Below are positions 1-64,000 of a DNA stretch of 64,000 nucleotides, in pieces. The notes under the pieces are model-generated. The model worked only from the letters and a program-made list of their open reading frames with translations, had not been told where the DNA came from and made no database searches. This DNA is from Gilvibacter sp. (lineage in GTDB: Bacteria > Bacteroidota > Bacteroidia > Flavobacteriales > Flavobacteriaceae): the NCBI RefSeq assembly GCF_013214815.1, contig NZ_JABSPU010000004.1, forward strand, positions 1 through 64,000, in the 5' to 3' direction. Made by a program: the position numbers and the translations under genes. Position 1 is the first letter of the stretch, and every line of letters begins with the position of its first letter.

Positions 1-687
1 GTCAATTCTATCTTTGGTGTTGAAGGCCACATAACCTGCAGTAGTAAAATCCCCGCGATTGGCCTCATAAGGGCCTTTGCCAAAGTCTATATTGCTCAAG
101 GTCTCTGGGATTACAAAATGCAGATCGCTATAGCCTTGTCCGTGGGCGTGAGAGACCATATTGACAGGTAATCCATCAACGCTTAAGTTGATGTCTGTCC
201 CGTGATCAATATCAAATCCGCGCAGGAAGATCTGCTCCGCTTTTCCACCTCCTGCGTGTTGACCGATGAATAGCCCAGGCACTCTTTGTAACAGTCTTTG
301 GGAGGATTGTACCGGATTCAGTTTTAGGTCCACATCCACCATTTGCACGTCTAGGGGAACTCCAGGACTGATCACAATTTGATCCAGGGAAAGACGAGAA
401 GGCTCCAAAGACCAAATATTGTCATCTTTTTGAATGAAATCCGTAGCTGTAAAACTCAAGGTTTCGTAACCAATGTGTGAAAATTGAATAGTATCAGTTT
501 GCATTAGATCCGACAGTTCAAAGTATCCGTTGGCATCGGTATGGGTGTGGGTATTGTTGGTGGTATTGATCACCACAACATCTTGGAGCGGTATCGCTGT
601 TGCATCTTGGATGGTTCCACTGAGGGATTGTGCTATAAGACTGAATCCCATCAGCAAAAAAGAAAAAAGCAATAGTGTGTTGCGCAT
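1..687 (-). CDS. TonB-dependent receptor, 5' part (runs off the window start)
   Basis: Reading the minus strand from an ATG at 687 gives an open frame of 229 codons to the window edge; the ORF track misses it because it has no stop here. It opens with a signal peptide (MRNTLLLFSFLLMGFSLIAQ), followed by a carboxypeptidase-regulatory-like beta-sandwich (about residues 21-100, with DANGYFELSDL and SHIGYETL) and then the start of the TonB plug domain (LLQRVPGLFIGQ, IFLRGFDIDHGTD, VDGLPVNMVSHAHGQGY). These are typical of outer-membrane active-transport receptors in Bacteroidota. The barrel lies outside the window, so the substrate cannot be guessed. It is divergent from uvrC across about 140 bp. 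Confident of the family, not of the ligand. Confidence 0.9.
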   Translation of the reverse strand, partial: MRNTLLLFSFLLMGFSLIAQSLSGTIQDATAIPLQDVVVINTTNNTHTHTDANGYFELSDLMQTDTIQFSHIGYETLSFTATDFIQKDDNIWSLEPSRLSLDQIVISPGVPLDVQMVDVDLKLNPVQSSQRLLQRVPGLFIGQHAGGGKAEQIFLRGFDIDHGTDINLSVDGLPVNMVSHAHGQGYSDLHFVIPETLSNIDFGKGPYEANRGDFTTAGYVAFNTKDRID

Positions 688-818
688 GGCAAAGATTTTT
701 GTCGGTTCTATTTTAGATACGCAAGCACTGCCACCTTGGATTTTAAATTGGACTGTTTTTTGAAAATGGAGGTTAAAAACTCTGCAGTAATGACAGCGGC
801 AATATTGCAGACATCCTG

Positions 819-826
819 TATCTTTG
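819..826 (+). promoter_or_regulatory. Putative -7 element of uvrC (TATCTTTG), 4 nt from the start codon
   Basis: TATCTTTG matches the Bacteroidota -7 consensus TAnnTTTG exactly and ends only 4 nt before the uvrC ATG. In this phylum transcription starts a few bases after this box, so the message would be leaderless or nearly so. No good TTTG -33 box is seen 19 nt upstream, which lowers confidence. Confidence 0.45.
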
Positions 827-830
827 GGTT

Positions 831-2627
831 ATGGATCAGGCTTCTGTAAAACTTCAAATTTCTACCCTTCCCGATGCTCCTGGCGTATATCAATATTATG
901 ATGAGGCGGGCAAATTGCTTTATGTGGGGAAGGCGAAGAATCTAAAGAAGCGGGTCTCTTCTTATTTTACCAAACAGCATGATAACGGTCGGATTCGGGT
1001 GATGGTCAGAAAGATCGTCCAGATCAAACACATTGTGGTGGAGACCGAAAGCGATGCTTTGCTTTTGGAAAATAATTTGATCAAGAATCAGCAGCCACGC
1101 TACAATGTTTTACTCAAAGACGACAAAACCTATCCGTGGATCTGTATCAAAAAAGAACGCTTCCCAAGAGTGTTCCCAACGCGTCGCGTGATCAAAGATG
1201 GCTCTGAGTACTTTGGTCCGTACACCAGCATGAAAACGGTGCATACCCTTTTGGATCTCATTAGAGGGCTGTATCCACTGCGCAACTGCAATTACGATCT
1301 GGCCCAAACCAAGATCGATGCGGGCAAATACAAGGTTTGTTTGGAATTTCACTTGGGCAATTGTTTGGGGCCTTGTGAGAACAAGTATTCAGAAGATCAA
1401 TACAATCAGAATATCGATGCCATCCGCCAGATCATCAAAGGAAACTTTAAAGATTCCATAGGGCGATTTAAGCAGCAAATGAAAGATCACGCTGCCGCTA
1501 TGGAGTTTGAGGACGCCCAACGGATCAAAGAAAAGCTCACCGTTTTAGAGAATTATCAGGCCAAATCGACTATAGTCAACCCAAAGATCAACAATGTTGA
1601 TGTGTGTTCCATTGTTTCCGATGAGAGCTACGGTTATGTAAACTTTTTACAGCTTTCCTACGGTTCTATTGTGCGTTCGCACACCTTGGAGATGAAAAAG
1701 AAGTTGGATGAATCTGATGAAGAGCTGCTGAGTTTAGCCGTGGTAGAAATGCGACAGCGTTTTGATTCCCAAAGCAAGGAGATCTACCTGCCTTTTAAGT
1801 TGGATTTAGGCGATGATATCAAGGTGCATGTGCCTAAGATGGGCGATAAGAAACACATTTTGGATCTCTCCATCCGCAATGCGAAATACTACCGTATGGA
1901 GCGCTTTAAGCAGACCAAGATCACAGATCCAAACCGTCATGAGAATCGTATCATGGCCCAAATGAAAAAGGACTTGCGCCTTTCTGAAGAGCCGCGTCAT
2001 ATTGAGTGTTTTGACAACTCGAATATTCAAGGGACCAATCCAGTGGCTGCCTGTGTCGTCTTTAAAAACGGAAAGCCCAGCAAGCGCGATTACCGAAAAT
2101 TCAACATTAAAACCGTAGTGGGTCCAGATGATTTTGCCTCTATGGAGGAGGTCGTCTATCGCCGTTATAAACGCTTGTTAGAAGAGGAACAACCCTTGCC
2201 GCAACTCATTGTCATTGATGGGGGAAAAGGACAGTTGTCCTCAGCACTAAAAGCGCTTGAGGCCTTAGATTTGCGTGGGAAGATCGCCATTGTAGGTATT
2301 GCCAAGCGTTTGGAAGAATTGTTTTTTCCAGACGATCCGATTCCCTTGTATTTGGACAAGAAGTCAGAGACGCTACGCATCATTCAACAGCTCAGAAATG
2401 AGGCCCACCGATTTGGGATCACCTTCCACCGTGACAAGCGCAGTAAAGAAGCTTTAGAAACTGAATTGGAGACCATTCCTGGTATTGGTGAGAAAACGGT
2501 GATCACTTTATTGCAACATTTTAAAAGCGCTAAGCGAGTTCGCAACGCAACCTTTGAAGAATTGGAGCAACTTGTAGGTGTAAGCAAGGCAAGTTTGATT
2601 GCCCGACATTTTAACATCACCCCCTAA
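831..2627 (+). CDS. uvrC: Excinuclease ABC subunit C (UvrC)
   Basis: UvrC makes the two incisions flanking a lesion in UvrABC nucleotide excision repair, acting in the cytoplasm on UvrB-DNA complexes. The 598 aa product has the family layout and length: an N-terminal GIY-YIG nuclease (GVYQYYDE..LLYVGKAKNLKKR, about residues 18-41), a cysteine cluster (CLEFHLGNCLGPC), a UVR motif that binds UvrB (FEDAQRIKEKL, about 225), the RNase-H-like 5' nuclease domain (ECFDNSNIQGTNPVAACVVF; LIVIDGGKGQL), and a C-terminal helix-hairpin-helix (LETIPGIGEKTVITLLQHF). The ATG at 831 is chosen because the GIY-YIG domain begins directly after it. It ends 3 bp before the small ORF that looks like the patatin signal peptide, so the two may be co-transcribed. 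Confidence 0.97.
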   Translation: MDQASVKLQISTLPDAPGVYQYYDEAGKLLYVGKAKNLKKRVSSYFTKQHDNGRIRVMVRKIVQIKHIVVETESDALLLENNLIKNQQPRYNVLLKDDKTYPWICIKKERFPRVFPTRRVIKDGSEYFGPYTSMKTVHTLLDLIRGLYPLRNCNYDLAQTKIDAGKYKVCLEFHLGNCLGPCENKYSEDQYNQNIDAIRQIIKGNFKDSIGRFKQQMKDHAAAMEFEDAQRIKEKLTVLENYQAKSTIVNPKINNVDVCSIVSDESYGYVNFLQLSYGSIVRSHTLEMKKKLDESDEELLSLAVVEMRQRFDSQSKEIYLPFKLDLGDDIKVHVPKMGDKKHILDLSIRNAKYYRMERFKQTKITDPNRHENRIMAQMKKDLRLSEEPRHIECFDNSNIQGTNPVAACVVFKNGKPSKRDYRKFNIKTVVGPDDFASMEEVVYRRYKRLLEEEQPLPQLIVIDGGKGQLSSALKALEALDLRGKIAIVGIAKRLEELFFPDDPIPLYLDKKSETLRIIQQLRNEAHRFGITFHRDKRSKEALETELETIPGIGEKTVITLLQHFKSAKRVRNATFEELEQLVGVSKASLIARHFNITP

Positions 2628-2630
2628 ATC

Positions 2631-2696
2631 ATGCGACTGCGCGCTACTTTTCTTTTTATTCTTTTAATGCTGAGTGGCAGTTTAAAGGCCCACTAG
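2631..2696 (+). CDS. Detached signal-peptide ORF of the following patatin gene
   Basis: An ATG 3 bp after uvrC opens 21 codons, MRLRATFLFILLMLSGSLKAH, ending at TAG (2694-2696). This is a classic signal peptide with basic start, hydrophobic core and a KA-H cleavage zone. It is in the same frame as the patatin ORF that follows, separated by TAG and then TAA (2712-2714). In the +1 frame the stretch is open and reads PLATPRPL. One added base near 2692 and one lost base near 2713 would join everything into a conventional AQLATPRPLAGLVLRGGGAKG-type start. So it is best read as the broken 5' end of the next gene, whether by mutation or sequence error. Confidence 0.6.
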   Translation: MRLRATFLFILLMLSGSLKAH

Positions 2697-2723
2697 CAAC
2701 CCCTCGTCCTTTAAGCGGGCCTA

Positions 2724-4856
2724 GTGCTGCGTGGTGGTGGCGCCAAGGGTTTGGCACATATTGGAGCCCTCAAGGTGATTGAGGAATCCGGGATTCGCAT
2801 TGATTATATTGGCGGTACCAGCATGGGCGCTATTATTGGAGGACTATATGCATCGGGCTATTCAGCTACACAGTTGGATTCCATTTTTAGGGCTCAGGAC
2901 TTTGATAAACTCATTCAGGATGAATTGCCGCGAGATGCTCGAACCTTCTATGAAAAGGCCGATGCGGAAAAATATGCCATTACCCTTCCTTTTGATGGAT
3001 TTAAAGTGGGAGTGCCTGCTTCCTTTTCTAAAGGGCAAAACGTGTATAATTTGCTTTGGCAACTTACCCAACATTTAGGTGGCGAAGTAGACTTCACCCA
3101 AATGCCCATTCCGTTTTTCTGTATGGCTACGGATGTAGAGTTGGGAACTCAAGTCATGTTAGAATCTGGGTATTTACCGCGTGCCTTGACGGCCAGTGGG
3201 GCCTTACCTTCCTTGTTTAGCCCAGTAGAATTAGACGGACGTGTTTTGATAGACGGAGGGGTGATCAACAACTATCCAGTAGATGAACTGCGCGCCAAAG
3301 GCATGGACATAATTATTGGGATCGATGTGCAAGATGAACTCCGTGACCGAGAGCAGTTGGCCTCGGCTTTGGACGTTTTGGTGCAGATCAACAATTTCAG
3401 GACCATTCAGGCCATGGATACCAAGATTCCAAAAACGGACATTTATATTAATCCGGCAATTGATGATTTTACCGTGGTCTCTTTTGATCGAGGCAATGCC
3501 ATTGTGCAATCCGGTATTGATGCTGCTCTTGAACAGTTGGATGCTATGAAGGAATTGGCAGCTAAGCAGCAAAATCCTCCGCTGGAATACAAAGTGAATC
3601 AGCCTTCAGAAACACTAAAGATCAACCGCGTGGACATTAGCGGGAATGAAAAGTACACCCGCTCCTATGTTTTGGGGAAACTGCGATTAAAATCTCCGTC
3701 TGAGACCAGCTTTGCCAGCTTTAGTGATGGGGTAAAAAACTTAATGGCCACCGGGAATTTTCAGGCCATTGATTACGATTTTAATAAAACGCAGGACGAC
3801 TCCACTCAGGTTTCCATCACCCTAAAAGAAAGTAAAAGTCGCATGCTCTTGCGTTTGGGGGCTCACTATGACAATTTGTACAAGAGTGCCGCGCTGGTCA
3901 ATATGACCTTTAAGCGTGTTTTGACCAATAATGATATTGTTTCTTTGGACCTTATCGCTGGAGATAATATCCGCTACAATTTTGACTATTATGTAGACAA
4001 AGGTTACTACTGGAGTATTGGATTGCGGTCTTATTTGAACCAGTTTGAGACCAACGTGCCTCAAGAGTTGTTTTTAAACGATGTTATTGACCCGGGGACA
4101 CTGAATAAGCTGGCTTTAGAATATTTTGAGTGGACCAATCAAGTCTATGTGCAGACGCTCATTGGTAATGCTTTTGCCTTTGGAGTTGGCGTGGAACACA
4201 AGCGGTTCAATCAGTTCAGTGACACTTTTGGGCTCACTCCAGGGGAATCGCGAACCTATTTTGATGAGACCGATTACGGCAGTTTGCTCGGGTTTTTGAA
4301 GTACGATACAAGAGACGATGTCTACTTCCCAACCAAAGGCTTCTTCTTTGAAGGCCAAATGAATGTGTATCTCACTGCATCTGGGAGAAACGATCGATTC
4401 AAGGAGTTTTCTATTGCTAAAGCTCGTTTGGGTGGCGCCAAGCGTTTTGGAGATTTTACCGTCTTTGTTGGGACAGAAGGCGGCTTTAAAATTGGAGATG
4501 ACTCTACCCGTACCTTCGACTTCTTTTTAGGTGGCTACGGTTTTAGACAGACGGGTAACTTGATGCCTTTTATTGGCCTGGAACCTTTGAGTTTTAGAGG
4601 AGACACTTATTTAAAGGCAGACCTGCGCTTAGACTATGAACTCTTTGCCAAAAACCACCTCTTTGGCGTGGTCAATATTGCCAATATTGGCAATAATCTA
4701 TTTACCAATAACCAGTGGATTGACGGTATTGATTACTCCGGATACGGACTGGGTTATGGTTTTGAAACCTTTGCCGGACCACTACAACTCATCTACAGTT
4801 ATTCTCCAGAAGTGGCGGAAAGCAATTGGTATGTGTCCCTAGGATTTTGGTTTTGA
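2724..4856 (+). CDS. Patatin-like phospholipase fused to BamA/Omp85-type outer-membrane barrel (5' end disrupted)
   Basis: The 710 aa ORF has an N-terminal patatin domain: the oxyanion-hole glycines (LRGGGAKG), the nucleophile elbow GTSMG and the dyad aspartate in LIDGGVINNYPVD. Next come a POTRA-like segment (LKINRVDISGNEKYTRSYVLGKL, about residue 295) and a C-terminal beta-barrel ending in an aromatic residue (WYVSLGFWF). This is the PlpD-like arrangement, in which the barrel inserts in the outer membrane and the lipase is in the periplasm or exported. The track start is a GTG inside the first patatin strand, with no signal peptide; the natural start is the ATG at 2631, cut off by two in-frame stops. 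Without a leader the protein should not reach the outer membrane, so the gene is either a pseudogene or carries two sequence errors. The rest of the reading frame is intact over 2.1 kb. Confidence 0.88.
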   Translation: MLRGGGAKGLAHIGALKVIEESGIRIDYIGGTSMGAIIGGLYASGYSATQLDSIFRAQDFDKLIQDELPRDARTFYEKADAEKYAITLPFDGFKVGVPASFSKGQNVYNLLWQLTQHLGGEVDFTQMPIPFFCMATDVELGTQVMLESGYLPRALTASGALPSLFSPVELDGRVLIDGGVINNYPVDELRAKGMDIIIGIDVQDELRDREQLASALDVLVQINNFRTIQAMDTKIPKTDIYINPAIDDFTVVSFDRGNAIVQSGIDAALEQLDAMKELAAKQQNPPLEYKVNQPSETLKINRVDISGNEKYTRSYVLGKLRLKSPSETSFASFSDGVKNLMATGNFQAIDYDFNKTQDDSTQVSITLKESKSRMLLRLGAHYDNLYKSAALVNMTFKRVLTNNDIVSLDLIAGDNIRYNFDYYVDKGYYWSIGLRSYLNQFETNVPQELFLNDVIDPGTLNKLALEYFEWTNQVYVQTLIGNAFAFGVGVEHKRFNQFSDTFGLTPGESRTYFDETDYGSLLGFLKYDTRDDVYFPTKGFFFEGQMNVYLTASGRNDRFKEFSIAKARLGGAKRFGDFTVFVGTEGGFKIGDDSTRTFDFFLGGYGFRQTGNLMPFIGLEPLSFRGDTYLKADLRLDYELFAKNHLFGVVNIANIGNNLFTNNQWIDGIDYSGYGLGYGFETFAGPLQLIYSYSPEVAESNWYVSLGFWF

Positions 4857-5200
4857 TAACCTGAATTGAACAGTAGAAGATCTGTTGCGTTTTTAAATTA
4901 CTTCAAAAGCAAACACTTCGTTTTACTTTTCAATTTCAACGTAGCGCTGCTATGCTGAAATTGAGGCAGCAATTGCTTTTTTTGTACTTTAAATCCTCAC
5001 TACGACATTCTACCGCCCAATTCAGGGGGAATTTCTGTCCGAACGAAGCTTATTTTTTCGATATTTGTGTAATGGCATTCAAACGCAATAACAGGCTGTT
5101 TTTTAAGCTACGAGACAGGCTCAAGCGCAATCCGGAATAAGGAATTGTACGGCCCGTAGGGGTATAGCCTAACTCTTTACTAACGTAACAATTCAAACAG
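4857..5200. other. 344 bp non-coding stretch upstream of hmgA-hppD
   Basis: No convincing gene. The 62-codon ORF at 4952-5140 has no recognisable family or leader and is probably chance. Visible structure: a weak hairpin AACAG/CTGTT at 4869-4886 followed by Ts (possible terminator of the patatin gene), and a longer imperfect hairpin CAATTTCA...TGAAATTG at 4931-4963 enclosing TAGC-gct-GCTA. A near-consensus -7 box (GATATTTG) lies at about 5060. The long leader to hmgA may hold regulation by tyrosine catabolites, but nothing specific is recognised. Confidence 0.4.
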
Positions 5201-7600
5201 ATGCCTTTTTATCATTCTTTAGGGAAGATCCCACATAAGCGACACACCCAGTTTCGCAAACCAGACGGCACGCTTTATGCCGAACAGCTCTTTGGTACCA
5301 TTGGCTTTGACGGAATGTCCAGCAATTTGTACCACGAGCACCGACCGACTCAGGTCAAATCCATTGACAATCAATACAGCGTTGCCCCCAAAGTGGCACG
5401 TGAGAACAATATGCAATCCTTGCGTTTACACGGATTCAAAGTGCCACCAACCGCGGACTATTTGGAAAGCCGCAAGATCATCTTGACCAACAGCGATTGC
5501 AACATCATTTTAGCGGCTCCAACGGAATCTCAAAAAGATTATTTCTACAAGAATACTGATGCCGATGAGCTCATCTTCATCCACAGAGGAAGCGGAAAGC
5601 TCCGGACCCATATGGGGAATCTCGATTTTAAATACGGAGATTATCTGCTCGTACCTCGCGGAATTATTTACAAAATTGAATTTGACACTGATGATAACCG
5701 CTTGTTCATTGTAGAATCTTACCGCCCAATTTACACGCCCAAGCGCTATCGCAATTGGTTTGGGCAGTTATTGGAACATTCTCCTTTCTGTGAACGTGAT
5801 CTCCGCCGTCCGCAGGAATTGGAAACACACGACCAGAAAGGCGATTTCTTGATCAAGATCAAAAAGCAAAACGACATTTTTGATATGGTCTATGCCACGC
5901 ATCCCTTTGATGTGGTGGGTTATGACGGATACAACTATCCATACGCCTTTTCTATTCACGATTTTGAACCCATAACGGGACGCATCCACCAGCCGCCTCC
6001 AGTGCATCAGACCTTTGAGACGGACGCTTTTGTGGTGTGTTCTTTTGTGCCAAGACTGTACGATTACCATCCGCAGAGCATACCAGCACCCTACAATCAC
6101 AGTAACATTGACAGTGATGAGGTGCTCTATTATGTAGATGGTGATTTTATGAGTCGAAACGATATAGATGCTGGACACATCTCCTTGCACCCTGCCGGAA
6201 TTCCTCACGGACCGCATCCGGGAGCAACAGAGCGCAGCTTTGGACAAGTTAAAACAGATGAACTGGCCGTAATGGTTGACACTTTTAAACCTTTAAAGGT
6301 GACCGAAGAAGCCATGAAGATCGCAGACAACGATTACTTTAAGTCATGGTTGGAGTTAGACATAAATACATACTGTCTACGCATTGTAGGGCGATGTGGT
6401 AAGGACCGCTTTTTCTTATCAAGCCTTTATTTATTTACATCACCCTTAAAACTAAAAACAATGATTACAGATAATACATCACAAGCTTTAGAGAAAATTG
6501 TACCTCAAGCCGATGACTTTTTGCCACTATTAGGAACCGATTTTGTAGAACTCTATGTAGGTAACGCCAAGCAGGCTGCTTTTTATTACGAGCACGCCTG
6601 GGGCTTTACGCCAATTGCTTACAGCGGATTGGAAACCGGAAACAAGGACACTGTGTCTTATGTTTTGCAACAAGACAAAATTCGTTTGGTACTGACCTCG
6701 CCGCTAAAACCGGGAGGCCCGATCAACCAGCACATCAACGATCACGGAGATGGTGTAAAGGTTGTTGCCCTTTGGGTAGACGATGCTAAAAAGAGCTTTG
6801 AAGAAACGGTAAAGCGCGGTGCAGAGCCTTATATGGAGCCTACCGCCAGAGAAGATGCCAATGGAAAAGTGGTGCTTTCTGGTATTCACACTTATGGAGA
6901 GACCGTTCACGTATTTGTCGAGCGCTCTGCCTATGACGGACCATTTTTGCCAGGTTACAAAGCTTGGGATAAGCCAGTGACTGCTAAGAATGTTGGGCTC
7001 AAGTATATTGACCACATGGTTGGAAATGTAGGTTGGAATGAGATGAACAAATGGTGTGAATTCTACGCCAAAGTGATGGGCTTTGCCCAATTGGTCTCTT
7101 TTGATGACAACGATATTTCTACAGAATACACCGCCTTGATGAGTAAGGTGATGTCTAACGGAAACGGTCGAATTAAATTCCCGATCAACGAACCTGCCGA
7201 AGGCCGCAAGAAATCTCAGATCGAGGAGTATATTGACTTCTACAACGGTGCTGGAGTGCAGCATATCGCAGTAGCTACAGACAACATTATTGAAACTGTG
7301 GGGCAATTGCGTGACAATGGGGTAGAGTTCCTCTACGTGCCAGAGACCTATTACGATACCGTTTTGGACCGAGTGGGAGAGATAGACGAGGACCTAGAAC
7401 CGCTTAAGGAATTGGGTGTGCTTATTGACCGAGATGATGAAGGCTATTTGCTGCAGATCTTTACAAAACCGGTTTTGGACCGTCCAACGATGTTCTTTGA
7501 GATCATTCAACGCAAGGGAGCTCAGTCCTTTGGGAAAGGAAATTTCAAGGCACTTTTTGAGGCTATTGAACGTGAACAAGAAGCCCGTGGAACCTTATAA
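5201..7600 (+). CDS. Homogentisate 1,2-dioxygenase / 4-hydroxyphenylpyruvate dioxygenase in one reading frame
   Basis: One 799-codon ORF holds two complete enzymes of tyrosine degradation. Residues 1 to about 386 are homogentisate 1,2-dioxygenase (HmgA, cupin; SLHPAGIPHGPHPGATE iron-site region), opening the homogentisate ring to maleylacetoacetate. From residue 421 (ATG at 6461) comes a full 379 aa 4-hydroxyphenylpyruvate dioxygenase (HppD), which makes homogentisate; its iron ligands are visible in YIDHMVGN, GVQHIAVATD and FFEIIQRKG. The 34-residue joint (LDINTYCLRIVGRCG...) resembles no known linker and looks like translated intergenic DNA. In the +1 frame, right where HmgA should end (SWLE), are TAG and TAA (6357, 6363). 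A single-base insertion there, real or technical, would create the fusion. Normally these are two adjacent genes. A strong terminator follows. Confidence 0.9.
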   Translation: MPFYHSLGKIPHKRHTQFRKPDGTLYAEQLFGTIGFDGMSSNLYHEHRPTQVKSIDNQYSVAPKVARENNMQSLRLHGFKVPPTADYLESRKIILTNSDCNIILAAPTESQKDYFYKNTDADELIFIHRGSGKLRTHMGNLDFKYGDYLLVPRGIIYKIEFDTDDNRLFIVESYRPIYTPKRYRNWFGQLLEHSPFCERDLRRPQELETHDQKGDFLIKIKKQNDIFDMVYATHPFDVVGYDGYNYPYAFSIHDFEPITGRIHQPPPVHQTFETDAFVVCSFVPRLYDYHPQSIPAPYNHSNIDSDEVLYYVDGDFMSRNDIDAGHISLHPAGIPHGPHPGATERSFGQVKTDELAVMVDTFKPLKVTEEAMKIADNDYFKSWLELDINTYCLRIVGRCGKDRFFLSSLYLFTSPLKLKTMITDNTSQALEKIVPQADDFLPLLGTDFVELYVGNAKQAAFYYEHAWGFTPIAYSGLETGNKDTVSYVLQQDKIRLVLTSPLKPGGPINQHINDHGDGVKVVALWVDDAKKSFEETVKRGAEPYMEPTAREDANGKVVLSGIHTYGETVHVFVERSAYDGPFLPGYKAWDKPVTAKNVGLKYIDHMVGNVGWNEMNKWCEFYAKVMGFAQLVSFDDNDISTEYTALMSKVMSNGNGRIKFPINEPAEGRKKSQIEEYIDFYNGAGVQHIAVATDNIIETVGQLRDNGVEFLYVPETYYDTVLDRVGEIDEDLEPLKELGVLIDRDDEGYLLQIFTKPVLDRPTMFFEIIQRKGAQSFGKGNFKALFEAIEREQEARGTL
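6359..6460 (+). other. Translated linker between HmgA and HppD domains (probable former intergenic region)
   Basis: This 102 bp piece separates the natural C-terminus of HmgA (..FKSWLE) from the natural ATG of HppD at 6461. It contains bases typical of a Bacteroidota leader just before that ATG (cttaaaactaaaaaca). It is open in the hmgA frame but has stops TAG and TAA at its beginning in the +1 frame. HppD could still start independently at 6461 even if HmgA reads through. Confidence 0.6.
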
Positions 7601-7620
7601 AAACGCTAAATAATAGTTAA

Positions 7621-7645
7621 AGGCGGATTTGCTATCCGCCTTTTT
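7621..7645 (+). terminator. Rho-independent terminator after hmgA-hppD
   Basis: Perfect 8 bp stem AGGCGGAT/ATCCGCCT with a 5 nt loop, followed by five Ts. It sits 20 bp after the stop codon. Confidence 0.9.
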
Positions 7646-7703
7646 CCTACTTTTTGGAATGGAACTTGTACTCCCCCTATAAAACACATAACGCCCACCT
7701 ACT

Positions 7704-8477
7704 ATGAAACGCATATTAACCCTAGTCTTACTGCTTGCCGTCAGTGCCAGTATTGCCCAGTCTAAAAAGGCTTATGGCGATGGCGAATGGTTCCGTTTTA
7801 GGATACATTACGGCCTGATCACCGCCGGTTATGCTACCCTGGAAGTTGATGAGGAAACCCTCAATGGGAAATCTGTGTATCATGTCAAAGGCGAAGGGCG
7901 CACCACGGGAGTGACCAAGTTATTCTTCAACGTAGAGGATTATTACGAATCCTATATTGATACCGATAAAGACATTCCGTATCGATTCATTAGAAAGATC
8001 GATGAAGGCGGACACACCAAAGACATTCAGATCGATTTTGATCACGAGACTAATCAGGCGTTGGTCTTCAATAAAAAACACAACAATAAAGAGACCTTGA
8101 GTTTCCCTAAAGATGCTCAGGACATGGTATCGGCCTTTTACTATTTGCGCAACCGTTTGGATGTGTCTAATATGAAAGAAGGCGATGTGACGGAGATGAA
8201 TATGTTCTTTGATAAGGAGAACTATAAATTCCGTCTGAAATTCCTCTACAGAGAAACGCTTAAAACCAAATTTGGAAAAGTGCCGTGTATGGTCTTTAGA
8301 CCTTATGTGCAAGCTGGGCGTGTCTTTAAAGAGAAGGAAAGTCTCACCGTTTGGGTCTCCGATGATGACAACCGCATTCCGGTGCGTATCAAAGCGAGTT
8401 TGGCCGTTGGCAATCTCAAAGCCGACCTTGTGGAATTCAAAGGTTTAAAGCACTCTTTTAAATTACAAGTAGATTAA
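7704..8477 (+). CDS. DUF3108 domain-containing exported protein
   Basis: 257 aa with a signal peptide (MKRILTLVLLLAVSASIAQ, cleavage at A-Q as usual in this phylum) and then a DUF3108 domain: GEWFRFRIHYGLITAGYATLEV, the motif that opens this family, and a beta-rich body ending VEFKGL. Members are periplasmic or outer-membrane-associated beta proteins of unknown biochemical role, common in Bacteroidota and Proteobacteria. It is followed after 5 bp by tryptophan dioxygenase and then an M23 peptidase with a 4 bp overlap, so the three form one transcriptional unit. The function is not predictable from this context. Confidence 0.88.
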   Translation: MKRILTLVLLLAVSASIAQSKKAYGDGEWFRFRIHYGLITAGYATLEVDEETLNGKSVYHVKGEGRTTGVTKLFFNVEDYYESYIDTDKDIPYRFIRKIDEGGHTKDIQIDFDHETNQALVFNKKHNNKETLSFPKDAQDMVSAFYYLRNRLDVSNMKEGDVTEMNMFFDKENYKFRLKFLYRETLKTKFGKVPCMVFRPYVQAGRVFKEKESLTVWVSDDDNRIPVRIKASLAVGNLKADLVEFKGLKHSFKLQVD

Positions 8478-8482
8478 CGTCT

Positions 8483-9448
8483 ATGGATGATCAACTAAAC
8501 AACCAACTCCAGAAATTAGAAGAGAAATTCAAAAACTCCGGACAGGACATGAAGTCTTATCTGGGTGGCTTGCTTTACGATCGTTACCTGACCTATTGGG
8601 ATTATATCCACTTGGACACTTTATTGAGTTTGCAGATTCCTCGGACGTATTTTCCAGACGAGGAGATCTTTATTGGCTATCACCAGATCACCGAACTCTA
8701 CTTTAAGCTCATCATTCATGAGCAGAAGCAGATCATTGACGATAAGCTTCAGCAGGCGGAATTCTTTATCAAAAAATTGGAGCGCATCAACAGATACTTT
8801 AGAATTTTGATCGATTCCTTTGATGTGATGATTCGTGGGATGGAAAAGGAGCAGTTCTTGAAGTTCCGCATGTCGCTGCTACCTGCGAGCGGATTTCAAT
8901 CGGCCCAATACCGCATGATCGAATTCTACAGCACACCTATGGAAAACTTGGTTCACGTGTCAGTTCGAGAGGATTACTCTGAAGCAGATTCTATAGAGGA
9001 TATGTACGAACAGATCTACTGGAAACGCGGTGCCACCGATCTGGAAACCAAAAACAAGACCCTTACCTTAAAGCAGTTCGAATTTCGCTATACGCCGCGT
9101 TTTATTCGAATCATGAATGAGGTCAAAGGGCAAACGTTGTATCACAAATACTTAGCCTTACCCGAAGGCGAAAAAAATAACCCGGCCCTGATAAACGAAT
9201 TACGAAAATTTGACGTTAACGCTAATGTCAATTGGTTGCTAATGCACATGGGTGCTGCCTTTAGGTACCTGCACAAAGAGGGCAAAACGGTCTTGGCAAC
9301 CGGAGGAACCAATTGGAAAGATTTTCTTCCACCAAGTTTTCATAAAATCCATTATTTTCCCAATCTTTGGACTCCCGAAGAAAAGGAGAATTGGGGGCGT
9401 GAGTGGATGACTCATGCTTATAACAGCGCAAAAACCAAACAACATTGA
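8483..9448 (+). CDS. kynA: Tryptophan 2,3-dioxygenase
   Basis: A haem enzyme opening the indole ring of L-tryptophan to N-formylkynurenine, the first step of the kynurenine pathway. The 321 aa product carries the family landmarks: SYLGGLLYDRYLTYWDYIHLDTLL near the N-terminus, YHQITELYFKLIIHE (distal pocket, about residues 73-87), a region with the likely proximal haem histidine (WLLMHMGAAFRYL) and ATGGTNWKDFLPPSFHKI near the C-terminus. No other kynurenine-pathway gene is nearby, but tyrosine catabolism (HppD/HmgA) lies just upstream, so aromatic amino-acid degradation genes cluster here. Its stop overlaps the TTG start of the next gene (TTGA). Confidence 0.95.
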   Translation: MDDQLNNQLQKLEEKFKNSGQDMKSYLGGLLYDRYLTYWDYIHLDTLLSLQIPRTYFPDEEIFIGYHQITELYFKLIIHEQKQIIDDKLQQAEFFIKKLERINRYFRILIDSFDVMIRGMEKEQFLKFRMSLLPASGFQSAQYRMIEFYSTPMENLVHVSVREDYSEADSIEDMYEQIYWKRGATDLETKNKTLTLKQFEFRYTPRFIRIMNEVKGQTLYHKYLALPEGEKNNPALINELRKFDVNANVNWLLMHMGAAFRYLHKEGKTVLATGGTNWKDFLPPSFHKIHYFPNLWTPEEKENWGREWMTHAYNSAKTKQH

Positions 9449-10668
9449 AAAAATTATTGTGGCTGAGCATAGTACTTGGACTGTGCTGGGCTTGTGAAAA
9501 GGAGAAACCAGTAGAAGAAGTTGCCACCATCGTAGAGGCTCCCAAGATAGAAGAGGCCTACGGATTTATCCTCAACGATTTTAATGTAGTACGCGATACG
9601 GTTCGCAATGGCGACACCTTTGGTGTAATTATGGACAATCACCACGTTCCTGCTGCAAAGGTTTATAGCGCTGTGGAAGCGGTAAAGGACAGCTTTGATG
9701 TGCGTCGGATCAATTCCGGTAAGCCCTATGTGGTACTCAATTCTAAAGATAGTTTAAACACCGCCCAAGTTTTCATCTACGAAAACAGTAAGATAGAATA
9801 TACTGTTGTTGACTTGCGCGACAGCATTGCCAAGGCCTATCACGGTCGCAAACCGTTAACTGTAGTTGAAAAGACTGCTTTTGGAGTGATCAATAGCTCT
9901 CTTTCTGAGGCTTTAGATGAAGCGGGAATCAGCCCAGTGATGACCGACAAACTAGCGAGCATCTACGCCTGGACCATCAACTTCTTTGCCTTGCAAAAAG
10001 GAGATCGTTTTAAAGTGGTTTACACAGAACGTTATATCAATGATTCTATTCCTGCGGGAATTGATGAGGTGAAAGCCGCTTATTTTGAACATAAGGGAAC
10101 TCCACTGCTCGCCTTTAGTTTTGTGGAGAATAAAGACCTTGGGCTGGATTATTATGATGAAGAGGCTAACAACTTGCGTCGCGCCTTTTTAAAATCCCCC
10201 ATTCGTTTTAATTACCGAATCTCAAGCAGATATAACCTCAGAAGACGTATTACATATTATGGCAACCAAGTTAGACCACACCGCGGAACCGACTTTGCAG
10301 CGCCTGTTGGCACCCCGATCATTGCTACTGCGGATGGAACAGTAACAGAATCCACAAGACGCGGGGGTAATGGGAAGTACGTAAAGATCAAACACAACAG
10401 TACCTATTCTACGCAATACCTGCACATGAAGGCTCAAAATGTTAAGGTTGGAGACTTTGTGAGACAAGGCGATGTGATCGGTTGGGTCGGCATGACGGGT
10501 AATACCGGAGGGCCTCATGTTTGCTATCGTTTTTGGAAAAACGGGGAGCAAGTAGATCCTTTTAAACAAGACTTACCCGCCTCTAAGCCTTTGGCAGACT
10601 CCCTGAGGCCACAATACTTCGAATACATCAAGCCATTGAAGGAGCAACTTGATTGTATAATTTTTTAG
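9445..10668 (+). CDS. M23-family peptidoglycan peptidase-like lipoprotein
   Basis: 407 aa starting at TTG (9445), overlapping the kynA stop by 4 nt. The start is supported by the immediate lipoprotein signal KKLLWLSIVLGLCWAC. The C-terminal third is an M23/LytM domain: HRGTD (HxxxD zinc ligands, about residue 280), QYLHM (catalytic histidine region), and PHVCYRFWKNG where other M23 enzymes have HxH. The second histidine, normally the third zinc ligand, is a cysteine here. Cysteine may still bind zinc, or the protein may be a non-catalytic regulator like EnvC/NlpD. The N-terminal 250 residues are a family-specific beta/alpha region. It probably acts at the cell envelope on peptidoglycan cross-links or as an activator of amidases. 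Confidence 0.9.
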   Translation: MKKLLWLSIVLGLCWACEKEKPVEEVATIVEAPKIEEAYGFILNDFNVVRDTVRNGDTFGVIMDNHHVPAAKVYSAVEAVKDSFDVRRINSGKPYVVLNSKDSLNTAQVFIYENSKIEYTVVDLRDSIAKAYHGRKPLTVVEKTAFGVINSSLSEALDEAGISPVMTDKLASIYAWTINFFALQKGDRFKVVYTERYINDSIPAGIDEVKAAYFEHKGTPLLAFSFVENKDLGLDYYDEEANNLRRAFLKSPIRFNYRISSRYNLRRRITYYGNQVRPHRGTDFAAPVGTPIIATADGTVTESTRRGGNGKYVKIKHNSTYSTQYLHMKAQNVKVGDFVRQGDVIGWVGMTGNTGGPHVCYRFWKNGEQVDPFKQDLPASKPLADSLRPQYFEYIKPLKEQLDCIIF

Positions 10669-10694
10669 GAATTTCTTAAAAACGGTTAATAATT

Positions 10695-10722
10695 ATCTGA
10701 TAGTTAATGATTTCTATCAGAT
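10695..10722 (+). repeat. Inverted repeat ATCTGATAG...CTATCAGAT after the M23 gene
   Basis: A perfect 9 bp inverted repeat with a 10 nt spacer, 26 bp beyond the M23 stop. There is no T-run on either side, so it is not a standard intrinsic terminator. It could be an operator or an RNA-stability hairpin. Confidence 0.4.
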
Positions 10723-10792
10723 TATCTACGGTATTAAGCTGTATCTTAAGAAAGTATCAAAAAGTGCTTATTTAACCTTAAGGTAATGTTAA

Positions 10793-10817
10793 AAGTGCGC
10801 ACTTAGTAATACTTTTG
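10793..10817 (+). promoter_or_regulatory. Promoter region of Oar-like receptor with a 12 bp palindrome
   Basis: TACTTTTG at 10810-10817 fits the TAnnTTTG -7 box exactly; the ATG is 23 nt further on. Between it and the expected -33 box lies the perfect palindrome AAGTGCGCACTT (10793-10804), in a position suited to a repressor or activator site. The -33 box itself (TGTT) is weak. Confidence 0.5.
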
Positions 10818-10840
10818 TACCAATCAAAATTAACTGTTTT

Positions 10841-13800
10841 ATGAGAAAAATTACTTTCTATTTAACCGTGGCTTGTTTGTTGCTCGGTGCAAGTGCATTT
10901 GCGCAAGGGGTAACTACAGGGGGCATGAACGGTCGTGTCCTTGACACCAATGCCGAACCTCTCTTTGGAGCTAATGTGGTTGCTGTCCACACTCCAACAG
11001 GGACAACTTACGGTGCGATAACCGATTATGACGGTTTTTATCGTATCTCTAACATGAGAGCAGGTGGTCCTTACACTGTGACTATCTCTTACGTAGGATT
11101 TGAAGACTTCACCAGAAACGGAGTGTTCTTGCAACTAGGTAACTCACAAAAAATCAGTGTAAACCTTGCTGAGTCTACTTCTGCACTTGACGAGGTTGTG
11201 ATCGTTGCACAGCGAAACAACGTTTTCGACTCTAAGAAAACGGGAACAGCTACCACAGTAACCTCTAGAGACATTGCAACACTACCTGCGGTTACTCGTT
11301 CTATCGCTGACTTCGCTCGTGTGACTCCGCAAGCACAGCTTACGGAAGGGAACGACGGATTCTCTATCTCTCTTGCAGGTCAAAACAACCGTTACAACGC
11401 GATCTACATTGATGGTGCTGTAAACAACGACGTTTTTGGTCTTGCAGGATCAGGTACTAACGGAGGTCAAACTGGAGTTAACCCATTCTCTGTGGATGCG
11501 GTTGAATCTTTCCAGATCAACATTGCTCCGTTTGATGTACGTCAATCTGGTTTCTCCGGAGGTTCCATCAACGCCATTACGCGTTCTGGTACCAATGAAG
11601 TTCAAGGATCTGCTTACTTCTACCTACGTAACCAAAGCCTAGCTGGAAAAACTCCAACGGGTCTAGTAGAAGAAGGTGAAGCTCGCGAAAGCCTTGACGA
11701 TTTCTCTGCTCAGCTTTACGGAGTTCGTGTGGGTGGTCCAATCATCAAGGACAAATTGTTCTACTTCATCAACTATGAGCGTCAGGATGAGGAAACTCCT
11801 CAGCCATTCAACTTCAGCCAGTATGAAGGACGTTCTTCTTTGGAAGACTTGAACGGTTTGGTAAATTTCTTGCGTTCTACTTACGGGTATGACCCAGGAA
11901 TCTTTGACGCTAACACGCGTACTTTGACTTCTGACAAGATTACTGCTAAGTTAGACTACAACTTGAACAACGCGAACAAGTTTACTTTGCGTCACTCTTA
12001 TGTGAAGGCAGACAACTTGGAAGCACGTAACTCAAACCCATTCCGTATCGGATTCATCAACGGTTCTGAGGAGTTCATTACCACCACTAACTCTACTGCT
12101 TTTGAGTGGCGTTATTCTGGAACCAACGTAGCAAACAACTTGGTTATTGGTTATACTACGGTACGTGATGACCGTGATCCTTCTGGTAATCCATTCCCAA
12201 CTGTAGACATTCAGGATGGAAACGGTACTATCTCTTTTGGATCTGAGCCATTCTCTACTGCGAACTTGTTGAATACAGATGTATTTACTATCAACAACAA
12301 CTTCGAGATCTATTCAGGGCGTCACACCATTACCTTGGGTGCGAACTTTGAATACGCTAAAGTGAAGAACTTGTTCTTCGCCTTTAACTTTGGTGACTAT
12401 ACTTTTGAAGACGAGTTTGATGACAACGGAGTGCTTATCTCTAGTGGATTGGAGCGTTTCTTGACTGGTCAGCAGGCTGATGTTTACCAACACGGATATT
12501 CTCTATTGGGTAACGGTGCTGTAGGTGATGATTCTGCAGGTGCTGCTGAATTCTCAGCTTCTCAGCTAGGATTCTACGCTCAAGACGATTTCCAAGCAAC
12601 TGATAACTTGAAAGTGACTTTCGGTCTTCGTGTTGATGTTCCTTACTGGGAAGATGGATTGGCCAATGATGACTTTAACAACCGTACCATTCCATTATTG
12701 GAAGCGGCTGGAAAAGATCTTCAAGGAGCTCGTGTAGGACAGACCATTCGCGCTAACCCATTGTTTGCTCCACGTCTTGGATTCAACTGGGATGTAAACG
12801 GAGAAAGCAAAACTCAGGTTCGTGGTGGTATTGGAGTATTTACTTCAAGACTTCCATTGGTATGGCCCGGTGGAACTTACAACAACAACGGTATCACTGG
12901 TGGATTTAACTTTGAGTTTGGACAGGACTTTGAGCCAGACGTAAACAACCAGTTTGAAGATCCAGCTCCAGGTTCTGGAGGTGTTGGTGGAAACATTGAC
13001 CTTATTGCAGAGAACTTCAAATTGCCACAGGTAATGAAGTACAATATCGCAGTAGATCAGAAGCTTCCTTTCTGGGGACTTATCGCAACTGCCGATTTCT
13101 TGTATACTGATGTAATTAGTGACATTCTTTATCAGAACCTTAACCTAAAAGGCCCAACAGGAACTTTGAATGGAGCTGATAACCGTCCTACATACGATCG
13201 TCGTGATGAGATCGATGATACTTACGGACGTATCATCCTAGCTTCTAATACGAGTCTTGGACACGCTTATAACGTAACTGCGACTATCCGCAAGCCGTTT
13301 GAGAATGGATTCCAAGGACAAGTATCTTGGTCTTATGGAGATTCCTTCAAAGTATTTGACGGGACTTCTTCTCAGAACTCTTCTCAGTGGAGAAACCGTC
13401 AGACGGTAAGAGGAAAGAACGGAGACCTAACGGTTGATGCTCGTTCTGATTTCTCTTTAGGACACCGTATTACATCTAATGCGTCTTACGAGATCTCTTG
13501 GAATGAGAACGTGAAGACTACTATTGGATTCTTCTATGAAGGTGTTCAAGGAAACCCATTCAGTTATACTTACCGTGAAGGACGTGACCTATTGAATGAT
13601 GACTCACGTGACAACGCGCTTATCTACGTTCCTGCTAACCAAGGTGAGATCAACCTAGTTGATCAATCTGCAGACGGAGGTCTTACAAGTGCTGAGCAGT
13701 GGGCCGCTCTTGATGCGTTCATTGAAGGTGATGACTACTTGCGTTCACGCAGAGGTCAGTACGCTGAGCGTAACGGAGACCGCGGACCATGGAGCCACGT

Positions 13801-14092
13801 TATTGACTTCAAATTGTTGCAAGACTTTAGCTTGAAGATCGGACAAACAAAGCACACCTTCCAGGCGTCTTTGGATATCTTCAACTTCACCAACTTGTTG
13901 AACAAAGACTGGGGTCAGCGTAACTTCGTACCAGGAAACGTTGGATTGTTAACTACAGTAACTGCAGGACCAGATCCAGCCTTTACTTTCGATCCTACTC
14001 AGTTTGACGAAGGAGTTCGTGTAATTGATGACTTCGGATTGCAATCTTCAAGATGGCAAATGCAGCTTGGATTGCGTTACCTATTCAACTAA
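10841..14092 (+). CDS. Oar-like TonB-dependent outer-membrane receptor
   Basis: 1083 aa with signal peptide (cleavage after ASAFA-Q), a carboxypeptidase-regulatory-like domain (residues about 25-110: GRVLDTNAEPLFGANVVAVH, DYDGFYRISNM, SYVGFEDF), a plug-like segment (TSRDIATLPAVTRSIADFARVTPQA), and a long beta-barrel ending GLRYLFN with a hydrophobic last strand. This is the Oar/OmpA-related branch of TonB receptors, often among the most abundant outer-membrane proteins in flavobacteria. Codon choice fits high expression: CGT, AAC, GGA and TCT dominate far more than in the neighbouring M23 and uvrC genes. It is monocistronic, with its own promoter upstream and a strong terminator downstream. 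No SusD partner is adjacent and the substrate is unknown. Confidence 0.93.
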   Translation: MRKITFYLTVACLLLGASAFAQGVTTGGMNGRVLDTNAEPLFGANVVAVHTPTGTTYGAITDYDGFYRISNMRAGGPYTVTISYVGFEDFTRNGVFLQLGNSQKISVNLAESTSALDEVVIVAQRNNVFDSKKTGTATTVTSRDIATLPAVTRSIADFARVTPQAQLTEGNDGFSISLAGQNNRYNAIYIDGAVNNDVFGLAGSGTNGGQTGVNPFSVDAVESFQINIAPFDVRQSGFSGGSINAITRSGTNEVQGSAYFYLRNQSLAGKTPTGLVEEGEARESLDDFSAQLYGVRVGGPIIKDKLFYFINYERQDEETPQPFNFSQYEGRSSLEDLNGLVNFLRSTYGYDPGIFDANTRTLTSDKITAKLDYNLNNANKFTLRHSYVKADNLEARNSNPFRIGFINGSEEFITTTNSTAFEWRYSGTNVANNLVIGYTTVRDDRDPSGNPFPTVDIQDGNGTISFGSEPFSTANLLNTDVFTINNNFEIYSGRHTITLGANFEYAKVKNLFFAFNFGDYTFEDEFDDNGVLISSGLERFLTGQQADVYQHGYSLLGNGAVGDDSAGAAEFSASQLGFYAQDDFQATDNLKVTFGLRVDVPYWEDGLANDDFNNRTIPLLEAAGKDLQGARVGQTIRANPLFAPRLGFNWDVNGESKTQVRGGIGVFTSRLPLVWPGGTYNNNGITGGFNFEFGQDFEPDVNNQFEDPAPGSGGVGGNIDLIAENFKLPQVMKYNIAVDQKLPFWGLIATADFLYTDVISDILYQNLNLKGPTGTLNGADNRPTYDRRDEIDDTYGRIILASNTSLGHAYNVTATIRKPFENGFQGQVSWSYGDSFKVFDGTSSQNSSQWRNRQTVRGKNGDLTVDARSDFSLGHRITSNASYEISWNENVKTTIGFFYEGVQGNPFSYTYREGRDLLNDDSRDNALIYVPANQGEINLVDQSADGGLTSAEQWAALDAFIEGDDYLRSRRGQYAERNGDRGPWSHVIDFKLLQDFSLKIGQTKHTFQASLDIFNFTNLLNKDWGQRNFVPGNVGLLTTVTAGPDPAFTFDPTQFDEGVRVIDDFGLQSSRWQMQLGLRYLFN

Positions 14093-14130
14093 GCCGAATA
14101 GGTTAAGCAAAACAGCTTAAACAAATATTT

Positions 14131-14171
14131 AACCCTGCAGTGAACTGTGTTCTACTGCAGGGTTATTTTTT
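14131..14171 (+). terminator. Rho-independent terminator after the Oar-like receptor
   Basis: Perfect 11 bp stem AACCCTGCAGT/ACTGCAGGGTT with a 12 nt loop, followed by ATTTTTT. It starts 38 bp after the stop. Confidence 0.92.
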
Positions 14172-14205
14172 ATGTCTTACCTTTGTGTAAACAACTTCAA
14201 TAATC

Positions 14206-14649
14206 ATGTACACCACCGTTCAGTTTTTACATTCATATTGGGCCTATTTAGTCGTTCTTGTAGTCTTTTTAGCGACTTTTAACGCACTACTCGGCTTTTT
14301 TAGCAAACGCGATTACGGCGCAAAGGATTTTAGAATCTCTTTGTTTGCATTGATCGTTACTCACATTCAACTATTGATCGGATTGGTGCTTTATTTTGTT
14401 TCTCCTTTAGGTTTGAAGTCCATTAGCGCTAACGGTATGGGAACCGTGATGAAAGACTCTGTATTGCGCTTAAATGCAGTGGAACATCCAACAGTAATGT
14501 TGATCGTTGTCGCCTTAATCACAATCGGATATTCAAAGCACAAGAAGAAATTGGTCTCTAGACCCAAATTCAAGACTTTGATGATCTTCTATACCCTTGC
14601 GTTTGTGTTGCTTTTGAGCCGTATTCCTTGGGGACAGTGGTTTGATTAA
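14206..14649 (+). CDS. Small four-helix membrane protein, cytochrome-b-like
   Basis: 147 aa with four hydrophobic segments: about residues 12-30, 45-65, 98-112 and 125-140. Relatives in Bacteroidota are usually labelled cytochrome b, but no pair of haem-spaced histidines is convincing here (HS at 9, H at about 51, HP near 94). The family name is therefore carried by similarity, not shown by the sequence. It has its own perfect -7 box TACCTTTG at 14178-14185, 20 nt before the ATG, right after the upstream terminator. It is followed by a long non-coding stretch, so it is a single-gene unit. Role unknown, inner membrane. Confidence 0.8.
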   Translation: MYTTVQFLHSYWAYLVVLVVFLATFNALLGFFSKRDYGAKDFRISLFALIVTHIQLLIGLVLYFVSPLGLKSISANGMGTVMKDSVLRLNAVEHPTVMLIVVALITIGYSKHKKKLVSRPKFKTLMIFYTLAFVLLLSRIPWGQWFD

Positions 14650-15311
14650 CTTTTTGGCGCATGCTGCTGCGCAGCACCGGGCTTTCCACACTACATGGTA
14701 GTTTGTTGCAATCCCTTGCGCGGGGAGTTATAAATAGTTTTGAAGCTAGTCACGGCATTCAAAGCTAGGTCATTTCACCTTTTTCTCTTTCTTTTTTGCA
14801 TTGCCCAAATTACTGAATGAACAATGTCCCGTGGACATTGTGATTGAAGTACCGCAAAAACTCTAGCCTTTCCCGAACATGATTTTTCTCGCTTGCATTA
14901 TGTAGAATTTATGCAAGCTCAAAAACCGAATTGTTCGGCTAAAAACGGTCCAAGGCTTCCCGTTTTCTTAACGCCTTACAATTACTATAAATCGGTGCCG
15001 GCGGTATTATAGTTTGTTCTGATGCTTTATTTGCCCCTTCTGCGTAGCGTCTGTAGGTGAGCAAAGATCGGTTAGATTGTAGCAACTGAGTTGCTACTTC
15101 AGATTTTGCGAACGGTTTTACGCGTAGATTACAGTGAGTTAAGAAATCGGAGCGTAAAAACAGACTTTGAAGGGGCTAGACCTTTTGGTCACTTTTGCGG
15201 CAATGGGAAAAGTGACATAAAAAAGGTTTTCGGTACTCACCGAGAAAATCAAAGACTCGCTAGAAGTCTCGGTAAAAAGAACTATTTTTAGTTCAATATT
15301 CAATAAGTTGG
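14650..15311. repeat. Hairpin-rich non-coding mosaic
   Basis: About 660 bp without a credible gene but with many inverted repeats: TGCTGC/GCAGCA (14665-14676), ACAATGTCC-cgt-GGACATTGT (14821-14841), a nested structure CCGAACA...TGTTCGG enclosing GCTTGCAT...ATGCAAGC (14873-14938), GTAGCAAC-tga-GTTGCTAC (15079-15097), CCTTTT..GTCACTTTT...AAAAGTGAC..AAAAGG (15181-15226), and ACCGAG...CTCGGT with inner AGACT/AGTCT (15239-15273). AAGCTAG occurs twice within 30 bp at about 14741-14770. The 66-codon ORF at 15091 crosses these hairpins and is probably chance. This looks like a dispersed intergenic repeat or a structured RNA; its nature cannot be settled from one copy. Confidence 0.55.
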
Positions 15312-15665
15312 ATGAGTCATAAAATTAACATTCATGACTCGGGCACGATTGTTAAAATCCAGCCTGGGATTTATAAAGTATATGCGCTTGGAGGGTGGAA
15401 AGTACGTCTTGGCGCATTCTCCATGTCGTTAATTGATCAAACGACCGGAAATGAGATCACTTCAAAACAAGTAAAGTTTGGACTACAAGACCGTCGTCAT
15501 GGAGTCAAAGCAAAGCAAATTGCAACCATAAGTGTACCCGAATGGCATGAATATGAAATAAGATTCATTAATCCAGAGGATGTTCAAGTTTATCATTCAC
15601 CGCTCTTCCCGGGCTTGTTTGATAAACCTCTTGATAATAAACAGTTAGAGGTAAACTTCGGCTAA
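15312..15665 (+). CDS. Orphan 117 aa protein, no recognised family
   Basis: An ATG-started frame immediately after the hairpin-rich stretch, with a one-mismatch -7 box (TATTTTTA, 15283-15290) about 20 nt upstream. The protein is soluble, with no signal peptide or membrane segment. The residue pattern suggests mainly beta-strands (GTIVKIQPGIYKVYALG, QIATISVPEWHEYEIRFI), ending in a proline-rich tail (SPLFPGLFDKP). I do not recognise it. Its last codons overlap by 4 bp a convergent 46-codon membrane-peptide ORF. Balanced composition and normal codons argue that it is real, but confidence is moderate. Confidence 0.6.
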   Translation: MSHKINIHDSGTIVKIQPGIYKVYALGGWKVRLGAFSMSLIDQTTGNEITSKQVKFGLQDRRHGVKAKQIATISVPEWHEYEIRFINPEDVQVYHSPLFPGLFDKPLDNKQLEVNFG

Positions 15666-15802
15666 ACCTGTCTCTTCGCACGTTTATTTCTGCGATTGCG
15701 GTGGTACCTTCCGTTTCTGGTGAAGAAGGTCACGAAGCCCCAAATGAGGCAAATGGCCCCAATGAGTAGAAAGATCTCTTGAGCTTCTGATGGAATATTC
15801 AT
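15662..15802 (-). CDS. 46 aa single-pass membrane miniprotein
   Basis: Too short for the ORF track. Reading the minus strand from the ATG at 15802 gives MNIPSEAQEIFLLIGAICLIWGFV..., one hydrophobic helix (about residues 9-27), then a strongly basic tail (RNGRYHRNRRNKRAKRQV) that would stay in the cytoplasm. The topology and amphipathic start are typical of small bacterial membrane proteins, not of chance ORFs. It converges on the orphan ORF with a 4 bp overlap and lies upstream of, and on the same strand as, the EEP gene's 3' end. Function unknown. Confidence 0.5.
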   Translation of the reverse strand: MNIPSEAQEIFLLIGAICLIWGFVTFFTRNGRYHRNRRNKRAKRQV

Positions 15803-15847
15803 ACCTATAAGGTACAAAATCTTTTATGAATAAGGAGCTAAGTAGCT

Positions 15848-16912
15848 CTAATTCATCTCCTTAATCAAATAAACCAAAACAGGAAAGTGGTCTGAATAAC
15901 CACCGGTAAAACCTCCGTTGGCAAAAGACCGGTACGGATAGCCTTTGTATCGTCCTCTTGGGTTTGAGAGATAAGCCTTGTTGTAGATCTCCGCCTTGTA
16001 GTAGCGGTAGCTGCTGTAGTCCTCTTCCAACAGTGCATCAGAAAGAATGATCTGATCAAAAAGGTTCCAACCGTCGCGATACGCTAAGGTTCCCAGACCT
16101 TTTTTGAACATGGCTTCCATAGGATTGTACAGTTCCTTTGGCCCAACCTTGTCTCTATCTGCTTTGGCACCCAAAGCCTTCTTGACACTTTTGTTGGTTG
16201 GATCGTCATTGAGGTCACCCATGGTGATGATTTTCGCATAAGGATCTGCGCTATGCAAAGAGTCTATAATACTTTTGTTGAGCTCGGCAGCTTGCACACG
16301 CTTGTAACGGCTGCGCGCCTCTCCACCAGATCTAGATGGCCAGTGGTTTACAATAACATGGATCAAGTCGCCATCAAGCATTCCAGAAACCACCAATTGA
16401 TCACGGGTATAGATGCGCTTGTCGCGATCTTCGTTGTCATAGATCAGTAATGGAATCGCCTCGTAGTTTGTAGGAGTGAACAAAGCTTTTTGGTAAAGCA
16501 GCGCCACATCGATCCCACGACGGTCCGGAGAATCAAATTGAATGATACCGTAATCATAAGGCAATAGCTCTGGCTGGTTCACCAAGTCTTCTAAAACCTT
16601 GCGGTTTTCTGTTTCTGCTACACCAATTAGTGCCGGAGCAGTACCGGTAACATCGCGGCCCACATCGGCAATAACCTTAGCCATATTGGCCAATTTAGCG
16701 GCGTAAATCTCCTCGGTCCAGTGGTCGCGTCCCTCTGGCGTACGGTCATCGTCATAAGTGATCGGGTCATCTTCCGTATCAAAGAGGTTCTCTACGTTGT
16801 AAAAGGCAATGGTATTAACCTTATATGATTTCTGTCCCTGAGCCACCATCGCTGTGGTAATCAAGCAAATAAGGCCAAAGACAATAGATCTGAATTTCAT
16901 CCTGTGCTGCAA
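15848..16912 (-). CDS. Exported endonuclease/exonuclease/phosphatase-family protein
   Basis: 354 aa with a signal peptide (MKFRSIVFGLICLITTAMVAQG; Met5 at 16900 is an equally good start) and then a full EEP fold: AFYNVENLFD, VAETEN (metal-binding glutamate), RRGIDVAL, VIVNHWPSRSGG, TMGDLNDDP and SDHFPVLV (catalytic histidine). The family hydrolyses phosphodiester or phosphomonoester bonds in nucleic acids, sphingolipids or inositol phosphates with Mg2+. Export means an extracytoplasmic substrate. It is divergent from a TonB receptor plus DUF5689 lipoprotein operon, 121 bp apart, with -7 boxes facing both ways. This suggests a shared job in taking up nucleic-acid or phosphate breakdown products (inference). 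Confidence 0.9.
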   Translation of the reverse strand: MQHRMKFRSIVFGLICLITTAMVAQGQKSYKVNTIAFYNVENLFDTEDDPITYDDDRTPEGRDHWTEEIYAAKLANMAKVIADVGRDVTGTAPALIGVAETENRKVLEDLVNQPELLPYDYGIIQFDSPDRRGIDVALLYQKALFTPTNYEAIPLLIYDNEDRDKRIYTRDQLVVSGMLDGDLIHVIVNHWPSRSGGEARSRYKRVQAAELNKSIIDSLHSADPYAKIITMGDLNDDPTNKSVKKALGAKADRDKVGPKELYNPMEAMFKKGLGTLAYRDGWNLFDQIILSDALLEEDYSSYRYYKAEIYNKAYLSNPRGRYKGYPYRSFANGGFTGGYSDHFPVLVYLIKEMN

Positions 16913-16949
16913 TATTATGTTTATGTAAAGGGCTAAACAAAAGCCGAGC

Positions 16950-16957
16950 CAAAAGTA
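16950..16957 (-). promoter_or_regulatory. Putative -7 element (TACTTTTG) for the exported EEP gene
   Basis: On the minus strand TACTTTTG matches TAnnTTTG exactly, 37 bp before the ATG at 16912. It faces the opposite -7 box at 16978, so both divergent transcripts start within about 40 bp and could share an operator. Confidence 0.5.
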
Positions 16958-16977
16958 GTTATTCTCAGCAAAAGACG

Positions 16978-16985
16978 TAGTTTTG
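16978..16985 (+). promoter_or_regulatory. Putative -7 element (TAGTTTTG) for the TonB receptor
   Basis: Exact TAnnTTTG match, 48 bp upstream of the receptor ATG and followed by an A/T-rich leader. It is divergent from the -7 box at 16950-16957. Confidence 0.5.
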
Positions 16986-17033
16986 TGCGCGATTAATTAA
17001 CTATTTAATAATTAAACTCAACTACTAAACAGC

Positions 17034-19892
17034 ATGAAGAAATTCTTTGCCACCCTGTGTCTTGTTTTGATCTGCGGATTTGCTGCAGCACAGACACAAG
17101 TAACAGGTGTTGTTGTTGATACCGATTCCAGTGAGCCTATTGAAGAAGCTCGACTTCTCATTAAGGGAACCACACTGGGAGACCTCACCGATGAGACGGG
17201 TAGTTTTCAGATCGACGATCCGAACCTGCCGCTTGGGGAACAAGTCTTAGTGGTATCAAAAAAGGGGTATCTTACCCAGCAACTGCCCATCACGATTCAA
17301 AGTGGGCAAACCGTAAACATCGATCGTATTTTGATGGAGATTGACCTCACTGAGGTGGAAGCGCAAATTGGAATCATCAGTCTTTCTGATAACCAATTGG
17401 ATGATGAAAGCAGCTCTGCTTACAACATCTCCGGGCTACTCCAAGCATCAAACGACGTGTTTTTGAACGCAGCAGCCTTTGATTTTAGTGCCACCTTCTT
17501 TAGACCTCGCGGCTATGATAACGCCAACGGGAAGGTACTGATCAACGGTATTGAAATGAACAAACAATTCAACGGACGCCCACAGTGGTCTAACTGGGGA
17601 GGTCTTAATGACGCTCAGCGTAACCGCGAGTTTACTATGGGAATCAAAGCCAACGAATACCAATTTGGTGACTTGGCTGGGGTGAACAACATTGTAATGC
17701 GTGCCAGCCAATACAGACAAGGTGGACGTGTGTCTTACGCCATGGCCAACAGATCATATGCTGGTCGTATTATGGGATCCTACAACAGTGGGGTGAACCA
17801 GAACGGTTGGGCTTACAGTATCTTATTGTCGCGTCGTTTTGGAGATGAAGGATATATCCACGGTACTTTTTACGATGCCAATTCCTTCTTTGCATCCGTA
17901 GAGAAAAAGATCAACGACAATCACAGCTTGAACTTCTCAGCACTTTATACACCAAACCGTAGAGGACGTTCGGCCCCAGTGACTCGTGAGATCCGCGACC
18001 TTAAAGGAATCCGTTACAACCCTAACTGGGGAGATCAAAACGGAGAGCGTCGCAACAGCCGTGTTCGTGATATTGAAGAGCCGGTGATCATGTTAAACCA
18101 CTACTGGAACATCGGGGAGAATACTACTCTGAACACTAACGTAGCCTATCAGTTTGGAAAGATCGGAAACAGCCGAATCGACAACGGAGGTACGCGTTTG
18201 GTAGAGTTCAATGGGCAAGAGGCTTACTTAGGTGGAGCGCGTAACCCTAACGCTGACTACTACCAAAACTTGCCGAGCTTCTTCTTGCAAGATGCAAGCC
18301 CAACAGCACAGGATTATCAAAACGCCTTTTTGGCTCGTCAGAGTTTTGTGAACGGCGGTCAATTGGACTGGACAGCACTTTATCGCGCAAATGAGATCTC
18401 TGTGGCTAACGGTGGAAACGCCATCTACGTATTGCAGGAAGATCGCACAGACGATACGCAGTTTACAGCGAATACTATTTTAAGCACCCAGCTTACAGAG
18501 AACATTACCCTTAACGGATCTTTGAACTACCGAAACCTAAAGAGTGAGAACTTTGCAGAAGTAAAGGATCTTTTAGGCGCTAACGGATACTTAGATGTAG
18601 ACTTCTTTGCCGGAGATGATTCTAACACAGACATCGGGCTTAGAGCGCAGTCGGACTTAGCGAATCCAAACCGTTTAGCGGGTCTTGGAGATCGTTATAA
18701 GTACAACTACGAGATCAATGCTGATGTGATCACTGGATTTGCTCAGGCACAGTTCAAGTACAATAAGGTAGACTTCTTTGTGGGAGCCAATATCGGTTCT
18801 ACCAGCTACCAACGTACGGGACTTTTTGAAAACGGAAACTACCCGGGAGCGAGCTCATTGGGAGACAGTGAAAAAGTGAACTTTAATACTTACGGTGTTA
18901 AAGGAGGATTGACCTATAAAGTTACCGGGCGTCACTTGATCGACTTGAACGGAGCTTATTTCACTAACGCACCTAGCATAAGAAACACTTTTGCTAATGC
19001 ACGTCAGAACAACATTATCTCAGATGGAATCGAAGAGGTGAAGATCCAAACTGCGGACTTGAGCTATATCTATCGCTCACCGATTGTAAAAGGACGTATT
19101 ACTGGATTCTACACACAAGTACAAGACGGATCTGACATCGGATTCTTCTTTACAGAGAACCAATTCGGCGCTACATCTTCTGCCTTTACGCAGGAGGTAA
19201 CTACCGGAATCGATCAACGTCACTTGGGTGTTGAACTTGGAGTTGAAGCCCAGCTTACTCCAACAGTAAAGGTTAAGGCTGCTGCTTCAGTTGGTCAGTA
19301 CATCTTTACCAACAATCCAAACGTGTCTTACTACAGTGATGACTTTATTGATCCTTCAACAGGATTGCCATCATTGGAGCCATTCACCATTGGAGATGGA
19401 ACGGCGAAGCTAGAGAACTACCACGTAGCGGGTGGTCCTGAGCGTGCATACCAGATCGGTTTTGAGTACCGTGATCCAGATTTCTGGTGGGTAGGATTGA
19501 CAACCAACTACTTTAGCAATGCTTATGTAGATGCCAGTACGCTTCGTAGAACAGACGCCTTTACTCAGGATGTTGATGGATTGACCTTCAACGATTACGA
19601 TCCAGAAGTAGCGCGCGGTTTGTTGCAACAAGAGCAGCTGGACGATTACTTCCTAGTAAACGTAGTAGGAGGTAAATCTTGGAAAATCGGAGACTATTTT
19701 GTTGGGTTCTTTGCAACGATCAACAACGTCTTGGACCAGGAATACATCACTGGTGGATTTGAGCAATCTCGATTGGCCAACTACCGCGATGTATTAGATG
19801 ATCAGAACAATGCAGGTGGTCCTGTATTCGGAAACCGTTACTTCTTTGGTAATGGGACAACATACTATCTCAACTTATATTTACGATTTTAA
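17034..19892 (+). CDS. TonB-dependent outer-membrane receptor paired with a DUF5689 lipoprotein
   Basis: 952 aa: signal peptide (MKKFFATLCLVLICGFAAAQ), a carboxypeptidase-like domain (VVVDTDSSEPIEEARLLIKGT, about 25-105), a plug (NGKVLINGIEMNKQFNGRPQWSNWGG; LAGVNNIVMR) and a barrel ending TTYYLNLYLRF. The shape matches Bacteroidota receptors of the TonB family that do not use SusD. Codons are biased as in highly expressed genes. The next gene, 20 bp away, is a DUF5689 lipoprotein, and the divergent neighbour is a secreted EEP enzyme. The set suggests import of an oligomer cut outside the cell by the enzyme. The specific substrate cannot be read from the sequence. Confidence 0.92.
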   Translation: MKKFFATLCLVLICGFAAAQTQVTGVVVDTDSSEPIEEARLLIKGTTLGDLTDETGSFQIDDPNLPLGEQVLVVSKKGYLTQQLPITIQSGQTVNIDRILMEIDLTEVEAQIGIISLSDNQLDDESSSAYNISGLLQASNDVFLNAAAFDFSATFFRPRGYDNANGKVLINGIEMNKQFNGRPQWSNWGGLNDAQRNREFTMGIKANEYQFGDLAGVNNIVMRASQYRQGGRVSYAMANRSYAGRIMGSYNSGVNQNGWAYSILLSRRFGDEGYIHGTFYDANSFFASVEKKINDNHSLNFSALYTPNRRGRSAPVTREIRDLKGIRYNPNWGDQNGERRNSRVRDIEEPVIMLNHYWNIGENTTLNTNVAYQFGKIGNSRIDNGGTRLVEFNGQEAYLGGARNPNADYYQNLPSFFLQDASPTAQDYQNAFLARQSFVNGGQLDWTALYRANEISVANGGNAIYVLQEDRTDDTQFTANTILSTQLTENITLNGSLNYRNLKSENFAEVKDLLGANGYLDVDFFAGDDSNTDIGLRAQSDLANPNRLAGLGDRYKYNYEINADVITGFAQAQFKYNKVDFFVGANIGSTSYQRTGLFENGNYPGASSLGDSEKVNFNTYGVKGGLTYKVTGRHLIDLNGAYFTNAPSIRNTFANARQNNIISDGIEEVKIQTADLSYIYRSPIVKGRITGFYTQVQDGSDIGFFFTENQFGATSSAFTQEVTTGIDQRHLGVELGVEAQLTPTVKVKAAASVGQYIFTNNPNVSYYSDDFIDPSTGLPSLEPFTIGDGTAKLENYHVAGGPERAYQIGFEYRDPDFWWVGLTTNYFSNAYVDASTLRRTDAFTQDVDGLTFNDYDPEVARGLLQQEQLDDYFLVNVVGGKSWKIGDYFVGFFATINNVLDQEYITGGFEQSRLANYRDVLDDQNNAGGPVFGNRYFFGNGTTYYLNLYLRF

Positions 19893-19912
19893 TAGCTTTT
19901 AAAAAATTAATC

Positions 19913-21355
19913 ATGAAAATCATGAATCTATATAAACTAATGGCCGTGCTACTTTTTGTAGCCGTTGGATTCTCCTGTGTTCAGGACGATGAATTTGACC
20001 TGCCGAACACCTCCATTGATATTGTTGAGGTAGACGGAACTGTAATTACTTTGGATGCCCTTAGAGGTATCTTTGAACAAGCTGTTGCTGATGGCGATAG
20101 CGAAGTGACTTTTGATGCCGATGACAACTTGGTTGTAGAAGGATATGTAGTATCTAGCGACGAAGGTGGAAACTGGTTTGAGGAAATTGTTATTCAAGAC
20201 AAAGCTGAAAACCCAACTACTGGTGTGAAGGTATTGGTAGATGTGAACCCACTATTTACTCGTTTTGAAAAAGGACGTAAGATCTTAGTGAAGCTAGACG
20301 GATTGACTCTAGCGGTAACTAACGGAGTACTTGGACTTGGATTGGGTGGAGGAGACTTCATCGACAAATTGCCTCCATCGGTATTGGTAGGTGAAGGATC
20401 TGATGAGAACCTGTGGAGAATCTTCAGAACAGAAGAGGTTGCCACTATCGTTCCTCGTGAGACTACTTTGGCTGAGATCAGCGCTTCTGGTGATGACTCT
20501 GCTTTAGAGAACGTATACATCCGCATTAGCGATGTACAGTTCAACAGAAACGATGTATTGGGTGATAACCCATTGACCTTTGCTGCGGAGCCAACAGATG
20601 AGTTTGACGGTGACCGTACCCTAGAAGGATGTGAAGGAGGTTCTATCATTGTACAGACTTCTACTTTCGCAGACTTTAAAGCACTATTGTTGCCAAACGG
20701 ACGTGGATCAATTGACGGGATCCTTTCTCGTGACTTCTTTGATGATTTCTACACCCTAGTGATCAACGAGCCAGCTGACGTTGCCTTTGGAGACGTTTCT
20801 GAGCGTTGTGATCCTGATTTCACAGCTTGTACTGGTCCTTCAGGAGGTGGTTCTGCTTTCTTTAGCGAGGATTTTGAAGGAATCGGTAGTCTTGCTGATC
20901 TAGTAGCTGCTGGATGGACTAACGTAAACACTGTTGGTGGAAGCACCGAGTGGGTATTGGGTACTTTTAGCGGAAACAACTACGCACAAATCACTGCATT
21001 CTCTTCTGGAGAAGACACTATTGAGTCTTGGTTAGTAACTCCTGGAATTGACATGGATGGAACTACTGCAGAAGAATTGATGTTTGACGTTCAAGCAAAC
21101 TTTGACAACGGTACTGTATTGAGCGTATTGTTCTCAAATAACTTTACTGGAGACCCAACTACAGCAGACTGGAACCTCTTGGATGCTTCAATCCCAGTTG
21201 GTCCTTCTGGTGGATTCGGAAGCTTTGAAGCTGTTGGTCCTGTAAACGTATCTTGTTTAGAAGGAACTGTACACTTTGCATTCTTGTACACCGGATCTGA
21301 ATCTGGAGCTTCTACACGTTACCACGTAGATAACGTAGAAGTGACTGGAATCTAA
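19913..21355 (+). CDS. DUF5689 surface lipoprotein with C-terminal choice-of-anchor-J domain
   Basis: 480 aa lipoprotein: the signal peptide ends in the lipobox VGFSC (Cys at about 22). Residues about 35-295 form the DUF5689 region (VVEGYVVSSDEGGNWFEEIVIQD, VNPLFTRFEKGRKILVKLDG), whose short beta-strands recall OB-fold nucleic-acid-binding domains. Residues about 310-480 are a choice-of-anchor-J jelly-roll (FFSEDFEGIG..., GWTNVNTVGG, ESWLVTPGIDMDG, TRYHVDNVEVTG). It follows the TonB receptor after 20 bp and probably caps it on the outer leaflet, playing the part SusD plays for glycans. An acidic N-terminus after the Cys (VQDDEFD) fits surface export. A GNRA-loop terminator closes the operon. 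Confidence 0.85.
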   Translation: MKIMNLYKLMAVLLFVAVGFSCVQDDEFDLPNTSIDIVEVDGTVITLDALRGIFEQAVADGDSEVTFDADDNLVVEGYVVSSDEGGNWFEEIVIQDKAENPTTGVKVLVDVNPLFTRFEKGRKILVKLDGLTLAVTNGVLGLGLGGGDFIDKLPPSVLVGEGSDENLWRIFRTEEVATIVPRETTLAEISASGDDSALENVYIRISDVQFNRNDVLGDNPLTFAAEPTDEFDGDRTLEGCEGGSIIVQTSTFADFKALLLPNGRGSIDGILSRDFFDDFYTLVINEPADVAFGDVSERCDPDFTACTGPSGGGSAFFSEDFEGIGSLADLVAAGWTNVNTVGGSTEWVLGTFSGNNYAQITAFSSGEDTIESWLVTPGIDMDGTTAEELMFDVQANFDNGTVLSVLFSNNFTGDPTTADWNLLDASIPVGPSGGFGSFEAVGPVNVSCLEGTVHFAFLYTGSESGASTRYHVDNVEVTGI

Positions 21356-21378
21356 GAACGATTTTATATACACTGATG

Positions 21379-21408
21379 AACCCGCCTGGAAACAGGCGGG
21401 TTTTTTGT
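21379..21408 (+). terminator. Rho-independent terminator after the DUF5689 gene
   Basis: Perfect 10 bp stem AACCCGCCTG/CAGGCGGGTT closed by a GAAA tetraloop, followed by a T-run. It begins 23 bp after the stop. Confidence 0.95.
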
Positions 21409-21481
21409 TTTAAACCTTTTAGGATTCTGGGAGTCAACTATATATCTACAGAATTACTAAATTTGAAAAAATCATCCTGCC

Positions 21482-22441
21482 ATGAAAAAGATAAGCCCCA
21501 TCTTTTTATTGCTCCTTATTAGCTTCAGTCTAAGCGCCCAAGATCATACGGGTGTTTCATATGGTCCAGAAGACCGTCAGTTTCTAGACATTTGGATTGC
21601 TCCATCTAGTATGCCTACTCCGGTTTTTGTTTATGCCCATCCAAACGGCGGCACTACAGACTTGCCAGGCTCCATTACGGATGATCTAAAAGACGTTGGA
21701 ATCTCTGTGGTCTCTTGGGAGTCAATTACCAGTTTGACTTCAATAGAGGACGTAGAAACTACTTGGGCAGATGCTGAACTCATGTTCGAATGGTTAGAAG
21801 CCAATGCCGATACCTACAACTTTGACTTGACCAATATGATTATTGGAGGGTCCTCTAGAGGAACCATAGTGAGCTGGATCTATGGGCACCGGCCCAATCC
21901 CAATGTAAAAGGTTTGTATATGTATAATGCTTTACCAGATGGTATTTGGGCAGACCCATCGTGGTGGTTACCAACCGATGAGGTCAGTATAGACTCTCCA
22001 CCTATATTTTTTGTCTATCGTTTTGAGCCGGGGACCGAAGATATCCACGATCCAGAGAACGGAATTATCATTACAGAAGCTTATGACGCTTTGGGAATCG
22101 GAGATCGGCACACCTTGGTACACAGTATTGAATATTCAGGAAATACAGATCGCTTCCAGTTTTTAGTTGACTTTGCACTGTCTGTGATAACTCCATTGAG
22201 TGTGGAAGAGCAAGAGTTGGGCGGCATCACTTTGTATCCGAATCCTGTCGCAGAGACTCTAAATTTTGAAACCGCGGCAAATTATCAATCCCTAAGAATT
22301 TATTCCGCGATGGGGCAATTAATCCTTCGTTCTGATTATAAGAGTCAACTAGATGTCTCAGTATTCTCTTCTGGAACTTATATTATTGAATTGCGTGATG
22401 ATCAAGGACGTCTTCATCGCGATCGATTTATCAAGTATTAA
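21482..22441 (+). CDS. Secreted alpha/beta hydrolase with T9SS C-terminal sorting domain
   Basis: 319 aa. Signal peptide MKKISPIFLLLLISFSLSAQ; residues about 25-235 form an alpha/beta-hydrolase core with the oxyanion segment YAHPNGG and the nucleophile elbow GGSSRG (about residue 122). Residues about 245-319 are a type A Por-secretion sorting domain (LYPNPVAETLNFE..., IYSAMGQLI, GTYIIELRDDQGRLHRDRFIKY). It should cross the outer membrane through the type IX system and be anchored or released. The core looks like an esterase or lipase; the acid and histidine of the triad are not obvious. A TAAATTTG -7 box lies at 21458-21465. It is a single gene, convergent with the OmpA protein. Confidence 0.85.
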   Translation: MKKISPIFLLLLISFSLSAQDHTGVSYGPEDRQFLDIWIAPSSMPTPVFVYAHPNGGTTDLPGSITDDLKDVGISVVSWESITSLTSIEDVETTWADAELMFEWLEANADTYNFDLTNMIIGGSSRGTIVSWIYGHRPNPNVKGLYMYNALPDGIWADPSWWLPTDEVSIDSPPIFFVYRFEPGTEDIHDPENGIIITEAYDALGIGDRHTLVHSIEYSGNTDRFQFLVDFALSVITPLSVEEQELGGITLYPNPVAETLNFETAANYQSLRIYSAMGQLILRSDYKSQLDVSVFSSGTYIIELRDDQGRLHRDRFIKY

Positions 22442-22443
22442 AA

Positions 22444-22474
22444 AACCCTCCAAAGCTTTTCGCAAGGGAGGGTT
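22444..22474 (-). terminator. Terminator for the OmpA/PD40 gene (also a hairpin for the plus strand)
   Basis: AACCCTCC/GGAGGGTT, 8 bp stem, 15 nt loop. The T-run (from AAAAAA at 22440-22445) lies on the minus strand, so it terminates the SprF-OmpA operon. On the plus strand it sits just after the hydrolase stop but lacks Ts. Confidence 0.75.
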
Positions 22475-22517
22475 CATTGGTTGGTTAGTTATTGTATTTT
22501 TCGAGCAATTCCTAGTT

Positions 22518-24389
22518 TTATTTCTTTACGATGATAAAGTCAGAGCGGCGGTTTTGTTGGTGCTGTTCATCTGTACATCCACCAGAGCAATCCACTAGAG
22601 GCTCTGTTTTACCTTTACCGATTCCGCTAATGCGGCTTGCGTCAATTCCTTGAGAGATCACATATTGTACTGAAGACTGTGCTCTGCGCTCAGAAAGCTG
22701 CATATTGTATCGGTTTCCACCGCGGCTGTCGGTGTGACTTTCTACGCGGATCACCATTTCAGGATACTTCTTCATTACTTGAACTAATTTGTCCAATTCA
22801 AAAGCAGCCTGTGGCTTGATGTTCGCTTTATCAAAGTCAAAGAAGATCGGTTCTAGAACCACGCGGTCTTCTTGAATGATTTCTTCAATTGGATTAAGCG
22901 CAATGCGTACCTCGTATGGTCCGTTCTCTGAAGAACTCGCCATAGCAGTTCCGCTTTCGTACTCAGCCTTTTCTGCAGTTAGGGAGTAGTTCATATCGCA
23001 TTCGCCCATAAACTCAACCATTCCGTTTCCGTCGGTCATTTTAGACCCTAAACGGTTGCGGCTCGCATCAAAGATGTCAACTTTAGCATCAGCAAGCGGC
23101 GCTCCAGTATCTCCATCCACAACAGTGATCATCATATTTACATCACATGGTGGAATACCAGCAACTTGGTAGATGTCATCGCTTCCTTTTCCACCTTCAC
23201 GGTCAGAAGAAACAAATCCGCTCATGCTAGCTTCGTCATACATAAAGGCAAAGTCATCTCCACCACTGTTTACAGGAACTCCCATATTGGTGATCTTTCC
23301 GCCTTCAGCTTTGAATACATCTAAACCTCCAAGACCTGGGTGACCATCACTAGAAAAGAATAGTGTTCCAGAATCAGCAATATGTGGGAATACTTCTTTT
23401 CCTTCGGTGTTTACTGCCTCAACGTTTTGAGGAGATCCGTAAGTTCCGTCAGCATTAACACTTACCATATAAATGTCGGCCATTCCTTTTCCACCTGGCA
23501 TGTCAGACACAAAATAAAGCGTCTTTCCGTCTTTGCTCAAGCAAGGGTGACCTGTAGAGTACTCGCTGCTGTTGAAAGGAAGTGGCTTTACATCAACCCA
23601 CTTTCCATTCACCAATTCAGCCGTATAAAGATTCAGTTGGTTTACACCATCCTCATCTTTTTGGTACTTTCCTTTAAAGTAGTTGTTACGGTCAAAGTAG
23701 ATGCGCTTTCCATCCGCAGAGAAAGCAACAGTTCCTTCGTGGAACTTGGTGTTCACATCTCCAGGGATCAATTCCGCAGAACCAATAGTTCCATCAGTCC
23801 AGTTAGCGGCATATACATCTAAGAACGGTTGATCGTTCCATCCGTAATCTCTGCGTTTTGTATTACGAGCAGAAGAGAAATACATGGTGTTCCCACTCAT
23901 GGTTCCACCAAATTCAGAGAATTCTGAGTTGATGTCTCCTGCATTTTCCACAGTAAATTGTGGCGTGTTGTTCAAAAGTCCAGGAATGTAATCCGGGTTT
24001 TTCATGAATTCCTGAGCACGCTTATCTCTAGGCTTCATACCGGCAAACTTCTTCATGATATCGTTAGATCCAGAGAAGTCTCCATTGGCTTTCAAACTCT
24101 GCGCGTAATTGTATACAGATTCTGCATCTACATTGCTATCAGTCATGATGCGCTTGTAGTAGGTAGCAGCTTTTTCAGTGTCATTAATATTGTAGTAACT
24201 ATTGGCCAAGCGCTCGTAAACATAAGAGTCAGCTTTTCCACGAGCAATTAGGCGCTCATAGTCTTCAATAGCTTCGGTATATTCCAAGCGGTCGTAGTGC
24301 TTGTCTGCCGCCTTGGTGTCTTTGTTCTGAGCAGTCAAGGTGGCCGTGCTTACCGTAAGTGCGAATATAAAGAGGTATATTTTTTTCAT
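22518..24389 (-). CDS. OmpA-family protein with TPR and PD40 propeller (gliding/T9SS-associated type)
   Basis: 623 aa: signal peptide (..TVSTATLTAQ), TPR-like helices at residues 25-130 (KHYDRLEYTEAIEDYERLI; NSYYNINDTEKAATYY), a WD40-like PD40 propeller (about 160-400; TMYFSSARNT, KRIYFDRNNY, KTLYFVSDMPGGKGMADIY, TLFFSSDGHPGLGGLDVF), a CNA-B-like sandwich (about 415-495) and a C-terminal OmpA peptidoglycan-binding domain (IFFDFDKANIKPQAAFELDKL; ESHTDSRGGNRYNMQLSERRAQ). This order is that of PorE/SprE-neighbourhood proteins that link outer-membrane T9SS parts to peptidoglycan. It lies 18 bp downstream of a SprF/PorP gene and is co-transcribed. Paralogues exist in most flavobacteria, usually beside giant SprB-like adhesins; no adhesin is present here. 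Confidence 0.9.
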   Translation of the reverse strand: MKKIYLFIFALTVSTATLTAQNKDTKAADKHYDRLEYTEAIEDYERLIARGKADSYVYERLANSYYNINDTEKAATYYKRIMTDSNVDAESVYNYAQSLKANGDFSGSNDIMKKFAGMKPRDKRAQEFMKNPDYIPGLLNNTPQFTVENAGDINSEFSEFGGTMSGNTMYFSSARNTKRRDYGWNDQPFLDVYAANWTDGTIGSAELIPGDVNTKFHEGTVAFSADGKRIYFDRNNYFKGKYQKDEDGVNQLNLYTAELVNGKWVDVKPLPFNSSEYSTGHPCLSKDGKTLYFVSDMPGGKGMADIYMVSVNADGTYGSPQNVEAVNTEGKEVFPHIADSGTLFFSSDGHPGLGGLDVFKAEGGKITNMGVPVNSGGDDFAFMYDEASMSGFVSSDREGGKGSDDIYQVAGIPPCDVNMMITVVDGDTGAPLADAKVDIFDASRNRLGSKMTDGNGMVEFMGECDMNYSLTAEKAEYESGTAMASSSENGPYEVRIALNPIEEIIQEDRVVLEPIFFDFDKANIKPQAAFELDKLVQVMKKYPEMVIRVESHTDSRGGNRYNMQLSERRAQSSVQYVISQGIDASRISGIGKGKTEPLVDCSGGCTDEQHQQNRRSDFIIVKK

Positions 24390-24407
24390 GTTCTTCGAAG
24401 AATAGGA

Positions 24408-25322
24408 TTAGAAATATCTAGGCGACTTGAGCACGCGCTTGTTGAGGAAGATATCAAAGGTTAGAATGATTTCGTGCGATGCGCTGGTAACCACATCCAG
24501 GTCAGAAACTACGCTGTCATAAGCGTAACCAATTCTGAAGTTAGGAGTAGCTTGGAAACCGACAAGACCACTGAAAGAGTCATCTAAACGGTAAGAAGCA
24601 CCCAGCTCGAATTTTTCGTAGAACAGTGCGTTGAGGTTCGCATCAAAAGATAAGGGAGCATCAAAAGCCCCTTTAACCAAAACGTGTGGCTTAAGCTTTA
24701 CGTTTTGAGAAAGATCAAATACATATCCTGTCGCAGCAAAGAAGTGATTGGTCTCAGAACCGTACTTCAATCCGTTTTCATCCAAGTGTACCGAGTTTAA
24801 CAAGTTCGGTACAGAAACAGATAGGTAGAATTTATCGGTGTAAAAGAATGCACCCGCACCAATATTCGGGTAAGTACTGTTGATGTCTTGAGAGAAGAAT
24901 GGATCTCCTGGATCGGTCAACAATAAGGTAGACAAGGCCACATCGTGAAAGGTAGCACCCGCCTTAAGACCTAAGGCCAACTTCGCATTGTCACTCACCT
25001 GCAAGGTGTATGAGAAATCCACGAATACGTTAGTTTCCTGCACCGGTCCTAATTCGTCTTTAATGGCAGAAAGCCCTAAACCAGTCTTCTCGCCTATGGG
25101 AGCATGACCAGAAAATGTGATGGTTTCAGGAGCCCCGTCAAAACCAGACCATTGTCTGCGGTAGAGCGCCGTCATCGAAAGGGATTCTTTAGACCCAGCA
25201 TAGGCAGGGTTTATCACATTCATATTATACATGTACTGGGTGTACTGAGGATCTTGCTGTGCGTCAGCATCCTGTAAACCAAGAACACAAAATACGAGAA
25301 GTAGCGTGTAGAGTTTTTTCAT
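24408..25322 (-). CDS. SprF/PorP-family type IX secretion membrane protein
   Basis: 304 aa beta-barrel. Signal peptide (LLLVFCVLGLQDADAQ), then the family opening QDPQYTQYMYNMNVINPAYAGS and YRRQWSGFDGAPET, and repeated amphipathic strands to the end. SprF and PorP proteins sit in the outer membrane and help secrete or attach T9SS cargo. SprF is specific for the SprB gliding adhesin, and paralogues serve other adhesins with type B sorting domains. First gene of the SprF-OmpA pair; a hairpin AAAGCC/GGCTTT lies 52-69 bp upstream of its start. Which cargo it serves is not evident because no adhesin gene is adjacent. Confidence 0.92.
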   Translation of the reverse strand: MKKLYTLLLVFCVLGLQDADAQQDPQYTQYMYNMNVINPAYAGSKESLSMTALYRRQWSGFDGAPETITFSGHAPIGEKTGLGLSAIKDELGPVQETNVFVDFSYTLQVSDNAKLALGLKAGATFHDVALSTLLLTDPGDPFFSQDINSTYPNIGAGAFFYTDKFYLSVSVPNLLNSVHLDENGLKYGSETNHFFAATGYVFDLSQNVKLKPHVLVKGAFDAPLSFDANLNALFYEKFELGASYRLDDSFSGLVGFQATPNFRIGYAYDSVVSDLDVVTSASHEIILTFDIFLNKRVLKSPRYF

Positions 25323-25510
25323 TCTTGTTTAGTTATATCAATGCAAAATTTTGATGTTTCACGCTTGGTTTTTAAAGCCTCAAGCGGCTTTAGTGGCTGT
25401 GACACCTAACCAAATGAAACACTAATTTAACCAAAATTATGATAGTTCAACCGAGTAACTACAATAATAGATAAGCGGCATAATTCATCGACAAACGCGG
25501 GGTTGAAATC

Positions 25511-26455
25511 CTAAAATTTATGAATTGTAAAGCTCGCATAGACGGGAAAGTGGTCGCTGAAACCACCCAAATGTTTTTTCCCAACGTAGGTTCTAAAGGG
25601 ATTTCCTTTGAATCTACCGCTGTATTCTCTCAGGTAAATAGGATCGAATATTTCTGCCTGCTCAAAGCGCAATCCAAACTTGTCTTTGGTCCTTAGAGAC
25701 TCGCTGACCAAGATCTGATCGAACAGATACCAACTGTCTCGATATTTTGAACTCCCGCGTTTTCTTGTGTGGAGTTTTTCCATCGGATTGTAGAATGATT
25801 CCGGCACCAAATTGTCTTTGATACTTGCCGAGTCTGGATTGTCGTTAAAATCACCCATGATCACCAGATCGGCTTCAGGTTCTGAGGCACGAACCTCATG
25901 TACCATTTCCAGGCAGGTCTGAGCCGCTTTTACACGTTTGTATTCCGTGAGTTCAGCTCCTGCACGTCGGGAGGGCCAATGATTGACCATCAAATGTACC
26001 GGAGCTCCATCCAGGAGGCCTTTAACGTAGAGTATGTCACGGGTGTAGTCGCGTTCTCCTTCTGGATTGTGAATCATTACCGCCAAGGTTTTACTCTCCA
26101 AGACCTCAAAGTGGGCATCTCTGTAGAGCAAGGCGGTGTCAATGCCACGTTCATCTGGTGCGTCAAAATGCACATACCGATACCCGAGTTTTCTCAGGTG
26201 CTTGCTGCCGATCAGATCGCGAATCACCGTTTTGTTCTCCACTTCAGCTATCCCAACAACCGCTGGAGGTTCACCCACTTCATCGGCACCAATTTTCGCG
26301 ATGACAGAACCTAATTTTTTGAGTTTCTTCTCATAGCGTTTGCGGTTCCAACGCTTTTCAGACTTAGGGGTAAAGTCGTTATCTAACGTATAAGGATCGT
26401 CATGGAGGTCAAAGAGATTCTCCAAATTGTAAAAGCCGATGTTGTGGCGTTTCAT
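25511..26455 (-). CDS. Cytosolic endonuclease/exonuclease/phosphatase-family protein (second paralogue)
   Basis: 314 aa, no signal peptide: it starts directly with the core strand MKRHNIGFYNLENLFDLHDDP. All EEP motifs match the exported copy at 15.8 kb: GIAEVEN, DERGIDTALLY, LMVNHWPSRRAG, IMGDFNDNP, FDQILVS and GFSDHFPVY. So one paralogue should work outside the inner membrane and one inside. The charged linkers (RKRYEKKLKK) set it apart from the exported form. It is divergent from hflX. The substrate is unknown; DNA, RNA or a phosphorylated small molecule are all possible for this fold. Confidence 0.88.
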   Translation of the reverse strand: MKRHNIGFYNLENLFDLHDDPYTLDNDFTPKSEKRWNRKRYEKKLKKLGSVIAKIGADEVGEPPAVVGIAEVENKTVIRDLIGSKHLRKLGYRYVHFDAPDERGIDTALLYRDAHFEVLESKTLAVMIHNPEGERDYTRDILYVKGLLDGAPVHLMVNHWPSRRAGAELTEYKRVKAAQTCLEMVHEVRASEPEADLVIMGDFNDNPDSASIKDNLVPESFYNPMEKLHTRKRGSSKYRDSWYLFDQILVSESLRTKDKFGLRFEQAEIFDPIYLREYSGRFKGNPFRTYVGKKHLGGFSDHFPVYASFTIHKF

Positions 26456-26570
26456 GCGGTTGATTAAACTGGTTGATCAAATTACAAAAATTCAACGCAA
26501 TTGCCCTTTATAAAAGGATTTGAAGCCATAAAAAATAGACGGAATCGGCATGTTTTGTACCTTTACACTC

Positions 26571-27785
26571 ATGCTAGAGCAAAAAGAAATAGCTTACGAG
26601 AATACCGTATTGGTCGGGATCGTGACTCAGGGTCAGGATGCTGATACCCTTGAAGATTATTTAGACGAGCTTCAATTTTTAGCCTATACGGCTGGAGGCG
26701 AAGTAAAGCGTCGTTTTACGCAACGTATGGAGCGCCCCAACCCAAAAACCTTTATTGGTACAGGAAAAATGGAGACGCTAATGGAATACGTCAAAGAGAA
26801 CGACATCAGCACTGTGATCTTTGATGATGAGTTGACACCAGCGCAGCAAAACAACATAGAAAAGCTGCTGCGTTGTAAGATCTTAGACCGAACCGGGTTG
26901 ATCCTCGACATCTTTGCCCAACGGGCCAAGACCAGTTATGCGCGAACCCAAGTGGAGTTAGCGCAGTATGAATACCTCTTACCTCGATTGACCGGGCTTT
27001 GGACGCACTTGGAGCGTCAGCGAGGAGGTATTGGGATGCGCGGACCTGGAGAAACGGAGATTGAAACGGACCGTCGAATCGTGCGGGATCGAATCGCCTT
27101 ACTCAAAAAGAAACTGCAAACCATAGACAAGCAAATGGCTGTGCAACGTGGGAATCGCGGGGCCTTGGTTCGTGTGGTTTTGGTGGGGTATACCAACGTT
27201 GGAAAGTCCACTTTGATGAACGTCATCTCTAAATCTAACGTCTTTGCAGAGAACAAACTTTTTGCTACTCTGGACACCACAGTGCGAAAGGTAGTGATTG
27301 GTAATTTGCCTTTTCTGCTGAGTGATACCGTAGGGTTTATCAGAAAGTTGCCTACTCAATTGGTGGAATCTTTTAAGAGTACTTTAGACGAAGTTCGCGA
27401 GGCGGATCTGCTCTTACATGTGGTAGATATTTCGCATCCGAATTTTGAAGAACATATCGAATCGGTTAATGCGATCTTGGATGAGATTCATTGCGCCGAC
27501 AAGCCAACACTAATGGTCTTTAATAAGATCGATGCTTATACCCACGAAATCATCGCCGATGATGATCTAACCACAGAACGCACCAACAAGCACAATACTT
27601 TGGCCGAATGGCAACGCACTTGGATGGCTCGAGCCAATGGTGATGCGATCTTCATTTCAGCTTTAAATAAGGAGAATCTGGAGGAATTTAGAAAGGTTGT
27701 TTATGAAAAGGTACGGGAGATTCACATCACGCGTTTTCCTTATAACCACTTTCTGTATCCTTCCTATGAAGAAAATCAAGAATAA
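26571..27785 (+). CDS. hflX: HflX-type ribosome-associated GTPase
   Basis: HflX splits stalled 70S ribosomes and 100S dimers in a GTP- or ATP-dependent way. The product has the N-terminal HflX domain with the glycine-rich signature RGGIGMRGPGETEIETDRR (about residue 155), a coiled linker, then the GTPase domain with G1 GYTNVGKST, G3 DTVGFIRKLP and G4 NKID. The track start (26550) adds seven residues; the ATG at 26571 (MLEQKEIAYE) is preferred because family members begin there. A -7-like box TACCTTTA ends 5 nt before it, so the transcript would begin close to this codon. Length (404 aa) is normal. A shared hairpin separates it from the convergent DUF3078 gene. Confidence 0.95.
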   Translation: MLEQKEIAYENTVLVGIVTQGQDADTLEDYLDELQFLAYTAGGEVKRRFTQRMERPNPKTFIGTGKMETLMEYVKENDISTVIFDDELTPAQQNNIEKLLRCKILDRTGLILDIFAQRAKTSYARTQVELAQYEYLLPRLTGLWTHLERQRGGIGMRGPGETEIETDRRIVRDRIALLKKKLQTIDKQMAVQRGNRGALVRVVLVGYTNVGKSTLMNVISKSNVFAENKLFATLDTTVRKVVIGNLPFLLSDTVGFIRKLPTQLVESFKSTLDEVREADLLLHVVDISHPNFEEHIESVNAILDEIHCADKPTLMVFNKIDAYTHEIIADDDLTTERTNKHNTLAEWQRTWMARANGDAIFISALNKENLEEFRKVVYEKVREIHITRFPYNHFLYPSYEENQE

Positions 27786-27787
27786 AA

Positions 27788-27817
27788 AAAGCCGCTTGAA
27801 AAAAGCGGCTTTCTTTT
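27788..27817. terminator. Bidirectional terminator between hflX and the DUF3078 gene
   Basis: Stem AAAGCCGCTT/AAGCGGCTTT with a short A-rich loop, an A-run before it and a T-run after it (TTTCTTTTT). This serves both convergent genes. Confidence 0.9.
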
Positions 27818-27836
27818 TGTTTTCAATAATGCGGAT

Positions 27837-28772
27837 TTAGAACTTGTAGTTCACACCAAAGAGCCAGTAGCTCTGTACATCATTGTCAATATTGTCAAAG
27901 GTTGGCATGACATCACCTTCCATTACATTAGCCAAAGCGTTTGCCAAGGCCTCTTGCTGGTTTCCTCTTAGACCCAATTCAAATCCAATCCCGATTCCTT
28001 TCCAAAGGGTGTATCCTAAAGAGTTGATCCACGTCCAGTTAGAAAGATCGCTAGACTCATAGCTTTGAAAGGCAGATAGGTTAGACTTCAAATTCAACTT
28101 TCCAAAAGAACGGGTGTAATCCACCAAGATCTTGGCACCAAATGAAGAGTTGTAAACCACGTCATCGTCTGCAAATACAAAGTTGTAGTTCAAAGGATGT
28201 ACAACAACTACCAAGTTTTCAATTGGTGTCCATGTTGCACCAATACCAAGATCTAAATAACCAGGATCGTTGAAGTTGTTCAAAATGGTAGAGCGGTATT
28301 CTGCCAATCCTGATACGGCTAAGTTCTTGGCAATGTTACGTCCGTAAAGTGAGGTGATGTTAAACACATCTGTAGCTTCCTGGAAACTGTCATCGTCTGT
28401 CGGGTCGTCTTGATCATCAAACTTTACCCATCTCAAGTTTACATTTAAGGCGTTGCGCCAAAAGAACTTTTCTTGCTTGAGGTTAGCAAAGGAGTTGAAA
28501 GTGATTCCAATATTACCTGAAGATACATTTGGAGTACCTTGAGCATACCAGTTACTAAATTCAGATAGACTGAAACCAACGGTTCCAAAAGCTCCGAATT
28601 TCCATCCTGGTAGTGCGTCTAATTTAGATTGCAAGCCATCAGCGCGTCCTTGAATGGCTGCAATAGAGTCTTTTTTGGCTGCGATAGCAGACTTGAGTTC
28701 TTCTTCTGTTTCTTGTCCCCAACTTAGCGCTGGTAAAACTAATAGGGCAAAAAGTAGTGCAATTCTTTTCAT
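27837..28772 (-). CDS. DUF3078 outer-membrane protein
   Basis: 311 aa. Signal peptide (MKRIALLFALLVLPALSWGQ), a short coiled-coil (ELKSAIAAKKDSIAAIQGRADGLQSKLDAL, residues about 25-53), then the DUF3078 barrel opening WKFGAFGTVGFSLSEFSNWYAQGTPN and alternating amphipathic strands ending SYWLFGVNYKF. The family is restricted to Bacteroidota and probably forms a small outer-membrane barrel. The coiled-coil may face the periplasm. A perfect minus-strand -7 box TATCTTTG is present at 28831-28838, 58 nt before the ATG. Its function is unknown. Confidence 0.9.
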   Translation of the reverse strand: MKRIALLFALLVLPALSWGQETEEELKSAIAAKKDSIAAIQGRADGLQSKLDALPGWKFGAFGTVGFSLSEFSNWYAQGTPNVSSGNIGITFNSFANLKQEKFFWRNALNVNLRWVKFDDQDDPTDDDSFQEATDVFNITSLYGRNIAKNLAVSGLAEYRSTILNNFNDPGYLDLGIGATWTPIENLVVVVHPLNYNFVFADDDVVYNSSFGAKILVDYTRSFGKLNLKSNLSAFQSYESSDLSNWTWINSLGYTLWKGIGIGFELGLRGNQQEALANALANVMEGDVMPTFDNIDNDVQSYWLFGVNYKF

Positions 28773-28830
28773 TGCTCGTCTGTTTTAAAATTTGTGTAGG
28801 GTGCTAGTCCCCAACGGATTAGTTACTACA

Positions 28831-28838
28831 CAAAGATA
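28831..28838 (-). promoter_or_regulatory. Putative -7 element (TATCTTTG) for the DUF3078 gene
   Basis: Exact TAnnTTTG match on the minus strand, 58 nt upstream of the ATG at 28772. The -33 box is weak (TTTC at about the right distance). Confidence 0.45.
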
Positions 28839-28915
28839 CGGTAAATAATTACTGTGGAAATTACCGACGCTGAAAGTTAAGAAATTTGGATGAAAGGACG
28901 TAATTGTTCGACGTC

Positions 28916-29422
28916 TTACCTGCGCTTATATACGGGAACAGAAGAACAGGCCTCTCCAAAGAGTACACTCTTGGCTATTCCTTGCAAACGATTGCTCAGT
29001 GTAATTAAGGCTTGTTCGGGAATATCTCGATCTCCGCAGCCTTTTATGATTACCGGTCTGTCTTGATACTCACTGAGGTCAAGACCTTCCATATAGCGCT
29101 GTGCATAAGCGGTCATGGCCGTGGCTTTATCACCTAACACGATTAATTCGGCCAGTGGGTTAACGGCAGCGGCAACAAGCATAAAGGCCCAGCCGGGAAG
29201 TATGGCGTCTGTGCTGCAATGCAAAGCAACTACTTTGTCCGCGTAAGCGGAAAGATCAGCTGCTTCCAAAGCCGTTCTAAGTTCTTTTTCTTTAAGAATG
29301 AACCCGCCTGTAAGCCATTGAGAAATGTCCAGCTCTGCCACCTCGATCTCAGGAAAAAGTTCTTCCAGATCTAGGTTGACCAATGGACTTTTCGCTACGC
29401 GATTTACAATCGGATCTTCCAT
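28916..29422 (-). CDS. DUF2480 family protein, last gene of the SUF operon
   Basis: 168 aa soluble protein. Family traits include NRVAKSPLVNLDLEEL at the start, DISQWL, KEKELR and CSTDAILPGWAFM, ending GEACSSVPVYKRR with a conserved-looking cysteine. DUF2480 is known almost only from Bacteroidota and is commonly linked to suf genes. The cysteines (CSTD, KGCGD, EACSS) would allow Fe-S or persulfide chemistry, but this is a guess. It starts 3 bp after the HMG-CoA synthase stop, and no promoter or terminator lies between them, so it is transcribed with the SUF operon. Confidence 0.85.
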   Translation of the reverse strand: MEDPIVNRVAKSPLVNLDLEELFPEIEVAELDISQWLTGGFILKEKELRTALEAADLSAYADKVVALHCSTDAILPGWAFMLVAAAVNPLAELIVLGDKATAMTAYAQRYMEGLDLSEYQDRPVIIKGCGDRDIPEQALITLSNRLQGIAKSVLFGEACSSVPVYKRR

Positions 29423-29425
29423 ACT

Positions 29426-30850
29426 TTAGGCTTTGTTTTGGGCGTAGGTTCTCAGACCGATCGCCGTCTCCTTTTCAGATTCAATATGAGTTAATACGAT
29501 ATCATCAGACACGACCACTGGTTTTTGCTTAGCTCCGGTGTGTAACTGTTGATAGGTCTCAATGTCCACCTGCTGGCGTTGCGCCAATTGGTCGCTAAGG
29601 TCTAATGCAGCCATGCCGTCTTTCCAGTTTTCTTGGATAGTTCCGGTGAACACTTTGGATTTGGAACCGCTTCCGTAAGCGATAAATCCAAGCGCTTTGC
29701 CGCTCAAGTCCGTTAGATCATTCTCTGCATGCATCAGCAAGCTCACTAAGGCCATAAAAATGGAGGCGGTGTACATATTGCCAATTACAGAAGATGCGCG
29801 TTCAGTAACCTCACTGTGATCTGCCACGAACTTGGAGTACAAACTTGATTTTGCCACAGCGCGTTTCCAGCCTTTAGGGTCTTCTTCTGGAGATCCCACC
29901 TCTGCGATCAAAGCGTCATAAGTTGGAGTTCCTGAGATCCACTCCAGCCAATTACGCAAAATGATTCTGCGCCCGTGATAGGCATAGGGTAGGTGAAACA
30001 CCAAGTAGTCCCAATTCATAAAATCAGCACTACTTTCTTGTTCTTTATAATGGGCCAATGCTTCTGTGATCCTGTCGGAATAGCAAGCGTTGGAGTATTG
30101 TCCGTCAAAAACAGGCTCTTCCCGATAGACGTTGACAATTCTATGTGGGTCTGACCACAAGGATCCTGTTTGTTCTGTTTTTGGTAGTGAGATATCAGCC
30201 GAGTCGGTTAACTCTTTCAAAAGGTCTTCCTTGACAAAACTGCGGCGTGGTTTAAAGAAATCACCCACACTCTGCATTCCAATTCCCCAAGTGTCGTCAA
30301 TACTCACAATTCTAGGGTTAGCCGTGATTAAGGTAGCTACGGCACCAGCACCTTGGGTGTACTCTCCGGTGGAGTGTAGTTCGTATTTAGACAAGTCAGA
30401 GGCAATCACGATCGCCTTTCTGTTCTGCCCACCTTTAACCCAATCCAAGCAGTTTTGCAATGCATCTACAGCACCCACGCAGGCAAAGGTCAAATCAACA
30501 ACATCACAGTTCTTAAAGCAACGATTGCCATATTGCGGAGCCAAGCGCTGTTCAACATATTCTGTAGCGTAAGTTGCAGTGGGTTTGGAACCGTCTACAG
30601 CACTTTCTGTCCCCACATAAATACGTCCGATCTCGCGAGGATCAAAGGCGTTGTTGTTTATGAGCTTCCAGAGTGCATTGGCAGCAAAACTCGCTGCGTC
30701 TTCGTCTGTGTCAGGCAAGGCCATTTGCTCCAGACCCAGTCCTTTTCTCAGTTTCTCATAAGGGATTTCTCGTGCTTCAGCCAGATCTGCAATATCCAAA
30801 TACAGTTTGGGGATATAAACAGCCAGGGCATCGATTCCGTATGTCGTCAT
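29426..30850 (-). CDS. Hydroxymethylglutaryl-CoA synthase family protein
   Basis: Condenses acetyl-CoA with acetoacetyl-CoA to HMG-CoA, the entry to the mevalonate route of isoprenoid synthesis. The product (474 aa) shows the thiolase-fold halves of the family, with the nucleophilic cysteine in DLTFACVGAVDALQN (about residue 114) and SDLSKYELHSTGEYTQGAGAVA. A histidine at FHLPYAYHGRRI and the GSGSKSKVF loop are the other active-site parts. The track start at 30916 lies inside the previous gene; the ATG at 30850 (MTTYGIDALAVYIPK) is the natural start. It follows sufT by 11 bp inside the SUF operon. The PksG-type beta-branching role is less likely without polyketide genes. Confidence 0.92.
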   Translation of the reverse strand: MTTYGIDALAVYIPKLYLDIADLAEAREIPYEKLRKGLGLEQMALPDTDEDAASFAANALWKLINNNAFDPREIGRIYVGTESAVDGSKPTATYATEYVEQRLAPQYGNRCFKNCDVVDLTFACVGAVDALQNCLDWVKGGQNRKAIVIASDLSKYELHSTGEYTQGAGAVATLITANPRIVSIDDTWGIGMQSVGDFFKPRRSFVKEDLLKELTDSADISLPKTEQTGSLWSDPHRIVNVYREEPVFDGQYSNACYSDRITEALAHYKEQESSADFMNWDYLVFHLPYAYHGRRIILRNWLEWISGTPTYDALIAEVGSPEEDPKGWKRAVAKSSLYSKFVADHSEVTERASSVIGNMYTASIFMALVSLLMHAENDLTDLSGKALGFIAYGSGSKSKVFTGTIQENWKDGMAALDLSDQLAQRQQVDIETYQQLHTGAKQKPVVVSDDIVLTHIESEKETAIGLRTYAQNKA

Positions 30851-30861
30851 GCCTGTAATTT

Positions 30862-31188
30862 TTACAACATACCCAGTTCTAGTTTGGCTTCTTCGCTCAT
30901 CAGGTCTTGACTCCAAGGCGGATCAAAGGTGATCTCCACTTCAGCGTCTTTTACCGCTTTGATGGATTTAACCTTGTCTTCAACTTCCTTGGGAAGCGTT
31001 TCAGCTACCGGGCAGTTTGGTGTGGTTAGTGTCATTAGTATTTTTACGTCCATGTCTTCATTGACCAAGACGTCGTAAATAAGTCCTAATTCATAAATAT
31101 CAACTGGAATTTCCGGATCAAAAATGGTCTTTAAGACCTTTACGATCTTTTCTCCAAGTTCGGCGGTGTCTACAGTTTGCTCGCTCAT
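30862..31188 (-). CDS. sufT: SufT/MIP18-type Fe-S assembly protein (DUF59)
   Basis: 108 aa, a single DUF59 domain: DPEIPVDIYELGLIYDV, the invariant motif, then MTLTTPNCPVAETLP with the conserved cysteine (about residue 59) and VEITFDPPWSQDLMSEEAKLELGM. The family aids maturation of Fe-S proteins. The spacing (2 bp after sufE, 11 bp before the HMG-CoA synthase) puts it firmly in the SUF transcript. PaaD in phenylacetate pathways is an alternative relative but does not fit the context. Confidence 0.92.
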   Translation of the reverse strand: MSEQTVDTAELGEKIVKVLKTIFDPEIPVDIYELGLIYDVLVNEDMDVKILMTLTTPNCPVAETLPKEVEDKVKSIKAVKDAEVEITFDPPWSQDLMSEEAKLELGML

Positions 31189-31190
31189 AT

Positions 31191-31616
31191 TTATGCCTTT
31201 AATTGAGATTGATACGCCACAGCGTATAATTTGATTTGTTTAATCATTGAAACCAAGCCGTTGGCTCGGGTTGGAGACAAATGCTCCTTGAGTCCGATCT
31301 CATCCACAAAGGCAAGATCGGCATTGACAATTGCTTCTGGAGATTGTCCAGAGAACACACGGATCAGCAAAGCCACTATACCTTTGGTAATGATGGCATC
31401 ACTATCTGCAGTAAGCATAACCTGTCCGTCTTGAAGTTCAGCATGCAACCAAACTTTAGACTGACAGCCTTTAATGATGAATTCATCAGTTTTGTACTGC
31501 GGATCGATCAGAGGCAATGATTTCCCCAAAGCGATCATGTGCTCGTAGCGTTGCATCCAATCTTCAAAGAATGCAAACTCGTCAATTATTTCTTCTTGAA
31601 TTTCCGCTATGGTCAT
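31191..31616 (-). CDS. sufE: SufE sulfur-transfer protein
   Basis: 141 aa. SufE accepts the persulfide from SufS on a conserved cysteine and passes it to SufB; the residue is visible in IKGCQSKVWLHAE (about position 51). The rest is the usual SufE fold (HLSPTRANGLVSMIKQIK near the end). The ATG overlaps the stop of the META-domain gene (ATGA), which implies translational coupling within the operon. Confidence 0.95.
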   Translation of the reverse strand: MTIAEIQEEIIDEFAFFEDWMQRYEHMIALGKSLPLIDPQYKTDEFIIKGCQSKVWLHAELQDGQVMLTADSDAIITKGIVALLIRVFSGQSPEAIVNADLAFVDEIGLKEHLSPTRANGLVSMIKQIKLYAVAYQSQLKA

Positions 31617-32044
31617 TCTGCTATTTTTTCCAATTGCATTAAAACGGTATCTCCGTTCATCAAATTCAATTTACCGTCGTCAGCAGCTACAACACCATTG
31701 ACTGCTGTAAGTCCTTGAATGAGCTGCTTTTCAAGATCCATTCGTCCTTCACAGAACATCTTGGTAGACCCTAAGGCTTCAATGGATATACTGGCTTCAT
31801 TCTGGGTAAAGTTTCCAAACAACTTATTGCATCCAGAGGATCCATTTACACTGTTGGTATTGGGGTCAAAAATGAGCTCCATACCTTGATCAGCAAAGGC
31901 CTCTCCATTCATAGTAACTACTTTGTAATTACCGTTGAGGTTCATATCTGCCTGAGATTTACCGCTAGCTGCGCTTTGTTTACTGCCGTTACAACTCAAC
32001 ATTAAGCTGAGTACTAATAATATCGCGATTCGCATAGACTTCAA
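31613..32044 (-). CDS. META-domain lipoprotein inserted in the SUF operon
   Basis: 143 aa. The signal peptide ends in the lipobox LMLSC (Cys at about 18; MRIAILL from Met4 is also a possible start). A META/HslJ domain follows (LNGNYKVVTMNGEAF, MELIFDPNTNSVNGSSGCNKLFGNF, STKMFCEGRMDLEKQL). Related proteins are envelope factors tied to stress or antibiotic tolerance; none has an established role in Fe-S assembly. Its position between sufS (8 bp away) and sufE (overlapping) means it is expressed with them. Three cysteines remain after the lipid Cys region (GCN, FCE). Confidence 0.9.
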   Translation of the reverse strand: MKSMRIAILLVLSLMLSCNGSKQSAASGKSQADMNLNGNYKVVTMNGEAFADQGMELIFDPNTNSVNGSSGCNKLFGNFTQNEASISIEALGSTKMFCEGRMDLEKQLIQGLTAVNGVVAADDGKLNLMNGDTVLMQLEKIAE

Positions 32045-32052
32045 ATTTAGGT

Positions 32053-33288
32053 TTAACTAAGCATTTGCTGTGCGCGTTTTACTCCAGCTACCAATCGATC
32101 AATTTCCTCGGTAGTGTTGTAAAATGAGAAGGACGCACGTACGGTCCCAGGGATCTTATAAAAGTCCATAATGGGCTGCGCACAGTGGTGTCCAGTTCGC
32201 ACTGCTATACCTAATTTGTCAAGAATGGTGCCAACATCATACGGATGCACGCCCTCTAAATTAAAAGAAATAACCGAGGTCTTAGCTTTTGTTGTTCCAT
32301 AAATGCGTAATCCTGGAACAGTCAAAAGCTGCTGAGTTCCGTATTCTAGTAGCTCATTCTCGTAATCTGCAATAGCTTGCAAGCCTATGGAATTTAGGTA
32401 GTCAATTGCAATTCCAAAGGCAATTCCGCCAGACACATTAGGTGTTCCGGCTTCAAATTTGTGTGGCAATTCTGCGTAGGTAGTCTTTTCAAAAGTCACC
32501 TCTTTAATCATCTCACCGCCCCCTTGATATGGAGGGAGTCTATTGAGCCAAGATTCCTTGCCGTATAAAAAACCAATTCCTGTAGGGCCGCACATTTTAT
32601 GGGCAGAACTCACATAGAAATCAGCGTCTAATTCTTGAACATCTACAGTTTGGTGCGCGCAAGATTGCGCTCCGTCGATCAAAACTGCAGCTCCGTGCTC
32701 ATGGGCTAGGGCAATGATCTCCTTCACAGGATTGATCGTTCCTAAAGCATTGGAGATATGATTGACAAAGACCAGTTTGGTATTGTTGTTCAAAAGCGCC
32801 TGATAGTCTTCCATGATCAAGGTTCCGTCCTCGTTCATAGGAATTACCTTCAAGCTCGCTCCAGTACGCTCACAAAGCATTTGCCAGGGCACAATATTGG
32901 AATGGTGTTCCATAGCAGAGACCAAGATCTCATCACCGCTTTGAAGCAAATGACTGAAGCCGTTGGCCACAATATTGATACTGTGAGTGGTTCCCGAAGT
33001 GAAGATCACTTCGTGTTGTTTTTCTGCCCCGATGAATTTCTGAATCTTTTTGCGCGCAGCCTCATAAGCATCTGTAGCCTCTTGAGATAAAGCGTGTACC
33101 CCGCGATGGATGTTCGCGTTGTAGTTGCTGTAGTAGTCTACAATACTGTCAATGACCACTTGAGGTTTTTGAGACGTGGCTGCGTTGTCAAAATACACCA
33201 AAGGATAACCGTTTACCTCGCGCTTAAGAATAGGGAACTCTTTGCGGATAGTGGCAACATCAAAGGGTATTTTGGCTGTTTGATTCAT
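32053..33288 (-). CDS. sufS: Cysteine desulfurase SufS
   Basis: PLP enzyme that removes sulfur from cysteine for Fe-S cluster building, passing it to SufE. The 411 aa sequence has the group II desulfurase marks: FDNAATSQKP near the N-terminus, SAMEHHSNIVPW, DGAQSCAHQ, the PLP lysine in VSSAHKMCGPTGIGFLYG (about residue 231) and the catalytic cysteine in RTGHHCAQPIM (about residue 369). It follows sufD after 19 bp. Confidence 0.96.
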   Translation of the reverse strand: MNQTAKIPFDVATIRKEFPILKREVNGYPLVYFDNAATSQKPQVVIDSIVDYYSNYNANIHRGVHALSQEATDAYEAARKKIQKFIGAEKQHEVIFTSGTTHSINIVANGFSHLLQSGDEILVSAMEHHSNIVPWQMLCERTGASLKVIPMNEDGTLIMEDYQALLNNNTKLVFVNHISNALGTINPVKEIIALAHEHGAAVLIDGAQSCAHQTVDVQELDADFYVSSAHKMCGPTGIGFLYGKESWLNRLPPYQGGGEMIKEVTFEKTTYAELPHKFEAGTPNVSGGIAFGIAIDYLNSIGLQAIADYENELLEYGTQQLLTVPGLRIYGTTKAKTSVISFNLEGVHPYDVGTILDKLGIAVRTGHHCAQPIMDFYKIPGTVRASFSFYNTTEEIDRLVAGVKRAQQMLS

Positions 33289-33307
33289 CTAAATTTAGGG
33301 CTATATA

Positions 33308-34621
33308 TTACAGATCAAAACCGAGTTGAACGCCAATTTTTTCAGCGATCAATCCGTTGATTCTATTTTTCAGTTCTGGGATCTTTACACTTTCCAATAC
33401 GTTGTTAGCAAAGGCATACATCAAAAGGGCGTTAGCCTCTTTCTTTCCGATTCCGCGTGAACGCAGATAGAATAGTGCGTCTTCATCTAACTGTCCAATA
33501 GTACAACCGTGAGAACACTTTACATCATCTGCGAAGATCTCTAGTTGTGGTTTGGCGTTGATGGTTGCCTTGTCACTGATCAAGATATTGTTGTTCTGTT
33601 GGAAGGCGTCGATCTTCTGCGCGATCTTATCCACCATCACTTTACCGTTGAATACCCCAACAGCAGAATCGTCATAGATTCCTTTGTAGTCTTGGTGACT
33701 CTCACAGTTTGGTGATTGGTGATGTACCAAAGTAGAGTGGTCCACGTGTTGCTTCTTCTCAATAATGGTCACCCCTTTCAAAGTAGAATCGCAGTGCTGT
33801 CCTTGCTGGTAGAAGTTCAAGTTGTTTCTGATCAGTTTTCCACCAAAAGAGAAGGTGTGTACACGGCAATTGCTATCACGTTCTTGCTTAATATAAGTAC
33901 TGTCAATTAGAGAAGCAGTCTCTGCATCGTTCTGTACTTTGTAATAATCAATATATGCGCGCTTCTCAGCAAATATCTCGGTAACCGAATTGGTCAAGAT
34001 CGGATGCTCTGCCAAACTTTGATGGCGCTCAATGATCTGCACGTGGGCATTCTCACCAACAACTACCAAGTTGCGCGGCTGGATCATCAATGCAGCTTCA
34101 CTACCTGTAGCAAAGTTGATGATCTCAATAGGTTTTTCTACTTCCTTGTGCGCCGGAATAAAGATGTAAGCACCTTCTTTGGCAAAGGCCGTATTGAGTG
34201 AGGTGATGCTGTCCGTCTCCGCAGCTTTATTGAAATAAGCTTCAATTACCGGGCGGTATTTGTCTTTGCTCAATGCAGAAGACAGTAAACATACATCAAT
34301 TCCCTCATGCGTCGTCTCAGACAAGAAAGAAGAGTAAACACCATCTACAAAAACTATTTTGTAGGTGTCTACATCGTGCAAAAAGTATTGCTTTACATTC
34401 TTGTATTCTAAGGCGTCTGATTTCTTTGGAAAAACGGTGTAATCCGCTTTGAGCATTTTGTCAAGCGGGGTGTATTTCCAAGCTTCGTGTTTACGGGTTG
34501 GGAAGCCGGTATTCTCAAAGTTCTTAATGGCAGCAGAGCGGATATCGTGAATCAAGTGTTCTTGATCCAACGAATCCTCGTAGGCCATATAAGAAGAGAT
34601 CAATTTATCTTTTAAACTCAT
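33308..34621 (-). CDS. sufD: Fe-S cluster assembly protein SufD
   Basis: 437 aa scaffold subunit of the SufBC2D complex. Its C-terminal half forms the SufBD beta-helix core, with the family motif CSHGCTIGQLDEDALFYLRSRGIG (shown in shorter parts: CSHGCTIGQLDED, YLRSRGIG). The N-terminus (EAWKYTPLDKML) is the helical SufD leader. It sits 2 bp after sufC and 19 bp before sufS. Confidence 0.95.
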   Translation of the reverse strand: MSLKDKLISSYMAYEDSLDQEHLIHDIRSAAIKNFENTGFPTRKHEAWKYTPLDKMLKADYTVFPKKSDALEYKNVKQYFLHDVDTYKIVFVDGVYSSFLSETTHEGIDVCLLSSALSKDKYRPVIEAYFNKAAETDSITSLNTAFAKEGAYIFIPAHKEVEKPIEIINFATGSEAALMIQPRNLVVVGENAHVQIIERHQSLAEHPILTNSVTEIFAEKRAYIDYYKVQNDAETASLIDSTYIKQERDSNCRVHTFSFGGKLIRNNLNFYQQGQHCDSTLKGVTIIEKKQHVDHSTLVHHQSPNCESHQDYKGIYDDSAVGVFNGKVMVDKIAQKIDAFQQNNNILISDKATINAKPQLEIFADDVKCSHGCTIGQLDEDALFYLRSRGIGKKEANALLMYAFANNVLESVKIPELKNRINGLIAEKIGVQLGFDL

Positions 34622-34623
34622 CT

Positions 34624-35379
34624 TTAAGCCGTTTTAACTTCTTCTTTGATCCAGTCGTATCCTTTCTCTTCTAGCTTAAGCGCTAAGTCCTTGTCTCCAG
34701 TCTTTACGATCTTCCCATCCATAAGTACGTGTACTTTATCTGGAACGATGTAGTCCAAAAGACGCTGGTAGTGCGTAATTACCAATACGGCATTGTTTTC
34801 GCTGCGGAGTTTATTCACCCCGTTTGCAACAATACGCAAGGCGTCAATGTCCAAACCAGAGTCCGTCTCATCCAAAATGGCCAACTTAGGCTCGAGCATA
34901 GCCATTTGGAAGATCTCGTTGCGCTTTTTCTCACCTCCGGAGAATCCTTCATTCAAGGAACGGGATAAGAACTTGCGATCAATTTCTAACAAGGCCGCTT
35001 TTTCGCGGATCTTCTTCAACATCTCGGCAGCAGGCATTTCTTCCATGCCTTGAGCTTTGCGTGTTTCATTGATGGCGGTCTTCACAAAGTTGGTTACCGA
35101 TACTCCCGGGATCTCTACCGGATACTGGAAAGAAAGGAACACTCCGTGATGAGCGCGCTCTTCCGGATCCAACTCTGAAATATCTTCTCCTTCTAACAGT
35201 AAGTTGCCTTCTGTCATTTCATAGTCCTCGTTTCCTGCGATCACAGAGGCCAAGGTACTTTTACCAGAACCGTTTGGACCCATGATAGCGTGTACCTCTC
35301 CGGCACCGATTTGCAGGTCAATTCCTTTTAGAATGTCTTTGTCTTCTACACTTGCGTGCAAATTTTCTATCTGTAACAT
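34624..35379 (-). CDS. sufC: Fe-S cluster assembly ATPase SufC
   Basis: ABC-type ATPase of the SufBCD complex, cytosolic. Motifs: Walker [10 protein letters not shown] (about residue 33), a Q-loop region [15 protein letters not shown] signature [10 protein letters not shown], and Walker [13 protein letters not shown]. The track start (35400) reads into the previous gene; the ATG at 35379 gives [17 protein letters not shown], as expected for SufC, one base after the upstream stop. Confidence 0.96.
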
Positions 35380-35380
35380 C

Positions 35381-35743
35381 TTACTGATTTGTTTCTTCAA
35401 TTTCTATATCCGGTCCGACAGCCGTCGGGCTTACTTCTACAATTCTCTTGATAGTCAGGATGGAATCCCAACCTTCTGCATTGGCAGGTTTTGCCTCTAC
35501 CACAGCCTCCAGGGTTACCGGAACCATGTCAAAAGGCGTCTTTTGCCAATTCGCAGCCTTAGTGGCGAGTTCTTGAGTCATTGCATCGTTTTTGACCGTA
35601 TACATGACTTCATTTACTTCCAATACTGCATTGTCTTCAAAAAGCAAAAAGTTGCCTTTGTATTTTTTAGTGTCTGCAGATTGCTCTTCTGCACAGCTTG
35701 CCATTAGGGCAAATATGAAAAATAGAGTCGCTAGTTTTCTCAT
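35381..35743 (-). CDS. Unknown small lipoprotein between sufB and sufC
   Basis: 120 aa. Signal peptide with lipobox FALMASC (Cys at about 17), then a compact beta-rich domain ([34 protein letters not shown] in pieces; [26 protein letters not shown]) and an acidic tail (EIEETNQ). The pattern resembles small OB-like lipoproteins but I do not recognise the family with certainty. It is 2 bp after sufB and 1 bp before sufC, so it is a true operon member. Together with the META lipoprotein it makes two envelope proteins in a cytosolic Fe-S operon. Confidence 0.85.
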
Positions 35744-35745
35744 GC

Positions 35746-37194
35746 TTATCCTACTGAGCCTTCTAGGCTGATTTCTAATAGTTTCTGAGCTTCCACAGCA
35801 AATTCCATCGGGAGTTTATTCAAAACTTCCTTGCTGAATCCATTCACGATAAGCGCGATCGCCTTTTCGGTATCAATACCGCGTTGGTTGCAGTAAAAGA
35901 TCTGGTCTTCCCCAATCTTACTCGTTGTCGCTTCGTGTTCTATGGTTGCTGATTTATTCTTTGCCTCAATGTATGGGAAGGTATGTGCTCCACACTCATT
36001 ACCCATCAAAAGCGAATCACACTGCGAGAAGTTACGCGCATTCTCCGCTCTGGAATTGATCTGCACCAATCCACGATACGAGTTCTGCGATTTCCCGGCA
36101 GAGATTCCTTTGGAGATGATCGTACTGCGGGTGTTCTTCCCGAGGTGGATCATTTTAGTTCCTGTATCTGCCTGCTGGTAATTGTTGGTCACGGCGATGG
36201 AGTAGAATTCTCCGATCGAGTTGTTCCCTTTAAGCACACAACTTGGGTATTTCCAGGTTACTGCGGATCCTGTTTCTACTTGCGTCCAGCTGATCTTGGC
36301 ATTGGTCTCACAAAGTCCGCGCTTGGTCACAAAGTTGAAAACCCCACCTTTTCCGTCTTTTCCTCCAGGATACCAGTTTTGCACGGTGCTGTACTTAATT
36401 TCGGCATCGTCCAAGGCAATGAGTTCTACCACTGCGGCGTGCAATTGGTTCTCATCACGCGATGGTGCGGTACATCCTTCCAAGTAACTTACGTAAGAAC
36501 CTTCATCAGCAATTACCAAAGTTCTTTCAAACTGTCCGGTTCCGGCCTGATTGATTCTAAAATAAGTGGAAAGCTCCATGGGGCATCTAACACCCTTTGG
36601 GATATAACAGAAGGATCCGTCACTAAATACTGCCGAATTCAAAGCAGCGTAGAAGTTGTCTCGCTGTGGAACCACAGATCCGATATACTTCTTGACTAGT
36701 TCCGGATGCTCTTGGATGGCTTCTGAGATGGAACAGAAAATAATTCCCTTCTCTGCCAAAGTCTCTTTGAAAGTTGTGGCTACAGAAACAGAGTCCATTA
36801 CGATGTCTACGGCAACTCCGGCAAGCTTCTTTTGCTCTTCCAAGGAGATTCCGAGTTTGTTGAAAGTCTCCAACAATTCAGGATCTACTTCATCCAAGCT
36901 CTCGTATTTGGCCTTCTTTGCAGGGGCCGAATAATAAGAAATGGCTTGAAAATCGGGTTTGTCGTAGTTCACATTGGCCCAGTCTGGCTCTTCCATTTCT
37001 TGCCAATAACGAAAAGCCTCTAGACGCCATTCGGTCATCCACTCGGGCTCTTCCTTCTTTTTAGAAATGGCGCGAACAATATCTTCGTTCAATCCCACAG
37101 GAAAGGTATCGGACTCAATATCGGTATAGAATCCGTACTCGTACTCTTTAGTCTCGAGTTCCTTTTTTAAATCGTCTTCAGTAAACTTATTCAT
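35746..37194 (-). CDS. sufB: Fe-S cluster assembly protein SufB
   Basis: 482 aa scaffold subunit on which nascent clusters form. Typical features: [13 protein letters not shown] near the N-terminus, [38 protein letters not shown], and the C-terminal SufBD core ending [22 protein letters not shown]. The cysteine-rich motif positions are preserved. Second gene of the operon, 18 bp after sufA. Confidence 0.97.
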
Positions 37195-37212
37195 GGATTG
37201 ATTGCTTAAAAA

Positions 37213-37542
37213 TTAGAGCGAAAAGCTTTCGCCGCAGCCACAGGTTCTGTTAGCGTTGGGGTTATTGAATACAAAGCCTTTGCCGTTGAGTCCTCCGCTG
37301 TATTCCAAGGTGGTTCCCACCAAGTACAGGAAGCTGCGCTTGTCTACCAAGATGCGAACAGCATTGTCTTCAAAGATCTTGTCTTCATCCGCTTTGCTGT
37401 TGTCAAATTTGAGTTCATAGGACAAGCCAGAACAGCCACCACTTTTCACGCCTACGCGCACAAAATCTGTAGTAGCGTTAAAGCCCTCTTCTTGCATGAG
37501 TTGGGCTAGTTTGGTTTTTGCGATATCACTTACTTTGATCAT
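37213..37542 (-). CDS. sufA: A-type Fe-S carrier (SufA/IscA/HesB family)
   Basis: 109 aa. The three cluster-binding cysteines are in the standard places: SGGCSGLSYEL (about residue 37) and TCGCGESFSL at the C-terminus. It carries clusters from SufBCD to target proteins. First gene of the SUF operon, with a perfect -7 box TATATTTG 30 nt upstream of the ATG (37572-37579, minus strand). Confidence 0.95.
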   Translation of the reverse strand: MIKVSDIAKTKLAQLMQEEGFNATTDFVRVGVKSGGCSGLSYELKFDNSKADEDKIFEDNAVRILVDKRSFLYLVGTTLEYSGGLNGKGFVFNNPNANRTCGCGESFSL

Positions 37543-37571
37543 TCCTCTATAGACTGATTGTAAATTGTATG

Positions 37572-37579
37572 CAAATATA
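37572..37579 (-). promoter_or_regulatory. Putative -7 element (TATATTTG) of the SUF operon
   Basis: Exact TAnnTTTG match on the minus strand, 30 nt before the sufA ATG. The region above it is A/T-rich with no clear IscR-like inverted repeat; the -33 box is only GTTA. Confidence 0.55.
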
Positions 37580-37657
37580 CGGCAAAACGCGCTGTGTTTA
37601 ACGTTTTAACATATTATTAAAGCGCATGGAATAATAAGGGTTTTCGATGATTCTGAC

Positions 37658-38737
37658 CTAGAATTCCGCGAAGCGATCGTCGAAGATAAAATTGTCGTCT
37701 GTCAGGGTTTTTAGAAAGGCGATGATCTGGGCTTTTTCTGCCTCAGTCAAAGGGATTCCCAAACTGCCGTCGGCGTTGCGCAATAGTGGGTCTAAGGTTG
37801 GGCTGTCAACGATGCCGTCGGAATAATGATCCAATACAGCCTCCAGATCTGGAATCCGACCGTCATGCATATAAGGGAAAGTCGCCTCAATATTACGGAG
37901 GCTCGGTACTTTGAATTTCAGGCTATCGCTAGGTTGTCCCGTAACGCGATAGCGCCCGATATCATTGAATTCAGGATCAATGCTCAGGCCATTGTTTCTA
38001 TAAGTTTGATCCGTTTGTAACACTCCAGAATGACAGCTGGAACACTTGGCTTCAAAGAGGCCTAAACCAGCTGTTTCGTCCGAGGTGAGGGTGGTTCCGT
38101 CGTTGCGTAAAAAGCGGTCGTACTTGCTATCTGCAGAGACCATCATCAGCATGAATTGAGACAACGCTTTTAAAATATTATCTGGGTCTATTTGCCCGTT
38201 GTCAAAGGCCGCAGCAAACATTTCAACATACTCAGGATCTTGACTCAGCGTAGTCACAATATTGTTGAAGGTATTGTTCATTTCGACCTCAGCGGTGATG
38301 GGTATAATTGGCTGAGCATCCAAGTGCCCAGCAGCGCCATCCCAGGTGAATTCTTGCATAAAAGCCAAATTGTGAAGCGGTTGCGCATTGCGTTTCCCAA
38401 TGGCGCCATTAACGCCGTGACTCGTAATGTGAGTATGGTGGGTAAAGGCAAAGGCTTGGATGTGACAGAATCCGCAGGAAACCACGCCATCAGAGGCCAA
38501 ACGTCCATCATAAAACAGCTTTTTACCAAGCACAAAACCGTTTTGAGTAGGTGGGTTTTGGCTCAGGTCGTACGTAAGATCCGGGAAGTAATCTGGGATT
38601 TCCAAAGTCAGCGCTACATCTACTTCTAGGGTCTCCTCTAAAGGGTCTTCAGCCACCGGCGCATCCTCATAGGGCTCGTTCTCCCCACAGGCGCTCAAAA
38701 GCACAATTAGAAATAATATGTAAAACTGTTTGATCAT
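37658..38737 (-). CDS. MauG/MbnH-like dihaem cytochrome c peroxidase family lipoprotein
   Basis: 359 aa lipoprotein (lipobox LLSACGEN). Two c-type haem sites, CGFCH (about residue 88) and CSSCH (about 232), with the family segments KLFYDGRLASDG, SCGFCHIQAFAF, GKRNAQPLHNLAF and FPYMHDGR. This is the CcpA/MauG/MbnH superfamily: some members reduce H2O2, others use bis-Fe(IV) haem to oxidise protein side chains. The gene just upstream (3 bp gap) encodes an MbnP-family protein. In methanotrophs MbnH converts an MbnP tryptophan to kynurenine, which is needed for copper binding. By analogy this enzyme is more likely an MbnH-type modifier than a classical peroxidase. It would be anchored in the envelope. 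Confidence 0.88.
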   Translation of the reverse strand: MIKQFYILFLIVLLSACGENEPYEDAPVAEDPLEETLEVDVALTLEIPDYFPDLTYDLSQNPPTQNGFVLGKKLFYDGRLASDGVVSCGFCHIQAFAFTHHTHITSHGVNGAIGKRNAQPLHNLAFMQEFTWDGAAGHLDAQPIIPITAEVEMNNTFNNIVTTLSQDPEYVEMFAAAFDNGQIDPDNILKALSQFMLMMVSADSKYDRFLRNDGTTLTSDETAGLGLFEAKCSSCHSGVLQTDQTYRNNGLSIDPEFNDIGRYRVTGQPSDSLKFKVPSLRNIEATFPYMHDGRIPDLEAVLDHYSDGIVDSPTLDPLLRNADGSLGIPLTEAEKAQIIAFLKTLTDDNFIFDDRFAEF

Positions 38738-38740
38738 GTT

Positions 38741-39487
38741 TTACTCTGTGGAAAAGGCTGTTGAAATATTACTGGCAATGATCGGTGCATAAACAGGGTC
38801 TACCTGAATATCATCCTTCTCCTGCAATGAAAAACTCTGAAGTCCGGCATCAAAAACTCGGGCAACATCAAATATGAGATTCACATTGTTGGTGTTATCG
38901 TTCACAGAGATGTCCGTGGACAGATCCAACTCAATAGTCTTATAATTGTCTAAAGTAGTTCCGTGGGAACCTACGTGAATGATAAAAGGTGCGTCAGTAC
39001 TAGTGTCTGTGTCATAATCCCCTTCAAATTTGATGAATTTATAACCTGCTGACCAGCTCCAAAGCATGCCTGTTTCTTCCGCAGTTGGAATAAAATTATT
39101 GACTCCGTTAAGTGGATAGTTGGATTGATCCACCCCAAAACCGAAACGGATCTTAGAGTATTTGCGCCCTTCAACTTCTGGGATGCTTAAGGTCTTGCTG
39201 CCGTTATCGGCTTCATTTACTACAAAATAGCTTTCACTTTGAGGCACAACAAATTCTTGTCCATTGGAACCAATAAGCACAATGTCGCTGATGATATACT
39301 TTAACTCGTTTACGCGATAAGATTCGCCAGAAGCGTTGGTATAGGTTTGTGAGGACAATATCAGATCATTGCCTGCAACTTGATTTTTAAATACGAGATT
39401 AACCTCCCCAGGAGCAGCCTGATTGTCATCTGATTTACAGCTAATTAAAGCTGCAACGGCAAAGGTTAAAAGGAATATCTTTTTCAT
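38741..39487 (-). CDS. MbnP-family (copper-binding type) lipoprotein
   Basis: 248 aa lipoprotein (lipobox AALISCKSDD). The domain shows family marks: VNLVFKNQVAGN, YRVNELKYIISDIVL, YFVVNEADNGSKTLSIPEVEGRKYSKIRFGFGVD (in parts), the WSWSAGYKFIKFEG tryptophan motif (about residues 140-155) and FIIHVGSH. MbnP proteins bind copper in the periplasm after a tryptophan is turned into kynurenine by MbnH; one W of the WSW motif is the natural candidate here. Histidine in IHVGSHG is a plausible copper ligand. The start shares a base with the preceding stop (TAATG), and the dihaem partner follows after 3 bp, so the two are surely co-expressed. Confidence 0.87.
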   Translation of the reverse strand: MKKIFLLTFAVAALISCKSDDNQAAPGEVNLVFKNQVAGNDLILSSQTYTNASGESYRVNELKYIISDIVLIGSNGQEFVVPQSESYFVVNEADNGSKTLSIPEVEGRKYSKIRFGFGVDQSNYPLNGVNNFIPTAEETGMLWSWSAGYKFIKFEGDYDTDTSTDAPFIIHVGSHGTTLDNYKTIELDLSTDISVNDNTNNVNLIFDVARVFDAGLQSFSLQEKDDIQVDPVYAPIIASNISTAFSTE

Positions 39488-40884
39488 TATTTATACTTTA
39501 CAATCAAGGCGTCTTTCCCGCCTTTGTTTAAACTAATATCGCCGTCAGAGCTGTCTGTATCGCCAACAACAATCAGTGCATTGGCACCAATAGGAGCGCA
39601 GTCGTTAAAGAGTTCAACTCCAGAACCGCCTCTGCTGTCTTGCCAAACCAAACTTCCTGAGGCTGTGGTCATAATAACCCATGCATCATTTTGGCCTTGA
39701 TTGATTCCGACTTGACCATCGCTACTTCTCGTAGTACCAGCCATAATGAGCTCTCCTGTGCCCATTTGATTCACTGCACGAGCCGACTCAAATAAGCTGC
39801 CTCCGTAGCTTTCTTCCCAGAGGAAGTTTCCGCTACTGTCAAAGGCCACCGCCCAAAGATCGGCATTGCCTTTAGGTGAAGAAACATCACCATCAGCACT
39901 GCGGCTGTCACCCACCATTACGTAAGTTCCCGGAGCAGATTCTACCAAACCATAGGCAATGTCAATTTCAGAGCCGCCAAAGGATTTTTCCCAAACCAGA
40001 TCTCCACTGTCGTTGATCTTTACGGCCCAATAGTCATAACTTCCTTTAGGATTGGTAACGTCAAAGTCATCGCTTTCTGAGGCTCCAGTCATCAGAAATC
40101 CTCCGTCTTGTGTTTGCAATACCTGATAGCTTCTGTCGTTATTGGTTCCGCCAAAGAAGCGTCTCCAAATGAGTTGGCCGTTGGCATCCAATCGCATGCC
40201 CCAGAACTCTCCCACTCCGTGCTTAGGTGCTGCTGAAGGAGCACTGGCAAAGCCGTCGTTTCCGGCGCCACCGCTGGCAGTAATGTCTAAAAATCCGCTT
40301 ACAAAATAGCCTCCGTCCGTAGTTTGAATCACGGAACTGGCCTGATCGCTACCCGCAAAACCATAACTCTGTTGCCATTGTACATCGCCGGAAGCTGAAA
40401 GTTTTACGATCCAATAATCTTGAAAGCCTGCATTTTCTGTGGCATCACCATCAGAAGATCGGCTAAACCCAGCTACCGCAAAACCACCATCGGTAGTTTC
40501 TATGATATCTGCCCCGCGATCATCGGAAGAACCACCATAAGTTCGGCTCCAAATTATTGCGCCGTTGGCATCGAGTTTCAAAACCCAATAGTCGCTGTCT
40601 GTTGCAGTTTTATCTGTTATATCGCCGTCATTGCTTTGGGTGTATCCCAAAACGGCAAAGCCTCCGTCTGTGGTGGTTACTACGGCATTAGCAATATCGT
40701 CTCCGGAGCCACCATAGGTGAATTGCCAGTCAACCACACCTTCAAAGTCGGCGGTCTGTCCACTGTCGTCAGTGGTGTCATCCGTTTGTCCGCTGTCGTC
40801 TGTATTGTCCGCAGGCAGATCGCTCTCAGAACAGCCGCCCAGGACAAAAACCAACAATAATATGTACCAATATTTGCGAATCAT
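39487..40884 (-). CDS. Seven-repeat propeller-like surface lipoprotein
   Basis: 465 aa. Lipobox VLGGCSESD, an Asp/Gly/Thr-rich spacer with an internal repeat (DDSGQTDDTTDDSGQT), then seven repeats of about 58 residues of the form W..(S/T)(Y/F)GGS..D.A..V..T.DGGF.V.G.S.S.DGD(V/I)....G..DYW.VKL...G. Each repeat resembles a beta-propeller blade with calcium-like DGD loops. The last reads NDCAPIGANALIVVGDTDSSDGD and ends KDALIVKYK. No enzyme motif is visible, so a binding or scaffold role on the cell surface is likely. It abuts the choice-of-anchor-B gene with no gap and overlaps the MbnP start by one base, so it belongs to the MbnP/MbnH operon. Confidence 0.85.
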   Translation of the reverse strand: MIRKYWYILLLVFVLGGCSESDLPADNTDDSGQTDDTTDDSGQTADFEGVVDWQFTYGGSGDDIANAVVTTTDGGFAVLGYTQSNDGDITDKTATDSDYWVLKLDANGAIIWSRTYGGSSDDRGADIIETTDGGFAVAGFSRSSDGDATENAGFQDYWIVKLSASGDVQWQQSYGFAGSDQASSVIQTTDGGYFVSGFLDITASGGAGNDGFASAPSAAPKHGVGEFWGMRLDANGQLIWRRFFGGTNNDRSYQVLQTQDGGFLMTGASESDDFDVTNPKGSYDYWAVKINDSGDLVWEKSFGGSEIDIAYGLVESAPGTYVMVGDSRSADGDVSSPKGNADLWAVAFDSSGNFLWEESYGGSLFESARAVNQMGTGELIMAGTTRSSDGQVGINQGQNDAWVIMTTASGSLVWQDSRGGSGVELFNDCAPIGANALIVVGDTDSSDGDISLNKGGKDALIVKYK

Positions 40885-42300
40885 CTATCGTTTCATCAGT
40901 TTTTGAACGGCTGCATCATTTACCTGAAGCACGTAAAATCCAGCAGATAGACCACTAACATCAATATTGATCGCGTCAAGGCCATTTGTGAATTCTAAGT
41001 CTTTAACCAACTGTCCTGTGAGGTTAAAGATCTGAACATGCTCAATTGGGGCGCCGTATTGAACCGTTAGTTGTTCTTGCATTGGATTCGGATAAGCCAT
41101 TGCCTCTAAGATCTCTTGATCAACAGTACTTAGAACACTATTATCTCGAACTAAAAAGAATCCATTGTCTTGATCGGAAACCACGATGTTTCCACTCTCA
41201 AAGAATGGATAGACATTCCAGGATCCATTTCCAGTACCAGCACTATCGCTGCTTGGCCAGGTGTCAAAATAGTGGGATTCCACTATCGTTCCGGAGTCAA
41301 TCCCAGTGAGGTCTAGAATACGCAATCCCGCGCGGTAACTCGCTAAATAGAATTGATCCCCAACAACATATCCGTTGTGGTCTGTGGATGGATTTTGACT
41401 GAAATAATTAAAGGCAAATTCTGGATTGTCCAGGTCAGACACATCAAAAATGATTGTTTTTGTTTCAAATCCGAAGATGATCTCATCTACCTCATCAGCC
41501 AATAAGAAATAACGCTGATCTTCTGTCAGCCAACCCTGGTGAGTATATCCAATGTCACTGTAGTTCACTGCCGAAAGTAAGATGGGATTGTCCTTGTCAG
41601 TCACATCAACAATAACAACTACGTCTTCATTGCTTCCAAAGAAGAGTTCTTTTCCTGTGTGTGTGCCGTCAGGTCCACTGTAGGTAACAATTTGCGCATC
41701 GTGGGTATAACCGCTATCGGCATAACCTCGCGCAAACTGAGGGCTTAATGGAGATTGAATGTTGACCATATGAATTCCACCACTAAAGGTGTCGGTTCCT
41801 ATGGCGTAGGCAAAGCCTGTGTCTTCATTGATGGCAATATTGTGTGCGCTTCCAAATCCTGAGTAATGCGCATCTTCATCAAAGATGACCGGAGGACTAC
41901 TCACAGTTCTAAGTCGGGTCAGATCAAATACCTGCATACCGTGACCGTCAGCTTCACTGACAATAAAGGCGTGGTTGGCATAGACCTTAATATCGCGCCA
42001 AATGCTCGGGTCGGTAAAGGTGGGAAGCTTTCCTAAGTAGACTACATCCAAGGGATCGGTCACATCTACAAAGGCAGTTCCGTTACTCAGACCAATAATG
42101 GCGTATTCACCACCGGTTTCCGGATCGGTCCAACCCCAATTGTCATTGGCCAAACTGGCATCGAAGTCGGTTAAGGGAATTCGATCCATCAAATCGAGGC
42201 CTTCACAAGGAAAACCATCGGCAGAACCAGATTCACAAGGGATCTGGCCCATGACCAGATTAGTGCTTATAAAAAGCAGCGCGAGTAATGTCTTTTTCAT
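40885..42300 (-). CDS. Choice-of-anchor-B family protein with T9SS sorting domain
   Basis: 471 aa. Signal peptide (MKKTLLALLFISTNLVMGQ), then the choice-of-anchor-B domain made of LVIVD-like blades (FVDVTDPLDVVYLGKLPT, WRDIKVYANHAFIVSEADGHGMQVFDLTRL, GSAHNIAINEDTGFAYAIGT, THDAQIVTYSGPD, YTHQGWLTEDQRYFLLADE, DHNGYVVGDQFYLASYRAGLRI). Several invariant histidines (GHGM, SAHN, THDA, THQGW, DHNGY) could bind metal. The last about 75 residues are a type A Por-secretion domain (AYPNPMQEQLTV..., GFYVLQVNDAAVQKLMKR), so it is exported by T9SS. It is a tandem paralogue of the next gene, which is instead a lipoprotein. Confidence 0.9.
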   Translation of the reverse strand: MKKTLLALLFISTNLVMGQIPCESGSADGFPCEGLDLMDRIPLTDFDASLANDNWGWTDPETGGEYAIIGLSNGTAFVDVTDPLDVVYLGKLPTFTDPSIWRDIKVYANHAFIVSEADGHGMQVFDLTRLRTVSSPPVIFDEDAHYSGFGSAHNIAINEDTGFAYAIGTDTFSGGIHMVNIQSPLSPQFARGYADSGYTHDAQIVTYSGPDGTHTGKELFFGSNEDVVVIVDVTDKDNPILLSAVNYSDIGYTHQGWLTEDQRYFLLADEVDEIIFGFETKTIIFDVSDLDNPEFAFNYFSQNPSTDHNGYVVGDQFYLASYRAGLRILDLTGIDSGTIVESHYFDTWPSSDSAGTGNGSWNVYPFFESGNIVVSDQDNGFFLVRDNSVLSTVDQEILEAMAYPNPMQEQLTVQYGAPIEHVQIFNLTGQLVKDLEFTNGLDAINIDVSGLSAGFYVLQVNDAAVQKLMKR

Positions 42301-42349
42301 GAAATAGCAATTAGTATGCTAATTTAAAACAAATTAGTCGGGTCTTACC

Positions 42350-43624
42350 CTACTGCCTTGCAACGATAAATAGGCCGCCAGAAATATCACTAACAATGAT
42401 ATTACCGCTGGGCAGGTATGGATAGACACTCCAAACTCCGTTAAAGGAGGCGTCGTCGTTGTCTGGATAGGTGTCAAAAAAAGCGAGCTCTGTCATTGAA
42501 GCTGAAGCTATATCGCTGAGATCAATTTGTCGGATTCCCGCCGTGTAATTGGCCAGGTAAAAATCGTTGTTCAGCACATAACCGTTGTGGTCAATGGCAA
42601 AGGTTGGTCCCAAATAAGTAGTGTGGACTGCAGGAGTGTCCAGATCAGAAAAATCAAAAACTATGGTTCTGCTTCTGGTGCCAATTTGAACTTCGTCCAA
42701 TTCATCACCTAGTAAGAAGTGGCGTTGATCTTCAGTAAACCATCCTTGATGCGTATAACCGACATTGGTGTATCCTATAGTAGATAAGGCTATCGGATTG
42801 GTTTTGTCGGTAATGTCCACAATAACGATCTCGTCTTCATTACTGCCTATAAATATTTCTTTGCCCAAGTGTTCAGTATCCGGACCATTGTAAGTCACTA
42901 CCTGAGCGTCATGGGTATAATTACCGTCTGCATATCCACCTTCAACTACCGGATTAATAGGATCTTGAATATTGATAAAAAGCGGTCCTCCCTCAAAATC
43001 ACTGGCTCCAACCGCATAGGCGTAACCTGTATCTTCATTGATCACAATATTATGAGCGCTTCCAAATTCTGTCAATAAGGCGTCTGCACTAAAGATTTCT
43101 GGAGGGCTGCTAACATCGCGGAGTTTGGTCAGATCAAAAACTTGCATGCCGTGACCAGAAGCTTCTGCCACAATAAAAGCATGGTCGTTGAATACCTTGA
43201 TATCGCGCCAATTACTCGAGGTTGAGGCTGTGGGTAATTTTCCTAAATAGAGGGGATTGGAAGGACTGGTGATGTCCACAAAAGCGGTACCGTTATTCAG
43301 TCCCATTAAGGCGTATTCCCTACCTGTAGCAGGATCTACCCAACCCCAAGAGTCGTTTCCGCGAGTGGCTGAAAAAAGTTCGATGGGAATCTGGCTCATT
43401 AAATTCATTCCAGAACAGGGATAAACACCGGCTTGTCCGCCTTCACAGGCTAAAAATCCAATGATGCTTGGGCCATCGTCAACAGGATCACCACCTGTGT
43501 TGTCGTCATCATTGGTTACGGGGTCTGTAGGACGGCTGTCATCCGAAGAACAACTGCTTAGCCCAACAAGGCTGAGAGACGCCATTAGCATCCCAAATAC
43601 TAGTTTAGTCTTTAAAGTTACCAT
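42350..43624 (-). CDS. Choice-of-anchor-B family lipoprotein
   Basis: 424 aa. Lipobox LVGLSSCSSDD, an Asp/Thr/Gly-rich spacer (PTDPVTNDDDNTGGDPVDDGP), then the same choice-of-anchor-B blades as its downstream paralogue: WRDIKVFNDHAFIVAEASGHGMQVFDLTKL, GSAHNIVINEDTG, YTHDAQVVTYNGPD, YTHQGWFTEDQRHFLLGDE, IDHNGYVLNNDFYLANYTAGIRQIDL (quoted in parts). It has no sorting domain and ends SGGLFIVARQ. The two copies look like a tandem duplication with different anchoring: lipid here, T9SS there. It is first in the five-gene MbnP/MbnH operon and is divergent from thiL across 45 bp. Confidence 0.9.
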   Translation of the reverse strand: MVTLKTKLVFGMLMASLSLVGLSSCSSDDSRPTDPVTNDDDNTGGDPVDDGPSIIGFLACEGGQAGVYPCSGMNLMSQIPIELFSATRGNDSWGWVDPATGREYALMGLNNGTAFVDITSPSNPLYLGKLPTASTSSNWRDIKVFNDHAFIVAEASGHGMQVFDLTKLRDVSSPPEIFSADALLTEFGSAHNIVINEDTGYAYAVGASDFEGGPLFINIQDPINPVVEGGYADGNYTHDAQVVTYNGPDTEHLGKEIFIGSNEDEIVIVDITDKTNPIALSTIGYTNVGYTHQGWFTEDQRHFLLGDELDEVQIGTRSRTIVFDFSDLDTPAVHTTYLGPTFAIDHNGYVLNNDFYLANYTAGIRQIDLSDIASASMTELAFFDTYPDNDDASFNGVWSVYPYLPSGNIIVSDISGGLFIVARQ

Positions 43625-43631
43625 ACCTTTG
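43624..43631 (+). promoter_or_regulatory. Putative -7 element (TACCTTTG) for thiL
   Basis: Exact TAnnTTTG match 38 nt before the thiL ATG; it touches the start codon of the divergent choice-of-anchor-B gene. The 45 bp divergent region must hold both promoters. Confidence 0.4.
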
Positions 43632-43669
43632 CAAATTAAAGATTATCAACATACTTAAGGGTATCTGGC

Positions 43670-44728
43670 ATGTTAAAAAACAAGGACGAATCGCGTACTC
43701 CGCTCTCTGAATTTGGTGAATTTGGACTCATTGATCACCTCACCAAACACTTTGAGATCAAACACGAAACTACCGTAAAAGGTATTGGTGATGATGCTGC
43801 CATTGTTCAAGAAGATCAACAACTGGTGGTCACTACGGATCTTTTGGTAGAAGGGGTTCATTTTGACCTAAGTTATATGCCATTAAAGCATTTGGGTTAC
43901 AAGGCAGTTGTGGTTAATTTATCTGATGTCTATGCTATGAATGCCGAGGCCAAACAGATCACCGTTTCCATAGCGGTATCTAACCGTTTCCCGGTGGAGG
44001 CGCTGGAAGAACTTTATGCGGGAATCAAAACTGCATGTGATATCTACAAGGTTGATCTCATTGGCGGAGATACGACCAGTTCCATGACAGGGTTGATCAT
44101 TTCTGTTACTGCTATGGGAAGTGTGGCTTCGGAAGAGGCTGTTCTTCGTAGTGGAGCTCAAGCCAATGATCTCTTGGTAGTAACTGGTGATATTGGAGCG
44201 GCTTATATGGGCTTGCAAGTATTGGAGCGAGAAAAGGAGGTTTATAAAGTCAATCCGAACATGCAACCTGACTTGGAAGAATACACCTATCTGTTGGAGC
44301 GTCAACTTAAACCAGAAGCGCGCAAAGACATTCGTGAATTGCTAAAAGCTCTTGAAGTAAAGCCAACGGCTATGATTGATGTGAGTGATGGTCTGTCTTC
44401 TGAGATCTTGCACCTCTGTAAACAAAGTCAAGTAGGTTGCAATCTGTATGAAGATAAATTACCCTTAGATCCTCAATTTATTTCAGTCTGTGAAGAGTTT
44501 GAGGTAGACAGCACAACCATGGCGCTCAATGGCGGAGAAGACTATGAATTGCTCTTTACGATCAGTACTTCAGACTTTGACAAGATCAAAGGCAATCCAA
44601 ACTTAACAGTGGTTGGGCATATGACTCCAGAAAATGAAGGAGTACACCTCATCACTCGAGCCAACACAAAAATTCCAATTGTCGCCAGAGGTTGGAATGC
44701 ATTCAACAAAGAAGAGGATCAAGAATAG
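43670..44728 (+). CDS. thiL: Thiamine-monophosphate kinase
   Basis: Phosphorylates thiamine monophosphate to thiamine diphosphate, the last step of cofactor synthesis, in the cytosol. 352 aa with the AIR-synthase/ThiL fold: VKGIGDDAAIV (metal/ATP), TTDLLVEGVHFDL, AVVVNLSDVYAMNA, LIGGDTTSS, TAMIDVSDGLSSEI and NGGEDYELLFT. No thiazole or pyrimidine synthesis genes are nearby and no TPP riboswitch was seen upstream. The 3' end overlaps by 10 bp the convergent zinc-ribbon gene. Confidence 0.96.
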   Translation: MLKNKDESRTPLSEFGEFGLIDHLTKHFEIKHETTVKGIGDDAAIVQEDQQLVVTTDLLVEGVHFDLSYMPLKHLGYKAVVVNLSDVYAMNAEAKQITVSIAVSNRFPVEALEELYAGIKTACDIYKVDLIGGDTTSSMTGLIISVTAMGSVASEEAVLRSGAQANDLLVVTGDIGAAYMGLQVLEREKEVYKVNPNMQPDLEEYTYLLERQLKPEARKDIRELLKALEVKPTAMIDVSDGLSSEILHLCKQSQVGCNLYEDKLPLDPQFISVCEEFEVDSTTMALNGGEDYELLFTISTSDFDKIKGNPNLTVVGHMTPENEGVHLITRANTKIPIVARGWNAFNKEEDQE

Positions 44729-44925
44729 ATCTCGTTGAGGTAGGTTTTAAAACGGTTGTTGGTTTGTCTCCAATATTCGTTTAATGGAACCTTTCGTCCG
44801 TAGCCGTCGTCTGTAAATTCTCTTTTACAGCAACTGCAGCGGTATTCGTTAATTTGAAAGTGATGCTTTTGGGTCAATTCGTATTTATGACCCAGTATTT
44901 TACAGCGGAGGAATTTGGGAAACAT
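44719..44925 (-). CDS. Small zinc-ribbon-like protein A
   Basis: 68 aa: RCKILGHKYELTQKHHFQINEYRCSCCKREF then a basic/aromatic tail. Cys-X4-GH and CxxC give a C-H-C-C zinc site, reminiscent of phage and bacterial DUF1660-type ribbons. It is a close relative of the gene 7 bp upstream (shared pattern CK(I/L).GHK..L.QK......EY.C..C..EF), so the two arose by tandem duplication. Too small for an enzyme; a nucleic-acid or protein adaptor is possible. It is probably co-transcribed with its paralogue. Convergent with thiL. Confidence 0.78.
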   Translation of the reverse strand: MFPKFLRCKILGHKYELTQKHHFQINEYRCSCCKREFTDDGYGRKVPLNEYWRQTNNRFKTYLNEIYS

Positions 44926-44932
44926 AAGTAGG

Positions 44933-45187
44933 TTAAGGCGTTACGTTGGGCAATCTGTGTTTGGAGCGTCTGGTGAATAAATCGCGCAGGCATTCGTTGA
45001 TTTCTCGTGTCTTGTTGGTTAAGCGTTCCAATTTTCCCTGCGGATTGGTACTGAATTCTTCATTGCAATGTGAACAGCAGTATTCACTTACGGAGTCGGT
45101 CACTTTTTGTTTAAGGACTAATTTGTGCCCGAACAACTTGCATTTAAGTTGCCCAAATGAACTTGTTTTTGCGGAAGTTGATTTCAT
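44933..45187 (-). CDS. Small zinc-ribbon-like protein B
   Basis: 84 aa from the ATG at 45187 (MKSTSAKTSSFGQ); the longer track start at 45235 adds a hydrophobic piece that is probably untranslated. Core QLKCKLFGHKLVLKQKVTDSV..YCCSHCNEEF with the same C-GH-CxxC site as protein A, then a helix rich in charged residues (LERLTNKTREINECLRDLF) and a basic end. Unknown function. The upstream region is very A/T-rich. The next gene on this strand, an alpha/beta hydrolase, ends at 45268. Confidence 0.75.
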   Translation of the reverse strand: MKSTSAKTSSFGQLKCKLFGHKLVLKQKVTDSVSEYCCSHCNEEFSTNPQGKLERLTNKTREINECLRDLFTRRSKHRLPNVTP

Positions 45188-45267
45188 AGTTTCTGCGTTG
45201 GGTATCAGAAAGATAGAAATAAAAGCAAAAAACACGATAAAAAGTCATAAAAAATCGATGAAATGCA

Positions 45268-46038
45268 CTAAAAAATGAATTTTGTTAAGAAAATTCGTAC
45301 TTTATCGATGTTTTCAAAGGGACTCATGTGTCCACCCTCAAGGATTAATTTTTGATTTTGATGCTGATCAACGGCCTTAATCAGTGCGGGGATATTTACC
45401 AGAGGATCTTGCTTACCAATGACCAAATAACTCTTTTGCTTCCTTTCAAAGAAAAGGGCGGATCTGTCAGGCCTGTGGATCATAGCCTCAGTAGCTGCAA
45501 TAATCGCCTCCGCAGTCATAAGGCTTGCCTTACTAATCAGGTCATTAATTACGGGCTTCAACGCTTTGCGCACTGAGATGGGGAAAAGACTTGGAATAAC
45601 CGTGCGAACAAAAAGCTGAGGGTCTTCTTGAATTACACCAATAGCTTGGTGTCTTTTTTGTTTCCGATCTTCAGTGTCTGGGTAAAACGTGCTGTTGAGC
45701 AGGCACAAATTGTTAATCCGCTGTGGAGCCATTTCGGTTAGTGCCAAAGCTACATAACCGCCCATGGAATGTCCAACCAGATTTATTTGATCGGCTTTAA
45801 GGAGATCCAATACTTTAAGGACATCACTTGCAAAAGATCCCATAGTAGCCGACTCACTAAGAGCTGATTTGCCATGTCCAGGCAGGTCAATACAGATGAC
45901 TCGAGCGTGATCAGCTAAATCATCTACCAAAGCATCCCACATGCTGTGGTCCTCTAAAAAGCCATGTAGCAGAACTAGGTTTGGTCCTTCACCTTGAACG
46001 GTGTAAAAAAGACTGTTCGAATTTTGGAGCTTGGTCAT
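45268..46038 (-). CDS. Alpha/beta-fold hydrolase
   Basis: 256 aa cytosolic hydrolase: oxyanion motif VLLHGFLEDHSMW, the loop ICIDLPGHGKS, nucleophile GHSMGGYVAL (Ser at about 91), acid in VIGKQDPLV and histidine in LEGGHMSPFE. The fold covers esterases, MenH-like and haloperoxidase-like enzymes, and the sequence does not choose between them. It is divergent from brnQ (31 bp), and no pathway neighbours are informative. Confidence 0.9.
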   Translation of the reverse strand: MTKLQNSNSLFYTVQGEGPNLVLLHGFLEDHSMWDALVDDLADHARVICIDLPGHGKSALSESATMGSFASDVLKVLDLLKADQINLVGHSMGGYVALALTEMAPQRINNLCLLNSTFYPDTEDRKQKRHQAIGVIQEDPQLFVRTVIPSLFPISVRKALKPVINDLISKASLMTAEAIIAATEAMIHRPDRSALFFERKQKSYLVIGKQDPLVNIPALIKAVDQHQNQKLILEGGHMSPFENIDKVRIFLTKFIF

Positions 46039-46069
46039 AATGTGTATCTTGGGGTGCGCTAGCTAAACG

Positions 46070-47362
46070 ATGAGCAAATCTAAAGAATTACTACTTACCG
46101 CCTTTGCACTTTTCGCCCTCTTTTTTGGAGCGGGAAATCTACTGCTTCCACCACTTTTGGGGTATAAGGCTGCAGATAATTGGCCTATTGTTGTGGCTGG
46201 ATTTGCCATTACCGCGGTTATCATTCCTATAATTGGCATATACGCCCATGCTAAGTTGCAGGGTACTATGTTTGATTTTGGAAAGAAGGTTTCTCCACTT
46301 TTCAGTTCCATATTTTGCATTGTGGTCTATGCAATTTCTATTGCAATACCTGCTCCACGGACAGCAGCTGCCACTCATGAAATCGCTGTTTATCCTTTGT
46401 TGGAAACGCCTTCTTGGTTAACCAGTACCATATACTTTGCTTTAGTGTTGGTCTTTGTATTGAACCGATCCAAGATCATGAGTATTATAGGAAAGTATTT
46501 GACTCCACTTATTGTCATCATGCTATTGGCGGTGATCGGGATTGGAATGTTTGGCAGTGAAGCAATCGTACATGAAGCCACAGACTTGTCGCCATTAACC
46601 ACAGGCGTGCTTGAAGGTTATCAGACCTTTGACGCTATTGGTGCAGCGGTTGTTGGTGCGGTGATCATTATCTCTTTGAACCTACGCGGGCATACAGATT
46701 ATCACTACAAAAAAGAACTTATCTGGAAGGCTGGTCTCATTGCCGGTCTTGGCCTCTTGATCATGTATGCGGGACTTATTGCCTCCGGAGCTTATTATGG
46801 GAACGATATCCTCGGCGCTGAAGGTATGAGCAGCACCATGCAACGCGCTACGCTCTTGCGCGGAATCATTCAAGGGACTTTAGGAACACAGGCTAATACT
46901 TTGCTCAGCGTGCTTTTGGCTTTGGCCTGTTTTACAACTGCAGTTGGAATCATCGCCGGTGCTGCTGATTACTTCAAAGGAGTCTTCAATAATTCCAATC
47001 AAGTTTATAAACTCACCGCTGTTATTGGTTGTGTCCTCGGCGTGGTTATTGGCCAATTGGATTTTCATTCCATTATAGTTGTGGCGATTCCAGTCTTGGC
47101 TTTTATCTATCCGTTGACTATTGTTTTGATTCTGCTCAATGCGCTTCCAGATCGGTGGGCCTCGGCTAAAGTTTTCAAGGCAGTTGCGATAGTCACCTTT
47201 TTGTTTAGCCTTCCCGATGTGATCTTTGGAATTTGGGGGTCTGATCTTTTGGGGAATTCACTTTCTTGGTTGCCCTTAACCGAGTTTAGTTTAGGTTGGG
47301 TTTTGCCTGCACTGCTAACCTTTATTTTGGCCAACTTTTTATTCAAGACAGAGGCGAATTGA
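46070..47362 (+). CDS. brnQ: Branched-chain amino acid transporter BrnQ (LIVCS family)
   Basis: 430 aa inner-membrane carrier with about 12 helices, importing Leu, Ile and Val with Na+ or H+. It begins with the family hallmark FALFFGAGNLLLPPLLGYKA and keeps AIPAPRTAAATHEIAVYP and FTTAVGIIAGAADYF. The start at 46070 is natural (MSKSKELLLTAF). Single gene; a stem-loop with a UUCG tetraloop 160 bp after the stop may terminate it. Confidence 0.95.
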   Translation: MSKSKELLLTAFALFALFFGAGNLLLPPLLGYKAADNWPIVVAGFAITAVIIPIIGIYAHAKLQGTMFDFGKKVSPLFSSIFCIVVYAISIAIPAPRTAAATHEIAVYPLLETPSWLTSTIYFALVLVFVLNRSKIMSIIGKYLTPLIVIMLLAVIGIGMFGSEAIVHEATDLSPLTTGVLEGYQTFDAIGAAVVGAVIIISLNLRGHTDYHYKKELIWKAGLIAGLGLLIMYAGLIASGAYYGNDILGAEGMSSTMQRATLLRGIIQGTLGTQANTLLSVLLALACFTTAVGIIAGAADYFKGVFNNSNQVYKLTAVIGCVLGVVIGQLDFHSIIVVAIPVLAFIYPLTIVLILLNALPDRWASAKVFKAVAIVTFLFSLPDVIFGIWGSDLLGNSLSWLPLTEFSLGWVLPALLTFILANFLFKTEAN

Positions 47363-47525
47363 CGTCCATCTGCTTAAATCAATACTTTCTTAACATTTTT
47401 GTGATTTTTCGAAATCGTTGTAGTAGTTAATCCGCTTAAAATCAGTATTTAAATTGGGCTTCAAAAGCTGCGGATATCACATTTTTCCTCGCTCAAAATT
47501 TCAAATATTCACTTAAGGCGTGCCT

Positions 47526-47568
47526 AAAATTGGGAATCTGATAATTCTTCGGAATTACTCCCAATTTT
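47526..47568 (+). terminator. Long hairpin with C(UUCG)G tetraloop between brnQ and the CBM48-like gene
   Basis: Outer stem AAAATTGGGA/TCCCAATTTT (10 bp), inner stem TAATTC/GAATTA closed by TTCG. UUCG on a C-G pair is the most stable RNA tetraloop. The 3' arm ends in TTTTC. It may be a late terminator for brnQ or insulate the promoter that begins 2 bp later. Confidence 0.55.
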
Positions 47569-47570
47569 CA

Positions 47571-47601
47571 TTTGGAACATAGTTGTCCTTGGCTACATTT
47601 A
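47571..47601 (+). promoter_or_regulatory. Bacteroidota promoter TTTG-N19-TACATTTA for the CBM48-like gene
   Basis: TTTG at 47571-47574, a spacer of exactly 19 bp, and TACATTTA at 47594-47601 (one mismatch to TAnnTTTG). Leader about 20 nt to the ATG at 47625. One of the best full promoters in the window. Confidence 0.75.
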
Positions 47602-47624
47602 CCTCGTTAGTAAAAACACTGATT

Positions 47625-47921
47625 ATGGCTATTACAAAGCAATTTTTAAAGACCAAGCCGGTATGTAAAGTAACCTTTACCGTACCTGCAGAAGAGGCCA
47701 ACGAAGTACAAGTAGTTGGTTCCTTCAACGAGTGGGATCAAAAAGCCACTCCGCTAAAGAAATTAAAGAACGGAACCTTTAAAGGAACTGTGAATCTAGA
47801 TAAAGGTGCCTCTTACGAGTTTCGTTATTGGATCGATGGCGTATACGCCAACGACGAACAAGCAGATGCATACCAGTGGAACGACTTTGCAGGTGCAGAC
47901 AACTGTGTCTTGAACCTCTAA
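47625..47921 (+). CDS. Stand-alone isoamylase-N/CBM48-like glycogen-binding domain protein
   Basis: 98 aa from the ATG at 47625 (MAITKQFLKTKPVCKVTFTVP); the track's longer start reads through the promoter. The whole protein is one early-set beta-sandwich as in AMPK-beta and branching-enzyme N-domains: VQVVGSFNEWDQKATPLKKLKNGTFKG (in parts), YEFRYWIDGVYANDEQAD and DNCVLNL. FNEWD and the W/Y residues are the glucan-binding positions. No catalytic domain is attached. It may bind storage glucan or regulate such enzymes. Such single-domain proteins are usual in flavobacteria. Confidence 0.88.
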   Translation: MAITKQFLKTKPVCKVTFTVPAEEANEVQVVGSFNEWDQKATPLKKLKNGTFKGTVNLDKGASYEFRYWIDGVYANDEQADAYQWNDFAGADNCVLNL

Positions 47922-47946
47922 GGTCTGGTAGTATTTAGTTCAGATG

Positions 47947-47974
47947 GCCCATCCGATTAGGATGGGCTTTTTTT
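47947..47974 (+). terminator. Rho-independent terminator after the CBM48-like gene
   Basis: Perfect 8 bp stem GCCCATCC/GGATGGGC, 5 nt loop, then seven Ts. The T-run runs straight into a -7-like box TACCTTTT (47976-47983) for the next gene. Confidence 0.93.
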
Positions 47975-48002
47975 GTACCTTTTAGTTTTTAAACTCAAGG
48001 TC

Positions 48003-48464
48003 ATGAAAAAACTACTCTTTCTTTTTGCATTTTGCTTTTGCTCCATTACTTACGCTCAAGATTATAAGAAAGATCTGGATGCAGTGATTGCAGCGTCTGA
48101 AGGGTATATTGATATCTTTTATAAAGGCGATACGACTTTGGCTTATACCTACATAGATAAGAGCTTGCGTAAAGTTGGATGGCGATACAATCCTGATTCA
48201 AAAAATTATTCAGACAATCGTGAATTACCCTTTGACGCGGTCATTGACCTGGCTAAGCGTTTAAAGGAAAGGCCTATTCCGCAAGACGCCCAAGCAACAC
48301 GAGCGGTTGAGGTTTTAGAGGTAAATGACAAAATCGCCATTACTAAGGTTACCGCAGCCTGGGGGATAGATTATCTCAACCTTGTTAAGAAAGACGGGAA
48401 GTGGACGATCATCAATATCGTTTGGCAATCAGCGCCCCAGTGGACGTACAGGCCGGAGGATTAA
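48003..48464 (+). CDS. Exported NTF2-like protein
   Basis: 153 aa from the ATG at 48003 (MKKLLFLFAFCFCSITYAQ, signal peptide cleaved at A-Q); the longer track start precedes the hydrophobic leader and is unlikely. The mature protein has an NTF2/SnoaL-like cone: YIDIFYKGDTTLAYTYIDKSLRK and AITKVTAAWGIDYLNLVKKDGKWTIINIVWQ (in parts). This resembles the putative lumazine-binding family common in Bacteroidota. The pocket residues do not identify a ligand. The leader is only about 20 nt. No downstream co-transcribed gene. Confidence 0.82.
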   Translation: MKKLLFLFAFCFCSITYAQDYKKDLDAVIAASEGYIDIFYKGDTTLAYTYIDKSLRKVGWRYNPDSKNYSDNRELPFDAVIDLAKRLKERPIPQDAQATRAVEVLEVNDKIAITKVTAAWGIDYLNLVKKDGKWTIINIVWQSAPQWTYRPED

Positions 48465-48719
48465 CGGATTTAGCTACCGTATTTCGGACCATTAAGTTAA
48501 CCGAAATTCGCCCAGATTTATAAATCTGAGTTGCTGACCGTTTGAAAAACCTCAATCAATTGGTAATTTATTGTTGGGAGGGGTTTGGACCCCTAAGGAC
48601 AAAATCCACTTTTTATTTCAATTCCGATTATTGAAAGAAATAGAAAGTTGACCTCCAATCCACGGGCCTTAGTAAAATATGCCCAACTCCATGATAAAAC
48701 AGAGAAGCGCGACGAGAAA
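48465..48719. other. 255 bp convergent intergenic region with palindromes
   Basis: Holds ATTTCGG...CCGAAAT (48481-48507), a perfect 16 bp palindrome CAGATTTATAAATCTG (48513-48528) and a small hairpin GGGGT-TTGG-ACCCC (48580-48593). None has a classic T-run. Between convergent genes they may act as weak terminators. No gene seen. Confidence 0.4.
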
Positions 48720-50012
48720 TTAAGAATTCATCAGCTCCTCAATCTCCTCCACCTCAATTGGAATATTGCCCATAAGATTTTGCGGAGCGCCGCTTTCTTG
48801 CACAACCACGTCGTCTTCCAAACGTACGCCAAAACCTTCTTCCGGAATGTAAATTCCTGGCTCCACGGTAAAGACCATATTCGCAGTCATAGGCTCCCAA
48901 AGGATTCCATAATCATGCGTGTCTAAGCCAATATGATGTGAGGTCCCGTGCATAAAGTACTTTTTATAGGCAGGCCAATTTGGATCTTCGTTTTGTACGT
49001 CGGCTTTGTCAATAAGGCCCAATCCTAAGAGCTCCGAAGTCATCAATTTACCAACCTCGACGTGATACTCCTTCCAGAGCGTTCCCGGTACAAGCATAGC
49101 CGTTGCCTCATCCTTAACTCTATTCACAGCATTGTAAACCGCTTTTTGACGGTCTGTAAAACACCCGTTTACCGGAATGGTTCGGGTCATATCACTGCTG
49201 TAGTTGGCGTATTCTGCGCCTACATCCATTAAGATCAGATCGCCGTCCTTACATTGCTGATTGTTCTCAATATAGTGCAACACATTGGCGTTATTTCCAC
49301 TGGCAATAATAGGGGTATATGCAAATCCTTTGGATCGGTTTCTGAGGAACTCGTGCATATATTCCGCCTCGATCTCATATTCCCAAACTCCAGGCTTTAC
49401 AAAATCCAATACGCGACGGAATCCTTTTTCGGTGATGCTACACGCTGTTTGCATCAAGTCCAATTCAATCTGATGTTTTACCGAACGAAGGCGTTGTAAA
49501 ATAGGGTTAGCCTTGGCCCAGCTGTGCGCAGGGAATTGCGCTTTGGTCTTGGCAATGAATCTGTCTTCGCGTGTCTGTGTTTCCACAGCCTGACGATAAT
49601 GCTCGTTGGTGTTGAAGTAGATCATTTCTGCCTGAGTCATCAGTTCAAAGAAGATCTTGTCAAAGTCTTGTAACCAATAAACGGTCTTCACGCCTGAGGT
49701 TTCAAAAGCTTTTTCTTTAGTCAGTTTTTCGCCTTCCCAAACAGCTATATGAGCATTCGTCTCACGTAAGAACAAGACCTCTCGGTGCTTTTCTTCAACC
49801 GCATCCGGAAACAACAACAAAATGCTTTCTTCCTGATCCACTCCACTTAAAAACAAAATATCTCTATGCTGATTGAAAGGCATGGTACTGTCCGCACTAA
49901 CTGGATAGATATCATTACTATTAAAGACCGCAATGCTTTTAGGCTTCATGGCCGCCATAAAGTTCTTACGGTTATAGATGTATAAGCTGTTGTCTATTGG
50001 ATGGTATTTCAT
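48720..50012 (-). CDS. Xaa-Pro aminopeptidase P family metallopeptidase
   Basis: 430 aa from the ATG at 50012 (MKYHPIDNSLYIYNRKNF); the track adds ten residues. Removes N-terminal residues preceding proline, in the cytosol. N-terminal AMP-N domain (FNQHRDILFLSGVDQEES) and C-terminal pita-bread domain with the five dinuclear-metal ligands in LMDVGAEYANYSSDMTR, HGTSHHIGLDTHD, FTVEPGIYIP and RLEDDVVV. Length and motifs are normal for PepP. Single gene, divergent from the BNR protein. Confidence 0.93.
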   Translation of the reverse strand: MKYHPIDNSLYIYNRKNFMAAMKPKSIAVFNSNDIYPVSADSTMPFNQHRDILFLSGVDQEESILLLFPDAVEEKHREVLFLRETNAHIAVWEGEKLTKEKAFETSGVKTVYWLQDFDKIFFELMTQAEMIYFNTNEHYRQAVETQTREDRFIAKTKAQFPAHSWAKANPILQRLRSVKHQIELDLMQTACSITEKGFRRVLDFVKPGVWEYEIEAEYMHEFLRNRSKGFAYTPIIASGNNANVLHYIENNQQCKDGDLILMDVGAEYANYSSDMTRTIPVNGCFTDRQKAVYNAVNRVKDEATAMLVPGTLWKEYHVEVGKLMTSELLGLGLIDKADVQNEDPNWPAYKKYFMHGTSHHIGLDTHDYGILWEPMTANMVFTVEPGIYIPEEGFGVRLEDDVVVQESGAPQNLMGNIPIEVEEIEELMNS

Positions 50013-50151
50013 GATCTTCAAATTGAGCCTTAAAAGTAGCAAAAACTCACCGTTTAAAAGGCTTAGGTTTGATGTTAAACTTCATTAAAAATTTTTGTGC
50101 TGGGAGCCCTAAGTCGTACTTTAACCCAGTTAAACCAACCATTGTAAAAAA

Positions 50152-52995
50152 ATGCGACACTACCTTCTCGCGCTGGGAATGCTCAGTTTTAGTTTTCTAA
50201 ACGCGCAAACTCCAGCTACTTCTGCTGCTCAAGTAGAAGCCGGTATCCAAGCCAAAGCTCAACTTACAGAATCATCAATTGTCAAAAATTTACCCTTTAC
50301 CAACATTGGCCCAACGGTCATGAGTGGGCGTGTGGTGGACTTAGCCGTTAACCCAGATGATCCCACGGAATTTTATGTGGGCTATGCTAGTGGAGGCGTT
50401 TGGTACACCAACAACAACGGAATTTCATTTACACCAGTGCTTGACAGCAGCCCTACTCAGAATGTAGGAGATATTGCGGTAGACTGGAAAAACGGTACTC
50501 TTTGGGTAGGAACTGGAGAGGTGAATGCCTCACGCTCTTCTTATGCCGGTATTGGTTTACTCCGATCTGATGATATGGGAGAAACTTGGACTAATGTAGG
50601 TTTGAAAGATTCGCACCACATCAGTAGAATCTTGATCAATCCGAACAATCCAGATGAGGTTGTGGTTGGCGTAGCAGGTCACTTGTATTCTACAAACGCG
50701 GAGCGCGGTGTTTTCAAAACCATGAACGGTGGGAAAACATGGAACAAGGTGCTTTTTGTCAATGACCAGACGGGTATTATTGACGTAGCAGTTGATCCAA
50801 ACAACTTCAACAATATGTATGCTTCTTCTTGGGACAAGGACCGTAAGGCTTGGAATTTTAGAGGTAGCGGATCAGGAAGTGCGATTTACAAATCTACAGA
50901 TGCAGGGAATACCTGGACCAAAGTAAGTGTGCCCAACAGTGGTTTCCCAACCGGAGAAGGTGTGGGTAGAATCGGTTTGTCTGTGGTGGATGGAAACACG
51001 GTTTACGCCATTCACGATAACCAAGGGCGCAGACCAGATACTGGAGGTAGACGTCCACGTGCAGGTTTGACCAAAAATGACTTTAAGAGCATGCAAAAAA
51101 CGGCCTTCTTACAACTAGACGATAGCAAGCTCAACGGTTTCTTAAGAGAGAATCGCTTCCCGCAACAATATCAAGCGAGCAATGTAAAGCAAATGGTTCG
51201 TGCTGGAAGTTTAGAGCCTCAAGACCTCGCTTTGTATTTAGAAGATGCCAACAGTCTTTTATTTGACACGCCAGTAATTGGTGCTGAGGTGTATAAAAGT
51301 ACCAACGGCGGAAAGACTTGGAAGAAGACGCATGATGGGTATTTAGAGGACTTGTATTATTCCTACGGTTATTACTTCGGAATGATTCATGCAGATCCGA
51401 GCAATTCAGATAATATCTACATCTACGGCGTGCCGATCCTAAATTCTAAGGACGGTGGAAAGACTTTTAAATCTATCGTGGGAGACAATGTGCACTCAGA
51501 TCACCACGCACTTTGGATCAATCCAAATATGCCAGGACACTTGATCAACGGTAACGATGGAGGGGTGAACATCACTTACGACGACGGTAAAACTTGGATG
51601 AAGAACAACACGCCTTCTGTAGGTCAGTTCTATGCCATTCAAGTGGATAATGAAACACCCTACAATGTCTACGGAGGTCTGCAGGACAACGGAGTTTGGA
51701 AAGGATCCAGCAACAATACCGAATCCACGCGTTGGCATTCTAGCGGAGATTACGGCTATGAGATGATCATGGGCGGTGACGGGATGCAGATCCAGGTAGA
51801 CAATCGCAATACGGATATAGTTTACACTGGATTCCAGTTTGGTAACTATTTTAGACTCAACCTCGAGACGGGAGATCAAAAGCGTCTCTCTGTAAGACAT
51901 AAATTGGGCGAGCGTCCGTATCGATTCAACTGGCAAACGCCAATTTTACTTTCTCCGCACAATCAAGATATTTTGTATTTAGGTGGAAACAAACTGATGC
52001 GTTCCATGAATCAAGGCGACGATTTTGAGGCCATTTCTGGTGACTTGACCACTGGTGGAAAGAAAGGAAATGTCGCTTACGGAACCTTGACCACAATTAG
52101 CGAGTCTACCTTCCAATTTGGGATGATCTATACCGGCAGTGATGATGGGCTGATCCATTTGACGCGCGACGGTGGTGCTTCTTGGTCAAATATTTCTTCT
52201 GGTTTGCCGAACGATCTTTGGGTTTCTCGTGTAGAGGCGTCCAAGCATAAAAAGGCCCGCGTTTACGCTTCATTGAACGGATACCGTTGGGACGATTTTA
52301 CCGCTTATGTGTATATGAGTGATGATTTTGGGGCAACTTGGAAGAACATTAGCAGCAATTTACCTGCATCTGCGGTAAACGTGATCAAAGAAGACCCTAC
52401 AAACATGAACGTATTGTACGTAGGTACAGACAACGGAGCTTATGTTTCTATGGATCGCGGAGAAAGCTGGCATCCGTTTAGCGAGGGCTTGCCAAACGTA
52501 GCGGTACATGATCTGATCATTCATCCAGAGGCTTCCGAACTTATCCTGGGAACACACGGCCGTTCCATTTACAAGGCAGACATCTCAATGCTTCAAGCGA
52601 TGAATGCCGATGTGATGAATAGTGTTGTTGTAAAGGCGATGGAGCCAGTGAATCATTCCAGAAGATGGGGTGCTTCCTTTGGACAATGGTATGACGCCTT
52701 TGAGCCAAAGGTGTCATTAGAGTTCTACAGCCCGGCTTCTGGCAAGGCTACGGTAACTATTACCAACGCCAGTGGTGTCGAGGTTCAAAGCATGCAACTC
52801 GATGCCGACAAAGGCTTCAATGCGGTGGCTTATGATCTGGCAATGAGCAGCAAAGCGCAAAAGGCAATGAGCAAAGACAAATCCGCAGGAATCTATCCAG
52901 GACAAAACGGAAAATACTATCTACCAAAAGGCGATTACAAAGTGACTGTAGCTGTCGGGGGAAGCTCCGCCAGTTCAGGCTTAAGCATCAAATAG
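50152..52995 (+). CDS. Large secreted BNR/VPS10-like double-propeller protein (glycosyl-hydrolase-like)
   Basis: 947 aa. Signal peptide MRHYLLALGMLSFSFLNAQ, then many sialidase-type BNR/Asp-box repeats (S.D.G.TW: RSDDMGETWTNV, KTMNGGKTWNKV, KSTDAGNTWTKV, KSTNGGKTWKKT, NSKDGGKTFKSI, TYDDGKTWMKN, TRDGGASWSNI, MSDDFGATWKNI, SMDRGESWHPF). This is the sortilin-like ten-blade or double-propeller architecture seen in bacterial xyloglucanase-like proteins. A charged helical insert (residues about 290-375, GGRRPRAGLTKNDFKSMQK...) interrupts the repeats. The C-terminus (about 850-947) is a beta-sandwich of the FlgD-like type (KATVTITNASGVEVQSMQL). Catalytic acids typical of GH74 are not evident, so it may bind, not cut. 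No T9SS domain. Confidence 0.87.
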   Translation: MRHYLLALGMLSFSFLNAQTPATSAAQVEAGIQAKAQLTESSIVKNLPFTNIGPTVMSGRVVDLAVNPDDPTEFYVGYASGGVWYTNNNGISFTPVLDSSPTQNVGDIAVDWKNGTLWVGTGEVNASRSSYAGIGLLRSDDMGETWTNVGLKDSHHISRILINPNNPDEVVVGVAGHLYSTNAERGVFKTMNGGKTWNKVLFVNDQTGIIDVAVDPNNFNNMYASSWDKDRKAWNFRGSGSGSAIYKSTDAGNTWTKVSVPNSGFPTGEGVGRIGLSVVDGNTVYAIHDNQGRRPDTGGRRPRAGLTKNDFKSMQKTAFLQLDDSKLNGFLRENRFPQQYQASNVKQMVRAGSLEPQDLALYLEDANSLLFDTPVIGAEVYKSTNGGKTWKKTHDGYLEDLYYSYGYYFGMIHADPSNSDNIYIYGVPILNSKDGGKTFKSIVGDNVHSDHHALWINPNMPGHLINGNDGGVNITYDDGKTWMKNNTPSVGQFYAIQVDNETPYNVYGGLQDNGVWKGSSNNTESTRWHSSGDYGYEMIMGGDGMQIQVDNRNTDIVYTGFQFGNYFRLNLETGDQKRLSVRHKLGERPYRFNWQTPILLSPHNQDILYLGGNKLMRSMNQGDDFEAISGDLTTGGKKGNVAYGTLTTISESTFQFGMIYTGSDDGLIHLTRDGGASWSNISSGLPNDLWVSRVEASKHKKARVYASLNGYRWDDFTAYVYMSDDFGATWKNISSNLPASAVNVIKEDPTNMNVLYVGTDNGAYVSMDRGESWHPFSEGLPNVAVHDLIIHPEASELILGTHGRSIYKADISMLQAMNADVMNSVVVKAMEPVNHSRRWGASFGQWYDAFEPKVSLEFYSPASGKATVTITNASGVEVQSMQLDADKGFNAVAYDLAMSSKAQKAMSKDKSAGIYPGQNGKYYLPKGDYKVTVAVGGSSASSGLSIK

Positions 52996-53022
52996 ATAGC
53001 GTATTTATAATAAATCTAAATA

Positions 53023-53064
53023 ACAAGGGAATCAAACTTTAATTCTTGGGTTTGATTCCCTTGT
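53023..53064 (+). promoter_or_regulatory. Perfect 14 bp inverted repeat overlapping the sdh promoter
   Basis: ACAAGGGAATCAAA...TTTGATTCCCTTGT, 14 nt loop. It begins 27 bp after the BNR stop and ends 4 nt before the sdh -7 box (TAAATTTG, 53069-53076). It can act as a stem-loop for the upstream transcript or as a two-half-site operator for sdhCAB. Confidence 0.55.
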
Positions 53065-53076
53065 GTCGTAAATTTG
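53045..53076 (+). promoter_or_regulatory. Putative sdhCAB promoter (CTTG-N20-TAAATTTG)
   Basis: TAAATTTG is an exact -7 match; CTTG 20 bp upstream is a fair -33. The leader to the sdhC ATG at 53103 is about 20 nt. The -33 box and spacer lie inside the inverted repeat. Confidence 0.6.
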
Positions 53077-53102
53077 TACCACTAAAAAGTAATCGCAATC
53101 CT

Positions 53103-53768
53103 ATGGGAATTTTATCCTCTTCAATTGCCCGTAAAGTCGCTATGGCGCTTTCGGGATTGTTTCTTGTAGTTTTCTTGACCCAACACTGTGTGATCAATTT
53201 GACCTCAGTACTCGATCCAGATACCTTTAACAGCTGGTCTCATTTTATGGGAACCAACGGTTTGGTGCAATTTGCTTTGCAGCCTGTTTTGATCTTTGGG
53301 GTGGTTTTTCACTTTGTGATGGGATTTGCTCTCGAGCTGAAAAACAGAAGTGCAAGAGCGCATAAATACGCCATGTATAAAGGCAGTGCCAATGCCTCAT
53401 GGGCGTCTAGAAATATGATCATTTCTGGAATTGTAGTTTTGGCTTTCTTAGGACTTCACTTTTACGATTTCTGGGTTCCAGAAATTGTACACAAGTATAT
53501 CGAAACACATCCGGAGGATCCAACACGTTATTACGCAGAAACAGTTCACAAGTTTGAAAGTCCAGTTCGTGTAGGGCTGTATGTGCTGGCTTTTGCTTTG
53601 TTAGCCGTACACCTTTGGCACGGATTTTCTTCCAGTTTCCAATCAGTTGGATTCAACAACAAATACTCCAAAGCGCTTAAAGGCTTTACCAAAGCTTTCG
53701 CTGTTGTGATCCCATTGTTGTTTGCTGTGATTGCGCTTTACCACCACTTTAATCAAATTCCACATTAA
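53103..53768 (+). CDS. sdhC: Succinate dehydrogenase cytochrome b subunit
   Basis: 221 aa from the ATG at 53103 ([18 protein letters not shown]); the track start includes promoter sequence. Five-helix single-subunit anchor of the b558 type used by Bacteroidota, binding two haems b and menaquinone. Likely haem histidines: [26 protein letters not shown] and VHLWHGFSS. It anchors SdhA and SdhB to the inner membrane in complex II of the TCA cycle and respiratory chain. First gene of sdhCAB. Confidence 0.94.
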
Positions 53769-53779
53769 TACTATCGCAT

Positions 53780-55783
53780 ATGTCAGTTCTAAATTCAAAT
53801 GCACCTGCAGGACCACTAGCCGATAAGTGGACGAAACATAAAAACGACATTGACCTGGTAAATCCAGCCAACAAGCGCAATATTGACGTAATTGTTGTGG
53901 GTACTGGTTTGGCCGGTGGATCTGCCGCCGCGACCTTGGCAGAGCTCGGTTACAATGTAAAGACCTTCTGCTATCAAGATTCACCAAGACGTGCGCACTC
54001 TATTGCTGCGCAAGGGGGAATCAATGCAGCAAAGAATTATCAAGGTGATGGGGATTCCACCTACCGCCTTTTTTACGATACCATCAAAGGAGGAGATTAC
54101 CGCTCTCGAGAAGCTAACGTTTACCGTTTGGCTGAGGTTTCCAGTAACATCATTGACCAATGTGTTGCCCAAGGAGTTCCTTTTGCTCGTGAATACGGAG
54201 GTCTTCTAGACAACCGCTCTTTTGGAGGGGTATTGGTATCGAGGACCTTTTACGCAAAAGGACAAACCGGACAGCAGTTGTTGCTTGGAGCCTATTCAGC
54301 GATGAACCGTCAAATTAATCGCGGAAAGATCAAGGCGTTTAACCGTCACGAGATGCTAGACCTAGTTATCGTTGGCGGAAAGGCGCGTGGTATCATTGCT
54401 AGAAACTTAGTAACTGGTGAATTAGAGCGTCACTCTGCGCACGCTGTTGTGATCGCCACAGGAGGATACGGAAACGTATTCTACTTATCCACCAACGCAA
54501 TGGGAAGTAACGTGACTGCTTCTTGGAAGATCCACAGACGCGGAGCTTATTTTGCAAATCCATGCTTTACGCAGATTCACCCAACCTGTATTCCAGTGTC
54601 TGGAGACCATCAGTCTAAATTGACTTTGATGTCTGAGTCTTTGAGAAACGATGGACGTATTTGGGTGCCTGCTAAAAAAGAAGACGCTGAGGCTATCCGC
54701 GCAGGAAAGCTCAAGCCAACAGAATTAAAAGAAGAAGATCGCGATTACTACCTAGAACGCAGATATCCTTCATTCGGTAACCTAGTACCTCGTGACGTTG
54801 CTTCGCGTGCAGCTAAGGAGCGTTGTGATGCTGGATTCGGAGTGAACAAAACAGGAGAGGCTGTTTATTTGGACTTTGCCGCCGCTATTGAGCGTTATGG
54901 AAAAGAGCAAGCAGCTATCCAAGGAAATCACAATCCGACCAAAGAAGAATGGCTGGCTCTTGGAGAAAAGGTGATTGAAACTAAATACGGAAACCTCTTC
55001 CAGATGTATGAAAAGATCGTGGATGAGAACCCATATAAAACCCCAATGATGATCTATCCTGCGGTACACTATACCATGGGTGGAATTTGGGTTGACTATA
55101 ACTTGCAAACCACAATTCCTGGTTGTTATGCCGCTGGAGAAGCTAACTTCTCAGATCACGGTGCCAACCGTTTAGGAGCTTCTGCTTTGATGCAAGGTTT
55201 GGCAGACGGTTACTTTGTGTTGCCGTATACTATTGGAGATTATCTGGCTGATGATATCCGTACAGGACCGATCAGTACAGAGACTCCTGAGTTTGAAGAA
55301 GCGGAGAACAACGTGAGAACAACCCTAGAGAAGTTGGTCAATAACAACGGAACCAAATCTGTGGATTATTTCCACAAACGTCTTGGGAAGATCATGTGGA
55401 ACGAGGTAGGAATGTCTCGAAACGCTGAAGGACTTAAAAAGGCCATGGCCGATATCAAAGCCCTACGCGAAGAGTTCTGGAAGGAAGTTCGTGTACCGGG
55501 AGAGATGGACAGTATGAATCCGGAGTTAGAAAAAGCCATGCGTGTTGCAGACTTTTTAGAGCTCGGAGAGTTGTTCGCAAAAGACGCTTTAGATCGTAAC
55601 GAATCTTGTGGAGGTCACTTTAGAGAGGAATATCAAACTGAAGAAGGTGAAGCACTCAGAGACGATGAAAATTATATGTACGTAGCAGCTTGGGAGTATA
55701 AAGGCGAACCTGCAGACGCAGTGCTGCACAAAGAGTCGCTTGACTACGATAATATAGAAGTAAAAACCAGAAGTTATAAATAA
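53780..55783 (+). CDS. sdhA: Succinate dehydrogenase/fumarate reductase flavoprotein
   Basis: 667 aa catalytic subunit that oxidises succinate to fumarate. FAD-binding Rossmann motif [20 protein letters not shown], the covalent-FAD histidine in [13 protein letters not shown], substrate-site segments ([26 protein letters not shown]) and [21 protein letters not shown]. It is 11 bp after sdhC and 6 bp before sdhB. Codon use is of the highly expressed type. Length is typical for the Bacteroidota b558 enzyme. Confidence 0.97.
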
Positions 55784-55789
55784 ACCGTT

Positions 55790-56536
55790 ATGAACTTAAC
55801 ACTTAAAATCTGGAGACAAAAAGATGCCCAGTCCAAGGGTTCTATGCAAACCTATTCCATTTCTGGAGTTGAAGGCGATATGTCTTTCTTGGAAATGCTG
55901 GACGTACTCAATACAGAACTTATAGATAAAGGTGAAGAGCCAGTAGTATTTGATCACGACTGTCGTGAAGGTATCTGTGGATCTTGTTCACTGATGATCA
56001 ACGGGGAGCCACATGGGCCGGACCGATTGGTGACTACTTGCCAGTTGCACATGCGCAAATTCAACGACGGTGATACTATTGTTATTGAACCGTTCCGCGC
56101 AAAAGCATTCCCGGTGATCAAAGACCTTATGGTAGATCGCTCTGCTTTTGATCGCATTCAGCACGCTGGAGGATATATTTCTGTAAACACTTCAGGAAAC
56201 ACTATTGACGCTAACGCTATTCCAGTTGAGAAGGTCGATGCGGATGCTTCCTTTATGGCAGCTGCTTGTATTGGTTGCGGAGCATGTGTTGCGGCATGTA
56301 AGAACGCCAGTGCCATGCTATTTACTTCTGCCAAGGTGAGTCAGTTTGCTCTTCTGCCTCAAGGAAAAGTAGAGGCTACACGTCGTGTTTTGAACATGGT
56401 GGAGCAAATGGATAAAGAAGGTTTTGGTAACTGTACCAATACCGGAGCATGCGAGGTGGAATGTCCTAAAGGAATTTCTCTAGAGAACATTGCCCGTATG
56501 AATCGCGAATACCTTGCTGCCAGCGTTAAAGGATAA
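55790..56536 (+). CDS. sdhB: Succinate dehydrogenase iron-sulfur subunit
   Basis: 248 aa electron-transfer subunit. [2Fe-2S] ligands in [15 protein letters not shown] with a fourth cysteine at TTCQLHMR, then two C-terminal cluster motifs [13 protein letters not shown] and [15 protein letters not shown]. The product is complete. It ends 2 bp before the convergent histidine kinase, with no visible terminator between them. Confidence 0.97.
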
Positions 56537-56538
56537 AT

Positions 56539-58803
56539 TTACATGGCGCGTAAATGCTGGTTGTCTGAACCGGTATTTTGAATGCGCTGTAAAAAGATAT
56601 TTTTGAGGATGGTCTGTTTGAACTTGGTGATGTCATAAGGCTTCACGATGATATCATTCATACCAGCCTCAAAGATTGTAAATCGCACCTCTTCAATTTC
56701 CACAGCAGTCAAGGCCAAAATAGGAATGTTCTTATTGAACAAACGAATCTCCTTAGTAGCCTGAATCCCATCTTTTACCGGCATATTGATGTCCATCAGG
56801 ATCAAGTCAAAAGAATGCGTTTTTGCCAGGTCAACAGCTTGTTGTCCGTTTTCTGCAATCACGCAATTAACCTGATGCTTTTCTAAGATCTTTTGGGTAA
56901 CCTTTTGGTTGATTCGATTGTCTTCTACTACCAATATTGACTTCCCGATAAGGTTTTTGGTATCGATCATGGCTGTGGACTGTTCCTCAGGAGCTTCATT
57001 TACTACCTCAAAACCTAAGGAGAAACTAAAGGTTGATCCTTTGCCGGCTTCACTTTCTAAAGTGATAGTCGCATTGGACTTGTCTAGAAGCTTTTTCACA
57101 ATCGGAAGACCCAATCCGGTTCCCTGATAATTGTAATTGTCTTCTTGTCCAATCTGTAAGAACTCATCAAAAATGTCGGCTTGTTTGTCTTTGGCGATCC
57201 CGAGACCGGTATCAATAACACTAAAGCGTACTTTCACTGCTTCACCAGACAGTGATTCTTTAATGACCTTAACAGTAATGGTTCCGTTCTCTGTGAATTT
57301 ACAGGCGTTACTGATCAAGTTCATCAACACTTGAGCTACTTGCATGGCGTTTCCGCGGACCGTAGTAGGGAGTTCGTGATCTACTTCCAGTCGGAAGGTG
57401 TTATTGTTTTGAATCAACAAATACTCAAACGAGCCCGAAATAGTTGTGATGAGCTCACGAAGTTTAAAGACCGAGTGATCGTCTTCATCTTGACTTTTAG
57501 AGTCGAGTTTATTGATCTGGAGTACATCGTTGATCAGCGCCAATAGATAATCGGCAGAGAATTTAAGCAAGCTTAAATCTTTTTTGTGTTTGCTCAAAGA
57601 TTTGTCTTCCATTAAAAGCGTGCTCAGACCAATCACTCCATAAAGTGGCGTACGCAGTTCATGACTTACTGTTGAGAAGAATTTGGTCTTGGCTTTGCTC
57701 ATGCGCTCGGATTCCTCCTTAGCTTCCTTGTACTCAAGATTCTTGAGTTTTAATTCTTGAACGAGTTTCTTTCTGTTGCGATATGCCATATACAGCAAGA
57801 TCATTGACAATAAGAAGAATACGGAAAGCGTCAGTAGATAATTGTTCCAACGGCTTTTATCTTTCAAGTTCTGGGCTTGCAGATCTTGTTCTTTTTGAGC
57901 CGCGGCCATATCCTTTTTATATTCATCTACCTGGAATTTTGCCGCCATCATTTCAGTCTCCGTAGAGGCGATATCATCTAAATTTTGTTTCAGGTAATTG
58001 GTGTACTGCTCTTGCATTTCAAAAGCTTCTTTGTACTTCTCTTGAGCAAAGAGGCTTTCGCTATATCCAAAGTAAGCAGATTCTAATTCTATAGGAAGAT
58101 CGGCAGCCGTGGATTCTTCTATAACCTTTTTAAAATAAATATCAGCGCTTTCGTAATCTTCTTTGACCAAATAATAGCTTGCTGTTAATCCGTCGAGCCC
58201 AATACCGAAAGATTCATGATCGTGATGCTTATGTAGTGCTTTTGATTTAACAATGTGCAAATAGGCTGTTTGGTATTTTTTAAGATCCATCGCAGTTAAG
58301 GCAGCATTGTAATGTGCTTTAGCCAAACGCAACGAATCTTTGATAAGCGTAAAACCATCTATGGCTTTTTTGTGAAAGTCCATAGCCAATTTGTAGTTGA
58401 CATTTACAGTGGAATACATATTGGCCAAATCCATATACGAAAGGGCAACAGCCGTATCGTTCTTGGCCTCCATGGCATATTTTTGAGACTTGAGAAAGCT
58501 TTCTTTGGCGTTGACAGTATCGGTAATCACCAGATAATCATAGGCGAGATTGCGATAAGCCAGATGTAAAAGCTCTGGTTTTTTCAAGTAGTTCGCAGCT
58601 GCCAATAAGGATATATTGAGCTTTAAAGACTCCTTGTATTGTCCGTTAAAATAATAGAGATCAGAAGTATCAATCAACGCGCGAAACTCCCTTTCTGAAA
58701 GGTGTTTCTTTCCATCTGTCAAATTCTGAGCAGTAGCCTGAGTGAGGCAAAAAAGCAGAACAAAAGACGCGAAGTAGCGTAATACGGGGTACCACTTAAG
58801 CAT
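56539..58803 (-). CDS. TPR-containing hybrid sensor histidine kinase/response regulator
   Basis: 754 aa. Signal/TM start (FASFVLLFCLTQATAQ), periplasmic TPR-type helices (about 30-300; YYFNGQYKESLKLNISLLAA, KAHYNAALTAMDLKKYQTAY), a TM helix (about 320-340), a short coiled-coil, then HisKA with SHELRTPLYGVIGLS (phospho-His at about 382), HATPase motifs (NLISNACKFTENG, DTGLGIAKD, GTGLGLPIVKKLL) and a C-terminal receiver (ILVVEDNRINQKV, LILMDINMPVKDG with the phospho-Asp, LALTA, VKPYD). No DNA-binding output domain, so the signal must pass to an unlinked partner or Hpt protein. The stimulus is unknown; TPRs suggest an envelope protein or peptide. Convergent with sdhB, divergent from the aminotransferase. 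Confidence 0.93.
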   Translation of the reverse strand: MLKWYPVLRYFASFVLLFCLTQATAQNLTDGKKHLSEREFRALIDTSDLYYFNGQYKESLKLNISLLAAANYLKKPELLHLAYRNLAYDYLVITDTVNAKESFLKSQKYAMEAKNDTAVALSYMDLANMYSTVNVNYKLAMDFHKKAIDGFTLIKDSLRLAKAHYNAALTAMDLKKYQTAYLHIVKSKALHKHHDHESFGIGLDGLTASYYLVKEDYESADIYFKKVIEESTAADLPIELESAYFGYSESLFAQEKYKEAFEMQEQYTNYLKQNLDDIASTETEMMAAKFQVDEYKKDMAAAQKEQDLQAQNLKDKSRWNNYLLTLSVFFLLSMILLYMAYRNRKKLVQELKLKNLEYKEAKEESERMSKAKTKFFSTVSHELRTPLYGVIGLSTLLMEDKSLSKHKKDLSLLKFSADYLLALINDVLQINKLDSKSQDEDDHSVFKLRELITTISGSFEYLLIQNNNTFRLEVDHELPTTVRGNAMQVAQVLMNLISNACKFTENGTITVKVIKESLSGEAVKVRFSVIDTGLGIAKDKQADIFDEFLQIGQEDNYNYQGTGLGLPIVKKLLDKSNATITLESEAGKGSTFSFSLGFEVVNEAPEEQSTAMIDTKNLIGKSILVVEDNRINQKVTQKILEKHQVNCVIAENGQQAVDLAKTHSFDLILMDINMPVKDGIQATKEIRLFNKNIPILALTAVEIEEVRFTIFEAGMNDIIVKPYDITKFKQTILKNIFLQRIQNTGSDNQHLRAM

Positions 58804-58871
58804 AGGTTTTCGATAAATTTGGGCATATCAAATATAGTAAAAACATTGTAAAAACCTAATAGTCAGCCTTT

Positions 58872-58902
58872 TTTGAGGCCTCTTGGAATTGTTTTATCTT
58901 TA
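58872..58902 (+). promoter_or_regulatory. Promoter TTTG-N19-TATCTTTA of the aminotransferase operon
   Basis: TTTG at 58872-58875, exactly 19 bp spacer, TATCTTTA at 58895-58902 (one mismatch). The ATG at 58908 comes only 5 nt later, so the RNA should start at or next to the start codon. Confidence 0.75.
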
Positions 58903-58907
58903 TATTG

Positions 58908-60059
58908 ATGAATTCCAAACTGCCAAATACCCCCGTCAGCATCTTTAGCGTGATGTCTGCTATGGCTCGAGAAAATAACGCGCTAAACCTGTCACAGGGC
59001 TTTCCAAATTTTGATATCGATCCAGAATTACACGAGTTAGTGAGTAGTGCTATGCGGCGCGGAGACAACCAATACGCCCCAATGCCCGGACTGCTTAGGC
59101 TTCGGGAACAAATTTCAAAAAAGGTATTTAATTCATCAGGTCGCAAGTATGATCCAGAATCAGAGATCACCGTAACTGCTGGGGCAACACAAGCTATTTA
59201 TACGGCAATAACGGCACTGGTTCACCCAGGAGATGAGGTGTTGATCTTTGCGCCGGCTTATGATTGTTATCAGCCGGCCATAGAACTACAAGGGGCAAAG
59301 GCAGTCGCGGTACAGTTACAGGCACCCGAGTATCGGATCAATTGGGAGCTAGTTCATAAGCATATCACTTCCAAAACACGAATGATCGTGGTCAATACGC
59401 CCCACAATCCAAGTGGGACTTTGATGAGCAAATCAGACATGAGGGAATTGGCAAGAATAGCCCTGGCGCATGACCTTTGGGTACTTTCTGATGAGGTTTA
59501 TGAACACATTGTCTTTGATGGGCAAACACATTACAGCGCCGCTGCATTCGAAGGCCTTGCCAGCAGAAGTATTATTACGGCTTCATTTGGAAAAACTTTT
59601 CACACTACGGGCTGGAAAATGGGCTATTGCCTGGCACCCAAAGCACTCATGGAAGAATTTCGAAAAGTGCATCAGTATCTGGTTTTTAGTGTAAATCATC
59701 CCATGCAGCAAGCATTAGCTACTTATCTAGAAGAGCCGTCCCGTTATACCAGCTTGGGAGCATTCTATCAAAAGAAGCGAGACCTTTTCCTTAAAGGCCT
59801 AGAAGGCACAAATTTTAAAGTAATTCCCAGCGGAGGTACTTATTTTCAAATGGTGGATTACAGCGAGGTCTCTAGGCAATACGATGTAGATTTTGCTCGC
59901 TTTTTAACGGAGGAATTCGGCCTTGCCGCGATCCCAACTTCCGTGTTCAACCTGGAAAAGAAAAACGACTTTATGCTGCGCTTTTGCTTTGCCAAAACGG
60001 AGCAAACTTTAGAGCAAGCCGCAGAGATCATTCAAAAAATACAACCCCAGTTGGCCTAG
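58908..60059 (+). CDS. PLP-dependent methionine/glutamine-type aminotransferase (YbdL-like)
   Basis: 383 aa from the ATG at 58908 (MNSKLPNTPVSIFSVMSAMA). Fold-type I class I/II aminotransferase: ALNLSQGFPNFDID, GATQAIYTAITALVHPGDEVL, NTPHNPSGTLMS, LSDEVYEHIVFDG and the PLP lysine in TASFGKTFHTTGWKMGY (about residue 235). Members close to YbdL prefer methionine, 2-oxo-4-methylthiobutanoate and glutamine. The omega-amidase two genes downstream supports glutamine as amino donor: it would destroy the 2-oxoglutaramate formed, making the reaction irreversible. Operon of three genes with an ankyrin protein between. Confidence 0.93.
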   Translation: MNSKLPNTPVSIFSVMSAMARENNALNLSQGFPNFDIDPELHELVSSAMRRGDNQYAPMPGLLRLREQISKKVFNSSGRKYDPESEITVTAGATQAIYTAITALVHPGDEVLIFAPAYDCYQPAIELQGAKAVAVQLQAPEYRINWELVHKHITSKTRMIVVNTPHNPSGTLMSKSDMRELARIALAHDLWVLSDEVYEHIVFDGQTHYSAAAFEGLASRSIITASFGKTFHTTGWKMGYCLAPKALMEEFRKVHQYLVFSVNHPMQQALATYLEEPSRYTSLGAFYQKKRDLFLKGLEGTNFKVIPSGGTYFQMVDYSEVSRQYDVDFARFLTEEFGLAAIPTSVFNLEKKNDFMLRFCFAKTEQTLEQAAEIIQKIQPQLA

Positions 60060-60087
60060 CGTTAACTCAATAAAGAATTAAGACCAC

Positions 60088-60561
60088 ATGCAAGCCGAAT
60101 TTATCAATGCTGTTAGAGAAGCCCGTTTGGAAGACATCAAGTCTTACTTGAACAAAAAACCCAATTTACTCAATGGGAAAGACCAACGCGGGTCTACTGC
60201 CTTGCTTTTGGCCGCCTATTACGGACACGAGGCTGTGGTAGATTTTTTACTCAGCTTGAATCCAGAATTGGATGCGCAAGATCAAGCGGGGAATACCGCT
60301 TTGATGGGGGTTTGTTTTAAGGGCTATTATCCAATTGCAGAAAAGCTCGTCGCTGCTGGCGCCAATGTGAATGCGACCAATTTTAATGGCGCTTCCGCAT
60401 TGATCTATGCCAGCATGTTCAATAAAGCTGATTTAGTTGCTCTCCTATTGAAAAATAAGGCAGATACCTCCCAAAAGGATGAACGTGGATTTACTGCTGC
60501 AGATCATGCAAAAAGTCAAGGCTATCAAGAAATCGTTACCCTAATTGCCTCCCATGAGTAA
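60088..60561 (+). CDS. Ankyrin-repeat protein
   Basis: 157 aa with four ankyrin units and caps: GSTALLLAAYYGHEAVVDFLLS, GNTALMGVCFKGYYPIAEKLVAAG, GASALIYASMFNKADLVALLLKN and GFTAADHAKSQGYQEIVTLI. A soluble protein-binding module with no leader. It is 28 bp after the aminotransferase and overlaps the amidase start by 8 bp. In other bacteria small ankyrin proteins next to enzymes often chaperone or tether them (e.g. catalase with AnkB), so a partner role with the transaminase or amidase is suggested but not shown. Confidence 0.9.
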   Translation: MQAEFINAVREARLEDIKSYLNKKPNLLNGKDQRGSTALLLAAYYGHEAVVDFLLSLNPELDAQDQAGNTALMGVCFKGYYPIAEKLVAAGANVNATNFNGASALIYASMFNKADLVALLLKNKADTSQKDERGFTAADHAKSQGYQEIVTLIASHE

Positions 60562-61342
60562 GAAAAGCCAATTGAATGTCGGAATCCTTCAGCAAGACCT
60601 TGTTTGGGAAGATCAACAGGCCAATCGCGATCAGTTTGAAGCAGTTCTTAATGATATTGCCTCTAAATGTGATTTGGTTGTTTTGCCAGAGATGTTCACT
60701 ACCGGCTTTAGTATGAATGCTGCTGATTTGTGGGAGCCTGTTGACGGGCCTACTACCCAATGGATGCAGCAAATGGCTGCCAAATACAATTCGGCCATTA
60801 CCGGGAGTATTATCATTAAGCAGGATGACCATTACTACAACCGACTGCTTTTTGTTTACCCTGATGGACAGTATAAAACCTATGACAAGCGCCACTGCTT
60901 CACTTTGGCAGGAGAGCATGAGGTATACACCGCAGGAACCGAGCGTTTACACATTGAATTACACGGTTGGCTGATCTGCCCGCTGATCTGTTATGACCTG
61001 CGTTTCCCGGTTTGGGCACGCAATACGTCTAATTATGATTTACTGCTTTATGTGGCTAATTGGCCTAAAACGCGCATTAAAGCTTGGGATACCTTGTTGC
61101 AGGCGCGAGCCATTGAAAATATGAGCTACTGTGTGGGGGTGAATCGGATTGGTGATGACGGCAACGGCTATCCTTATGTTGGACACACTGCTGTTTATGA
61201 TCCTTTAGGGGAACGAATATCTACTGCGGATTTTGAATCTCCAATAGCGGAAATCGTCAGTTTAGATGCAGCGTACCAGGATAAGGTTCGGGACAAATTA
61301 CGCTTTTTAAACGATCGAGATTCTTTTACTCTGGAAGTCTAA
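60554..61342 (+). CDS. Nitrilase-superfamily omega-amidase (YafV-like)
   Basis: 262 aa from the ATG at 60554, which overlaps the ankyrin stop. Hydrolyses 2-oxoglutaramate or 2-oxosuccinamate to the 2-oxo acid and ammonia. The Glu-Lys-Cys triad is visible: LVVLPEMFTTGF (Glu), YDKRHCFTLAGEH (Lys) and LICPLICYDLRFPVWARN (Cys, about residue 139), plus the ANWPKTRIKAWDTLLQARAIEN signature. With the upstream aminotransferase it forms a glutamine transaminase-omega-amidase route, usually serving methionine salvage. The last 17 bp overlap the convergent Ig-like lipoprotein gene. Confidence 0.93.
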   Translation: MSKKSQLNVGILQQDLVWEDQQANRDQFEAVLNDIASKCDLVVLPEMFTTGFSMNAADLWEPVDGPTTQWMQQMAAKYNSAITGSIIIKQDDHYYNRLLFVYPDGQYKTYDKRHCFTLAGEHEVYTAGTERLHIELHGWLICPLICYDLRFPVWARNTSNYDLLLYVANWPKTRIKAWDTLLQARAIENMSYCVGVNRIGDDGNGYPYVGHTAVYDPLGERISTADFESPIAEIVSLDAAYQDKVRDKLRFLNDRDSFTLEV

Positions 61343-62954
61343 AGGTCACCTCTCGAACCCAATTGGAGTTCATTTCTTCAGCACCTTCGGTATAGAAAAC
61401 GGGTTCTGCCTGAGTTTTATCTAAGAAATTACCCGGATCCCAGCGACCATTGCCATTGAGATCATAAATGACCCGGATGTAGTATTCTCCAGGAGCAATG
61501 TATTGGAATTTTACCGGCTTAGCCTCGGTGATGTAGTAGGAGTCATCGAGTTCTCCGTTGGATTTGACCAAATCAACAATGAGTGGATAAGACTTGGCGT
61601 TGGCTACATTCACGGTCAAGGTTCCAAAATCACTGTAATTCTGGGTGCCTATTCTAAAGCTTAAGGTGTCGTTCTTGTTTCCAAAATAGTCTGTTATAGC
61701 ACCGGGAAGCATCTCGATATTGTAGGTTTGAGATTCTCCGTAATCAAAGGGAAATTCTACACGGCTGTACAAGCTGTCAATGCTATAATCAAAAGGAATT
61801 TGCATGGAATCCTTGTTGGTGATCTTGATGCGCTCGGTCAAAACACTATCAATAGGCGTATCACTAACTAAAGCAAAGGTCTGATCGAATTCCATACGGC
61901 CAGACTTTTCAGCGCGAACATTTAAGGTGTCCATATTAAAATCGCGCCAGCGCAGCACCAAGGTGTCAAAATAAGTTTGATTGTAGGCGTGGAATACCAA
62001 ACTGTCTGCCTTTACTTTTGGCCGAATCCAAAGACGTAAACTGTCGCGTTCTCTGTCCTTGGTCTGCAAGGTCTCAAAACCAGTTGCAGGTTCAACCATT
62101 GAGATTCGTAAGCTGTCTGCTTCGCCACGATATCCAAACAAGACTTGTCCACCAGAAACCTGAACAGGTCGCTCTAAATTGTATTCCAAAACCTCCTTGA
62201 AGAGGGTAAGTTCGTAAGTGGTATCTGCCGGTACTTCAATAAACTCTTCCAAATACCCGATCTTATCCTGCCCAGGCTCAAAAGTGTAATTGAAGTTGGA
62301 ATCTTTCATGGCGGTCAACAAATAGCGTCCCGCCTTTAGATTCTCCAAAGAGAAACCAGAGGTGCTGTCTGTGACGCTGGCGATATAATAAGGCTTTTCC
62401 AAAAAGACCACAGAGTCTGTATAGGTAGAGTCTATTTGGTAGAGCATAACGGTCAGCTCCTTTTCAGGCTCGCGCAAAAAAGCATCTTTAACCCGTCCGC
62501 TTACAGAAAGACTATCTATGTAAGAACCCGTTGAAAAGACGTAGCGGTAATAAGGATATTCGTTATTCTCATTATTGTCTGCGATACTCTTCCCAAAGTT
62601 GATCGCATAGGTCGTGTTGGGCTTGAGCGTATCGTTAATCTTGATCTTGATGAATTTGGCCGCACCTAAAGGAGAAATGTCTGGCGGATTATCAAACGGA
62701 GGGGAAACGATCATTTGCCTTGAGGCATTGTTGAGTCTCACGTATTCATCAAAGTAGATGCGAATCTCCTTGGCGTCAAAATTTACACTGTAATTCTCTG
62801 GTACCGTGCGAACCACTACAGGAGGGATGGTATCTCTTGGGCCGCCTTCTGGGCTTCCTTTTTTTGCGCATGAGGCAGGGCTTAAGGTCAACAGACCTGC
62901 GCAAATCAGAATAAGAAAGGCTTTAAAGAAAGCGGGCATGTTCATAATCGGCAA
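61326..62954 (-). CDS. Ig-like-domain lipoprotein (SbsA-type) of Bacteroidota
   Basis: 542 aa. Signal peptide with lipobox LSPASCAKKGSPEGGPRDTIPP (Cys at about 29), an N-terminal Ig-like (SbsA/Big_5) domain (VRTVPENYSVNFDAKEIRIYFDEYV..., TTYAINFGKSIADNNENN), then carboxypeptidase-like and further beta-sandwich segments to IYDLNGNGRWDPGNFLDKTQAEPV near the end. The CAKKGSPEGGPRD start is a hallmark of a conserved Bacteroidota lipoprotein of unknown role. Met1, Met4 or Met6 may be the start. The gene precedes nothing on its strand and its last codons overlap the amidase. Confidence 0.87.
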   Translation of the reverse strand: MPIMNMPAFFKAFLILICAGLLTLSPASCAKKGSPEGGPRDTIPPVVVRTVPENYSVNFDAKEIRIYFDEYVRLNNASRQMIVSPPFDNPPDISPLGAAKFIKIKINDTLKPNTTYAINFGKSIADNNENNEYPYYRYVFSTGSYIDSLSVSGRVKDAFLREPEKELTVMLYQIDSTYTDSVVFLEKPYYIASVTDSTSGFSLENLKAGRYLLTAMKDSNFNYTFEPGQDKIGYLEEFIEVPADTTYELTLFKEVLEYNLERPVQVSGGQVLFGYRGEADSLRISMVEPATGFETLQTKDRERDSLRLWIRPKVKADSLVFHAYNQTYFDTLVLRWRDFNMDTLNVRAEKSGRMEFDQTFALVSDTPIDSVLTERIKITNKDSMQIPFDYSIDSLYSRVEFPFDYGESQTYNIEMLPGAITDYFGNKNDTLSFRIGTQNYSDFGTLTVNVANAKSYPLIVDLVKSNGELDDSYYITEAKPVKFQYIAPGEYYIRVIYDLNGNGRWDPGNFLDKTQAEPVFYTEGAEEMNSNWVREVTFRLPE

Positions 62955-63011
62955 ATTAACAACTATCTGGGTTTTTACAGGGACAAAACAGCTACTTTTT
63001 TGGCATCCGTT

Positions 63012-63680
63012 TTATTCAGAGATAGCAATAGTAGCAAAACTCAGTTTTATATCCCTTGTGTTTAACAGCACTTTTGCACAGGCCTCTAAGGTTGCTCCGG
63101 TAGTTACAATATCATCTACCAGCAGAATATGTGAGCCCTTGGCGAGTTCAAAGTTTTTGTTGATCTCAAAGTGATGTGCTCTTTGAAATCGACTTTTACG
63201 TCCGAGTTTAACCAGAGACCGCTTTCCGTCTTTACGAATCAATGCCTTAGGAAGTACGGGCACCTGAAGATGTTTGCCCAAACTAAGCGCAAAACGATCC
63301 ACTTGATTATATCCTCGTTTGCGTTTTCTTTTATTGCTGAGTGGAACCGGAATAATAAGATCAAACTTGGGCTGATTTTGGGTGGATTTTAGCGCTTCTA
63401 CCATCCGAAGGGCAAAAAAGACTCCTAATTGTTGTTGTCCTTTGTATTTCAATTGATGCAATAGTTGCTGTGTAAGATTGGTCTTTTCAAAGCGCAATAA
63501 GCTGAACGCACTTTCCAAGCGCAATCGACCATAAAATTGTCTGACAAAGGCATTGTCGTTGATATTAATTGGGAAGCAAATAGGCAGTTCGTTTTGGCAA
63601 TTGACACACAACATCTGTGAACCATCAGAGAGTCTACGGTCACAACCGCAACATAGGTGCGGAAAAAACAGCTTTAACAT
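63012..63680 (-). CDS. ComF/GntX-type phosphoribosyltransferase-like protein
   Basis: 222 aa. N-terminal four-cysteine zinc ribbon (CCGCDRRLSDGSQMLCVNCQNEL), then a type I PRTase core with KYKGQQQLGVFFALRM, IIPVPLSNKRKRKRGYNQVDRFA and the PRPP-binding loop ILLVDDIVTTGATLEACAKVL. ComF proteins act in DNA uptake for natural transformation; they interact with replication-restart proteins in some species. The neighbourhood gives no hint here. Length fits. It is divergent from the partial gene at the window end. Confidence 0.92.
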   Translation of the reverse strand: MLKLFFPHLCCGCDRRLSDGSQMLCVNCQNELPICFPININDNAFVRQFYGRLRLESAFSLLRFEKTNLTQQLLHQLKYKGQQQLGVFFALRMVEALKSTQNQPKFDLIIPVPLSNKRKRKRGYNQVDRFALSLGKHLQVPVLPKALIRKDGKRSLVKLGRKSRFQRAHHFEINKNFELAKGSHILLVDDIVTTGATLEACAKVLLNTRDIKLSFATIAISE

Positions 63681-63730
63681 TTTAGAAAGGATTATTCGCC
63701 AAAAAGAGGCGTTATATGGGAAGTGACTGC

Positions 63731-63738
63731 TACATTTG
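63731..63738 (+). promoter_or_regulatory. Putative -7 element (TACATTTG) for the last gene
   Basis: Exact TAnnTTTG match, 39 nt before the ATG at 63778. No good TTTG 19 bp upstream. Confidence 0.45.
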
Positions 63739-63777
63739 CATTCTCATTATCAATGAAATATAACAAATAATTATATC

Positions 63778-64000
63778 ATGAGTACAGAAAACAGCACAAC
63801 GAAATTTAAAGTGCTAATTGGCGTATTGGCCTTTTTACTGATCGCATTGGGTATCTACACGGTAAGCCTGTATAACAGCAGCCGAGAAACTACCAACAGC
63901 CTGACCGAGGACAAAGTGAAGATCGAGTCAGAATTGGAATCACTCATCAAAGAATACGATGTGGTAATCCAAGAGAATGATATTAAAGACAAAGACCTTT
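63778..64000 (+). CDS. Membrane-anchored coiled-coil protein, 5' part (runs off the window end)
   Basis: Open frame of 74 codons to the edge: MSTENSTTKFKVLIGVLAFLLIALGIYTVSLY (one N-terminal TM helix, about residues 11-30) followed by a charged helical stretch with heptad character (EDKVKIESELESLIKEYDVVIQE). The shape is that of an inner-membrane protein with a periplasmic coiled coil. The remainder is outside the window, so no family can be assigned. Confidence 0.75.
   Translation, partial: MSTENSTTKFKVLIGVLAFLLIALGIYTVSLYNSSRETTNSLTEDKVKIESELESLIKEYDVVIQENDIKDKDL

Follow-up and report, generated by a model that had tools for sequence, protein, structure and literature searches.

The Flavobacteriaceae, a large marine bacterial family, carry a conserved operon in which a unit of propellers, consisting of choice-of-anchor-B proteins (ChB) and the seven-repeat lipoprotein SBBP, is joined to an MbnP/MbnH-type pair (MbnPH). 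We lean towards the view that this family-specific operon acts at the cell surface and that a kynurenine-copper site in MbnP and the propellers handle metal jointly. In the proposed mechanism the MbnH-like dihaem enzyme, through a MauG-type centre that includes Y305, would oxidise W143 in the neighbouring MbnP, giving kynurenine; this protein, a putative outer-membrane lipoprotein, would then hold one Cu(I) through M141 and H171 beside the kynurenine. The copper site would serve surface metal handling together with the co-produced propellers, while in lineages lacking MbnPH the SBBP propeller would bear its own site of three to four conserved histidines, such that MbnPH seems to have assumed a metal-binding function of the propeller unit, or to have given way to it. 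A small number of methanotroph proteins are known to use protein-bound kynurenine as a copper ligand. Our prediction places such chemistry in roughly one third of the sampled Flavobacteriaceae genera, in one fixed operon, which would extend a rare mode of copper binding to a new and widespread setting with surface propellers. Many of the carriers are named isolates, among them members of Aquimarina, Aequorivita, Kordia, Dokdonia, Ulvibacter and Psychroflexus.

The window analysed is a stretch of 64,000 nucleotides from Gilvibacter sp. (contig NZ_JABSPU010000004.1), in which the five genes lie between thiL and the suf operon (Table 1). A first-pass annotation had described five genes on one strand, three of them spaced by 0-3 bp or overlapping, and the intervals in the order ChB1, ChB2, SBBP, MbnP, MbnH are indeed 49, 0, -1 and 3 bp; the motifs that it listed (WSWSAGY, two CxxCH, GHGM, SAHN, THDA, THQGW and DHNGY) were all found in the translations. 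The five genes are presumably co-transcribed. No match to Rfam regulatory RNAs was obtained in the window, and scans for sigma-70-type promoters and terminators performed no better than chance.

Table 1. Genes and predicted functional residues of the operon, in window coordinates.
Feature	Position	Strand	Description
ChB1	42350..43624	-	424 aa; TIGR04312 6e-169, 562 bits
ChB2	40885..42300	-	471 aa; TIGR04312 3.6e-156, 520 bits; TIGR04183 and PF18962 T9SS sorting domain
SBBP	39487..40884	-	465 aa; seven repeats; weak SBBP/LipL53 match
SBBP segment Q155...S179-D-Q181	40342..40422	-	sites are His (GFHD...GHDH) in orthologues without MbnPH
SBBP H222 of HGVGEFW	40219..40221	-	invariant in all orthologues
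MbnP-family lipoprotein	38741..39487	-	248 aa; PF20243 1.8e-41
MbnP M141-L-W143-S-W145	39053..39067	-	aligned with 7l6g GMAWNW; predicted Cu-ligand Met and WxW
MbnP H171 (HVGSHG)	38975..38977	-	predicted Cu-ligand His; invariant in 81/81 family MbnPs aligned
MbnH/MauG-type dihaem lipoprotein	37658..38737	-	359 aa; PF03150 (CCP_MauG) 6.6e-50
MbnH first haem motif C88-x-x-C-H92	38462..38476	-	CxxCH
MbnH W132	38342..38344	-	inter-haem Trp equivalent; invariant in cassettes
MbnH second haem motif C232-x-x-C-H236	38030..38044	-	CxxCH
MbnH Y305	37823..37825	-	aligns to Y294 of MauG and to the Tyr of MbnH; Met in peroxidases

The MbnP-family lipoprotein passes the PF20243 cut-off (142.6 against 27 bits), and the only significant PDB matches found by Foldseek with its AF2 model (pLDDT 89) are the MbnP chains of 7l6g (E 4.6e-8, prob 1.0). 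The mature protein contains one methionine (M141), two tryptophans (W143 and W145), two histidines and one cysteine. M141, W143, W145 and H171 align with 7l6g, and M141, W143 and H171 each occupy a conserved place in the predicted site. Judged from these alignments, the window MbnP is predicted to bind copper and to form kynurenine, with W143, the first tryptophan of the WxW motif, as the candidate residue. Its sequence CKSDDN resembles an export signal, as does the SSDDS that follows the lipobox SSC of ChB1. According to the published rule, acidic residues at Cys+3/+4 mark lipoproteins for export (PMC5080379), and signals of this kind were present in 86 of 89 MbnPs and 89 of 103 SBBPs recognised as lipoproteins, which points to a surface location for the lipoproteins of the cassette.

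For the dihaem protein the best PDB match is MbnH itself (6e1c; 1.8e-43, or 4.4e-72 with a profile). It bears the signature of MbnH/MauG-type enzymes, namely two CxxCH motifs, an inter-haem tryptophan (W132, which we take to correspond to MauG W93) and a tyrosine in place of methionine as distal ligand of the second haem; the haem motifs, W132, E152 and Y305 are invariant in all 100 cassette MbnHs. The MbnH tree hinted at two separate recruitments of MbnPH by the cassette. This was not established, because a single origin was not rejected by the AU test (p 0.65 for MbnH, 0.22 for MbnP) and the SBBPs of the cassettes group in a single clade on their own tree.

The designation of the two proteins as an MbnP/MbnH-type pair holds in the sense that relatives of both are present, but they fall outside the methanotroph-type equivalogs, below the cut-offs of TIGR04052 (MbnP_like_WxW; 50.9 against 140 bits) and TIGR04039 (MbnH; 227 against 363 bits). 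With the Methylosinus trichosporium pair (7l6g, 6e1c) they share adjacent genes, the MbnP fold, the MxWxW...HVGS motifs and a dihaem enzyme with the MauG-type tyrosine. They differ in being lipoproteins encoded behind propeller genes, and the window MbnP has a single cysteine, whereas 7l6g was deposited as a "four-Cys motif protein". Methanobactin genes, already reported missing by the first-pass annotation, were sought across the genome assembly (a 93%-complete draft), where no MbnB-type MNIO gene (PF05114) was found. A surface copper protein with a dihaem partner is also a feature of the methanotroph MopE/SACCP and CorA/CorB systems, in which a tryptophan-derived kynurenine lies at the copper site (PMC3912023); those proteins belong to another family than the window MbnP and use a two-histidine ligand set.

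The linkage of the pair to propellers was examined across 201 genomes of Flavobacteriaceae, sampled at close to one genome for each genus. PF20243 and TIGR04312 genes lie no more than 8 kb apart in 66 of the 71 genomes that contain both, with about 0.6 expected by chance, and the proposed conserved operon of MbnP/MbnH-type pair and surface propellers was thus borne out; the part of the literature that was searched contained nothing linking propellers to MbnP. Gene order in the cassette is constant, and MbnP goes with the dihaem gene in the complete loci that were retrieved. ChB-SBBP lacks an adjacent MbnPH in 32 of 100 SBBP genomes and MbnPH lacks propellers at 43 of 111 MbnP places, which means that each can exist independently. 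Choice-of-anchor-B and SBBP together make up the core unit. Choice-of-anchor-B proteins are here often in tandem beside SBBP, with MbnPH in two thirds of SBBP genomes.

SBBP may provide a tie between the two halves of the operon. This propeller lipoprotein, whose PDB match is the CylK propeller (3e-21), has a single-copy orthologue in 100 of the 201 genomes, and orthologues were seen in Flavobacteriaceae only. Three extra invariant histidines (GFHD...GHDH) are present in 38 of 38 orthologues without MbnPH and in none of 66 with it (tree set); these counts include 19 further loci (12 without MbnPH, 7 with), in all of which the rule, once found, held. This either/or distribution suggests that MbnPH and a metal site in the propeller substitute for one another, in one direction or the other, and that the SBBP histidines may bind metal. 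The SBBP tree shows the pattern as a single evolutionary change, so that the coincidence of a single lineage split could explain it; a single clade for the MbnP-less group was not rejected by a tree test. Paralogues and relatives outside the family lack the histidine motif, which does not settle the polarity of the switch. The pattern offers a concrete handle on the role of the propellers and of non-methanotroph MbnP.

The SBBP pattern hints at shared metal handling more convincingly than do the histidines of the choice-of-anchor-B proteins. ChB1 and ChB2 are full-length members of TIGR04312, far above its cut-off of 100 bits, and show the variable anchoring of this family: ChB1 is a seven-bladed propeller lipoprotein (AF2 pLDDT 86), and ChB2 ends in a T9SS sorting domain at residues ~403-470. 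The first-pass annotation had taken conserved histidines in the propellers as a sign of metal work with MbnPH. This argument fails, since the five invariant histidines (H158, H191, H238, H292 and H346 in ChB1) are a family-wide trait, kept in distant choice-of-anchor-B proteins of other families and classes without linkage to MbnP, and establish no connection between these propellers and copper. What stands of its interpretation are the intact copper-site and dihaem signatures, the conserved operon and the lack of methanobactin genes.

An unlikely but serious alternative is that the propellers and MbnP/MbnH are functionally unrelated and were inherited as a block at the thiL-suf locus. The cassette occupies the site between thiL and suf in most genomes, these neighbours share no obvious function with it, and 32 genomes have ChB-SBBP without MbnPH; the linkage is indeed partly synteny inherited at a fixed chromosomal site. 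Against block inheritance, median gaps are 6-10 bp inside the cassette, often with one-base overlaps, compared with 138-154 bp to thiL and sufA, the cassette remains whole beside other flanks (six loci are examples), and SBBP changes specifically wherever MbnPH is absent. The dihaem protein might instead be a MauG-like oxidase of propeller Trp/Tyr residues, or a peroxidase, with MbnP only a scaffold. We consider this improbable: invariant tryptophans and tyrosines are indeed plentiful in the propellers, but these occur without the dihaem gene, which accompanies MbnP in the complete loci, and a plain peroxidase would be at odds with a distal tyrosine instead of methionine. The MbnPs of 60 of 100 cassettes count against our preferred reading, as they belong to a divergent GGGYH class that lacks the methionine; four of them also lack the first tryptophan, while all 60 partner MbnHs keep the haem motifs and Y305, which speaks for the oxidase or peroxidase alternative.

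There is a similarly slim chance that the metal is not copper and that choice-of-anchor-B is a metal-dependent propeller hydrolase, in an operon handling Mn, Zn or Fe. Its blades carry about one invariant histidine each as well as invariant acidic residues, and among PDB folds it comes closest to the phosphotriesterase propeller of Sphingobium TCM1 (5hrm, 7e-11), a binuclear metal enzyme. The TM-score is only ~0.54-0.58 at 11-12% identity, however, with many non-metal propellers nearly equal, and no sequence kinship to solved propellers was found, the profile matches falling on the T9SS tail. Moreover, MbnP relatives with Met/His/WxW are said to bind Cu(I) in the 2021 work of Manesis. A variant of our preferred reading, of joint metal handling, is more speculative: ChB-SBBP would be a surface metalloprotein unit whose metal comes either from the SBBP histidine cluster (GFHD, GHDH, HGVGEFW) or from a separate kynurenine-copper MbnP/MbnH, swapped once in Flavobacteriaceae. 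In this doubtful extension the GGGYH MbnPs, with two invariant histidines and usually a tryptophan, a set resembling that of MopE/SACCP and CorA/CorB, would form a further, two-histidine type of copper site.

Against the preferred reading, no gene of the cassette was recognised as belonging to a known family of copper transporters or copper regulators. A role as copper supplier of nitrous oxide reductase was discarded, since the cassette does not follow the distribution of this copper enzyme (NosZ; 49% against 53% in genomes that have neither). The stand-alone MbnPH pairs of the same family, which include the closest MbnH relatives outside cassettes and share the families and the MxWxW motif, differ in having wider spacing, no propellers and often a CDVCGCG protein after the pair. 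At 36 of 42 loci they sit with a small Cys-motif protein, which precedes the pair, and in some cases a TonB receptor and a YtkA-like protein lie nearby, a copper-type context (compare PMC9426467).

The first-pass annotation had described a copper module embedded in an operon of surface propellers, and all five of its genes were located where it had placed them; they share the minus strand and are separated by 49, 0, -1 and 3 bp. Genes 1 and 2 encode full-length choice-of-anchor-B propellers (ChB; 562 and 520 bits to TIGR04312, cut-off 100), the second bearing a T9SS sorting domain. Gene 3 encodes a lipoprotein with seven repeats (SBBP), weakly matching SBBP/LipL53 and having CylK as its PDB relative, gene 4 an MbnP lipoprotein (PF20243), and gene 5 a dihaem protein of the CCP_MauG family, for which MbnH (6e1c) is the best match of solved structure. 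Because the MbnP and the dihaem protein score below the cut-offs of the narrower models TIGR04052 and TIGR04039, respectively, they are related to the methanotroph proteins without being equivalogs of them. The genome, a 3.0 Mb draft that is 93% complete, contains one MbnP and no MNIO/MbnB gene, in agreement with the earlier proposal that methanobactin genes are absent.

Linkage was surveyed in 201 Flavobacteriaceae genomes, nearly one per genus, where MbnP was found in 100, choice-of-anchor-B in 111 and an SBBP orthologue in 100. MbnP and choice-of-anchor-B lay at most 8 kb apart in 66 of the 71 genomes having MbnP and a listed choice-of-anchor-B match (∼0.6 expected by chance), indicating that the suspected association is genuine. 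Neighbourhoods were compared at 80 MbnP loci, at 80 SBBP loci in named genomes and around 20 unlinked choice-of-anchor-B genes, and revealed a fixed order: one to several ChB copies followed by SBBP, MbnP and MbnH (the cassette), ChB-SBBP alone, or MbnP-MbnH alone (MbnPH). ChB adjoined SBBP at all 20 loci of unlinked choice-of-anchor-B genes. Most copies occupy a single chromosomal site, between a divergent thiL and sufA-sufB, as in the window; the linkage is thus partly inherited synteny. Two observations argue against synteny alone: the median gaps within the cassette are short (7, 10 and 6 bp) compared with those flanking it (thiL-ChB 138 bp, MbnH-sufA 154 bp), and cassettes are still intact where the thiL/suf flanks are missing. 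No cassette was seen outside the Flavobacteriaceae, though MbnP and choice-of-anchor-B are both common there.

At the thiL-suf site, where the ChB-SBBP cassette is found in most of the family, it precedes the suf operon and is transcribed from the suf strand. Variations on the gene order were also observed: two Aquimarina loci (L123 and L139) carry a tandem pair of SBBP copies in the cassette, and in three Kordia cassettes genes for a histidine kinase and a response regulator separate MbnP from MbnH (see table). ORFs similar in size to the small lipoprotein between sufB and sufC of the window occur at that position in two other loci (L134 and L169).

A profile of the family MbnPs aligns to Methylosinus trichosporium MbnP (7l6g) at GMAWNW and HVGS, and at E < 0.001 the only matches to the AlphaFold model of window MbnP (pLDDT 89) are the six chains of 7l6g. 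In the M. trichosporium protein, as reportedly described by Manesis et al. in 2021, MbnH converts the first Trp of WxW to kynurenine, and the copper ligands are His and Met. Mature window MbnP has a single Met (141), Trp only at 143 and 145, and His only at 171 and 175; of these, M141, W143, W145 and H171 are conserved. Cassette MbnPs fall into two classes: 40 have MxWxW (the window type), and the other 60 share a divergent motif, W-x-[VW]-P...GGGYH...H, which lacks that Met and has Phe for the first Trp in 4/60. Three cassette MbnPs with this Phe are those of L060, L104 and L110; dihaem partners of this class retain all haem motifs and Y305. Two His are invariant in the GGGYH class (18 aligned members), resembling the CorA ligand set of two His plus kynurenine (PMC3912023).

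All 100 aligned cassette dihaem enzymes, without exception, retain the two CxxCH motifs together with W132, E152 and Y305. Y305 aligns directly with the Tyr of MbnH 6e1c, and its equivalence to MauG Y294 was read from where the MauG alignment ends (307 to 296). This is the MauG/MbnH signature; bacterial peroxidases have Met instead of this Tyr. Most likely, the dihaem enzyme would form kynurenine at W143 of MbnP, which would then bind Cu(I), with the propellers co-produced as partners in surface metal handling. Gene content, linkage, motifs and fold are established computationally, and the oxidation, the copper and the partnership are inferred.

The first-pass annotation had proposed that propellers with conserved histidines work with the pair to capture or handle a metal; the choice-of-anchor-B histidines do not support a copper link. 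The protein is modelled as a propeller (pLDDT 86), and its invariant residues include five His, roughly one in each blade, and numerous acidic ones. Conservation at these positions is almost as strict in distant homologues elsewhere in the phylum, which belong to other families and classes and have no linked MbnP; it suggests a metal or catalytic centre common to all choice-of-anchor-B proteins, not an operon-specific copper link. The nearest PDB fold is the Sphingobium TCM1 phosphotriesterase 5hrm (11-12% identity, TM 0.54-0.58), only slightly above ordinary WD40 proteins.

SBBP differs in sequence with and without adjacent MbnPH. Orthologues lacking an adjacent pair have three extra His, in GF-H-D and G-H-D-H, adjoining the family-wide H of HGVGEFW; the window SBBP has Q155, S179 and Q181 at these positions. 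Twenty further loci were fetched as a test, and GHDH was present in 12/12 SBBPs without MbnPH and 0/7 with it, SBBP not being found in one locus. In the tree set, which takes in these test sequences, the extra His occur in 38/38 without MbnPH versus 0/66 with it. Orthologues with MbnPH form one clade (97%), pointing to a single evolutionary switch, in either direction; the pattern is therefore descriptively clear but carries little statistical weight, a single event having no replicate. The extra His may bind a metal. While conserved MbnPH pairs outside methanotrophs were known earlier (PMC3621798), the joining of such a pair to ChB and SBBP in a fixed operon, the GGGYH class and this His-or-MbnP pattern appear to be new within the literature searched.

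Among proteins with a recognised lipobox, at least two acidic residues just after the Cys were found in 86/89 cassette MbnPs and 89/103 SBBPs, a sequence feature in keeping with the signal reported to direct Bacteroidota lipoproteins to the surface, including SDDFE in Flavobacterium johnsoniae (PMC5080379). ChB proteins are either lipoproteins or have a T9SS tail, the tail being present in 23/38 sampled.

Copper operons that contain MbnPH-like genes and begin with a small-protein gene have been described in other bacteria (PMC9426467). Of the 42 propeller-free MbnPH loci of Flavobacteriaceae, 36 encode upstream a small protein bearing a CxGKC-type motif, 28 encode a CDVCGCG protein downstream, and nine have a YtkA-like lipoprotein followed by a TonB receptor. 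Neither of the first two has a Pfam match in the examples tabulated; the smaller could serve as a leader protein that senses or binds copper. An argument against redundancy is that ten genomes have a separate MbnP besides that of the cassette, although in one of them, G125, a single gene may have been divided over two contigs.

Coordinates of the operon and of associated features in the window and in fetched Flavobacteriaceae loci (L-numbers)
Sequence	Positions	Strand	Feature
Window	37658-43624	-	Five-gene operon
Window	35381-35743	-	Lipoprotein of 120 aa, no family match; lies between sufB and sufC
L035 (Kordia)	7256-10671		Reg_prop/Y_Y_Y histidine kinase and LuxR-type response regulator
L149 (Kordia)	8196-11611		As L035
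L167 (Kordia)	8420-11835		As L035
L047	11124-11495	-	123 aa, CxNKxxPxxxCxGKCxL, upstream of stand-alone MbnPH; similar in 35 other loci
L062	8439-9341	+	300 aa, CDVCGCG start after signal peptide, directly 3' of stand-alone MbnH; similar in 27 other loci
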